From positions 1 to 39,447 of the forward strand of contig JAUNEB010000010.1 of the NCBI GenBank assembly GCA_030525795.1: a stretch of DNA of 39,447 bases, read 5' to 3'. This DNA is from Aerococcaceae bacterium (GTDB lineage: Bacteria; Bacillota; Bacilli; Lactobacillales; Aerococcaceae). Position numbers and translations under genes: made by a program. Below the pieces are notes generated by a model that made no database searches, was not told where the DNA came from, and saw only the letters and a list, made by a program, of their open reading frames with translations. Shown here piece by piece: positions 1 to 39,447 of the stretch. Numbering within the stretch: the first letter of the stretch is position 1; each line of letters begins with the position of its first letter.

Positions 1-57
1 GCAAGCTTTTCTTAATATTTATTTTATTTTTATGGTTTTTTTAATAAATAAAAAAGA

Positions 58-80
58 AAAACAACGCTTTCGCGTTGTTT
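58..80 (-). terminator. Intrinsic terminator of topA
   Basis: On the minus strand, five bases after the topA stop, an AACAACGC/GCGTTGTT stem with a tiny loop is followed by a T-rich tract (complement of 45-60). This is a standard Rho-independent terminator. The rest of 1-57 is AT-rich and shows no gene. Confidence 0.85.
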
Positions 81-84
81 AAGT

Positions 85-2142
85 TTATTGTTCATCTTCT
101 TTATAATCGCAATGGCTACATGCAACTTGCTTTCCTTTGCGGCTTGTTTTTTCGACGAGGTAGTGTTCGCATTTTGGACAGGCGCGCGCAATGGGCTTGT
201 CCCAAGAGACAAATTCGCAGTCTGGATAGCGTTCGCAACCGTAAAATAGGCGATTTTTCTTAGATTGACGTTCGACAATGCCGCCTTTTTGGCATTGTGG
301 GCATGTTACATCAATTTTTTTGACAATGGCCTCGGTGTGGCGGCAGTCAGGAAAATTACTGCACGCGTAAAATTTGCCGAATTTACCGATTTTGACGACC
401 ATTGGGCTCGCACATTCTGAGCAGTCAAAGCCGGCTGCTTCGTCTTTAATTTCGATTTTTTCCATGTCGATTTCGGCTTTTTTCAAATCTTGTTCAAAAT
501 CTTGATAAAATTGTTGCATGACGGTTACCCATTTGTGCTTGCCTTCTTCAATTTCATCGAGTCGGTGCTCCATTTCGGCAGTAAATTCTGTATTCACAAT
601 ACCTGGGAAAAATTCGTTCAGCGTAGTATTGACAATTTCTCCTAATTCAGTTGGCTCAAAGCGCTTTGAAACGAGCTTCACGTAGTAGCGTTTGCGCAAT
701 GTTTCAATCGTTGGCGAATAGGTAGACGGTCTACCGATGCCTTTTTCTTCCAAAATTTTGACGAGGCTTGCTTCGTTGTAGCGCGCAGGCGGCTGGGTAA
801 AATGTTGTTGCGGCTTCATGTCGCTTGCTTTGACTTCGCTACCTAGCGTTAATTCTGGCAAGTAATTATCTTTACCGTTCGAGGATGGATATACTTTCAA
901 AAAGCCGTCAAACTTAATGCGTGACCCGTTTGCTCGGAATGTGACGGCATTTTGTTCAAGGTCACAACGTACGGTGTCGTAAACGGCGTCGGACATTTGG
1001 CTCGCCATAAATCGCGCCCAAATCAACGCATACAAGCGGAATTGGTCTTTCGTTAAGGCGTCTTTAATGCTTTCTGGCGTCAGCGCTGCATTCGATGGAC
1101 GAATCGCTTCATGAGCATCTTGAGCGCCTTTGCTGTTAGAAGTTTGCTGTTGCGCGCCTAAATAATTTGGTCCAAAATTTGTTTTGATATAGTCCGCCGC
1201 GGCTGCTTTTGCGCTTGGGGCTAGACGAGTGGAATCGGTACGCATATAAGTAATCAAACCAACCGTATTGCGGCCGATACTAATGCCTTCGTACAATTGT
1301 TGCGCAACCATCATCGTCTTGCTTGTTCTAAAATTCAAACGGTTTGCCGCTTCTTGTTGTAATGTACTCGTCGTAAAAGGTGGCGCAGGTTTGCGACGGC
1401 GTTCTTTTTGCTCGATGTCTGCCACTTTGAACGGACGTTTTACGTCTAGTCGTTCCATGACTTTTTGGACGTCGGCTTGGCTGTTCAAGTCTGTTTTTTT
1501 GCCAGAAACGCCATAAAATTGCGCTTCAAAGGCGGTTTTGCCTTGCTTAAAAGTTGCTGGAATGGTCCAATATTCTTCAGGTTTGAATTGGCGAATTTCT
1601 TGTTCGCGGTCAATAATGAGCTTCAATGCGGTCGATTGAACACGGCCTGCACTGAGGCCTTTTTTAATTTTTTTCCAAAGTAATGGCGAAATGGAGTAGC
1701 CAACAATGCGGTCTAAGACGCGGCGCGCTTGTTGCGCGTCCACTAAATCTTGGTCGATTTCACGTGGTTGCTTGAAAGCTTCTTTGACAGAATCTTTCGT
1801 AATTTCGTTGAAAACGACACGGTTTTTGTCGGTTTGTCCTAATTCTAGCAAGTGGCTCAAGTGCCAAGCAATCGCTTCTCCTTCGCGGTCCGGATCGGCT
1901 GCGAGATAGACTTTTTCGGCTTTTTTGGCGTATTTGCGTAATTCTTTGATGGTGTCGCCGCGTCCGCGAATACTGATGTAATGCGGCTCAAAATTGTTTT
2001 CGATATCGACACCCATTTTACTTTTTGGCAAATCGCGCAAATGTCCTTTACTTGCGACAACTTTGTAATTTTTTCCTAAATAACGGTCAATCGTCTTTGC
2101 TTTCGTCGGTGACTCGACAATGACTAAATATTTATAACTCAT
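85..2142 (-). CDS. topA: DNA topoisomerase I (type IA)
   Basis: This enzyme relaxes negatively supercoiled DNA through a transient 5'-phosphotyrosyl strand break. The 685-residue protein has the family's normal length. It opens with a Toprim domain ([10 protein letters not shown] near residue 8, DPDREGEA at 83-90), carries the catalytic tyrosine in [10 protein letters not shown] (Tyr299), and ends in three C4 zinc-ribbon modules (about 575-685). The ATG at 2142 is chosen because a GGAGG lies nine bases upstream; a TTG two codons further out would sit only about three bases from it. The gene follows dprA, as in many Firmicutes, but has its own strong promoter in the 69-bp gap, so it can be expressed independently of the operon upstream. 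Confidence 0.97.
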
Positions 2143-2173
2143 GCGCAACTTCCTCCATTCAAAATCGTACTAT

Positions 2174-2202
2174 ATAATAGTAGAAAGTTCCCACATTGTC
2201 AA
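2174..2202 (-). promoter_or_regulatory. Sigma-A promoter of topA
   Basis: Reading the minus strand, TTGACA (complement of 2197-2202), a 17-bp spacer and TATTAT (complement of 2174-2179) form a near-consensus vegetative promoter. It starts ten bases before the end of the dprA gene region boundary and about 30 bp before the topA start. Confidence 0.85.
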
Positions 2203-2211
2203 ATAAAAGTT

Positions 2212-3126
2212 TTAATTTCCCAAAATTTGATGTATTGAAAACAATCTTTTTAGTCCCTGTAGTGTTTCTTCCACCGACAAAATCGGCATCGCTCCACTCG
2301 CAATGATTTCGTTGCATCCTTGAGATGTTTTATCAGTTATGCGACCGGGAACGGCGTACAATTCGCGATTATATTGCAGTGCAAAATTCGCCGTAATTAA
2401 GCTGCCACTTTGGCGCGCGGCTTCCATGACTAACGTAGCCGAAGAAATGCCTGCCACCAAACGATTCCGCATAATAAAATGATGCTTGCGCGCGTTCACT
2501 TCTGGCAAATATTCCGACAGCACCAAATGTTGTTGACTTAATTGTTGTTGCAAGGCATGATTTTGCGGTGGATAGGCGTGATTGAATCCTGTTGGGATAA
2601 TAGCAATCGTGCTATTGGATTGATGCGCGCACGCCGTTTCGTGGACGATTTGGTCAATGCCAGTAGCTAAACCCGATACAGCAACCCAACCTTGATTGAC
2701 AATGGCTTGAGTCATTTGCTCGGTAATCGTGCGCCCATATAAAGTGACTTGACGCGTTCCGACTAAAGAAACGAGCGATTTTTGTAATAAAGATAAATCG
2801 CCACGATAATATACGACGAGCGGTGGCTTAGGAATTTCATGCCACAAAGCTGGATACGTTGCTTCATCAATCGCAATCGCCATTTGTGCTAAAGTTTCAA
2901 TTCGCTCAAAATCTTCCGCACTCAATTCCAAAAACACGTTCATTGCTTCTAAAGGAATGATATTTTGGTGCGCTAAGTGCAACATGACTTGGTGGCACGT
3001 CTGTAAATCGAGTTGCGTTGTCGGCAATTCATGTAACACATATTGCACGTAATACCAGCAACTGCGATAGGTGTAGCCTTTTAGTGAGAGTGCAATGAGC
3101 TGCTCTTTTAATGTTAGTTTTTTCAT
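2212..3126 (-). CDS. dprA: DNA-processing protein DprA (Smf family)
   Basis: DprA binds incoming single-stranded DNA during natural transformation, protects it and loads RecA. The 304-residue protein has an N-terminal helical extension and then the Rossmann-like core: VGTRQVTLYG (about 122-131), SGLATGID (151-158), GSLITANFAL (241-250) and AVPGR (258-262). The start at 3126 is set by an AGGAGG eight bases upstream; a 16-codon longer reading would overlap the end of rnhB and has no ribosome site. It lies 48 bp after rnhB in the same operon. Having dprA does not prove competence, since the gene is widely kept in non-competent bacteria. Confidence 0.94.
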   Translation of the reverse strand: MKKLTLKEQLIALSLKGYTYRSCWYYVQYVLHELPTTQLDLQTCHQVMLHLAHQNIIPLEAMNVFLELSAEDFERIETLAQMAIAIDEATYPALWHEIPKPPLVVYYRGDLSLLQKSLVSLVGTRQVTLYGRTITEQMTQAIVNQGWVAVSGLATGIDQIVHETACAHQSNSTIAIIPTGFNHAYPPQNHALQQQLSQQHLVLSEYLPEVNARKHHFIMRNRLVAGISSATLVMEAARQSGSLITANFALQYNRELYAVPGRITDKTSQGCNEIIASGAMPILSVEETLQGLKRLFSIHQILGN

Positions 3127-3174
3127 CAAAAAAACCTCCTTTCGTTCAAATACACGAAAAAGAGGCGATTTCAT

Positions 3175-3963
3175 TTAAGAATGAGAATAAAGATGCGTCA
3201 TATTCGCAATCGGCGCAAAACTTTTACGATGAATGGGTGTGTATCCGTAAGTTTCTAATGCCGTCAAATGTTGCTTTGTGCCGTATCCCATATGCTTGTC
3301 GAAGCCAAATTCGGGGTACTTTTTGGCGTAATCTGTCATAAGCGCATCGCGATACACTTTGGCAACAATACTGGCTGCTGCAATGGACAATGAGCGCTGA
3401 TCGCCTTTAATGAGCGACTGCTGCGGAATAGCTGTATCCAGCGTCATCGCGTCAATTAACAAGTGATCTGGTTGAACGCTCAAACCTTGAACCGCACGCA
3501 ACATCGATTGGCGCGTCGCTTGATAAATATTTAACGTATCAATCGTTGCGACATCGCAAACATCAATATGAATTGCGATTGCAATTTTGCGGATGAGCGC
3601 GTCGAATTCACATCGTTTGGCGTGTGACAATTGCTTGGAATCATTGACGCCTATCAACGCGTCACATTCTCTCGGCAAAATGACGGCAGCTGTCACAACA
3701 GGTCCTGCCAAAGGACCACGCCCAACTTCATCAACACCTGCAATCAAAGTCGCCTGTCCAGAGGCGTACAGTCCGTTTTCGATTTCAAGGCGTTGCGCGT
3801 GAGATTGTCGTTCGCGAACGCGTTGTTGCAGCTGCTTCACATGGCGCGTTGCTAGTTGTTGGACATTTTTGCGCGGGTCGTTCAATAGTGCTTGCAAAAA
3901 AATGTCCGCTTCATTGTCGATGTGGGCTAATTTGGCTTTAATGTCGGCTAATTTTAATGTCAT
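3175..3963 (-). CDS. rnhB: Ribonuclease HII
   Basis: Ribonuclease HII removes ribonucleotides from DNA and cleaves RNA in RNA:DNA hybrids. The 262-residue protein has the Firmicutes-type N-terminal extension of about 70 residues, then the signature AGVDEVGRGPLAGPV (75-89) with the first acidic pair at 78-79. Further candidate metal ligands are in LLIDAM (Asp171) and near residues 189 and 206. Its ATG overlaps the rbgA stop in an ATGA arrangement, which suggests translational coupling. The pair rbgA-rnhB is a classic neighbourhood in Firmicutes. Confidence 0.96.
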   Translation of the reverse strand: MTLKLADIKAKLAHIDNEADIFLQALLNDPRKNVQQLATRHVKQLQQRVRERQSHAQRLEIENGLYASGQATLIAGVDEVGRGPLAGPVVTAAVILPRECDALIGVNDSKQLSHAKRCEFDALIRKIAIAIHIDVCDVATIDTLNIYQATRQSMLRAVQGLSVQPDHLLIDAMTLDTAIPQQSLIKGDQRSLSIAAASIVAKVYRDALMTDYAKKYPEFGFDKHMGYGTKQHLTALETYGYTPIHRKSFAPIANMTHLYSHS

Positions 3964-4814
3964 ACGGCACGCTCACTGACTAAGTCGAGCGTCATTGCGC
4001 CCAAATTTTGTTGGCGATAATCATTGATTAACCGCATGCTGGCTTGGTCGTAGTCGTCTTTTAAGCCGAGGTGCTTCGTCACTTGCAGCAACACATCCAC
4101 ATTCGACTGGCTCTCTAACTCCTCTTTTGTCAACCGATACCTTTTGCAAAATGTTTCTGCATGAAATTGGCGACAATATTGAATTAAGTACAAAGCCAAT
4201 TCATCCATGTGCAATAATTGATCTTTGATGGCGCCTGTGAGCGCTAATTTTTTGCCGACGTCAGGATCGTCAAACTTCGGCCACAAAATGCCAGGCGTAT
4301 CCAATAATTCGAAGCTGTTGCCCATTTTGAGCCAGCGTTGCGCTTTAGTGACACCGGGCTTGTTGCCCGTGATGGCTTGGTTTTTGCCGACAAAACGGTT
4401 AATCAAGGTCGATTTGCCGACGTTTGGAATTCCCAAAATCATTAAGCGAATCGCACGCGGTTTGACACCTTTAGCGCGCTGTTTTTCAAAATAAGGCGCC
4501 ATGATGCGTTGACATTCTTTTTCGAGGCCTTTGAGTCCTTTAGAATGTTGGGCATCTAAAGCAACAGCTGGCAATCCTTGCTCGTGGTAATAATTGAGCC
4601 ATTGCTGAGTAGCTTGCGGATTGGCCAAATCAGCTTTATTCAACACGATAATGCGTGGTTTGGCGCCGACAATTTCTTGAATCATCGGATTGCGACTTGA
4701 TTCAGGAATACGCGCGTCGACTAATTCCAAGACAATATCGACCAAGTTTAATTTTTCGCTCGCTTCACGTCGTGCTTTGGCCATATGGCCGGGAAACCAT
4801 TGAATCGTCGTCAT
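3960..4814 (-). CDS. rbgA: Ribosome biogenesis GTPase (YlqF/RbgA)
   Basis: RbgA is a circularly permuted GTPase needed for late assembly of the 50S subunit. In the 284-residue protein the G4 motif (NKAD, 59-62) comes before the P-loop (GIPNVGKST, 128-136) and G3 (DTPG, 172-175); this motif order is the mark of the family. The N-terminal FPGHMAKA is also typical. A GGAG seven bases before the ATG supports the start. It lies 14 bp after mnmA and overlaps rnhB by four bases, so it is part of the same transcript. Confidence 0.96.
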   Translation of the reverse strand: MTTIQWFPGHMAKARREASEKLNLVDIVLELVDARIPESSRNPMIQEIVGAKPRIIVLNKADLANPQATQQWLNYYHEQGLPAVALDAQHSKGLKGLEKECQRIMAPYFEKQRAKGVKPRAIRLMILGIPNVGKSTLINRFVGKNQAITGNKPGVTKAQRWLKMGNSFELLDTPGILWPKFDDPDVGKKLALTGAIKDQLLHMDELALYLIQYCRQFHAETFCKRYRLTKEELESQSNVDVLLQVTKHLGLKDDYDQASMRLINDYRQQNLGAMTLDLVSERAV

Positions 4815-4828
4815 ACGACCACTCCTTT

Positions 4829-6262
<1,434 letters not shown>

Positions 6263-6290
<28 letters not shown>

Positions 6291-7423
6291 AATGTTGACT
6301 TCCTTTCGTTTAATTGTTTGATTTGTGTAATAAAAGCATCAATATCCGCAGTAGTTGTTTGCTTGCCAAATGAAATGCGGACACTTTCTTGCCAGCGCGT
6401 GGGCTCTTCAGGATAATATGCTTGAAGAATTTTGCTTGGCTGCACGCTTCCTGCTGAACAGGCACTGCCAGCCGAAATCGCAATGTTGGCTAAATCCATT
6501 TGAATCAATATTTGCGATGCCAAATGATTTTTGAGCCATAAGCTATGAATGTACGGAACTTGCGTGTGCCCGTTACGTTCGTAAGCAATGTGATGTTGCG
6601 CCAGCTGTGCGTACAAATACTCCGACAGTTCCGCAAAATGTTGCTGCAACGCTTGTTGTTCTTCTTGCGCAAGCTTCAACGCGTGTGCATAACCGAGAAT
6701 GTACGGGACATTTTCCGTGCCAGAACGTTTGCCTTTTTCTTGTCCACCACCTTGCAAAAAAGCTTGCAGTGGCAAGTCGACCCACGGTTGATAAACGAGA
6801 ACACCGATACCTTTAGGCGCGTACAATTTATGCCCTGAACTACTTAACGACGTGCAATTCGGCTCAAAAGGCAGTTTGCCAATGGCTTGCACGGCGTCCA
6901 CATGAAACCATAAACCACGTGCCCTGGCCGCTTCGCCCAACGCTTCAATCGGCAATACGCTTCCGACTTCATTGTTGACCGCCATCGCAATCCAGCCGCT
7001 CGTTTGCTCAGTTGTGTGTGCAACAAATTGCTCGACAGTCATTGCTCCGCTCGGATTCGGCAACACATAGCTAACGTCAAAGCCTTCTTTTTCGAGCGCA
7101 TGGCACACTTCCATTACCGAAGGATGTTCAATCGCCGTACACACAATGTGATTGCGATTTGTAGTGGCGCGCGCTTGATACGCTTGCGACCGAATCGCCC
7201 AGTTGTTAGCTTCCGTTGCCCCGCTTGTAAAATAGACACTGCTAGCTGAAACATGCAACACTTCTGCAACTTGTTGGCGCGCTTGATCCAAAAGACGTTT
7301 TGCTTTTTTACCTTGTTGATAAAGGCTAGACGGATTGCCGAATTCAGATTGCAACGCCTCGGTAATGAGCGTTACTACTTCCGAACGAACAGGCGTCGTC
7401 GCCGCATAATCCAAATAAGCCAT
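6263..7423 (-). CDS. Cysteine desulfurase (NifS/IscS family, YrvO-like)
   Basis: This PLP enzyme takes sulfur from cysteine, giving alanine and an enzyme persulfide. The 386-residue protein starts with the typical MAYLDYAATT, carries the PLP lysine in SSSGHKLYAP (Lys199) and the catalytic cysteine in SAGSACSAG (Cys322) on a mobile loop. It is the first gene of the tRNA-thiolation operon with DUF1831 and mnmA, so its main role is probably to feed MnmA rather than Fe-S assembly. An AAAGGAGG six bases before the ATG and a promoter about 30 bp upstream mark it as the operon head. Confidence 0.95.
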
Positions 7424-7453
7424 TTCAAGCCTCCTTTCAACATTCTAACGTAT

Positions 7454-7459
7454 ATTATA
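7454..7459 (-). promoter_or_regulatory. -10 box of the cysteine desulfurase operon
   Basis: A perfect TATAAT on the minus strand lies 30 bp before the start codon. The -35 region 17-18 bp upstream (around TGGCACA) is a poor match. It is the most likely promoter for the run from the desulfurase to dprA. Confidence 0.6.
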
Positions 7460-7610
7460 ACTTATTTCCGTATCATTGTGCCACTATTTTTATTCGCATG
7501 AAGATGTGAACCTACTAGAAACCCAATAGAAACTTAGCTAAACTGACAATATTTTGGTGCGCAAACAACGTGATAAACGATTACTATCCTGTTGCTAGTC
7601 CTTTTCTAAT

Positions 7611-7645
7611 AAAAAAAACAACCTGACGGCTTAAAAGACCATCAG
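7611..7645 (-). terminator. Intrinsic terminator of the MFS transporter gene
   Basis: On the minus strand, CTGATGG pairs with CCGTCAG around a nine-base loop, followed by TTG and a run of eight T. It lies about 20 bases after the transporter stop. The segment 7500-7610 beyond it shows no gene or other signal. Confidence 0.85.
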
Positions 7646-7666
7646 ATCGTTAGCTGCTTGAGGCGT

Positions 7667-8887
7667 TTAGCGGAACTGTTGGTAGTTGGCCGCCTTAAGA
7701 TTTTTAATCGACAACATTGCTACAAAACTAATCAAGTAAAGGCTGGCTAGGAAAATCATAACCGTTGCTGTACTTGAAGCGTCCAAAATCATACCGATGA
7801 TAACCGATGAGAAACCACCGACAGCTCGACCAACATTGAGAATCAAGTTATTGGCTGTCGAGCGAATATGGTGTGGGTAAAGGCGGGTAATCATCGCCCC
7901 ATAGCCAGCGAACATACCATTGACGAAGAAACCAACAATCATACCGCCTACAATCATGGTTAATTGCGAGTTGGCAAACTGGAAGAGGTAGACACAAACC
8001 GCCGATGCCAAAAGGAATACGCTATAAACCAGCCTTGGACCAAACTTATCCAAAATCTGACCAAAGACCAACATCCCCAAACACATACCTAGAATAGTTG
8101 CTACCATCCAAAGAGACGAATTTTTCACACTGATGTTAAGACTGGTTTGAATAATGGTCGGCAACCAGTTCATCATACCGAAATAACCAGCAATTTGGAC
8201 CGTTGTCATCACCATAAGAGCCACAGTCTGAGCAATCAAGGCTGGTGTTTTAAAGAGCTGACCGATATTAGCCACTTTGGTAGTATCAGTATCATGCTCT
8301 CTTCCATGATCCATAATGGCATCATCTTTGATAAAAAGCTGCATCCATAGAACTAAGAGCAAAGGCAACAAGCCAAAGAGGAAGAGGCCTCTCCAGCCTA
8401 GACTTGGTGCCAACCAACCGGCTAAAAGAGCTGAGCTGATGGAGCCAATTTGACCGGCAATCCCATTAAGGGAGGATACGCGCCCCATCTTCTCCTTAGG
8501 AACAATCCCCGCCATAATGGCAATGGCGACTCCATACTCACCACCAACACCAATCCCAGCAATGAAACGCATGAGGTAAAGGTAAGGCAAACTATTTGTA
8601 AAATAGATGAGTCCTGTTGCTACCGCAAAGATAACAATGGTCCATTTGAAAACTTTAAAGGTATTGTAACGGTCGGCCAAGACACCAAAGACTAGACCTC
8701 CCAAAAGCATACCTAAATTGGTAATGGTGGCAATCCATCCTGCCTGAGCTCCTGAAATACCCAGCTCAGCAATGATACTTGCCATCGAAAATGATAAGAA
8801 CATAACATTCAAATCATCTGTCCCTGAAGCCACAATGGCAGAAGCCAGCGCACGCTGGTTATTTTTATCGAGTTTTAAATTTAACAT
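7667..8887 (-). CDS. MFS transporter under a PyrR-type leader
   Basis: This is a major facilitator superfamily transporter of 406 residues with about 12 predicted membrane segments. It shows the family loop motif GVLADRYNTFK between helices 2 and 3 and RFIAGIGVGGEYGV in helix 4, like the sugar/aromatic-acid-proton symporter branches. The start at 8887 is chosen for its AAGGAG; a longer reading of 26 residues runs into the leader terminator region. Its 190-base leader contains a PyrR-binding element and a terminator, so the substrate may be a pyrimidine or precursor such as uracil or orotate; this is inference. Codon choice (more CAG, GGA, CTG than in neighbours) suggests acquisition, perhaps from a streptococcus-like donor. 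Confidence 0.85.
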   Translation of the reverse strand: MLNLKLDKNNQRALASAIVASGTDDLNVMFLSFSMASIIAELGISGAQAGWIATITNLGMLLGGLVFGVLADRYNTFKVFKWTIVIFAVATGLIYFTNSLPYLYLMRFIAGIGVGGEYGVAIAIMAGIVPKEKMGRVSSLNGIAGQIGSISSALLAGWLAPSLGWRGLFLFGLLPLLLVLWMQLFIKDDAIMDHGREHDTDTTKVANIGQLFKTPALIAQTVALMVMTTVQIAGYFGMMNWLPTIIQTSLNISVKNSSLWMVATILGMCLGMLVFGQILDKFGPRLVYSVFLLASAVCVYLFQFANSQLTMIVGGMIVGFFVNGMFAGYGAMITRLYPHHIRSTANNLILNVGRAVGGFSSVIIGMILDASSTATVMIFLASLYLISFVAMLSIKNLKAANYQQFR

Positions 8888-8952
8888 CGTTTTTCTCCTT
8901 TTTAATGCTAGCTCACAGACTAGCTTTATTAAAAATTGAGAATAGCCCAAAC

Positions 8953-9066
8953 AAAAAGCGAGCAATCAATGATTACTCGCCCTGAAAGACACATCAAAAC
9001 AACATGGAAAAGAATCCCTTCCCCATCTTTTGAATCGCTTCATGCCTCACAGGACACGCTTAAAGC
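8953..9066 (-). promoter_or_regulatory. PyrR-type attenuator leader of the MFS gene
   Basis: On the minus strand, the core GTCCTGTGAGGCA (complement of 9044-9056) matches the PyrR-binding consensus UCCNGNGAGGY. It folds as expected for a PyrR site: lower stem GCUU/AAGC, a purine-rich bulge, an upper stem with one bulged U and C-G pairs, and a five-base loop UGUGA. Downstream is a terminator stem GCGAGTAATC/GATTGCTCGC (complement of 8958-8980) with five T. UCCUG in the PyrR site can pair with CAGGG just before the terminator, giving an antiterminator. In known cases UMP-bound PyrR favours termination. PyrR itself is not in the window. Confidence 0.8.
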
Positions 9067-9084
9067 TATTTGACAATTTTTATC

Positions 9085-9113
9085 AGTCTACTAAAGATGA
9101 AAAACTTTGTCAA
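9085..9113 (-). promoter_or_regulatory. Promoter of the MFS transporter
   Basis: On the minus strand TTGACA (complement of 9108-9113) is followed after 17 bp by TAGACT (complement of 9085-9090). Transcription would start about ten bases before the PyrR element. Confidence 0.8.
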
Positions 9114-9138
9114 GCGGTTTTAGATGATTCAGTTCACT

Positions 9139-9183
9139 TTTTGTAGCATTAGAATGGATATGAGTGCCCCCTTCGCTACAAAA
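9139..9183. repeat. Nine-base inverted repeat TTTTGTAGC/GCTACAAAA
   Basis: Perfect nine-base arms at 9139-9147 and 9175-9183 surround 27 bases in the gap between the MFS promoter and the divergent rarA promoter. There is no T-tract suited to a terminator for a known gene. It may be an operator, a decayed mobile-element end or chance. Confidence 0.35.
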
Positions 9184-9214
9184 TCGCTCATGCAATGGAG
9201 CAAACGGTTTTTAT

Positions 9215-9243
9215 TTGCGCGGTGGCGAGTTATTCTTTATAAT
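9215..9243 (+). promoter_or_regulatory. Promoter of rarA
   Basis: TATAAT at 9238-9243, with TTGCGC 17 bp upstream at 9215-9220, precedes the rarA start by about 33 bases. The -10 is perfect and the -35 weak. Confidence 0.65.
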
Positions 9244-9275
9244 GAAATGGAATATATTTTGATGAAGGAGAACGA

Positions 9276-10547
9276 ATGATGCAGCAACCTTTAGCTTATC
9301 GGATGCGTCCGCAAAAAATCGAAGACGTCCTCGGGCAAGAGCATCTTGTGGCGCCTGGTAAAATCATTCATCGCATGGTGTCGGCACAACGCTTGACGTC
9401 GATGATTTTGTACGGGCCACCTGGAACTGGAAAAACAAGCATCGCCAGCGCGATTGCGGGAAGTACCCAGCACGCATTCCGCACGTTGAACGCCGCCACC
9501 GACAGCAAAAAAGACCTCGAAATCGTCGTTGAAGAAGCCAAAATGTCGGGAACAGTTATCTTGTTATTGGACGAAATTCATCGTCTGAATACAACGAAAC
9601 AAGATTTTTTGCTACCGCATTTGGAAAATGGGCGCATCATTCTCATCGGCGCCACGACCGAAAATCCGTATATCGCCATCAATCCCGCGATTCGTAGCCG
9701 CGCTCAAATTTTTGAAGTGAAGCCGTTGTCGCCTGAAGCAATTGAACTCGGCTTAAAACGTGCGATTGCCGACTCAGTGAACGGGCTAGGAAATTTCAAC
9801 ATTCAAATAGACGCAGAAACGCTACGACATTTTGCGACGGTAACGAATGGCGATATTCGTAGCGCGTTGAATGCGCTAGAATTGGCTGTGTTATCTACGC
9901 CGCCGAACGATGAAGGCGCCATTGTCATTACGACCGCGATTGCCGAAGAATGTTTGCAACGCAAACGCCTTACTCACGACAAAAATGGTGACGCACATTA
10001 CGACGTCATTTCTGCTTTCCAAAAATCGATTCGCGGTAGCGATGTGGATGCCGCCTTGCATTACTTAGCTGTTTTATTGGAGGCAGGCGAATTGCTTATC
10101 GCTTGCAGACGACTGCTCGTCATCGCCTATGAAGATGTCGGCTTAGGCAATCCTGCTGCTACGGAACGAACGGTCGCCGCTGTCACTGCCGCCGAAAAAT
10201 TAGGGCTCCCTGAAGCGCGGATTCCGCTTGCTTTTGCAGTGACGGACTTGGCACTCAGTCCCAAATCGAACACGACTTACCGCGCCATCAACCAAGCACT
10301 CGCGGATATTCACGCAGGCAAAACGGGCCCTGTTCCTAATCACTTGCGCGACACACATTACAACGGCTCAGACAAATTAGGTCGCGGCATTGGCTATCAA
10401 TATCCGCATGATTTTGCGAATCATTGGGTAAAACAACAATATTTACCGAATACATTGTTAGGCACGCAATATTTTCATGCGGAGCCGACGGGCAAATACG
10501 AGCAAGCATTGCAACATTATTACGAGCAACTAAAAAAACAAGGTTAG
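9276..10547 (+). CDS. rarA: Replication-associated recombination protein RarA (MgsA)
   Basis: RarA is a clamp-loader-like AAA+ ATPase that acts at stalled replication forks. The 423-residue protein has Walker A GPPGTGKTS (47-55), Walker B LLLDEIH (96-102), a sensor-1 segment IGATTENP, and the C-terminal MgsA/RarA region that forms tetramers in E. coli. Two ATGs are adjacent; the second (9279) is eight bases from the GGAG and the first only five, so either may be used. The gene stands alone on the plus strand, and its stop codon lies within a terminator shared with the converging gene. Confidence 0.96.
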   Translation: MMQQPLAYRMRPQKIEDVLGQEHLVAPGKIIHRMVSAQRLTSMILYGPPGTGKTSIASAIAGSTQHAFRTLNAATDSKKDLEIVVEEAKMSGTVILLLDEIHRLNTTKQDFLLPHLENGRIILIGATTENPYIAINPAIRSRAQIFEVKPLSPEAIELGLKRAIADSVNGLGNFNIQIDAETLRHFATVTNGDIRSALNALELAVLSTPPNDEGAIVITTAIAEECLQRKRLTHDKNGDAHYDVISAFQKSIRGSDVDAALHYLAVLLEAGELLIACRRLLVIAYEDVGLGNPAATERTVAAVTAAEKLGLPEARIPLAFAVTDLALSPKSNTTYRAINQALADIHAGKTGPVPNHLRDTHYNGSDKLGRGIGYQYPHDFANHWVKQQYLPNTLLGTQYFHAEPTGKYEQALQHYYEQLKKQG

Positions 10548-10569
10548 AAAAATGCTAACCTTGTTTTTT
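10533..10569. terminator. Bidirectional terminator between rarA and a converging gene
   Basis: AACAAGGTTAG pairs with CTAACCTTGTT and is flanked by an A-run on the left and a T-run on the right. It can therefore stop transcription from both sides. The rarA stop codon is inside the left arm. Confidence 0.9.
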
Positions 10570-10573
10570 GGTG

Positions 10574-11215
10574 TTATTCTTGATGATAAGTGGCGCTGTT
10601 TTGTAAGATGAATGCGGTTGAATCCTCGGTTGGTTCGAGGATGAACAATACTTCCCCTAAGTATTTGATGACGAGCGAGCCGTTGTCTTTTTGTTGATAT
10701 TGGGCACCGGTAATCTCAAATACGGGTGCAGCGTCTTCATCAATCTTCAGGCTTTTTATTGGGCTTGAGTACAACGTATCTAAATCCATGCGACTGTAAC
10801 GAATATTCGGTAACTTGCGTTCAATTGCCTCCAAAAATTCGCCGTACGTCATGTCGTTCGTCACTTCTTTTTCCAAAGATTGAATGATTTGTTCGTAGTC
10901 TAAACCTAATTTCTGATTCAATTCGCGTGTATGAGATGAGCCTGTCAAATCAATACGTTTGGTCCAACCGGTTTGATGCAACATAATCAAATTATCAATG
11001 ACCGCACTCACGCGTTCTTGCATCTCTGCGTCCAAATCCTCTTCGTCACGCAAATGCACAAACAAGCGCTCGCCGTCAAATTCGAAGGATTCAATCGGAA
11101 CACTAGTATCTTGTGTAACAAATTTGCCGTGATAAAGTGTTTCTGCAACAACGGGCATCCCGAATACGAACAGCCCCACTAAGCCGAGCACATACAACCA
11201 ACCATAACGTTTCAT
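10574..11215 (-). CDS. Secreted protein of unknown function
   Basis: I do not recognise a family. The 213-residue product begins with a signal peptide (basic MKRYG, hydrophobic stretch to about residue 20, likely cut after VVA). It has no lipobox cysteine, so it should be released or held at the cell surface. The rest is acidic and mixed alpha/beta, without cysteines and without an obvious catalytic motif. Three ATGs stand in a row; the third (11215) is seven bases from a GGAGG, the best spacing, while the first is only one base away. It shares a terminator with rarA and is probably a single-gene unit. Confidence 0.75.
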   Translation of the reverse strand: MKRYGWLYVLGLVGLFVFGMPVVAETLYHGKFVTQDTSVPIESFEFDGERLFVHLRDEEDLDAEMQERVSAVIDNLIMLHQTGWTKRIDLTGSSHTRELNQKLGLDYEQIIQSLEKEVTNDMTYGEFLEAIERKLPNIRYSRMDLDTLYSSPIKSLKIDEDAAPVFEITGAQYQQKDNGSLVIKYLGEVLFILEPTEDSTAFILQNSATYHQE

Positions 11216-11285
11216 CATCATGCCTCCCTACTCTTTTTTTTATAGTTTACACCTGTTAGAAAACGCTGTCAAATTCTTCTGTGTC

Positions 11286-11313
11286 AAAAAACACCCCTTC
11301 TGAAAAAGGAGTG
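11286..11313 (-). terminator. Intrinsic terminator of trxA
   Basis: On the minus strand CACTCCTT pairs with AAGGGGTG and is followed by six T, twelve bases after the thioredoxin stop. Confidence 0.85.
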
Positions 11314-11324
11314 CCTACTTGTGT

Positions 11325-11636
11325 TTAGCGGTGTTTGCTTAAAACTTCTTCTAAACGTTTTTTGTCGTGGAAACCGACTAATTTCTCAACAACTTGTCCA
11401 TCTTTCGTTACTAATAACGTTGGAATTGACATAATGCCGAACTGCGCTGCGTGTTGTTGTTCTTCGTCTACGTTCATTTTGTAAAATGCGACTTCGCCTT
11501 CTAATTCTTCGCTGAGTAAATCAATGATTGGCGATTGCATGCGACAAGGACCACACCACGGCGCCCAAAAATCAACAACGGATAAACCATCTGCTACTGC
11601 GGAAGCAAATTCCGCATCTGTTAAATGTTTTGCCAT
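11325..11636 (-). CDS. trxA: Thioredoxin
   Basis: Thioredoxin is a cytoplasmic dithiol protein that reduces disulfides in ribonucleotide reductase, peroxidases and others. The 103-residue protein is of normal length with the redox site WAPWCGPC (Cys28 and Cys31) and the cis-proline segment MSIPTL near residue 73. An AAGGA precedes the ATG. It has its own extended -10 promoter and its own terminator, so it is transcribed alone. Confidence 0.96.
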   Translation of the reverse strand: MAKHLTDAEFASAVADGLSVVDFWAPWCGPCRMQSPIIDLLSEELEGEVAFYKMNVDEEQQHAAQFGIMSIPTLLVTKDGQVVEKLVGFHDKKRLEEVLSKHR

Positions 11637-11667
11637 CTTTTTTCCTTCTTTCTGTAATGTTTTTTTC

Positions 11668-11696
11668 AGTATAGCACGATTTGGCGCGCGTGACGA
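11668..11696 (-). promoter_or_regulatory. Extended -10 promoter of trxA
   Basis: On the minus strand TGCTATACT (TATACT is the complement of 11668-11673) gives an extended -10; TCGTCA lies 17 bp upstream and matches the -35 consensus at four of six positions. Confidence 0.65.
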
Positions 11697-11697
11697 C

Positions 11698-12444
11698 TTA
11701 TTTGCTCAAATCCATTTCCCAGATGACGGGATAACGCTTGCCTGTAATGTAAAAACGCTCGCCTTCAATATGCGCGATTCCGTTCAACACGTCGTTCGGA
11801 TTCGTTAATTGCAACGGTTCGACCCACTCGCTCAAATCAAAGCTGGCAACGACTGCACCTGTTTCGAGGTCGATTTTGACGATGCGATTCGTTTGCCAAA
11901 TATTCGCATACAAAAAGCCGTTCGCGTATTCTAATTCGTTCAGTTTTTCTACAGGTTTGCCGTTTTCGGTAACGGATAGCGATTCGAGCTTGGCGAAAGT
12001 TTGCGGATGATATTGCTGAAGCTTAGAACTGCCGTTGGACAACCACAAAACCGAACGCGAATCATCGTAAGCAATGCCCCAACCTTCGCCCACATAATGC
12101 GCGGTTTGAAGCACCTCTAACGTCTCCACATCACGCAAAAAAGCCGTCTGCTCTTTCCAAGAAAGTTGCCAAATCCCATCGGGCATCACTGTAATTCCTT
12201 CACCAAAATACCGCGCCTCCAACGATTGCACTTGCTCACGCTCGCCTGTTTCCAAATTCAAATACCCAATACTCGATTCGCCATACAAACCTGTTGACAG
12301 CAGTAAACCTTTTTCGGTATGGTATTCCAACCCTTGCGTGAAAGCCGTTGCGTCGCTTGGATAAGTGGCAATCAACTCCACCGCACTCGCAAAACGCGCT
12401 TGAAACAACCACAAACAACTCATACATTGCAAGATTTTTTTCAT
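11698..12444 (-). CDS. Glutaminyl-peptide cyclotransferase (glutamine cyclotransferase family), secreted
   Basis: The family converts N-terminal glutamine to pyroglutamate and has a five-bladed beta-propeller fold, as in papaya glutaminyl cyclase. The 248-residue protein shows the family hallmarks: AFTQGLEY (about 34-41), a GEGWGIAYD segment, LNELEYANGFLYANIW, and DVLNGIAH...FYITGKRYP at the end. A hydrophobic N-terminus of about 22 residues ending in FASA suggests a signal peptide, so it probably works outside the cell. An AAGGAAGG precedes the ATG. It diverges from plsC. The family is uncommon in lactic acid bacteria as far as I know; the substrate is unknown. Confidence 0.88.
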   Translation of the reverse strand: MKKILQCMSCLWLFQARFASAVELIATYPSDATAFTQGLEYHTEKGLLLSTGLYGESSIGYLNLETGEREQVQSLEARYFGEGITVMPDGIWQLSWKEQTAFLRDVETLEVLQTAHYVGEGWGIAYDDSRSVLWLSNGSSKLQQYHPQTFAKLESLSVTENGKPVEKLNELEYANGFLYANIWQTNRIVKIDLETGAVVASFDLSEWVEPLQLTNPNDVLNGIAHIEGERFYITGKRYPVIWEMDLSK

Positions 12445-12460
12445 AAAAACACCTTCCTTA

Positions 12461-12489
12461 TTGAGATAATGGGCGTATCTTGGTACAAT
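12461..12489 (+). promoter_or_regulatory. Promoter of plsC
   Basis: TTGAGA (12461-12466), a 17-bp spacer ending in TGG, and TACAAT (12484-12489) form a strong extended -10 promoter about 33 bases before the start codon. Confidence 0.8.
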
Positions 12490-12522
12490 AGAACCATCCC
12501 TTTATGGAAAGGAAGGTCACTG

Positions 12523-13158
12523 ATGACATTTTATCATATTGCATTAAAAATTGTACGTGTTTTGTTTAGAATCTTCAACGGCAAAATGCACATCGAAGGT
12601 TTAGAAAATGTACCGACGGATCGCCCCGTTATTATTGCGGGAACGCACCGCTCGAATTTGGATCCTTTTTTGGTGGCGTTGGCGATTGAGCCGCGTTATG
12701 TGTCTTTCATGGCAAAAGATTCCTTATTCAAATTCAAGCCGCTCGCTTATTTGTTAAGTAAAGCGTACGTATTTCCGGTGAATCGCGACAAGCCGTCTGC
12801 AAGCGCGATTAAACATGCGGTCAACGAGATGAAAGCTGGACGCAACTTAGGTATTTTCCCATCAGGGACGCGCTATTCTACCGAAATTAAAGGCGGCACT
12901 GCTTTTATCCAAAAGTTAAGCCAACAAGCGATTGTCCCTGTGGCAATTCAGCCGTCGATTGGATTTTGGCAATTTATCACGCGCAAACCACAAAAACTCG
13001 CGTTCGGAAAGCCGATTGAATTCGATCCAAAACGGACTTATAATAAAGAAACGTTGGCAATCATTGACGCGCAACTGGCACAACAGTTCGATGCGTTAGA
13101 CGAACAACTTGATTCTGATTATCGTTACATTCCCCCAACCAAAAAATCCACCCGTTAA
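12523..13158 (+). CDS. plsC: 1-acyl-sn-glycerol-3-phosphate acyltransferase
   Basis: PlsC acylates lysophosphatidic acid to phosphatidic acid at the cytoplasmic face of the membrane. The 211-residue protein has the acyltransferase motifs HRSNLD (His42, Asp47) and FPSGTR (112-117), the latter with Ser where most members have Glu. An upstream extension of 68 codons exists in frame but runs back through the promoter and the divergent gene; the ATG at 12523, with GGAAGG six bases before it, is the real start. The family also contains other acyltransferases, so the exact acceptor is inferred. Confidence 0.92.
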   Translation: MTFYHIALKIVRVLFRIFNGKMHIEGLENVPTDRPVIIAGTHRSNLDPFLVALAIEPRYVSFMAKDSLFKFKPLAYLLSKAYVFPVNRDKPSASAIKHAVNEMKAGRNLGIFPSGTRYSTEIKGGTAFIQKLSQQAIVPVAIQPSIGFWQFITRKPQKLAFGKPIEFDPKRTYNKETLAIIDAQLAQQFDALDEQLDSDYRYIPPTKKSTR

Positions 13159-13172
13159 GGTGGATTCTTTTT
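13141..13172. terminator. Terminator between plsC and the converging lipoprotein gene
   Basis: AATCCACC pairs with GGTGGATT, with A-rich sequence on the left and CTTTTTG on the right. It fits both converging genes; the plsC stop lies in the loop. Confidence 0.85.
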
Positions 13173-13173
13173 G

Positions 13174-14535
13174 TTATTCTGTTGTGCTTTCACTCGATTG
13201 TTCCACGGTTTCGGGAGTCCAGATGAATTGGAATATTTTTTCGGTGAAAGTGGTGTCTTCGGTCGGTTCGGCTAGTGCTTCTTGTTGTTCTTCTTGTCCT
13301 TCTTCTTGCGATTCTGCGGATTGCTCGGTTAATGGTTGTGTGGATGGTTCGCTTTGTGTTGGTAAGGCAATCGTGAGTTGAATCGGCTGGTTGACCCAAT
13401 AGGTTTCGTAACGCTTTTTGTCGAGGGCAAAAGATTGAATCACCTTGTAAGAATGGCCTGGCGCGAGTTCTTGTCCGTAAGTTTGGTTAATCATGACGTA
13501 ATCGGAATAGATGGCGTCGCCTGCAATATCAAGCGACACGATCGCGTCGATTGGTAACACCGTATCTGAACTGTGATTCGTCACGTCATATTCGACGGAT
13601 ACAATGATTTGGCCGTGCGCAAACGTTTGGAATGCTTCTTCATAAGCTTTTCGCGGTACAAAATCCGCAATTTCAATGCGATTGAGTTGGATGGTGACGC
13701 CTTCGACGGTTTGCGATTCTGTCAGCTGCTCGGTAATGAGCATATTTTTTTGACCCCACCATTCCGTGACTAAACGGTCTTGGATGTGCGAAGCGTTTTG
13801 TTGGAGTTGGCGCGCGGCGGCTTGATTATACGGCAAAAATAAATCTTGACGTTGTCCTAATGTGCTCACGTCTGCGCCAATCAAGTCGCTTGCGTTGGCA
13901 CGCGGCGGCACAACACTCACATAAAAACTTCCCTCTTCTTCAATGTGTTCCAGCGCTTGCTGACCGACGCCATACACTAAATAGCCTTCAACGGTTTCAC
14001 CTGCTAAAACGGCGCCTTCTTTTTCGGATAAAATATCGAGCAAATTGCCGCTTTGTGACGGATAAACGGCTAAACTCGGCGTACTTTTGACGACTGCATT
14101 CGTAAACGACAAGCGGAACTCATCTGCTGACAAGTAAAAAGGTGCGTCGCTCGTATTCGTCACGGCCACACGCAACGCGATAACAGCGCCTTTTTGGGCT
14201 TCGTCGAATTGAAACGTGTTCGCCACTTCTTCATCGTAGCGCGTCACTTCGTAAACTTTCAACGCTTCTACGACAACGCTAAAACTTTGTTGTTCTTGCA
14301 AAAAAGCCGTTTCGGTTTCGAATAATGTTTTGCCAATTTCAATGCGTTCGTCTTGCTCAAAATCGGCTGCCAACTGCGCCCACTCTGGAACGACCGTCAC
14401 ATCTACTTCGATGCTTTCGGGTTGGCTTTCTGGCATTGAGCCTAATTGTTGTGAGGCTTGTTGCTCAACGAATTGCTCGTATTGCTGACACCCCGCCAAA
14501 CAAAAGAGGCTCAATAAGGCGATATATTTTTTCAT
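13174..14535 (-). CDS. Lipoprotein with tandem Ig-like (DUF5068/DUF4352-type) domains
   Basis: The 453-residue product has a lipoprotein signal: a short basic start, hydrophobic core and lipobox LAGC with the lipidated cysteine at 16. Two similar beta-rich segments (about 80-210 and 260-400) have the pattern of DUF4352/DUF5068-type domains ('ALRVAVTNTSDAPFY', 'VSVEYDVTNHSSDTV'). The C-terminus is a low-complexity acidic Glu/Gln/Ser/Thr tail of about 55 residues. The start overlaps the stop of the AI-2E-family gene in ATGA, so the two are coupled. Function unknown; it should be anchored on the outer face of the membrane. The family label is tentative. Confidence 0.75.
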   Translation of the reverse strand: MKKYIALLSLFCLAGCQQYEQFVEQQASQQLGSMPESQPESIEVDVTVVPEWAQLAADFEQDERIEIGKTLFETETAFLQEQQSFSVVVEALKVYEVTRYDEEVANTFQFDEAQKGAVIALRVAVTNTSDAPFYLSADEFRLSFTNAVVKSTPSLAVYPSQSGNLLDILSEKEGAVLAGETVEGYLVYGVGQQALEHIEEEGSFYVSVVPPRANASDLIGADVSTLGQRQDLFLPYNQAAARQLQQNASHIQDRLVTEWWGQKNMLITEQLTESQTVEGVTIQLNRIEIADFVPRKAYEEAFQTFAHGQIIVSVEYDVTNHSSDTVLPIDAIVSLDIAGDAIYSDYVMINQTYGQELAPGHSYKVIQSFALDKKRYETYWVNQPIQLTIALPTQSEPSTQPLTEQSAESQEEGQEEQQEALAEPTEDTTFTEKIFQFIWTPETVEQSSESTTE

Positions 14536-15737
14536 TCTGTTGAACTCTCCAATTTTTTCTCACGGATAAGTACTCTCGGCGATTCATCTTCGTATAGCGT
14601 TGACTTCTCGCGGAAAACGTCATAAATCTCGCTCATAATTACTTTCAAAATCGCGTAGCCTGGCACACCCAAAATAACGCCGACAACACCGAACAATTTA
14701 CCAGACGTCAATAATACAACCAAAATTGTGACTGGATGAATCTTCAAGTTGTTACCTAAAATTTGTGGCGAAATGAAACGTCCTTCGATCGTTTGTTCGA
14801 CCATCATGACGATGATGACTTTTAAGACCATGGCTGGCGAAGTAATGAGCGCGATAATAAGGGCTGGAATGACCGCAATAAACGATCCCAAAAACGGAAT
14901 AATATTCAAGAAGCCAGACACAACGCCAAGTGTAATGCCGTAATCTAAGCCGATAATGGAATATCCAATCGAGAACATAATGGCGACCATGACCGCTACA
15001 ATAATTTGTCCACGAATGTATTGCGACACTTGATAGTTTCCTTGATACATCATGCGACGAATAATCGTCCGATATTTGACAGGAACGTAGTTCAGCATAT
15101 AATCGCCCAAACGATGCCCATCTAACAACAAATAATACAACATGACTGGCGCAGTCAACAATCCCGTAACGATTTGCGTAATCGTCCCGACAACACTTCC
15201 CAATCCGCCGAACGTTGACGTAACAATCGCATTCAAACGATCTGGCAAACCTTTCAAATCTAAGCCATCAATGAACGGCTGCAAATTATCCAGTAACGGC
15301 TGATTGTTGTTCCAAATTGGCAACGTTTCGACCATTTTGTTTAGCGCGTCAAAATAATGCGGCAAACTATTGACGAATCCCATTGTTTGACGTTGCAAAA
15401 TCGGATACAAGGTCGAAATGCCCCACATCATCAACAGCAAAATCACAATGAAAATAATAATAATCGCTAAATGGCGGTTGACGCCTTTTTTGGTAAGTTT
15501 GTCGACAATCGGCACGAATAAATAGTACAACACGCCTGACATAATAATCGGAAACGCAATAATATCAAAAAAACTACCTAACGGCGAAAATACATACGAA
15601 ATCCGTGTGAATACCCATAAGTTCAATAAGACTAATAACGTAATCAACAAGGTACTAACAATTTTGTTGTTCAAAAATAAATGCCAAAACCATGAAGTTT
15701 TAGACGTTGATGTTTCATGCGATTGTTTTGTTGTCAT
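14532..15737 (-). CDS. AI-2E family transporter (YdbI/PerM-like)
   Basis: This is a polytopic membrane protein of the AI-2E family (PF01594), 401 residues. About eight membrane segments are visible: several between 25 and 110, then a soluble loop (about 115-180), then further helices to 365. The segment VVSGFLNIIPFLGSFIAVIP is characteristic. Members have been linked to AI-2 export and to Na+/H+ antiport, but most are uncharacterised, so no substrate is claimed. AGGAGG eight bases before the ATG. It is first in a two-gene operon with the lipoprotein. Confidence 0.9.
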   Translation of the reverse strand: MTTKQSHETSTSKTSWFWHLFLNNKIVSTLLITLLVLLNLWVFTRISYVFSPLGSFFDIIAFPIIMSGVLYYLFVPIVDKLTKKGVNRHLAIIIIFIVILLLMMWGISTLYPILQRQTMGFVNSLPHYFDALNKMVETLPIWNNNQPLLDNLQPFIDGLDLKGLPDRLNAIVTSTFGGLGSVVGTITQIVTGLLTAPVMLYYLLLDGHRLGDYMLNYVPVKYRTIIRRMMYQGNYQVSQYIRGQIIVAVMVAIMFSIGYSIIGLDYGITLGVVSGFLNIIPFLGSFIAVIPALIIALITSPAMVLKVIIVMMVEQTIEGRFISPQILGNNLKIHPVTILVVLLTSGKLFGVVGVILGVPGYAILKVIMSEIYDVFREKSTLYEDESPRVLIREKKLESSTE

Positions 15738-15770
15738 GATGCAAACCTCCTACTGCGTCGCTCTGTTGCT

Positions 15771-15776
15771 ATTCTA
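15771..15776 (-). promoter_or_regulatory. -10 box of the AI-2E/lipoprotein operon
   Basis: On the minus strand TGGTAGAAT gives an extended -10 (TAGAAT); GTGAAA lies 17 bp upstream as a partial -35. It is divergent from the lactonase promoter. Confidence 0.6.
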
Positions 15777-15821
15777 CCACAAAAAGAAACTTTTTTCACG
15801 CGAATCGTCCATAAAGTATGC

Positions 15822-15827
15822 TATAAT
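15822..15827 (+). promoter_or_regulatory. Extended -10 promoter of the lactonase gene
   Basis: TGCTATAAT is a perfect extended -10, 30 bases before the ATG. No good -35 is visible, as is common for extended -10 promoters. Confidence 0.65.
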
Positions 15828-15856
15828 CAAAGCAGAAATTGGAAAGGAAAATGGTT

Positions 15857-16891
15857 ATGACTCAAACTTTTTTATTAGGTGGTTACACGAAACGTGAGAA
15901 TAAAGGGTTAATGTCGATGGTGTTCGATGCCAAAACGGGTGCCTGCCACGCCCCGCAATTACTGGCTGAACTCGGAAATCCGACGTATTTAACCCTGTCG
16001 CATGATAAGCAGTATCTTTTTGCGATTCATAAAGATGAGCCGCAAAGCGGTGTTGTTGCGTTCAAACGGCAAAATGGCGTGTGGCAACGCGTAGCAGACT
16101 GCTTGAACACGGAGATTCCGGGCTGTCATCTTTGTTATAGCGACGCGAGTCGAACGCTTTATGTGGCAAACTATCACGAAGGCGCAATTGACGTGTATCA
16201 CTTCGATACGCAACAGCAGCTCACGCCTATTCAGCGCGTGCAACATACCGGCTCTAGCACGCATCCGAACCAAGCTAGTCCGCATGTGCATTATGTCGGC
16301 TTGAACGCGGCACAAACCTTGCTCTACGTTTGCGACTTAGGAACGGACACGATTTATCACTATGCCCTCGCCCAAAATGGTACGTTAGACCTTGTCCACG
16401 AGTTGCGCTTACCGAGCGGAACAGGCCCACGCCACTTCGTGTTGCATCCGCAACTCCCTCTTGCTTATGTAATTGGCGAATTGAATAATACAACATCGGT
16501 GATTGCACTTGATGCGAACGGCTACGGCGAGCGCATTGTACAAACCATGCTCAACGTTCCTGAAGCCTTTGCACAGACGTCTGCTGGTGCGGCGATCCGT
16601 ATGACACAAGACGGACGCTTCTTATATACGTCAACGCGTTTTCATAATGTGCTGACTGCCTTTGAAATCACTCCTGAAAGCGGCTTGTTGACACTCATTC
16701 AATGTATTGACACGCATGGCGAGATTCCGCGTGATTTTACGCTAGACGAAACGGAACAGTACGTACTCGTGCCACATCAAGATAGCGATCATCTATCCGT
16801 ATTCACGCGCGACGCTCAAACAGGACGTCTGACGTTTGCGCATTCAGACACGGTGGCGCCTGAATGTGTGTGTATTATAGGTAATGATTAA
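15857..16891 (+). CDS. Lactonase family protein (6-phosphogluconolactonase-like, seven-bladed propeller)
   Basis: The 344-residue protein belongs to the lactonase family (PF10282), whose studied member YbhE/Pgl hydrolyses 6-phosphogluconolactone in the oxidative pentose phosphate pathway. Repeats of the form 'YLTLSHDKQYLFAIHK' and 'TLYVANYHEGAIDVY' mark the propeller blades, and GTGPRHFVLHPQLPLAYV is the most conserved segment. The ATG at 15857 is eight bases from AAGGA; two in-frame starts further upstream are too close to it. Single-gene unit with its own promoter and terminator. Substrate assignment is by family only. Confidence 0.88.
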   Translation: MTQTFLLGGYTKRENKGLMSMVFDAKTGACHAPQLLAELGNPTYLTLSHDKQYLFAIHKDEPQSGVVAFKRQNGVWQRVADCLNTEIPGCHLCYSDASRTLYVANYHEGAIDVYHFDTQQQLTPIQRVQHTGSSTHPNQASPHVHYVGLNAAQTLLYVCDLGTDTIYHYALAQNGTLDLVHELRLPSGTGPRHFVLHPQLPLAYVIGELNNTTSVIALDANGYGERIVQTMLNVPEAFAQTSAGAAIRMTQDGRFLYTSTRFHNVLTAFEITPESGLLTLIQCIDTHGEIPRDFTLDETEQYVLVPHQDSDHLSVFTRDAQTGRLTFAHSDTVAPECVCIIGND

Positions 16892-16922
16892 AGGACAGCT
16901 GGCGCTGTCCTTTGTTGTTTTT
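16890..16922 (+). terminator. Terminator of the lactonase gene (left copy of a duplicated terminator)
   Basis: AAAGGACAGC pairs with GCTGTCCTTT around TGGC and is followed by GTTGTTTTTG. It begins at the lactonase stop codon. A near-identical hairpin with the same flank ATGATT recurs at 17951-17974 on the other side of the fic gene. Confidence 0.85.
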
Positions 16923-16933
16923 GTTCAAAGTGG

Positions 16934-17827
16934 TTAATCATGTAGCATATTTAAGTACATGTCCAATCTTTCGTTAATATAGTTTGCAAAGAGATTTTCC
17001 ATTGCTGAAAGATTGTGCTTTATTTGATATTCTTCAAATGCGTTGTAGTAGACAATTCTATCTGTGAACTTAATGTCGATGGGCGGAAACCCTGCTTTCA
17101 TCAACTCAAGATTTACAAGCAGTCTTCCGGTTCTACCATTTCCGTCAATGAAAGGATGGATACTTTCAAACTCAATATGAAAACGTGCTAGTTTCGTGGC
17201 GATATGTTCTGTGCTTGTGGCAAAATCGTGTAACAACTGTTCCATTTTCGGTTCAATCAGATAGGGTTGCACAGGTTCATGTTGTGCGCCCATAATACGA
17301 ACAGGTACTCTGCGATAGACACCACGGTCTTCTTTTTTGTCGGCAAGGACGAGATAATGAATTTGTTTAATGACAGACTCGCTCATCGGAACATTGTCTT
17401 TCACGAGTTCACTCACAAAATCAAATGCTTCTTTGTGGCCGACCGCTTCCATATGGTCCTTTAATGGTTTTTGGTCAATCGTAAGCCCCCGAAGCACCAG
17501 ATCCGTTTCTCGTAAGGTAAGGGTATTCCCTTCAATCGCATTCGAATTGTATGTATATTCTATGACAAACTCCTCATTAAGTCTTGCTACTTCTCCCGCA
17601 GTCAAAGGTCTTCTACCGTCCAATTCTATTTTTTTGCGGTCAATTTGTGCTAAAAGGCTTGCCTTTGATTTGTAACGCCCATCCGTAGGTTTTTTTGCAT
17701 CCATGGGAATTTTCCAGCTGCGTCCTTCTTGATACGCCCCCGGAATTTTGCCTTCAGAGCAAAGCGTACGAATTCTTCTATCCGAAATGCCCCATTTTTC
17801 TGAGGCTTGTTGTACGGTTATAAACAT
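16934..17827 (-). CDS. Fic domain protein with N-terminal DNA-binding domain (class II)
   Basis: Fic enzymes usually transfer AMP to hydroxyl groups of target proteins. The 297-residue protein has an excisionase/MerR-like helix-turn-helix at the N-terminus (about 3-41), an inhibitory helix with the motif SNAIEG (95-100; pattern [S/T]xxxE[G/N]) upstream of the Fic fold, and the catalytic HPFIDGNGRTGR (224-235, His224). This is the layout of class II Fic proteins, where the Glu blocks ATP until relief. The start is chosen for its GGGAGGG seven bases upstream. Three copies of a 13-bp motif overlap its promoter, suggesting autoregulation. The gene lies between two copies of a terminator. Target unknown. 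Confidence 0.92.
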   Translation of the reverse strand: MFITVQQASEKWGISDRRIRTLCSEGKIPGAYQEGRSWKIPMDAKKPTDGRYKSKASLLAQIDRKKIELDGRRPLTAGEVARLNEEFVIEYTYNSNAIEGNTLTLRETDLVLRGLTIDQKPLKDHMEAVGHKEAFDFVSELVKDNVPMSESVIKQIHYLVLADKKEDRGVYRRVPVRIMGAQHEPVQPYLIEPKMEQLLHDFATSTEHIATKLARFHIEFESIHPFIDGNGRTGRLLVNLELMKAGFPPIDIKFTDRIVYYNAFEEYQIKHNLSAMENLFANYINERLDMYLNMLHD

Positions 17828-17852
17828 CGATTGTCCCTCCCTTCTCAAATAG

Positions 17853-17881
17853 AGCATACCACTTTAGCGGAACAATAGCAA
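17853..17881 (-). promoter_or_regulatory. Promoter of the fic gene
   Basis: On the minus strand TTGCTA (complement of 17876-17881), 17 bp and TATGCT (complement of 17853-17858), 25 bases before the ATG. Confidence 0.65.
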
Positions 17882-17920
17882 CGCTATCGGAATAATATTT
17901 ATCGAAATAGCGGAACAATA
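17865..17920. promoter_or_regulatory. Three 13-bp operator-like repeats at the fic promoter
   Basis: TAGCGGAACAATA occurs at 17865-17877 and 17908-17920, and TATCGGAATAATA (two mismatches) at 17885-17897. The first covers the spacer and touches the -35 box; the second lies just upstream of it. Spacing is 20 and 23 bp, about two helical turns. They are candidate binding sites for the HTH domain of the Fic protein. Confidence 0.55.
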
Positions 17921-17946
17921 CACACGGCTTGGTAAATAATGTAGAT

Positions 17947-17974
17947 GATTAAAAGGACAGCGGGCGCTGTCCTT
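17947..17974 (-). terminator. Terminator of the DUF6261-like gene (right copy of a duplicated terminator)
   Basis: AAAAGGACAGC pairs with GCTGTCCTTTT around GGGC; on the minus strand the 3' arm ends in CCTTTT, directly after the DUF6261-like stop. It differs from the lactonase terminator by one base and one indel over about 30 bp. Confidence 0.8.
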
Positions 17975-18688
17975 TTAATGTGCTTTACGTTTCGCCAACA
18001 TGTCCGCATAATACTTGCGACTGTTGTTCAAGACGTCAAGAAAATCAATGTATAATTTCGTGCCTTTGAGTTGTGCCATGAGTTCAACATACGTTGCGAG
18101 TTGCTTGTATGGTGTCAAGACGGCTTTGCGCAAACCTTTGACGTCGTAAGTCGTTTTCGTGAGCGCGTCTTGCGAGCGTGAGGCAAAAAGTTGCTCAAAC
18201 GCGGTGTTGCTTTCGCTCAAATTATCCACAAACTTCTTGATAGACAAAGTGCGGACATGCTCGTTATAAGGTGCTTGCCCGAGTTTCTCCAACAAGTTGA
18301 CGACTAACGCTGTTTCGGCTTCGTAGTTGCTCGACTTGGCTTCTTTGTATTGGGCAAATAATAGTTTGAGTGCGGTGTAAGCAGACTTCTCGTTGTCGCG
18401 CTTGGTGACGCGATAGGGTTTCACGCTGTCGTAGAGGGCTTGCAAGTCAGCATCACGCAGGGCATCTGCTTGCGAAATCGCGGTTGACTTCTCGCTCGCG
18501 CGCACTTGTTCGAGTGACTTTTGCAGTGGCACGAGGTCGGTGCGAATTTTGACGAGGAGAGGTTTGATGTGCTCCTCGTTGTTGTAAGGCAACTCCGCTT
18601 TGGTTAAATCATCCAAAAAACGTGTGAGAAATTGGACGAGTTCGGCGTGGCGCAGGTGCGGAATATGTAAGTTTGTGAGTTTGGTCAT
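17975..18688 (-). CDS. DUF6261-like protein
   Basis: The 237-residue product is predicted to be almost all alpha-helical, with no signal peptide, no membrane segment and no cysteine. Its layout (a short start with KLTNLHIPHLRHAE, a PYNEH motif in the middle, a final NNSRKYYADMLAKRK) resembles the DUF6261 family, known to me mostly from Bacteroidota and some Firmicutes, with no established function. The label is from memory and tentative. The start at 18688 has GGAAAGGAAAC upstream. Directly before the gene, from 18712, lies the regular palindrome array; a promoter at 18953-18982 would place the whole array in the leader of this mRNA. Confidence 0.75.
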   Translation of the reverse strand: MTKLTNLHIPHLRHAELVQFLTRFLDDLTKAELPYNNEEHIKPLLVKIRTDLVPLQKSLEQVRASEKSTAISQADALRDADLQALYDSVKPYRVTKRDNEKSAYTALKLLFAQYKEAKSSNYEAETALVVNLLEKLGQAPYNEHVRTLSIKKFVDNLSESNTAFEQLFASRSQDALTKTTYDVKGLRKAVLTPYKQLATYVELMAQLKGTKLYIDFLDVLNNSRKYYADMLAKRKAH

Positions 18689-18952
18689 GTGAGTTTCCTT
18701 TCCTGGTGGGTGTCGCACGTTGCGACAGCGGTAATATTTGCGGTAAAGATTCGTCGCACGTTGCGATCAGTTGCAGGCAATTCGATTCATCTTATCGCGT
18801 TGTGCGATGGCGTGAATGTCGAGACGAACACCCCGTCGCAACTTGCGACGGGCACTTTATATTCTATTGGGATTATCGCAACTTGCGAAAACGTGCTTGA
18901 TGTTGTCGGCATGTCATCGCACATTGCGATGTCGCTCTTTAATTCTGATACG

Positions 18953-18982
18953 ATTATCGCATAACAAGCGTTTTGCTCTCAA
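18953..18982 (-). promoter_or_regulatory. Putative promoter reading through array 1 into the DUF6261-like gene
   Basis: On the minus strand TTGAGA (complement of 18977-18982), 18 bp ending in TGC, and GATAAT (complement of 18953-18958). The transcript would carry about 250 bases of leader including six array hairpins. Confidence 0.5.
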
Positions 18983-18983
18983 T

Positions 18984-19016
18984 ACGAAACAAGACGACAG
19001 CTAAGTAGTCTGTCGT
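18984..19016 (-). terminator. Possible terminator of the membrane protein gene
   Basis: On the minus strand ACGACAG pairs with CTGTCGT around nine bases and is followed by CTTGTTTCGT, a weak T-tract. It is nested in the outer TTATCGCA/TGCGATAA pair of array 1. Confidence 0.35.
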
Positions 19017-19056
19017 GCGATAAAACAAAATAATATAATTACATTTTTTGGGATGG

Positions 19057-19941
19057 TTATTCTTCTAGTAACCCAAATGTGTTCAATAAATGTTCATAGT
19101 TGGTGAGTTCATGTTTGATCCCTTTTGCTAATAAATCATTTCTGAATTCCGTTAATCTCTCTTCTTCTGTACTACCTTCTCCTGTGGCGGTTAATGTGTC
19201 TTCTACATCATAGAGGGTATTATTAATGAGCATTTTGGAGCTGTTTTTATGCACAAGCAAGTCAGTCTTATCAAACACTTCGATATCCGTTACTTCTTTA
19301 TTAGTTAAATCAATGGTGTAAGCCACTAAGAACAACTGTTTACTTCCTGTAAAGCTTTCTACTAATAGATAATGATTGGCGAATGCACTCTTTCCTTTTT
19401 CAGAACGTATTCTTTCGGATAATGTTCCTACTATCTCTAATGCTATCTCTTTTGATTCACTATCACTACTTAATTGATAAGAAAAATCTGTTGTGTTTGT
19501 TGTTATTTCTGTATCACTAGTCATCAGGATATAATCTACCGATTTTACGGCGCCATGAATTTGTTGAATCTGTAGTCGCTTAGATTTAACCGTATACTCT
19601 TCTTCACCGTTTACTTCGATTTCCTCTACCTTATCCGTTGGAACAACGTTTACAACAAACGGATCTGAGAAGTAATCTTCTCTACGTTTTTCAGCTTCAG
19701 CTTGAACTTGATTAGCTTTCGCTTGAGCCCTATTATCTTCTTGAATTAGTCGATTATATTCCTCTGTACTCCTTTGCCACTGATAACCCACAAGAGCAAT
19801 ACATATAGTGGTGAATACTGTGGCTATTCCAATCACATTATTCGAAAGCCAATCTAATGTTATCCTCTTATTCTTGAATAACACGCACAGTATTCCCACT
19901 ACTATCGCTACAAATATTAATAGCATACCCTTCTCAATCAT
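19057..19941 (-). CDS. Membrane-anchored protein of unknown function
   Basis: I do not recognise a family. The 294-residue product has two hydrophobic segments near the N-terminus (about 5-22 and 36-53), then a charged, probably coiled-coil stretch rich in Gln, Arg, Glu and Ala (about 57-90), and a mixed alpha/beta region to the end. The overall plan resembles small two-helix membrane proteins with a soluble sensor-like tail. The second ATG (19941) is eight bases from AAGGA and preferred over the first, which touches it. The gene is more AT-rich than its neighbours and lies in the accessory block, which suggests later acquisition. Confidence 0.7.
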   Translation of the reverse strand: MIEKGMLLIFVAIVVGILCVLFKNKRITLDWLSNNVIGIATVFTTICIALVGYQWQRSTEEYNRLIQEDNRAQAKANQVQAEAEKRREDYFSDPFVVNVVPTDKVEEIEVNGEEEYTVKSKRLQIQQIHGAVKSVDYILMTSDTEITTNTTDFSYQLSSDSESKEIALEIVGTLSERIRSEKGKSAFANHYLLVESFTGSKQLFLVAYTIDLTNKEVTDIEVFDKTDLLVHKNSSKMLINNTLYDVEDTLTATGEGSTEEERLTEFRNDLLAKGIKHELTNYEHLLNTFGLLEE

Positions 19942-19978
19942 AGATTCCATCCTTCTTTCTTAAATTTATTTGATTCAC

Positions 19979-20017
19979 AAACATTCCTAGCCCTACTCTA
20001 TTCAGGCTAGAAATGTC
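19979..20017 (-). terminator. Terminator of the LysM protein gene
   Basis: On the minus strand ACATTTCTAGCC pairs with GGCTAGGAATGT (one G-T pair) around about 11 bases, followed by TTGTGAATC. The stem is strong and the T-tract poor. Confidence 0.65.
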
Positions 20018-20047
20018 TGTTGATGCTTCGTTTACTTTTGAGTAATC

Positions 20048-20974
20048 TTAGTAGAATACTACTGTGTAAGTGAATGTTACATTGTCAGACCACATGATTG
20101 GAGCTACATAGTAACCACCAAAATTATTAACAACCATAAAATTAGTATCGTCCGCCGTCATGCTAACCGCTTCATCATAAACAGCTAAAGCCCAAGCGTC
20201 AGCTTCCTCAAAGGTAGCAAATTCCATACCGCTGTTACCAATGTCGCCTAAGCGATAAATACTTGGAGCAGTTGTGTCGTCTGTAGAGCCACCTGTGTCA
20301 GTACCACCGTCAGTTGTATCTGTACCGCCATTATCAGCAGGAGGTGTTGTCGTATCTTCTGTAGTCGCTCCACCGTTGTCTGTAGGTTGAGTTGTGTCGT
20401 CTGTTGAAGTACCTGCACCATTTTCTTCTGCTGGTGTTGTCGTTTCAGTTATTGCTGTAACCGTACCATTATCTGATGTTGTTGTCGCTGTTCCAACATT
20501 CTCAACTGTTGTTGGAGATGTTGTCGCAACGGCTGTATTCGATACAGGTGCCGCTACATCCCCTTTGCCGCTTGTAACGGTGCCTTTACTTGTGTTTGTT
20601 GATGTCGTAGCTGTCACTAGCTCTTTGTCTAAGATGCCTTTTAAGGTTTTGCCAGTTAAGATGACGTCTTTGTTGGTAATGCCGTTCAACTTAGCTAAGT
20701 CGTCCACATTTTGTCCTGTTAGGCAAGCGAGGGTGCTTAAAGTGTCGCCCCATTGAATGACGTATGCGTCGAGTTTCAAGTCTTTTTGGCGCTGGATTTC
20801 GGCTTTGACTTGTTCAGCGGTACGTTGTGTCCACTTTGCGGTTACTTTGTCAAGGGCTGCTTGTTGTTCAGTCGCTAATGTGGTATTGTTCCCTTTGGCT
20901 TGCGAGACTAAGGTTGGCATGCTCAAAGCGACTGCCAAAGTGGCAACCAATAAGATTTTGTGTATTTTGTTCAT
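20048..20974 (-). CDS. Secreted LysM-domain protein
   Basis: The 308-residue protein has a signal peptide (to about residue 26, VSQA), a helical segment (35-68), one LysM peptidoglycan-binding domain (about 70-114: YVIQWGDTLSTLA ... ILTGKTLK), a long Thr/Asp/Gly/Ser-rich low-complexity linker (about 120-245), and a C-terminal domain of about 65 residues starting near YRLGDIGNSGMEFATFEEA. No catalytic domain of an autolysin is recognised. A GAGG precedes the ATG. A perfect WalR-type direct repeat lies upstream, which fits a cell-wall role. The 240-bp gap upstream (20975-21214) also holds the promoter and the aldose epimerase terminator. Confidence 0.85.
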   Translation of the reverse strand: MNKIHKILLVATLAVALSMPTLVSQAKGNNTTLATEQQAALDKVTAKWTQRTAEQVKAEIQRQKDLKLDAYVIQWGDTLSTLACLTGQNVDDLAKLNGITNKDVILTGKTLKGILDKELVTATTSTNTSKGTVTSGKGDVAAPVSNTAVATTSPTTVENVGTATTTSDNGTVTAITETTTPAEENGAGTSTDDTTQPTDNGGATTEDTTTPPADNGGTDTTDGGTDTGGSTDDTTAPSIYRLGDIGNSGMEFATFEEADAWALAVYDEAVSMTADDTNFMVVNNFGGYYVAPIMWSDNVTFTYTVVFY

Positions 20975-21073
20975 GATAATGCCTCTTTCGTTGTGTTTTG
21001 TTTGTGCGTCGTGTTGGCTAGTTGATTGCGCTCCTTTCGTTTGTTTTTAACATCGACGGTACAAACTGCTTTT

Positions 21074-21079
21074 ATTGTA
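21074..21079 (-). promoter_or_regulatory. -10 box of the LysM protein gene
   Basis: On the minus strand GTTACAATA contains TACAAT, about 100 bases before the start codon. No good -35 is seen at the usual distance, which would fit an activator-dependent promoter. Confidence 0.5.
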
Positions 21080-21121
21080 ACACAACAACCTTTAACTTGT
21101 TTTTTTTTTTTTGACAAATTC

Positions 21122-21138
21122 GTTACAAATCTGTAACA
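21122..21138 (-). promoter_or_regulatory. WalR (YycF)-type box
   Basis: On the minus strand TGTTAC-AGATT-TGTAAC fits the WalR consensus TGTWAH-N5-TGTWAH at every position. WalR controls cell-wall hydrolase genes in Firmicutes; the downstream gene encodes a secreted LysM protein. The same bases can be read as an inverted repeat GTTACA/TGTAAC. Confidence 0.6.
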
Positions 21139-21179
21139 TAAGGTATTTATAATATGTGATGTGTCCTCCGACACGAAGA

Positions 21180-21207
21180 ATCCTCGCCAATACGGATTGG
21201 CGGGGAT
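21180..21207 (-). terminator. Hairpin after the aldose epimerase gene
   Basis: A 12-bp stem ATCCTCGCCAAT/ATTGGCGGGGAT with a four-base loop starts eight bases after the stop. On the minus strand it is followed by TCTTCGTG, so the T-tract is poor; it may stop transcription with help or protect the 3' end. Confidence 0.6.
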
Positions 21208-21214
21208 GTTGTGT

Positions 21215-22096
21215 TTATGCTTTCTCGAAGGTCATCGTATAGTGATGAGTGTTGTGTTGATTTGCTGCTAAGTGTTGGATGCCTAGTTTGTTTGTCAGTT
21301 CGCCCGTTGCGTCTTCGGTGTCCGCAATGCCTGCCCACGGCTCGATACAGACGAACGGCGCTTTAGCTGGATATGGCGACCAAATACCGAGGTAAGGCAT
21401 TTCTTGCGCTTGTAAGCGAATGGTTGTGCCGCTCGGTGCGTCCGTCAATACCACTTCTGTTTGCTCGTCTATTTCGTAGATGAGCGCATCATGATGGAAC
21501 GTATCGTGCGTTAATGTCGTTTGTGGTACGACTACGCGACTTGCTTGCGCGGTATCAATATTCCAGTCTTGAGACATTGGTAAGCGTGTATAAGCTTTTT
21601 CGGGGGTAAAATGATACGTGACGCCCTCAAATTCTGCGTGTTCATTGTGCGACACATTGAATGCAGGATGCCCGCCAATGCTGTAATAGAGTGGTTGCTC
21701 CGTCGAAGGATTCCATACATCATACGATACGGTCAGTTGATTCCCTTGCAAACGGTACGTAATATGCAACGTAAATTCAAACGGATAGTCGTTGAGCGTT
21801 TCTTCATCATGTGTCAACTCAAAGGTCACTTGTTCTGCGGTTTGCGAATGGACGCTGAATACTTTGTCGCGAGCAAATCCGTGTCTAGGTAATGTATAGG
21901 CTTGGTCTTTGTAACGATATTGGCTGCCTTTTAGCCCGCCAACAATCGGAAACAACACCGGTGCTTGTCTTGGCCAATAGTTTGCGTCCGCTTGCCACAA
22001 AAATTCATAGCCTGTCTTGCGGTCTTGAATGGACGCGAGTTCAGCGCCAAGTTCTCGAATAGTAACCGTGAGGGCATCGCTTTGTAAGGTAATCAT
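21215..22096 (-). CDS. Aldose 1-epimerase family protein (LacX-like)
   Basis: The family interconverts sugar anomers or hexose-6-phosphate anomers. The 293-residue protein has the galactose mutarotase-like fold, with RQAPVLFPIVGG (about 43-54), the catalytic-type His in LPRHGFARD (about 69-77), and YYSIGGHPAFNV (about 136-147). It matches the LacX/YeaD-like branch more than classical GalM. AAGGAGAAG precedes the ATG. It lies 14 bp after hslU, so it is the last gene of the xerC-hslV-hslU transcript, where codY sits in Bacillus. Confidence 0.88.
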   Translation of the reverse strand: MITLQSDALTVTIRELGAELASIQDRKTGYEFLWQADANYWPRQAPVLFPIVGGLKGSQYRYKDQAYTLPRHGFARDKVFSVHSQTAEQVTFELTHDEETLNDYPFEFTLHITYRLQGNQLTVSYDVWNPSTEQPLYYSIGGHPAFNVSHNEHAEFEGVTYHFTPEKAYTRLPMSQDWNIDTAQASRVVVPQTTLTHDTFHHDALIYEIDEQTEVVLTDAPSGTTIRLQAQEMPYLGIWSPYPAKAPFVCIEPWAGIADTEDATGELTNKLGIQHLAANQHNTHHYTMTFEKA

Positions 22097-22110
22097 ATTG
22101 CACTTCTCCT

Positions 22111-23514
22111 TTATAAAATGTAATGACTCAAATCGCGATCTTCGACGATGGACGCGAGTTTTTGGTCGACGTATTGGGCAGTAATCGTAATCGCCATTGG
22201 CGAATTAGCGGCTTCAAATAATAGTTCTTCGAGCAACGTTTCGAGAATGGTATGTAGGCGACGCGCACCAATATTGTCCGTTGTTTCATTTAATTTGACG
22301 GCATATTCCGCCATGCGTTCAACCGCTTCGTCAGTGAAAGTAATTTCAACATCTTCGGTCGCTAGTAAGGCTTCGTATTGTTTGGTGAGGGCATTTTTTG
22401 GCTCGGTGAGTATTTGGATAAAGTCAGCTTTCGTCAAGTCGTTCAAATTCACGCGAATCGGGAAACGGCCTTGCAATTCTGGAATCAAGTCGGATGGTTT
22501 GGCAACGTGGAATGCGCCGCTCGCAATAAAGAGAATGTGATCCGTCGCAATGATGCCGTATTTTGTTTGAATTTGGCTACCTTCAACGATTGGCAAGATG
22601 TCACGCTGAACGCCTTGGCGGCTCACTTCGCCTGCTTGTTGATTACGTGTAGCAATTTTGTCAATTTCATCAATGAAAATAATGCCATTTTCTTCGGCGA
22701 GTTTCAAAGCGATTTGGTTAATATCGTCTTGGTTGACAAGTCTGTCTGCTTCTTCTTCGGTCAGTAAGGCGATGGCTTCTTTGACGGTGACGGTGCGTTC
22801 GATTTTTTTCTTCGGACGCAAGGCATTCAAGCTTTCTTGCATGTCCATCATTTGTTCCATTGCGGGGTTAAGGCTGTTGAGTTGCAGTTTCTTTTCTTCG
22901 AGTTGGATCGTTACTTCGTGCTTATCAAGCAAACCATCACGAATTTGTTGGCGGATTTGGCGGCGGCTTGATGCAATTTCGTCTGTGACGATTTCTTCTT
23001 CCTGTTCAAGTTCAGCTTGTGGTACGAATTGCTTGAACATGCTTGCAAAGTCAAATCCCATGCCGTTCGAGGTGGCAGGGTCGACTTTTTTGACTTTTTG
23101 GCCAGGTCGTAAAGCTTTAGCAATGCGTTCAATTGCTTTAATTTGGGCTTTTTCTTGAACTTCGGCGTGTTTTTGTTTTTTGACGAGGCGAATGCTTTGT
23201 TCGACTAAATCACGCACCATGGATTCGACGTCGCGGCCAACGTAGCCGACTTCTGTATATTTGGTTGCTTCGACTTTTACGAAAGGCGCTTGTGCGATTT
23301 CGGCTAAACGGCGTGCGATTTCGGTTTTACCGACACCTGTTGGGCCAATCATTAACAAGTTTTTGGGTTTGACTTCTTGTTTCATGGTGTCGTCTAATTT
23401 TAGGCGGCGTACACGGTTGCGTAAAGCGACCGCTACTGCGCGCTTAGCTTCTTCTTGTCCGATAATGTATTTATCCAGTTCTGCCACAATGTGACGCGGG
23501 GTTAATTCTTTCAT
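22111..23514 (-). CDS. hslU: ATP-dependent protease ATPase subunit HslU (ClpY)
   Basis: HslU is the AAA+ unfoldase hexamer that feeds proteins to the HslV peptidase. The 467-residue protein shows TPRHIVAELDKYIIGQ at the N-terminus, Walker A GPTGVGKT (57-64), the inserted I-domain (about 105-245, low conservation, acidic), Walker B IIFIDEIDKIA, and a sensor-2 region NIGARRLHTILE. AAAGGAGAACGAC precedes the ATG. It follows hslV by 19 bp. Streptococci usually lack this pair, which helps to exclude that genus for the host. Confidence 0.97.
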   Translation of the reverse strand: MKELTPRHIVAELDKYIIGQEEAKRAVAVALRNRVRRLKLDDTMKQEVKPKNLLMIGPTGVGKTEIARRLAEIAQAPFVKVEATKYTEVGYVGRDVESMVRDLVEQSIRLVKKQKHAEVQEKAQIKAIERIAKALRPGQKVKKVDPATSNGMGFDFASMFKQFVPQAELEQEEEIVTDEIASSRRQIRQQIRDGLLDKHEVTIQLEEKKLQLNSLNPAMEQMMDMQESLNALRPKKKIERTVTVKEAIALLTEEEADRLVNQDDINQIALKLAEENGIIFIDEIDKIATRNQQAGEVSRQGVQRDILPIVEGSQIQTKYGIIATDHILFIASGAFHVAKPSDLIPELQGRFPIRVNLNDLTKADFIQILTEPKNALTKQYEALLATEDVEITFTDEAVERMAEYAVKLNETTDNIGARRLHTILETLLEELLFEAANSPMAITITAQYVDQKLASIVEDRDLSHYIL

Positions 23515-23533
23515 GTCGTTCTCCTTTTATCGT

Positions 23534-24064
23534 CTACTTCTCGAATTCTTCCACCAAAATATTGTCATTCGTAAAGACGTCAATTTCACTCGCAATTTGG
23601 AGCGATTGATACGCAATGTCGCGCGCGGACAAATCATTACCGTTGCGTAATAAAGCGCGTGCCGCTGCCAAAGCGTAATTGCCGCCAGAACCAATCGTCA
23701 AAACACCGTCATCGGGTTCAATGACTTCGCCTGTGCCACTCACTAATAACAAAGTTTCTTTATTCATGACGATTAGGAGTGCTTCGAGTTTTTGCAAGGT
23801 GCGGTCGGTACGCCATTGTTTCGCAACTTCTACAGCTGCGCGCGTCAATTGTCCTTGATGCGCTTTGAGCTTTTCTTCAAACATTTCGGATAAGGAAATG
23901 GCATCTGCCACGCCACCTGCAAAGCCGACAACGACTTCGCCGTTATAAATGCGTCGTAGTTTACGCGCGCCGCCTTTCATGATGACTTTTTCGCCCATGG
24001 TGACTTGTCCGTCGCCTGCCATTGCGAGTTGGTTATCTTTTTTTACTGCACAAATAGTTGTCAT
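23534..24064 (-). CDS. hslV: ATP-dependent protease peptidase subunit HslV (ClpQ)
   Basis: HslV is the proteasome-like peptidase partner of HslU. The 176-residue protein begins MTTICAV; removal of Met exposes the catalytic N-terminal Thr. AGDGQVTMG (about 17-25) and the [14 protein letters not shown] segment are typical. In Bacillus CodW the nucleophile is Ser, so this is the Thr type. It lies three bases after xerC and 19 before hslU. Confidence 0.97.
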
Positions 24065-24067
24065 AGT

Positions 24068-24973
24068 TTAGTCTCCTTTGTTAGTAGTTCGTTTTGCGCG
24101 AGGGTGCGCCGCCAAATAATGTTGTCGTAATTGGTCTTTCGTGACATGTGTATAAATTTGCGTCGAACTCAAACTTGCATGTCCCAATAATTCTTGCACG
24201 CTGCGCATATCGGCGCCGTGATTCAGCAAGTGCGTCGCAAAAGTATGGCGCAATTTATGCGGATGAATGGCTAAATTTAGCGCTTTTTGCTCGATAAAGG
24301 CGTTCAGTTGTTTACGAATATACGCCGGTGTTGTCCGTTTTCCTTTTGGCGTCAAAAATACATACGCCAATTCCGCATCAGGATATTCTTGAAGAATTGG
24401 AGCGCGCACTTCGCGAATATAAGTTTGCAGTACTTGAACCGCCACATCGCCAATCGGCACAATGCGTTCCTTGTTCCCTTTCCCAAAAACGCGCACTAGC
24501 TGCACCATGAAATCAATGTCGCTTAGTTTGAGTTGGCAGCATTCGCTAATTCGCATTCCCGTTGCATAAAGCAGTTCAATAATTGCGAGAATAAACGGCG
24601 TATCTTGCGCTGCTTCAATTAGCGTCTGAATTTCTTTTTCATAAAAAAAATCGGGCAAGCGTTGTTGTTTGGCGCTATATTGAATGAGTTCCATCGGGCT
24701 AGACGTCAGCCAGCCTTCGCGTATCGCAAACTTGAAAAACGAGCGTAACGTCGATAATTTGCGCGTAATGGTGCGCTTTGATAATTGACGTTCATTCAAC
24801 GATACCAAAAAAAAGCGAATATCTTGATAAGTCAGTTGCAATAATTCGCCGCCGCCAGACGTTTTGATAAATTGCTGCAATTCTTCCAAATCTTTGCGAT
24901 ACGCGCGTGCTGTATGCGCTGAATAGCGTCGTTCATCCAATAAATACGCTTCAAATGCATTTAATGCGTCCAT
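24068..24973 (-). CDS. xerC: Site-specific tyrosine recombinase XerC (CodV-like)
   Basis: XerC with XerD resolves chromosome dimers at dif. The 301-residue protein has the SAM-like N-terminal domain (about 1-90) and the catalytic set Arg141 (TGMRISE), Lys165 (GKGNK), His239/Arg242 (HPHKLRH), His265 (LLGHAS) and Tyr274 (QIYTHV). GGAGG precedes the ATG. Position before hslV-hslU matches codV-codW-codX of Bacillus, which supports XerC over an integrase. Confidence 0.95.
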   Translation of the reverse strand: MDALNAFEAYLLDERRYSAHTARAYRKDLEELQQFIKTSGGGELLQLTYQDIRFFLVSLNERQLSKRTITRKLSTLRSFFKFAIREGWLTSSPMELIQYSAKQQRLPDFFYEKEIQTLIEAAQDTPFILAIIELLYATGMRISECCQLKLSDIDFMVQLVRVFGKGNKERIVPIGDVAVQVLQTYIREVRAPILQEYPDAELAYVFLTPKGKRTTPAYIRKQLNAFIEQKALNLAIHPHKLRHTFATHLLNHGADMRSVQELLGHASLSSTQIYTHVTKDQLRQHYLAAHPRAKRTTNKGD

Positions 24974-25031
24974 TCACTTCGCCTCCTTTACACAACTATT
25001 ATCATATCATATTTTGTCATCAGTTGCGAAA

Positions 25032-25058
25032 CAAAAAAAGACGAACTGCTGTCCGTCT
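25032..25058 (-). terminator. Intrinsic terminator of hup
   Basis: On the minus strand AGACGGAC pairs with GTTCGTCT (one G-T pair) and is followed by seven T, ten bases after the hup stop. Confidence 0.85.
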
Positions 25059-25068
25059 TCTTGAATCA

Positions 25069-25344
25069 TTATTTGATTGCGTCTTTTAATGCTTTACCTG
25101 CTTTGAAGCCTGGTACTTTAGAAGCTGCAATTTTGATTGTTTCGCCTGTTTGAGGGTTACGTCCTGTACGTGCTGAACGCTCGCGTACTTCGAATGTACC
25201 GAAGCCGATTAATTGAACTTTCTCACCAGCTGCTAACTCCTCTGTAATTGATTCGAATAAGGCTTCGATTGCCGCTGTAACATCTTTTTTAGTTAAGTTT
25301 GTTTTAGACGCTACTTTTTCGACTAATTCAGCTTTATTTGCCAT
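25069..25344 (-). CDS. hup: DNA-binding protein HU
   Basis: HU is a small dimeric nucleoid protein that bends DNA. The 91-residue protein has the normal length, the N-terminal [11 protein letters not shown] helix, and the DNA-binding arm [21 protein letters not shown] with the intercalating proline in RNPQ. AAGGAGG precedes the ATG. Strong extended -10 promoter, 5'-leader hairpin and own terminator indicate high single-gene expression. Confidence 0.98.
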
Positions 25345-25368
25345 GTATGATTTCCTCCTTCATATAGC

Positions 25369-25387
25369 ATGCGATTTTATATCGCAT
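25369..25387 (-). other. Hairpin in the hup 5' leader
   Basis: ATGCGAT and ATCGCAT form a seven-bp stem with a five-base loop between the -10 box and the ribosome site. No T-tract follows, so it is not a terminator; it may stabilise the mRNA end. Confidence 0.5.
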
Positions 25388-25394
25388 TAGTGAT

Positions 25395-25423
25395 AGAATA
25401 CCACATTATCGTCGTAATGACAA
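25395..25423 (-). promoter_or_regulatory. Promoter of hup
   Basis: On the minus strand TTGTCA (complement of 25418-25423), 17 bp ending in TGG, and TATTCT (complement of 25395-25400). It lies between the der stop and hup. Confidence 0.8.
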
Positions 25424-25427
25424 CCTT

Positions 25428-26741
25428 TTATTGTCTTGCGCGCGTAATTAATTTGATAGGTGTCCCTTCAAAATAAAACGCATTGCGTAGTTGATTTTGC
25501 AAAAAGCGCTCATAGCTAAAATGCATCAACTCGACATCATTGACAAAAACAACAAAGGTTGGCGGGCCAACCGCAACTTGGGTCATGTAATAAATTTTTA
25601 GACGCTTGCCTTTGTCTGTCGGCGTTGGATTGATTGCTACTGCATCCATTAAAACATCATTCAAGACTGAAGACTGAATGCGACGCTGGCTATTTTCGTA
25701 AACCAATTCGAGCAATTCAGGCAATTTGTGCAAACGTTGACGCGTGTGCGCACTTACAAACAAAATCGGCGCAAACGATAAATATTCAAAATGTGCGCGA
25801 ATTTCTTTGGTGAATTGTTCAAATTTTTTGTCGGATTTGTCGACAGCGTCCCATTTATTAACGATAATGATTAAGCCTTTGCCTGCTTCGTATGCGTAGC
25901 CAGCGACTTTTTTGTCTTGTTCGCGAATGCCTGTTTCAGCGTCTAATACCATGCAGACGACATCGCTGCGCTCAATTGCTGACATCGCGCGCAAAACGCT
26001 GTATTTTTCGGTATTTTCGTAGACTTTACCGCGTTTACGAATCCCCGCCGTATCAATCATCGTGAATTTGCGACCTGATTCTGTCGTAAATTGTGTATCC
26101 ACCGCTTCACGCGTCGTGCCTTCCATATCGGATACAATCACACGTTCTTCTTGCAAAATCGCATTGACTAAGCTAGATTTTCCGACGTTTGGACGCCCGA
26201 TAAAACAAAACTTAATGACATCTTCTTCGTCATCTTCTTTGTTATCTTCTGGTAATAGGCGCATAATTTCGTCCAATAAATCCCCGAGTCCAGTGCCGTG
26301 CGCACCCGAAATTGGAAACGGATCGCCATGCCCCAACGCATAAAAGTCATAAATCATTTGGCGCTGTTCAGGATTATCCGTCTTATTCACCGCCAAAATG
26401 ACTGGCTTTTTAGTACGATGCAAACGATGCGCAATGGCTTCGTCCGCGTCTGTTAAGCCTTCTTGCATGCTTGTCATAAATACAATCACATCGGCTTCAT
26501 CCATCGCAATATCGGCTTGGTAACGCACTTGATCCATCAGCGGTTCGTCAATCATATCAATTCCGCCTGTGTCAATGATACGGTATTCGCGTCCGAGCCA
26601 TTTTCCCGTTGCATAAATGCGGTCACGCGTCACACCAGGATAATCCTCGACAATCGATACACGCTCGCCAACCAAACGGTTAAAAATCGTCGATTTTCCC
26701 ACATTCGGACGCCCTACTAAGGCAATTGTTGGAATACTCAT
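25428..26741 (-). CDS. der: Ribosome biogenesis GTPase Der (EngA)
   Basis: Der is a tandem GTPase needed for 50S subunit assembly. The 437-residue protein has two G domains, each with GRPNVGKS (near 9 and 182) and DTGG/DTAG motifs, NKTD and NKWD G4 motifs, and a KH-like C-terminal domain. GAGG precedes the ATG. It follows rpsA across a terminator; the gap is only 70 bp and shows no clear promoter, so it may depend on read-through. Confidence 0.97.
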
Positions 26742-26762
26742 TGTCTTTCCTCGCTTTCATAA

Positions 26763-26791
26763 GAAAAAACTGACTTGGTGAATCAAGTCAG
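26763..26791 (-). terminator. Terminator between rpsA and der
   Basis: On the minus strand CTGACTTG pairs with CAAGTCAG around six bases and is followed by six T. It should reduce transcription from rpsA into der. Confidence 0.85.
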
Positions 26792-26811
26792 CCTTCTTCT
26801 TGATAATTATT

Positions 26812-28056
26812 TTAAGCGTTCAAATCGCCAAATGCGTCGCCTAATACATCACCTAATGTGAAGCCTGTTTCAGTTTCTAGAACTGGAGTTGCTTCTACTT
26901 TAGCTGGACGTGGCTTACGTGCACGTGGTGCTGATTCTTTTTTAGGCTTTTCAGTTTCTTCTTGCTCTTGAACTGGTCTTTCGATCAAAGCCTTAATTGA
27001 AAGTGACAAGCGTTGTTCTTGCTCGTTCACGCTCAATACTTTCACTTCTACTTCTTGTCCTTCAGATAATTTATCTTTTGGTGTTGCGATATGCTCGTGA
27101 GAAATTTGTGAAACGTGTACTAAACCTTCTACGCCTGGGAAAACTTCTACGAACGCACCGAAGTCTGCTAAACGTTTAACAACTGCTGTCAATACTGCGC
27201 CTTCTGGAGCTTTTTCAGCGATGTTGTCCCATGGTCCTTCCAAAGTGTCTTTAATTGACAATGAAATGCGACCTGTTTCTGCATCAACTTCCAATACTTT
27301 AACATTGACTGTATCGCCAACGGTCAATGCATCTGCTGGTTTTGAAATACGTTGGTGTGAAATACGGCTCACGTGAACCAATCCATCTACGCCACCTAAG
27401 TCAATGAATGCACCAAAGTTTGTCAAACGTACAACTTTACCTTCAACAACGCTGCCTTCAGTAATGGTTGCTAATGCTTCTGCACGTTTTGCGTCTTGCT
27501 CACGTTTTGCTAATTCTTTACGTGATAAAATTAAACGATTTTCTGTTGGGTTTACTTCAACAATCGCAAATTCTAATGTTTGACCTTTGTAAGCAGCCAA
27601 ATCTTCTACGAAACGCTCTGCCACCATAGATGCTGGTACAAAACCACGAACGCCTGCTTCAACAACTAAACCACCTTTAACTGCATCTTTAACTAATGCG
27701 GTTAATGTTTCGCCGTTTGCTGCTTTTTCTTGCAATTCTGCCCAAACTTTACGTGAGTCTACACGTTTTTTAGAGAGCAAGTAGTTGCCGTTTTCTTTGT
27801 CTTTGATTGGTTTTAAGACGACTAATTCGATTTCGTCGCCGATGTTGACGATTTCTGTAAATTCGCCAAAAGCTGTTGCGGATAATTCGTTGCGTGGTAC
27901 AACGCCTTCCAAACCGCCGCTTTCTTTAATTGATACGCGTACTTGGTTATCGTCAAAAGCTAACACGTCGCCTTTTACTACGTCCCCTACTTTAATATCG
28001 AGAACGCTATCTAACGCGTCCGCCATTGAAGTTAATAATTCTTGATTGTCTGTCAT
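26812..28056 (-). CDS. rpsA: 30S ribosomal protein S1 homologue
   Basis: The 414-residue protein contains four S1 RNA-binding domains (about 15-90, 105-170, 190-265 and 275-350), followed by a charged tail with Lys/Pro/Ala (about 355-395). Repeated GGLEGVVP and GVEGLVHVSQISH segments mark the domains. Four-domain S1 proteins are usual in Firmicutes and help in translation of some mRNAs. The ATG at 28056 has AGGAGG nine bases upstream; a ten-codon longer reading has none. Its neighbour der is the usual one (ypfD-der). Confidence 0.94.
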   Translation of the reverse strand: MTDNQELLTSMADALDSVLDIKVGDVVKGDVLAFDDNQVRVSIKESGGLEGVVPRNELSATAFGEFTEIVNIGDEIELVVLKPIKDKENGNYLLSKKRVDSRKVWAELQEKAANGETLTALVKDAVKGGLVVEAGVRGFVPASMVAERFVEDLAAYKGQTLEFAIVEVNPTENRLILSRKELAKREQDAKRAEALATITEGSVVEGKVVRLTNFGAFIDLGGVDGLVHVSRISHQRISKPADALTVGDTVNVKVLEVDAETGRISLSIKDTLEGPWDNIAEKAPEGAVLTAVVKRLADFGAFVEVFPGVEGLVHVSQISHEHIATPKDKLSEGQEVEVKVLSVNEQEQRLSLSIKALIERPVQEQEETEKPKKESAPRARKPRPAKVEATPVLETETGFTLGDVLGDAFGDLNA

Positions 28057-28107
28057 CTGCCAGTTCCTCCTATTGCAATCGCCCATTCCTTGAGCTTACT
28101 GTTATCC

Positions 28108-28136
28108 ATTTTAGCAAATAACCTAGCAATAGTCTA
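28108..28136 (-). promoter_or_regulatory. Promoter of rpsA
   Basis: On the minus strand TAGACT (complement of 28131-28136), 17 bp ending in TGC, and TAAAAT (complement of 28108-28113): an extended -10 promoter about 50 bases before the start. Confidence 0.65.
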
Positions 28137-28185
28137 TATTTTTCAGTAAATTCTTTTGTATATTTTGAAAAAAGTTCGTTCTATT

Positions 28186-28210
28186 CAAAAAAGGCTATGC
28201 GTCCATAGCC
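28186..28210 (-). terminator. Terminator of the polyamine operon
   Basis: On the minus strand GGCTATG pairs with CATAGCC around four bases, followed by six T, directly after the nspC stop. Confidence 0.85.
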
Positions 28211-28220
28211 TGTTAACTTT

Positions 28221-29366
28221 TTAAGAAAGACGTTCTTTGAAATCGTTGTAGCCGTATTCATGAATGACGCGTGTGCCTTCGCGTTCGTCGTGCACCGCAA
28301 TCGCTGGCAAATTAATGCCGTTAAACGTATTGGTTTTGACCATCGAATAAATCGCCATATCCGTAAACACCAAGCGATCGCCGACTTTAAGCGGCTCGTC
28401 AAATGAATAGTCTCCGATAACATCACCAGCCAAACACGTTGGTCCACCTAAGCGATACGTGTGTGGTTTCTCGTTTGGTTCGCCAGAGCCAATAACAAAC
28501 GGACGATACGGCATTTCTAACACGTCAGGCATGTGACATGACGCCGACGTATCCAAAATCGCCAAATTCATCTCGTTTTCATTCAAATCGAGCACTTCTG
28601 AAACCAAAAAGCCCGTATTCAACGCTACTGCTTCGCCTGGCTCCAAATAAACTTGGACATTATACGTTGACTGAACGCGATTCACACAACGAATTAAACG
28701 TTCCAAATCATAATCTTCGCGCGTAATGTGATGTCCTCCGCCAAAATTCACCCATTTCATTTGGTGCAAATATTTGCCGAATTTCGCTTCAAAAACGTCC
28801 AACGTCGCTTCCAAATCATCCGAATTTTGTTGGCATAACGTATGAAAATGCAATCCGTCCAATTCCTCCACAATGCTTTCATCAAAGTTTGCTTGCGTAG
28901 TTCCCAAGCGTGAACAAGGCGCTGACGGGTCGTAAATCGCATGTTCAGGATCTTGCGTCGAAAACTGCGGATTGACACGCAAACCCACGCCAATTGAGCG
29001 TCCGCTTTTTTTGACTAATGGCAAAAATTTGCGCACTTGAGCGGGCGTGTTGAACACAATATCGTCTACAATCGTCACCAAATATTCCATCTCGCTCGTC
29101 TTGAAAGCTGGCGCGAACACGTGCGTTTCTTTGCCAAATTCTTCGTAACCTAAGCGCGCTTCATTGACTGAACTCGCCGTCGTCCCATCCAAATATTCCG
29201 CCATTAACGGATAAAAATGAAACATCGAAAATCCTTTTTGTGCCAATAAAATTTTGCATCCTGTTTGGTCTTTGACATATTTTAACACTTCCAAATTACG
29301 CTTTAACAACGCCTCATCCACTACAAAACATGGCGTCGGCAACGCATTAAAATCAATTTGCGTCAT
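28221..29366 (-). CDS. nspC: Carboxynorspermidine/carboxyspermidine decarboxylase
   Basis: This PLP enzyme of the alanine racemase fold decarboxylates carboxyspermidine or carboxynorspermidine to the polyamine. The 381-residue protein starts with TPCFVVDEALL (11-21), has the PLP lysine in LAQKGFS (Lys44), and a C-terminal half with GGPTCLAGDVIGDY, the region containing the catalytic Cys. AAGGAG precedes the ATG. It is the last gene of the operon, behind the dehydrogenase that makes its substrate. Because putrescine is the only diamine the operon makes, spermidine is the likely product. Confidence 0.93.
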   Translation of the reverse strand: MTQIDFNALPTPCFVVDEALLKRNLEVLKYVKDQTGCKILLAQKGFSMFHFYPLMAEYLDGTTASSVNEARLGYEEFGKETHVFAPAFKTSEMEYLVTIVDDIVFNTPAQVRKFLPLVKKSGRSIGVGLRVNPQFSTQDPEHAIYDPSAPCSRLGTTQANFDESIVEELDGLHFHTLCQQNSDDLEATLDVFEAKFGKYLHQMKWVNFGGGHHITREDYDLERLIRCVNRVQSTYNVQVYLEPGEAVALNTGFLVSEVLDLNENEMNLAILDTSASCHMPDVLEMPYRPFVIGSGEPNEKPHTYRLGGPTCLAGDVIGDYSFDEPLKVGDRLVFTDMAIYSMVKTNTFNGINLPAIAVHDEREGTRVIHEYGYNDFKERLS

Positions 29367-29387
29367 ATTAAACTCCTTTCAATCAAA

Positions 29388-29410
29388 CACCACATGTCAA
29401 ACATGTGGTG
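29388..29410 (-). terminator. Hairpin between the carboxyspermidine dehydrogenase and nspC
   Basis: CACCACATG pairs with CATGTGGTG around five bases; on the minus strand TTTGATT follows. The short T-tract suggests partial termination or an RNA-processing site within the operon. Confidence 0.5.
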
Positions 29411-29427
29411 CGAGTATTATCCTTGTA

Positions 29428-30639
29428 TTAATCAACCAAAACAGGATTGAAATCTTCTTTCCATGGCAAGCCGAATTCGTTCAAAGCTTCCATGAATGGA
29501 TCTGGATCGAATTCTTCGATGTTGTAGACGCCTGCTTTGTTCCATTTGCCAGTCAAAATCATGGCAGCACCAATCATTGCAGGTACGCCTGTGGTGTAAG
29601 AAATCGCTTGGGAGCCTGTTTCTTTGTAACATTCTTGATGGTCACAAATATTATAGACATAGTACGTTTTTTCTTCGCCGTCTTTTACGCCTTTGAAAAT
29701 GTTACCGATATTCGTTTTACCAACCGTACGTGGTCCTAATGACGCTGGGTCAGGCAATACCGCCTTCAAAAATTGCAACGGAATAATTTCTTTGCCTTCG
29801 TACATAATCGGCTCAATGCTTGTCATACCTACATTTTCTAATACTTTCAAATGCGTTAAGTAGCTTTGGCCGAACGTCATGAAGAAACGAATACGCTTCA
29901 AGCCTTTAATATTTTTTGCGAGAGATTCCAATTCTTCATGGTAAAGCAAGTACATGTCTTTTGGCCCTACTGCTTCAAAATTGTATTCGCGTTTAATTTC
30001 CATTGGCTGTGTTTCAATCCACTCGCCATTTTCCCAGTAGCGACCGTTAGCCGTAACTTCGCGAATGTTAATTTCTGGGTTAAAATTCGTTGCGAACGGA
30101 TAGCCGTGATCGCCGCCGTTGCAATCCAAAATATCAATTTCATGAATTTCGTCGAAGTAATGCTTTTGTGCATACGCTGAAAAAACGCCCGTCACACCTG
30201 GGTCAAAACCAGAACCTAGTAATGCGGTTAAACCTGCTTTTTCAAAACGCTCGCGGTACGCCCATTGCCAGCTGTACTCGAATTTGGCGGTATCTTCTGG
30301 TTCGTAGTTGGCGGTATCAACGTAATGAACGCCCGTTGCCAAGCACGCTTCCATAATGGTCAAATCTTGGTACGGCAACGCCACGTTAATGACAATAGCT
30401 GGCTTGTAATCGTTAATTAAAGCAACCAATTCTTCGACATTGTCCGCGTCTACTTGTGCAGTTGTAATGACAGAACGTCCTGCATAAGCGCTGTTTTCGA
30501 TACGTTCTTTAATGGCGTCACACTTTGATTTCGTGCGGCTAGCAATCATAAACTCTGGGAATACCGCTGAATTTTGTGCACATTTGTGGCAAACGACGTT
30601 TGAAACGCCACCTGCTCCGATAATTAATGTTCTTGACAT
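29428..30639 (-). CDS. Carboxyspermidine (carboxynorspermidine) dehydrogenase, saccharopine dehydrogenase family
   Basis: The enzyme condenses aspartate semialdehyde with a diamine and reduces the imine with NADPH, giving carboxyspermidine from putrescine. The 403-residue protein has the Rossmann motif IGAGGVSN (7-14) and the family segments NVALPYQD and GSGFDPGVTGVF. The start at 30639 has AGGAGG seven bases upstream. Saccharopine dehydrogenases of lysine metabolism look alike, but the adjacent nspC decides for the polyamine role. It follows a small gene by 13 bp. Confidence 0.92.
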   Translation of the reverse strand: MSRTLIIGAGGVSNVVCHKCAQNSAVFPEFMIASRTKSKCDAIKERIENSAYAGRSVITTAQVDADNVEELVALINDYKPAIVINVALPYQDLTIMEACLATGVHYVDTANYEPEDTAKFEYSWQWAYRERFEKAGLTALLGSGFDPGVTGVFSAYAQKHYFDEIHEIDILDCNGGDHGYPFATNFNPEINIREVTANGRYWENGEWIETQPMEIKREYNFEAVGPKDMYLLYHEELESLAKNIKGLKRIRFFMTFGQSYLTHLKVLENVGMTSIEPIMYEGKEIIPLQFLKAVLPDPASLGPRTVGKTNIGNIFKGVKDGEEKTYYVYNICDHQECYKETGSQAISYTTGVPAMIGAAMILTGKWNKAGVYNIEEFDPDPFMEALNEFGLPWKEDFNPVLVD

Positions 30640-30652
30640 AATGATTCCTCCT

Positions 30653-30931
30653 TTATTGTTCAACGTGTAAAATAAAACTCTTCATCCCAAACAGGACAAA
30701 ATAACTACCCAATATTGAGCCTTTGATGACGACTTTTTGGCCGTTGGATACTTTTACAGGGCGCGATTTCACCCAGCTCATCCCAACTTTGACTTCTGCG
30801 CCGTCGTGTGGCAATTCAAAGATGACTTTGGCGTTGTTTGCGATTTTGCCAACTTTCTCATTGTTGATGTAGACGTCCAATTTTGAGATGGAGCCGACAA
30901 TTCCTGTATCGCGTACTAATGTAAATTCCAT
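30653..30931 (-). CDS. Small protein of unknown function in the polyamine operon
   Basis: I do not recognise a family with certainty. The 92-residue product is predicted to be all-beta: alternating hydrophobic strands, 'KLDVYINNEKVGKI' and 'AEVKVGMSWVKSRPVKV', with a hydrophobic end. The pattern is like small Ig/telokin-type or PEGA-like modules. It has no cysteine and no signal peptide. AAGGAG precedes the ATG. It stands 34 bp after the zinc-ribbon gene and 13 bp before the dehydrogenase, so it is co-transcribed with polyamine genes; a link to polyamines is only positional. Confidence 0.75.
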   Translation of the reverse strand: MEFTLVRDTGIVGSISKLDVYINNEKVGKIANNAKVIFELPHDGAEVKVGMSWVKSRPVKVSNGQKVVIKGSILGSYFVLFGMKSFILHVEQ

Positions 30932-30965
30932 TTTAACTCTCCTTATTTACAAAGAATGTTGGATT

Positions 30966-31205
30966 TTAGGCGTTAAAATATGTTTCAACGTCAGATTTTT
31001 CGATTTCGATGCCAGCTTGGCAAATCGGACAGCAGACATAATAGTGATTGCTGTACGAAAATGTCGGAATGAAGAAAATCGTAAACTTGCGTCCCACTTT
31101 AATCAATTCATAACGCACTTCGTTATTGCAACGCCCGCACGTACGCGTTGTATTCATTTGCCCCAAAAAATCTTTGTAACCTTTTGAACCCCAAACAATA
31201 AACAT
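30966..31205 (-). CDS. Zinc-ribbon protein in the polyamine operon
   Basis: The 79-residue protein has two CxxC knuckles, CGRC (about 23-26) and CPIC (about 59-62), 32 residues apart, and the N-terminal MFIVWGSKGYKDFLG seen in small zinc-ribbon proteins (zinc_ribbon_15-like). The middle is hydrophobic and aromatic. AGGAGG seven bases before the ATG. It lies 11 bp after speB, so it is co-transcribed. No function is known; a regulatory or chaperone-like part is possible but unsupported. Confidence 0.85.
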   Translation of the reverse strand: MFIVWGSKGYKDFLGQMNTTRTCGRCNNEVRYELIKVGRKFTIFFIPTFSYSNHYYVCCPICQAGIEIEKSDVETYFNA

Positions 31206-31216
31206 CTTGATTCCTC

Positions 31217-32071
31217 CTATTGATTAAACATGAGTAACATTTCTCTCAACAACTTGCATGCCAAGGCGGTCGACTGCCCTGATTGGTCGTACGTTGGCGA
31301 CAGCTCGTTCATGTCGGCGCCGACAATGTTCAACTGGCTAATGAGCGTAATCGCGCGGTGCAATTCCGTGAAAGTTACGCCACCCGCTTCAGGAGTGCCT
31401 GTTCCTGGAAACTCGGACGGATCCAACACGTCTAAATCCAATGTGAAAAAGATTGGCTTCCCTTTGAGTTGTTCAACTACCGCTTCCAACCCGTCAAAAT
31501 TGAACTTTTGCAAGTGCGTGTGCTCTTTCGCCCAATAAAATTCATCGCGTTCCCCACTTCGAATACCGAATTGATAAATTTTGCCGTCGCCTAACAAGTC
31601 CCAACAACGGCGAATGACAGACGCGTGCGATAATTTCACACCCAAATAATCTTCGCGCAAGTCCGTATGCGCATCAAACTGAATGATGTGCAAATCAGGA
31701 TATTTTTCGTAAAAAGCTTGAACGGAGCCATACGTTAAACCGTGTTCGCCACCAATCATTAAGGGAAACTTGCCTTCTTCCAACAAATTGGATACGAAAT
31801 CTTTTAGTTGCGCGCGCGTTGCTTCAGGATCGCCAAACGGCAACTCCAAATCACCTGCGTCAAAGACACGAATATCTGTCAAATCTTTATCTTGATACGG
31901 ACTGTACGTTTCGATGCCGAAACTTTCTTGACGCATAGCACTTGACGCAAAACGCGTTCCTGGACGATACGACGTAGTGCTATCAAACGGCGCCCCAAAA
32001 ATGACAATCTCACTTTCTTCAAATGTGGCATCGCAGCCAATAAATGTGTGAACATTAGGTTGTAATTTCAT
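31217..32071 (-). CDS. speB: Agmatinase (ureohydrolase family)
   Basis: Agmatinase hydrolyses agmatine to putrescine and urea with two Mn ions. The 284-residue protein has all the metal motifs: GGEHG (His110), FDAHTD (Asp133, His135, Asp137) and LDLDVLDP (about 211-218). It overlaps speE by 17 bases. In some bacteria the enzyme of this position hydrolyses aminopropylagmatine made by SpeE instead; the sequence alone does not decide between the two. Confidence 0.94.
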   Translation of the reverse strand: MKLQPNVHTFIGCDATFEESEIVIFGAPFDSTTSYRPGTRFASSAMRQESFGIETYSPYQDKDLTDIRVFDAGDLELPFGDPEATRAQLKDFVSNLLEEGKFPLMIGGEHGLTYGSVQAFYEKYPDLHIIQFDAHTDLREDYLGVKLSHASVIRRCWDLLGDGKIYQFGIRSGERDEFYWAKEHTHLQKFNFDGLEAVVEQLKGKPIFFTLDLDVLDPSEFPGTGTPEAGGVTFTELHRAITLISQLNIVGADMNELSPTYDQSGQSTALACKLLREMLLMFNQ

Positions 32072-32909
32072 ACAATCGCTCCTTTATATAAGTCGGTAAG
32101 GCAAACGCCCCTTGATGCAATTCCAAATTATAATACTTCGTTGATACCGCAAACTGCTGCCAAACGTCCGCTTGAATGTCCGCTACTGGATCGATTCCTT
32201 TAGACGCATACCCAAACAACCAATAACCCGACGGATATGTCGGCAAGTGAAATTGGTATATTTTAGAAATCGGAAAGACTTTCGCAATGCGCGCATGAGC
32301 GCTTTCCATTGCTTCACGGTCTTGCGCATAAAAAGCACTTTCATGCTGATTGATGAGAATACCATTTTCGGTCAGTGCATGATAGCAGTTCCCGTAAAAT
32401 TCGCGCGTAAATAAATTTTCTCCTGGGCCGAACGGATCGGTTGAATCGACAATAATTAAATCGTATTGATTGTGCTTACGTCTAACAAACGGCAAGCCGT
32501 CTTCGATGTGAATATGCACGCGCTCATCATTCAATGCACACGCTGTTTGTGGCAAAAATTGTTGGCTCACTTCTAATACCATGCCGTCAATTTCGACTAA
32601 ATCAATGTGCTCGACAGTCGAATATTTGACTAACTCGCGAATCGTCCCGCCGTCGCCTGCCCCGATGACAAGTACGCGTTTAATCGACGGATTCGTCGCA
32701 AAAGCTGGATGGACAATCATCTCGTGATAAATGAACTCGTCTTTTTCGGTGAGCATCATAAAGCCATCTAATGTCAACATACGCCCAAATTCTGGCGTGT
32801 CAAACACGTCAATTTGTTGAAATTCGCTCTTGGCATGATACAAATGTTCTTTCACTTGAATCGATAACTTCACATGAGGCGTATGAAATTCTGAAAACCA
32901 CAAATCCAT
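32055..32909 (-). CDS. speE: Spermidine synthase (aminopropyltransferase)
   Basis: SpeE moves an aminopropyl group from decarboxylated S-adenosylmethionine to putrescine (or, in some bacteria, agmatine). The 284-residue protein has LDGFMMLTEKDEFIYHEM (47-64), the nucleotide motif GAGDGG (83-88) and VDSTDPFGPG (154-163) with catalytic Asp155. The start at 32909 has AGGAGG nine bases upstream; an eight-codon longer reading overlaps speA and lacks one. The start is immediately next to the speA stop. Confidence 0.95.
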   Translation of the reverse strand: MDLWFSEFHTPHVKLSIQVKEHLYHAKSEFQQIDVFDTPEFGRMLTLDGFMMLTEKDEFIYHEMIVHPAFATNPSIKRVLVIGAGDGGTIRELVKYSTVEHIDLVEIDGMVLEVSQQFLPQTACALNDERVHIHIEDGLPFVRRKHNQYDLIIVDSTDPFGPGENLFTREFYGNCYHALTENGILINQHESAFYAQDREAMESAHARIAKVFPISKIYQFHLPTYPSGYWLFGYASKGIDPVADIQADVWQQFAVSTKYYNLELHQGAFALPTYIKERLYEITT

Positions 32910-32910
32910 G

Positions 32911-34368
32911 TTAATTAGCCTCCTTTTTGACAACGTAAATGGTTTCGACCGTCATATCTTCTGTCCCCATTACTTGACAGCCTTTTTCTTTGGCGTAAAG
33001 AGTATAGTCGATAATTTCTTGCGTAATCGCCTCACCTGGCGCGAGAATCGGAATTCCTGGTGGATACGCCATGACAAACTCGCCACTAATACGGCCGATT
33101 GCCTCTTCCAGACGGACTTTTTCACATTCGGCATAAAAAGCTTCTTGAGGCGTCATCTTAACTTGCGGTTCAATGTATTCGAGTTTGAATAATTCACCTG
33201 TAAAGCCTTGTTGCTCGCGCTTAATTTCGGTCAAAGCAGAAATCAATCGCTCCACATCAGGCTTGCGATCCCCCGCCGAAAAAATTGCCAAAATATTCCC
33301 GATATCGCCTAATTCGATTTGCATATTGTAATCATCACGCAAGCGATCATATACTTCGATGCCTGCTAACCCAATATCGCGCGTGTAAACAGACAATTTC
33401 GTCACATCAAAGTCATACACATTGTCGCCGTCAATCAAATCGGGCCCGTACGCATAATATTGCCCCAGCTGGTTAATTTGTTCTCTCGCATATTGCGCCA
33501 AATCGCTCGCTTCCTTAAAAATTTGCTTGCCATTCAACGCTAAATTTTGGCGCGCAGCATCTAACGACGTCAATAATAAGTAAGACGCGCTCGTTGTTTG
33601 CGTTAAATTGATGACTTGGCGCACGTAATTGCGGTCGACATTTTCGCCCATTAACAAGACGGAACTTTGCGTTAAAGAGCCGCCCGTTTTATGCACGCTG
33701 ACTGCCGCCATATCCGCTCCCGCCGCCATTGCTGAAATCGGCATATTTTCACCGAAATAAAAATGACAACCGTGCGCTTCATCGACCAATACTTTCATGT
33801 CATGTTGATGCGCTAACTTCACAATGGCAGGCAAATTGGAACAAATGCCGTAATACGTTGGATTGTTGACCAAAATGGCTTTCGCATCAGGATTCGCCAA
33901 AATCGCGCGCTCAATATCTTGAACGCTCATGCCTAAGGCAATGCCTAGCTTTTCATTGACGCCAGGATTGATGTAAACCGGCTCAGCACCGCAAACGACT
34001 AACGCGTTAATCGCGCTACGATGCACATTGCGTGGCATAATAATTTTGTCACCACGCTTACACGTCGACAAAATCATCGCTTGCACCGCGCCAGTTGTGC
34101 CACTCACCATAAATTCACAATGCGCCGCACCGAATGCTTCCGCAGCCAAATCTAGCGCTTCTTGAATCACAGACACGGGATGACACAAATTGTCTAACGG
34201 CTTAGACGAATTCACATCAAGTAACATCGCACGATCGCCAATAAACTCCCGAAAAACAGCATTGCCTCGCCCGCCTTTATGTCCCGGTACATCAAATCGC
34301 ACCGTTCTACGCTTGACGTAGCCTTCTAGCGCCTCTAACAAAGGCATTTTTTGTTGGTTTAAGGTCAC
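32911..34368 (-). CDS. speA: Orn/Lys/Arg decarboxylase family protein, probable arginine decarboxylase
   Basis: This PLP enzyme of aspartate-aminotransferase fold decarboxylates arginine to agmatine; the speB neighbour supports arginine as substrate. The 485-residue protein has VPGHKGG (27-33), DEAHG (196-200), the PLP lysine in SVHKTGGS (Lys227) and the C-terminal ornithine/lysine/arginine decarboxylase domain (about 380-485). It lacks the N-terminal wing domain of the large enzymes, like Bacillus SpeA (YaaO type). The start is a GTG with AGGGGGA seven bases upstream; an ATG seven codons later has no ribosome site. It follows speD by 15 bp. Confidence 0.92.
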   Translation of the reverse strand: MTLNQQKMPLLEALEGYVKRRTVRFDVPGHKGGRGNAVFREFIGDRAMLLDVNSSKPLDNLCHPVSVIQEALDLAAEAFGAAHCEFMVSGTTGAVQAMILSTCKRGDKIIMPRNVHRSAINALVVCGAEPVYINPGVNEKLGIALGMSVQDIERAILANPDAKAILVNNPTYYGICSNLPAIVKLAHQHDMKVLVDEAHGCHFYFGENMPISAMAAGADMAAVSVHKTGGSLTQSSVLLMGENVDRNYVRQVINLTQTTSASYLLLTSLDAARQNLALNGKQIFKEASDLAQYAREQINQLGQYYAYGPDLIDGDNVYDFDVTKLSVYTRDIGLAGIEVYDRLRDDYNMQIELGDIGNILAIFSAGDRKPDVERLISALTEIKREQQGFTGELFKLEYIEPQVKMTPQEAFYAECEKVRLEEAIGRISGEFVMAYPPGIPILAPGEAITQEIIDYTLYAKEKGCQVMGTEDMTVETIYVVKKEAN

Positions 34369-34383
34369 TTATCATTCCCCCTA

Positions 34384-35193
34384 CTAAAAAATATTCATGC
34401 CGCTAAAGATTTCCGTCATTTCTTTGCGGAGCGCCTCGCGAATTTCAGCTTGTTTAATGTCTGATAATTCGGCGACATTTTTTTTGAACAAATAGTTTTG
34501 TAAATCAATGTCTTTGATTACCATTTTGGTGTGGTATAAGTTTGAACCATACACGTTGACGTCAACGGCTTCGTACCGCTTTAACGTTTGATTATCAATG
34601 AAGTTTTGAATGGAATAAAAATCTTGATCGTTAAAATGTTTAATGCCGTGCACATCACGCGTAAAACCACGCACACGGTAATCCATTGTAATAATATCCG
34701 AATCGAAACTATCAATCAGATAATTGAGCGTTTTTAGCGGTGAAATTTCCCCGCAAGTCGATACATCTATGTCTACACGAAACGTCGAAATGGAATTATC
34801 TGGGTGAAACTCTGGGAACGTATGCACCGTTACATGACTTTTGTCCAAATGGCCATGCACAATTTCCGCTACTCCTTCAAAAAAAGGTTTGCCTTCATTA
34901 CACGATGGATCAATTTGATTCGGCGCAACTCGTTCTTCCGCAATTAACAAATTAACTGACGCGCCTTGTGGATCATAATCTTGCTTGGAAATATTCAGCA
35001 CCGTCGCCCCAATCATGTCGGTTACGTTAAGCAAAATATTCGTCAGACGTGTTGAATTGTACTGCTCGTCAATATACTCAATGTATTCTTTTTGTTCGCG
35101 TGCGGTTTCGGCATAGCACACATCATAAATATTAAAACTTAAATTCTTCGTTAAGTTATTGAAGCCATATAACTTGAGTTTGTTCGGTGCCAT
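34384..35193 (-). CDS. speD: S-adenosylmethionine decarboxylase proenzyme
   Basis: SpeD makes decarboxylated S-adenosylmethionine, the aminopropyl donor. The 269-residue proenzyme is of the long E. coli type. Self-cleavage should occur in LDKSHVTVHTFPE between Lys118 and Ser119, turning the Ser into the pyruvoyl cofactor; the conserved His and Cys (CGEISP) follow. AGGAGG seven bases before the ATG. It is the first gene of the polyamine operon, behind a structured leader that ends in a terminator. Confidence 0.95.
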   Translation of the reverse strand: MAPNKLKLYGFNNLTKNLSFNIYDVCYAETAREQKEYIEYIDEQYNSTRLTNILLNVTDMIGATVLNISKQDYDPQGASVNLLIAEERVAPNQIDPSCNEGKPFFEGVAEIVHGHLDKSHVTVHTFPEFHPDNSISTFRVDIDVSTCGEISPLKTLNYLIDSFDSDIITMDYRVRGFTRDVHGIKHFNDQDFYSIQNFIDNQTLKRYEAVDVNVYGSNLYHTKMVIKDIDLQNYLFKKNVAELSDIKQAEIREALRKEMTEIFSGMNIF

Positions 35194-35236
35194 AAAGCCG
35201 CCTCCTTAAAATTCCCATACATTCCTCTGATTATGC

Positions 35237-35375
35237 AAAAAGAACCCATACCACATTGAATGACCAACCAATTAGTCCTTGTGACTAATCCGAGCCTTAC
35301 ACTAGTTGAACCTGAACACAGGTTGCAATATTGTAATTCGAGGGTAAACTTGGTCATGCCAATGGTACAGGTTCT
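35237..35375 (-). promoter_or_regulatory. Structured leader with terminator before speD (candidate riboswitch)
   Basis: On the minus strand an outer stem of about 25 bp, with a few mismatches, joins 35350-35375 (AGAACCTGTACCA...) to 35241-35267 (...GGTATGGGTTCT) and is followed by TTTTT: a terminator that closes a three-way junction. Inside are a long hairpin (35297-35336; TTACA/TGTAA, TTG/CAA and AACCTG/CAGGTT with loop TGTT) and a short one (35271-35289; ATTAGTC/GACTAAT). I could not match it to a known class (not SAM-I, SMK, T-box). A ligand that stabilises the junction would turn the operon off. Confidence 0.6.
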
Positions 35376-35417
35376 TCCTTGACTACACTTCGTTTAGCTA
35401 TAACCCTACATTGTGAT

Positions 35418-35445
35418 TAAATACCATTTCGTTATTTGATGACAA
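35418..35445 (-). promoter_or_regulatory. Promoter of the polyamine operon
   Basis: On the minus strand TTGTCA (complement of 35440-35445), 16 bp ending in TGG, and TATTTA (complement of 35418-35423). The transcript would begin about 35 bases before the structured leader. Confidence 0.6.
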
Positions 35446-35572
35446 CATGAAAAGTTACGCATTTCAATTCGGGAATGAATCCTTTTTACTAAATTTAATT
35501 TGCCCTTTTATCATAAAGTTTTCAACCATTATTGTCAATACGTTTGCCAAAATATTTCCTTTGCCCGCGCGT

Positions 35573-35578
35573 TATGAT
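35573..35578 (+). promoter_or_regulatory. -10 box of the small plus-strand gene
   Basis: TATGAT, 36 bases before the ATG; no good -35 is seen at the usual spacing. Confidence 0.35.
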
Positions 35579-35614
35579 AAAATGAACAAAAAGAGTAAAG
35601 AAAGGATGTTTTTC

Positions 35615-35887
35615 ATGCAAAGTATTTTATCCATTTTGGCTTATGAAACCAAAGTTGCAACGGGCGCTTATTTTCACTTAAAGACGGACTGGTTTGAAAG
35701 CGATCAAGAAATCCAAACCATTATTATTGACCAAGATAATGTTCACTCAAAATTATTGTCGCTTTATCCAAAAAACTTTGTCATGTACTTAGAACAAGAT
35801 CCTCACGGCAGTATTTATCGCACCAACTTTCCTTTATACCGCCCCGAAAATTCCGATGTCTATTCAGTGGAGTTTCCTTCTGAATAA
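35615..35887 (+). CDS. Small protein of unknown function
   Basis: I do not recognise a family. The 90-residue product has no signal peptide, membrane segment or cysteine. It is rich in aromatic residues and acidic overall, with a predicted alpha/beta mix. The start at 35615 is eight bases from AAAGGA; longer in-frame readings go back into the promoter. It stands alone on the plus strand between the divergent polyamine operon and the palindrome array 2, with a strong terminator directly behind it. Confidence 0.75.
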   Translation: MQSILSILAYETKVATGAYFHLKTDWFESDQEIQTIIIDQDNVHSKLLSLYPKNFVMYLEQDPHGSIYRTNFPLYRPENSDVYSVEFPSE

Positions 35888-35901
35888 TGGTTATATACAC
35901 G

Positions 35902-35938
35902 ATCCCCACGCCAAGCAACGATGGCGTGGGGATTCTTT
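35902..35938 (+). terminator. Intrinsic terminator of the small plus-strand gene
   Basis: ATCCCCACGCC pairs with GGCGTGGGGAT around ten bases, followed by TCTTTG. Confidence 0.8.
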
Positions 35939-36001
35939 GTCGATATGGATCGATGGAACGTTGCAAAGTCGGTTGTGTATGATTTGACTGTAGAGTGGCG
36001 C

Positions 36002-36465
36002 GTCACAAGGTGTGACAGTGTGAATCAGGTTTCAGGGAGCGCGTCACAATCTGTGACAGTGTGAATCAGGTTTCAAGAAGCTCGTCACAACTTGTGACGG
36101 CCATTCAATATTCCGAAGAGATTATCCCTTGCACGGATAATACCATCCGATTTGAGAACACGTTATCCGAGCCTCGGATGATATGAATTTATTTAAGTTC
36201 TGTCCGTCAGACGCGCGGATGAGGCAAATCTATTTGAATTCTCTCCGTCAGAGTGTCTAACGGTGAATTATTATTCCAAAAAGACTATCCGACGCTCGGA
36301 TAATACCATCCGATTTGAGAACACGCTATCCTAGCCTCGGATGATATGAATTTATTTAAGTTCTGTCCATCAGACGCGCGGATGACGTAACCTTATTCGG
36401 GTTCTAATTGTCAAGCGTGCGGATGACATAAATCTATCCACGTTCTATCTGCCAGACACATGAAT
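36002..36465. repeat. Array 2: palindromes at a 40-41 bp period with changing words
   Basis: Three GTCACA-NNN-TGTGAC palindromes (36002-36016, 36043-36057, 36084-36098) are exactly 41 bp apart. They continue as ATTATCC/GGATAAT (centre 36131), ATCCGA-GCC-TCGGAT (36172), TCCG/CGGA (36211), CCGT/ACGG (36254), TATCCGA-CGC-TCGGATA (36294), ATCCTA-GCC-TCGGAT (36335), then decaying units near 36375 and 36418. An 89-bp segment (36134-36222) is repeated at 36297-36385 with three mismatches, a shift of 163 bp, four units. It lies between two converging terminators; I see no gene in 35888-36616. Confidence 0.85.
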
Positions 36466-36536
36466 AACCTTAACCAAATTACATACATTCCATTACAGGT
36501 AAAATAAGCCTCCCTTCTTTTCTTAGTGCTATATAA

Positions 36537-36569
36537 AATCCCCAGCTACTTAATCAGTTGCTGGGGATT
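36537..36569 (-). terminator. Intrinsic terminator of thrS
   Basis: AATCCCCAGC pairs with GCTGGGGATT around 13 bases; on the minus strand TTATAT follows. It lies about 50 bases after the thrS stop. Confidence 0.75.
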
Positions 36570-36616
36570 GATGGTATTGGATTATTTTATTGTCAGATAG
36601 GATTCAAGGAACCTTC

Positions 36617-38560
36617 TTACGCACGACTTTTATTCGCGACTTCTTGTTGTAATTGGTTGACGAATGTGTCGTAGTCTAAGGTTTGTGAGTTGCTTGAGCC
36701 GTACTGACGGACGTTAACGGTTTCGTTTTCGACTTCTTGGTCACCGATAACGATTTGGTAAGGGACTTTTGATGTTTGAGCGGCACGAATTTTGTAACCG
36801 AGTTTTTCATTACGTAAGTCCATTTCCACGCGGAAACCTTTTGCCTTCAAATCTTCGTAAATCGCTTGTACGCGATCGCTATGTGCGTCCAAGTTGACAG
36901 GAATTAGCACGGCTTGGACTGGCGCCAACCAAGTTGGGAATGCGCCTTTGTACTCTTCGATTAAGTAGGCAACAAAGCGTTCCATTGTCGACACAACGCC
37001 GCGGTGGATAACGACTGGGCGGTGTGTATCTTGGCCGTCTTCGCCAACGTACGTCAAGTCAAAACGTTGCGGCAACAAGAAATCTAACTGAATCGTTGAC
37101 ATCGTTTCTTCGATTCCAATCGCGGTTTTGAATTGCACGTCCAATTTTGGTCCGTAAAAGGCCGCTTCGCCTTCTGCTTCAAAGTAGTCGTGACCTGATT
37201 CGTCCATGGCTTCTTTTAGCATGGCTTGGGCTTTTTCCCACATATCGTCATCGTCAAAATATTTCTCTTTATTTTGCGGGTCGCGGTAAGATAAGCGGAA
37301 ACGGTAGTCCGTGATGCCGAAATCTTTATAGACATCTTCAATTAAGTTGAGGACACGCGTGAATTCTTCTTTGATTTGGTCTGGTCGCACAAAAATATGG
37401 GCATCGTTCAACGTCATTTCGCGAACGCGTTGCAAACCAGATAAGGCACCTGATTTTTCGTAACGGTGCATCATGCCTAATTCAGCAATCCGAATTGGCA
37501 ATTCGCGGTAAGAATGGATAGTATCTTTATAAATCATCATGTGGTGTGGGCAGTTCATCGGACGCAAGACAAGCATTTCGCCGTCGCCCATATCCATTGG
37601 TGGGAACATATCTTCATGGTAATGCGCCCAGTGCCCTGATGTTTTGTATAAATCGACTTTTGCCATAATCGGCGTGTAAACATGGTCGTAGCCTAAAGCG
37701 ATTTCCTTGTCCATAATATAGCGCTCAATGACGCGGCGAATTGTCGCACCTTTTGGTAACCAAAATGGTAAGCCAGAACCCACTTCTTGGCTGACCATAA
37801 ACAAGCCTAACTCTTTACCGAGTTTGCGGTGGTCACGCTCTTTAGCCTCTTCACGTAAACGTAAAAATTCGTCCAAATCTGCTTGGTTGAAAAAGGCCGT
37901 TCCGTAAATACGTTGCATCATTTTGTTGTCAGAATTGCCACGCCAGTAAGCGCCCGCCAATGACAATAACTTAAAGACTTTAATTTTGCCGGTAGAAGGC
38001 ACGTGAACACCACGACACAAATCGATGAACTCTTCTTGTTGATACACCGTAATCGTTTCGTCTTCTGGCAAAGCTGTAATCAATTCAACTTTATACGGAT
38101 CTTTTGCAAAAATTTCTAAGGCTTCTTGACGGCTTACTTCACGGCGCACAATCGGATAGTTTTGCGCGATGATTTTTTTCATTTCTTTTTCGATGGCTGG
38201 TAAGTCTTGTTCCGTCACTTGCACATCACCACGGTCGGTATCGTAATAGAAGCCGCTATCAATCGCTGGCCCCACCCCAAAATGTACTTCTGGGAATAAG
38301 CGGGTCAAAGCGTGCGCCATTAAGTGTGCCGTTGAGTGGCGCATAATTTGCAAGGCTTCAGGACTTTTTTCGGTAATGAGTTCGATGGCGCCATTGGCAT
38401 TTAATGCGCGATCGTGGTCGACAAGTTCGTCATTAAATTTACCGGCTAATGTCGCTTTCGCGAGCGACTTACTAATCGACTCTGCAACTTGCACAGGCGT
38501 CACACCTGCAGGATATTCGCGTTGATTCCCGTCTGGGAACGTTAATAAGATTGTGGACAT
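36617..38560 (-). CDS. thrS: Threonyl-tRNA synthetase
   Basis: ThrRS charges tRNA-Thr. The 647-residue protein has the TGS domain (about 1-62), the editing domain with [11 protein letters not shown] (near 76-86), and the class II core with RPMNCPHHM (zinc Cys), [18 protein letters not shown], and the anticodon-binding domain from about 545. The ATG at 38560 with AGGAGG nine bases upstream is the real start: a reading frame extends 58 codons further but passes through the T-box and its terminator. Expression should rise when tRNA-Thr is uncharged. Confidence 0.97.
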
Positions 38561-38586
38561 TGTTTTTTTCCTCCTAAAAAAATAAT

Positions 38587-38812
38587 CGTCCCATTGCACC
38601 AATCGGCACAATGGGACGTTGAATACGTGGTTCCACCCAAATTCAAGAGCAACTGCTCTCCTTGATTGACTTAACGCGTCATCACGTTTGACGATACTAT
38701 TATTTCCCATCAAATTTTTGTACAAAGTGGTCAAATTAGCCGTTCATAAAGCGTTGCACCAACCCGCTTCTCTCTTACAATCCCCTGCCAAAAAGGTGTC
38801 TTTGCATTAACA
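38587..38812 (-). promoter_or_regulatory. T-box leader of thrS
   Basis: On the minus strand the T-box sequence TGGGTGGAACCACG (complement of 38626-38639) is followed by a terminator CGTCCCATTG/CAATGGGACG (complement of 38587-38618) and a run of T before the ribosome site. Upstream, the AGAGAG and GCGGGTTGGTG elements fit Stem I, and an ACC threonine codon in TTGACCACT (complement of 38729-38731) is the likely specifier. Uncharged tRNA-Thr would bind and prevent termination. The specifier choice is tentative, the T-box itself certain. Confidence 0.93.
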
Positions 38813-38818
38813 ATAGTC

Positions 38819-38847
38819 ATTGTAACATATAAAGTTGGAAATAGCAA
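38819..38847 (-). promoter_or_regulatory. Promoter of thrS
   Basis: On the minus strand TTGCTA (complement of 38842-38847), 17 bp and TACAAT (complement of 38819-38824), directly before the T-box leader. Confidence 0.75.
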
Positions 38848-38851
38848 GATA

Positions 38852-38893
38852 GCACCCACGTTAATGCCATGGGTGCGTAGTTCTTGTTTTTTT
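38852..38893. terminator. Terminator-like hairpin between the LPxTG gene and thrS
   Basis: GCACCCA (38852-38858) pairs with TGGGTGC (38870-38876). On the plus strand a run of seven T follows at 38887-38893; on the minus strand only TATCTTGC. The minus-strand LPxTG gene would be the natural user, but the T-run is on the other side. The minus-strand form can be lengthened by CAAGA/TCTTG. It touches the thrS -35 box. The remaining 38894-39041 shows nothing. Confidence 0.45.
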
Positions 38894-39041
38894 CACTTGA
38901 ATAACGTCCTGGTATGCGTATTCAAGTTTATCTTGCTGCAAACTCTAGTTGCTTAATATTTATAGAACGAAAGTCCTTAGAATTCTTCTTTCAATATGCT
39001 TTTAAGTGTGCAAATTGTTTTTTGTACTGGTTAGAGGAAGA

Positions 39042-39447
39042 TTATTTTTCTTCTTCTTTTTTCTTGAGTCCTGCTGCTAACATCATTGCAGACAAGCTTG
39101 CGATTGCTGCTAATGGAAGTAGGTTCATGTGGCTTTCGCCAGTGTTTGGTAACATCGCACCAGATTGACGAGTAATTGGTTTTGGTTGTGTGCCAACAAC
39201 GTTCAAATCTTTTACTGGAATAAAGTTTGAAGCATTAGTATTGTTGCTTTGGTTGCCGCCACCGTTGTTATTTGTGTTGGTGTTTGTATTAGTGTTTGTG
39301 CCACCGCTATTTCCACCATTGTTGTTGGTGTTGGTATTTGTACCACCGTTGTTGCCACCATTAGTGTTTGTACCTTGACTATCACGTCCTGGCTGACCTG
39401 GTTGCCCTGCTGGGCCCTGTGGGCCTGTTGCTCCAGTTACTCCTGGT
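39042..39447 (-). CDS. C-terminal part of a collagen-like LPxTG surface protein (partial)
   Basis: The gene enters the window from the right and ends at the TAA at 39042; 135 codons including the stop are visible. First come Gly-X-Y collagen-type triplets (PGVTGATGPQGPAGQPGQPG, complement of about 39387-39446), then a Gly/Asn/Thr-rich linker of about 45 residues, then the sortase signal LPNTG (near 39148), a hydrophobic segment and a KKKEEEK tail. The protein should be covalently anchored to peptidoglycan by sortase A. Collagen-like proteins of Gram-positives form triple helices and often serve in adhesion. The linker repeats may vary between strains. N-terminal domain not visible. Confidence 0.9.
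   Translation of the reverse strand, partial: PGVTGATGPQGPAGQPGQPGRDSQGTNTNGGNNGGTNTNTNNNGGNSGGTNTNTNTNTNNNGGGNQSNNTNASNFIPVKDLNVVGTQPKPITRQSGAMLPNTGESHMNLLPLAAIASLSAMMLAAGLKKKEEEK

Follow-up and report, generated by a model that had tools for sequence, protein, structure and literature searches.

A 41-bp Palindrome Array Before a DUF6261 Gene Suggests a Protein-and-Array System Not Yet Described

Introduction

The 39,447-nt stretch of an Aerococcaceae genome analyzed here (contig JAUNEB010000010.1, hereafter the window) carries a row of short palindromes at an almost constant spacing directly upstream of a gene for a DUF6261 protein. What is such an array for, and does it belong with the gene beside it? 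In the literature searched, DUF6261 was found in one paper, as a name in a mutation table in the accessible part of that source (PMC10376253), and no paper was found for PF19775. No description of a pairing of DUF6261 with an array was found in the same literature, and the accessible part of PMC5771137 contained nothing on such arrays. The results below indicate that gene and array together form a module that recurs elsewhere, through which DUF6261, a family so far without an assigned function, gains a functional lead by way of a non-coding array. The association of gene and array is strong; the mechanism offered for it is put forward as a proposal.

Architecture of the Palindrome Array

The original prediction described TCGCA-NNN-TGCGA palindromes stepping by 41, 41, 41, 40, 41, and 40 bp, and word and spacing searches recovered exactly this arrangement. 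The array ends 24 nt from the start codon of the DUF6261 gene. The features of the region are as follows.

17978..18688, minus strand: DUF6261 gene, 237 aa (PF19775, E 6.2e-36), with the stop codon at 17975–17977
17975..18921, minus strand: segment (gene and array) common to the copy on C14 (L001 4180–5126), from the copy alignment
18713..18725, no strand: palindrome 1, TCGCA-CGT-TGCGA, word match
18754..18766, no strand: palindrome 2, TCGCA-CGT-TGCGA, word match
18795..18807, no strand: palindrome 3, variant TCGC-GTTGT-GCGA (TCGCGTTGTGCGA), one mismatch
18836..18848, no strand: palindrome 4, TCGCA-ACT-TGCGA, word match; arms extend to CCCGTCGCA/TGCGACGGG
18876..18888, no strand: palindrome 5, TCGCA-ACT-TGCGA, word match
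18917..18929, no strand: palindrome 6, TCGCA-CAT-TGCGA; the match with the C14 copy breaks off inside it, at 18921
18954..19023, no strand: seventh, split palindrome, TTATCGCA (18954–18961) and TGCGATAA (19016–19023), read from the sequence
18953..18982, minus strand: promoter-like TTGAGA-18-GATAAT with TG before the second hexamer (TGcGATAAT), consensus match only

The exact word TCGCANNNTGCGA was found at 18713, 18754, 18836, 18876, and 18917, and the starts of palindromes 1–6 were separated by 41, 41, 41, 40, and 41 bp. The halves of the split seventh palindrome lie 54 nt apart, and its TCGCA begins 40 bp past palindrome 6. With one mismatch or none, TCGCANNNTGCGA was matched seven times in the window, six of them in the array, against a shuffled mean of 2.79, and at least seven matches were reached in 3 of 100 shuffles. 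The word count alone is not decisive for the significance of the array; the spacing is. Chains of at least three perfect palindromes (5-bp arms, 3-nt center) at 40–42 bp occurred twice in 421,210 bases, made up of the window and 20 stretches of its own genome, and both lay inside the window; with control spacings equally wide, the mean was 0.12 and the maximum 2. The array of the C14 copy is missed by this criterion because its third unit is the variant palindrome. Outside the two gene-linked arrays, the exact word was found only twice in the genome (control, 1), on C11 and C32, with no further site of that word at 41-bp spacing around either. None of the columns was invariant in the five linkers of the window array, so that no box motif at a constant position was found outside the arms.

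The promoter-like site reads through the array into the DUF6261 gene, and its -10 element overlaps the half-site TGCGATAA; promoter consensus matches numbered three in the stretch scanned, against a shuffle mean of 1.5. The leader RNA folded better than shuffles on both strands (z −2.8 and −3.1), and Rfam at gathering scores returned 0 matches in the window.

The DUF6261 Protein and Its Genomic Setting

The window protein matched PF19775 with 124.1 bits (curated cut-off 27), and all 28 members of an alignment of the family (A1) matched it at E 1 or better. DUF6261 was the only Pfam family above cut-off for the window protein, with no transposase family among them. Neither the Y1 (HUH) transposase of the RAYT family nor the Nop domain was among the best 25 of 70 Pfam families for A1, and a profile comparison of DUF6261 with ten IS110 proteins gave a probability of 0.2–0.4%. 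Among the PADLOC, NCBIfam, and PHROGs matches listed, no family was common to more than 2 of the 28 members; the best PADLOC hits were to single members (Cas12a, 1/28, E 0.0005), with none for the window protein. A known DNA-binding domain was not found among the Pfam, PADLOC, NCBIfam, and PHROGs families listed, and charge was uninformative, the median pI of 121 DUF6261 proteins being 7.7. A sequence-profile search of the PDB gave six hits (E 0.0016 to 0.99), which were set aside; the best was a C-type lectin chain, and several others were designed proteins. No relative of the window protein was found in phages and no match in plasmids, and a search of viral contigs for close relatives of two query proteins returned none.

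The seven window proteins around the array were assigned by a Pfam scan to DUF6261, LysM, Fic/HTH, lactonase, aldose epimerase, and AAA, with one lacking a family, and no cas genes were among them. The neighbors of DUF6261 appeared unrelated between loci when 11 of these were compared by eye. CRISPR arrays consist of regular repeats with variable linkers, a description that also fits DUF6261 arrays; the repeat core of the latter, however, is only 13 bp long and palindromic, and the ∼28-bp linkers repeat in some arrays. Acquired spacers had not been indicated in the initial reading of the locus, and they are likewise unsupported here.

Comparison of Two Copies in One Genome

In the genome of the window (77.7% complete), DUF6261 was found only on C14 and at C16:18026–18484. 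The C14 paralogue is 98% identical to the window protein and is also accompanied by an array, and the segment shared by the two copies runs from the stop codon into palindrome 6. The two copies stand at unrelated sites, and neither a terminal repeat nor a target duplication was seen at them by eye. Substitutions between the copies amounted to 0/55 in the arms, 3/15 in the centers, 2/44 in the four flanking nucleotides, and 13/99 in the remaining linker, with 2/20 in the 20 nt before the gene, 8/474 at codon positions 1 and 2, and 46/237 at position 3. The arms differed significantly both from the remainder of the array (Fisher P 0.0045) and from codon position 3 (P 4.6e-5). In this one pair of copies, selection is the likely cause of the unchanged arms, as judged from the substitution counts, although gene conversion could have produced them instead.

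A Conserved Period Upstream of Related Genes

Among 295 genomes of the order of the window, by inference Lactobacillales, 12 matched PF19775, and among 197 of the genus of G059, by inference Streptococcus, 65 did (63 above cut-off). The genus of the window gave matches in 2 of 4 genomes, the phylum of G296 in 6 of 296, the family of G296 in 61 of 120, and the family of G309 in 45 of 148; all these counts take in the center genome. The Bacteroidota side includes a Prolixibacteraceae record, the genome of which is G296. Up to 14 gene matches were found per genome (G631), and the 127 loci studied are the best matches only, a subset of all, some of them mutual orthologues.

For each locus, the lag from 15 to 120 with the best self-match, whatever its strength, was determined within ≤1200 nt upstream and downstream of the gene. 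It fell at 40–43 or 81–85 upstream of 108 of the 127 loci and downstream of 9, the latter being chance level, as the class covers 9 of 106 lags and about 11 are expected. The upstream and downstream counts were 24/31 vs. 1 in the first set, 8/9 vs. 0 in the second, and 76/87 vs. 8 in the third. The class was fixed after the first set and before the other two were counted, and the nine-locus set was fetched after the idea had formed, with z >10 in four of its hits and <4 in the other four. In the 87-locus set, 63 of 67 upstream regions with z >4 were in the class, and 0 of 7 downstream. The misses were L036, L037, L041, L042, L048, L053, and L055 in the first set, L058 in the nine-locus set, and 11 loci in the 87-locus set, including L139 and L145, which are runs of N. 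L150 was missed by the lag test, yet it has a 41-bp palindrome array.

Palindrome-to-palindrome distances, for which arms of at least 6 were required and no period was assumed, peaked at 41 (13), 42 (16), and 82–84 (22) in 125 upstream regions (background, 0.86 per distance). All remaining distances between 10 and 99 stayed at 5 or fewer, and 21, 31, and 63 bp gave 1, 0, and 0; downstream, small excesses occurred at 42 (6), 40 (4), and 22 (4). As the other whole-turn spacings (21, 31, 52, and 63 bp) were not enriched upstream, a fixed unit is kept and not any helical phase. Arrays were also assembled unit by unit, with a builder that accepted only 41 or 42 ± 2 bp, and its own spacing table is not independent evidence for the period. 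It gave 65 arrays, or 63 after removal of the N-run loci L145 and L139, with the arrays of the window and L001 not among them; unit number was 4–14 in these 63 arrays of four or more. An arrangement of two palindromes per unit 21 bp apart was considered as a rule and rejected: the second-center separations scattered, and 21 bp was not enriched.

Words, Linkers, and Protein Identity

Palindromy exceeded that of column-permuted units (at ≤5/100) in 34 of the 63 arrays, where about 3 were expected, and 29 did not pass. The nearest relative studied outside the genome of the window (L149, 56% amino acid identity) has seven TCGC-type sites exactly 41 bp apart, TCGC[A/T]nnn[T/A]GCGA being perfect in five and imperfect in two, and L150 (52% identity) has five TCAGA-nnn-TCTGA sites, also exactly 41 bp apart. 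Three columns are invariant across the six linkers of L149, of which three, however, are near-copies. The first unit of L149, centered 298 nt before the gene, differs from its other units in that ATCAGCC...GGCTGAT arms around the TCGCA core make it a long, nearly perfect hairpin. Linkers are near-identical in L027, L028, and L030, and the arrays of L035 and L038 stop hundreds of nucleotides from the gene.

The two copies in the genome of the window share one word, and words differ among the clear arrays of a single genome, G028 (L027–L030, L032, and L033). Over 37 loci (666 pairs), word similarity was correlated with protein identity (rho 0.25, Mantel 0/500 permutations), the word of the window being entered by hand, and linker similarity over the same pairs gave rho 0.004. 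In the 14 pairs above 70% protein identity, the linkers were alike too (0.68; words, 0.76). In these comparisons, the word tracks the protein, and the linkers appear to do so only among the closest proteins. A constant period under changing words in related genomes had been named at the outset as support for a real system, and the lag and palindrome-distance tests found such a period.

That the array is an ordinary tandem repeat, decayed and functionless, is hardly credible in this light. Repeat units do duplicate and drift, and 19 of the 127 loci have no top lag in the class; on the other hand, one gene family is linked to the arrays with one period in two phyla, the arms are unchanged between copies, and the word follows the protein. 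The second and third lag sets, the copy comparison, and the word-versus-protein test already contradict such a repeat. The original prediction had itself pointed to a decayed tandem repeat: drift of the linkers was indeed seen, but decay did not extend to the arms, which show 0 substitutions between the two paralogous copies.

Arrays Without the Gene

A second 41-bp array with different words, absent from the original prediction, is present in the window.

36003..about 36460, no strand: array without a DUF6261 neighbor, from palindrome searches; last units weaker, by eye
centers 36009, 36050, and 36091, no strand: three GTCACA-nnn-TGTGAC
center 36131, no strand: ATTATCC..GGATAAT
center 36172, no strand: ATCCGA-nnn-TCGGAT
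center 36294, three units on from 36172, no strand: TATCCGA-nnn-TCGGATA

The same 40–41-bp register runs across its GTCACA-type and TCCGA-type units, and it lies between convergent open frames (35447–35887, plus strand, and 36617–38734, minus strand). Neither of the two DUF6261 genes found in the incomplete genome is accompanied by these words. In G796, which has one DUF6261 match with TTACAAAYA-type sites beside the gene, the gene's own word occurs elsewhere as an 11-unit array (L155) and in shorter groups (L153 and L154). The gene's word was found as single sites in G808 (L152 and L178) and as a six-unit array far from the gene in G825 (L179); L179, L152, and L154 all lie beside the same GTPase-like gene. 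At one mismatch, the TTACAAAYA-type pattern was found in 11 of 148 genomes (reversed control, 1), three of which (G820, G843, and G818) lack a DUF6261 match. The hits in G820 and G843 are inside an open frame that is also present in G507, and that in G818 overlaps an open frame, which indicates that chance hits occur. By eye, two Bacteroidota genomes (L180 and L181, around 2200–2550) seem to carry mosaics of several palindromic words ∼21 bp apart, among them TTACAAACA, with words in common with the L063 array.

Gene-less arrays suggest a genome-wide role, be it DNA organization, regulation, or supply of small RNAs. They also bear on the possibility of a self-propagating repeat family, in which DUF6261 would help to copy or move either gene and array together or bare arrays. 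RAYT proteins are thought to copy or move REP palindromes, and RAYT genes have such palindromes on either side, with others at distant sites. The DUF6261 gene resembles them in having palindromes that also occur away from it; DUF6261 arrays differ in their fixed 41–42-bp tandem spacing. We consider propagation of this kind improbable. It would account for the two copies at unrelated sites with a shared segment bounded by the stop codon and by a point inside palindrome 6, for genomes with as many matches as G631, and for arrays without the gene. However, no transposase family was above cut-off for the window protein, the clear arrays of G028 differ in word and so are not recent copies, and the two copies of the window's genome showed neither terminal repeat nor target duplication by eye.

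Phased DNA Sites as the Preferred Reading

The reading that we prefer, with about even confidence, is that the array consists of phased double-stranded DNA sites that would be bound by the DUF6261 protein of the adjacent gene, in cis and in trans. It draws, at the level of sequence, on the linkage of gene and array, the period, the palindromy, the unchanged arms, the word that follows the protein, and the gene-less arrays. From these we infer that DUF6261 recognizes the arms in their DNA form, binding as a phased oligomer, and thereby regulates or organizes DNA. A DUF6261 dimer or oligomer would recognize the fixed arms (here TCGCA/TGCGA) and tolerate the 3–4-nt center, and successive sites would be bound on one helix face because 41–42 bp is about four turns. 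In cis, binding would extend over promoter and leader of the gene that encodes the protein, leading to autoregulation; in trans, this protein would also occupy arrays elsewhere, and paralogues would avoid cross-talk through different words. Phased protein-binding sites had been suggested from the first, and they are still the best reading. Counted against DNA sites are the covariation of the flanks (see below), which a pure protein site would not need, the lack of a recognized DNA-binding domain among the families listed together with a median pI of only 7.7, the folding of both leader strands above shuffles, the lack of enrichment at other whole-turn spacings, the scarcity of the exact word outside the two gene-linked arrays of its own genome, and gene conversion as another possible source of the unchanged arms in the one pair of copies.

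The fixed spacing, with a word that changes with the protein in two distant groups, points to a protein-and-array system that appears to be undescribed. A wider proposal, in which each DUF6261 paralogue would read its own word at about four turns, both beside the gene and in separate arrays, as a widespread bacterial addressing system with up to 14 gene copies in a genome, falls somewhat short of even confidence. In this proposal, word and protein would have diverged jointly across two phyla under an unchanged spacing, and the correspondence of protein and word could be read straight from genome sequences, for DNA and RNA read-out alike. The natural protein–word pairs could serve for learning a recognition code.

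In iteron or parC/parS-type arrays, the gene of a DNA-binding protein is found with its own sites at phased spacing and is autoregulated. The DUF6261 modules are similar in the pairing of gene and array, the phased spacing, the autoregulation proposed here, and a site word that varies with the protein, as in the correlation above and in L149 and L150. They differ in the many copies per genome, with different words where these were read (G028), in the absence of a recognized DNA-binding domain, and in the lack of a plasmid match for the window protein.

DNA or RNA Read-Out

The array could instead be transcribed, cut to ∼41-nt units, and loaded onto DUF6261, in the manner of TIGR-Tas stem-loop arrays on TasA; each unit would be a 5–9-bp stem with a ∼28-nt loop, or mini-hairpins. 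A hairpin confined to one transcribed strand should show itself there by more G.U pairs than A.C mismatches. Among mismatched arm pairs in 23 arrays, G.T numbered 30 and A.C 41 (8 loci vs. 9), with no strand preference. Arm changes in 44 arrays comprised 268 single, 30 compensated, and 13 uncompensated double changes. The ratio of 30 to 13 hints at some pairing constraint, but it is biased upward, as the arms of the unit-built set were chosen to maximize pairing, which favors compensated pairs. Where positions varied on both arms, 35 of 50 arrays paired better inside a unit than across units, under the same bias. Flank covariation outside the arms was weak (37/69 vs. 28.8 expected, P 0.009) in a sample made up of the window array, the array at 36003, L149, and L150. 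Folding of whole arrays at 16 loci was better for the sense strand in some and for the antisense strand in others. In Bacteroidota, TAnnTTTG was found within 150 nt before 62 arrays 13 times in sense and 6 in antisense, and in the next 150 nt outward 2 and 8 times, a weak signal. Taken together, wobble, compensation, covariation, and folding seem to favor double-stranded sites, though not decisively.

An RNA array is the main rival of the DNA reading but, on balance, unlikely. It is encouraged by the TasA loci with tandem palindromic stem-loop arrays described in the accessible part of PMC12045711, the promoter-like site reading through the window array into the gene, the sense excess of TAnnTTTG, and the compensated changes. 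Against it stand the wobble pairs without strand bias, the linkers, which have no invariant column in the window array and are near-identical in L027, L028, and L030, so that there is no variable guide, and the protein itself, with only 0.2–0.4% in the comparison with ten IS110 proteins, no Nop among the best 25 of 70 Pfam families for A1, and no phage or (for close relatives of two queries) viral-contig relative. It is very improbable that the array acts only through RNA hairpins in the leader that control how the DUF6261 mRNA is transcribed or translated. The 24-nt distance to the start codon and the possible promoter at the far end of the array would suit such hairpins, but arrays hundreds of nucleotides from the gene (L035 and L038), arrays without the gene, and mismatched pairs without strand bias would not.

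The nearest published system, similar in appearance, is TIGR-Tas. In the accessible part of its description (PMC12045711; Faure et al., 2025), TasA loci have tandem stem-loop arrays with palindromes that are "variable but consistently palindromic," and TIGR dual-repeat arrays most often have 5 to 15 units. As far as that part of the source goes, both systems have a small protein gene beside tandem palindromes that differ between loci, and unit numbers are similar (4–14 for DUF6261; 5 to 15 for TIGR). DUF6261 arrays differ in mostly having one fixed word each, some with identical linkers, in keeping one period in two phyla, and in not being found in phages. The linkers of the window array also hold no fixed motif, arms or shifting positions aside, and DUF6261 has no sequence-profile link to IS110, as compared by sequence alone. 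The module is provisionally not assigned to TIGR-Tas, because the loop motif was not found and the profile comparison gave no support for a Nop domain. Should DUF6261 prove to be Nop-like, guide-RNA systems would be extended to the chromosomes of common bacteria.

Arrays and Repeats in Open Frames

Gene callers could be misled by the arrays at L028 6504–7029 and L033 3193–3671, which can be translated as long open frames encoding repeated peptides. Lag-42 signals at window position 39210 and at L168 19288 were rejected as array candidates, as they resemble coding repeats by eye. At the end of the window (39060–39447, minus strand), the DNA appears by eye to encode collagen-like repeats with an LPXTG-like tail, cut by the window end.
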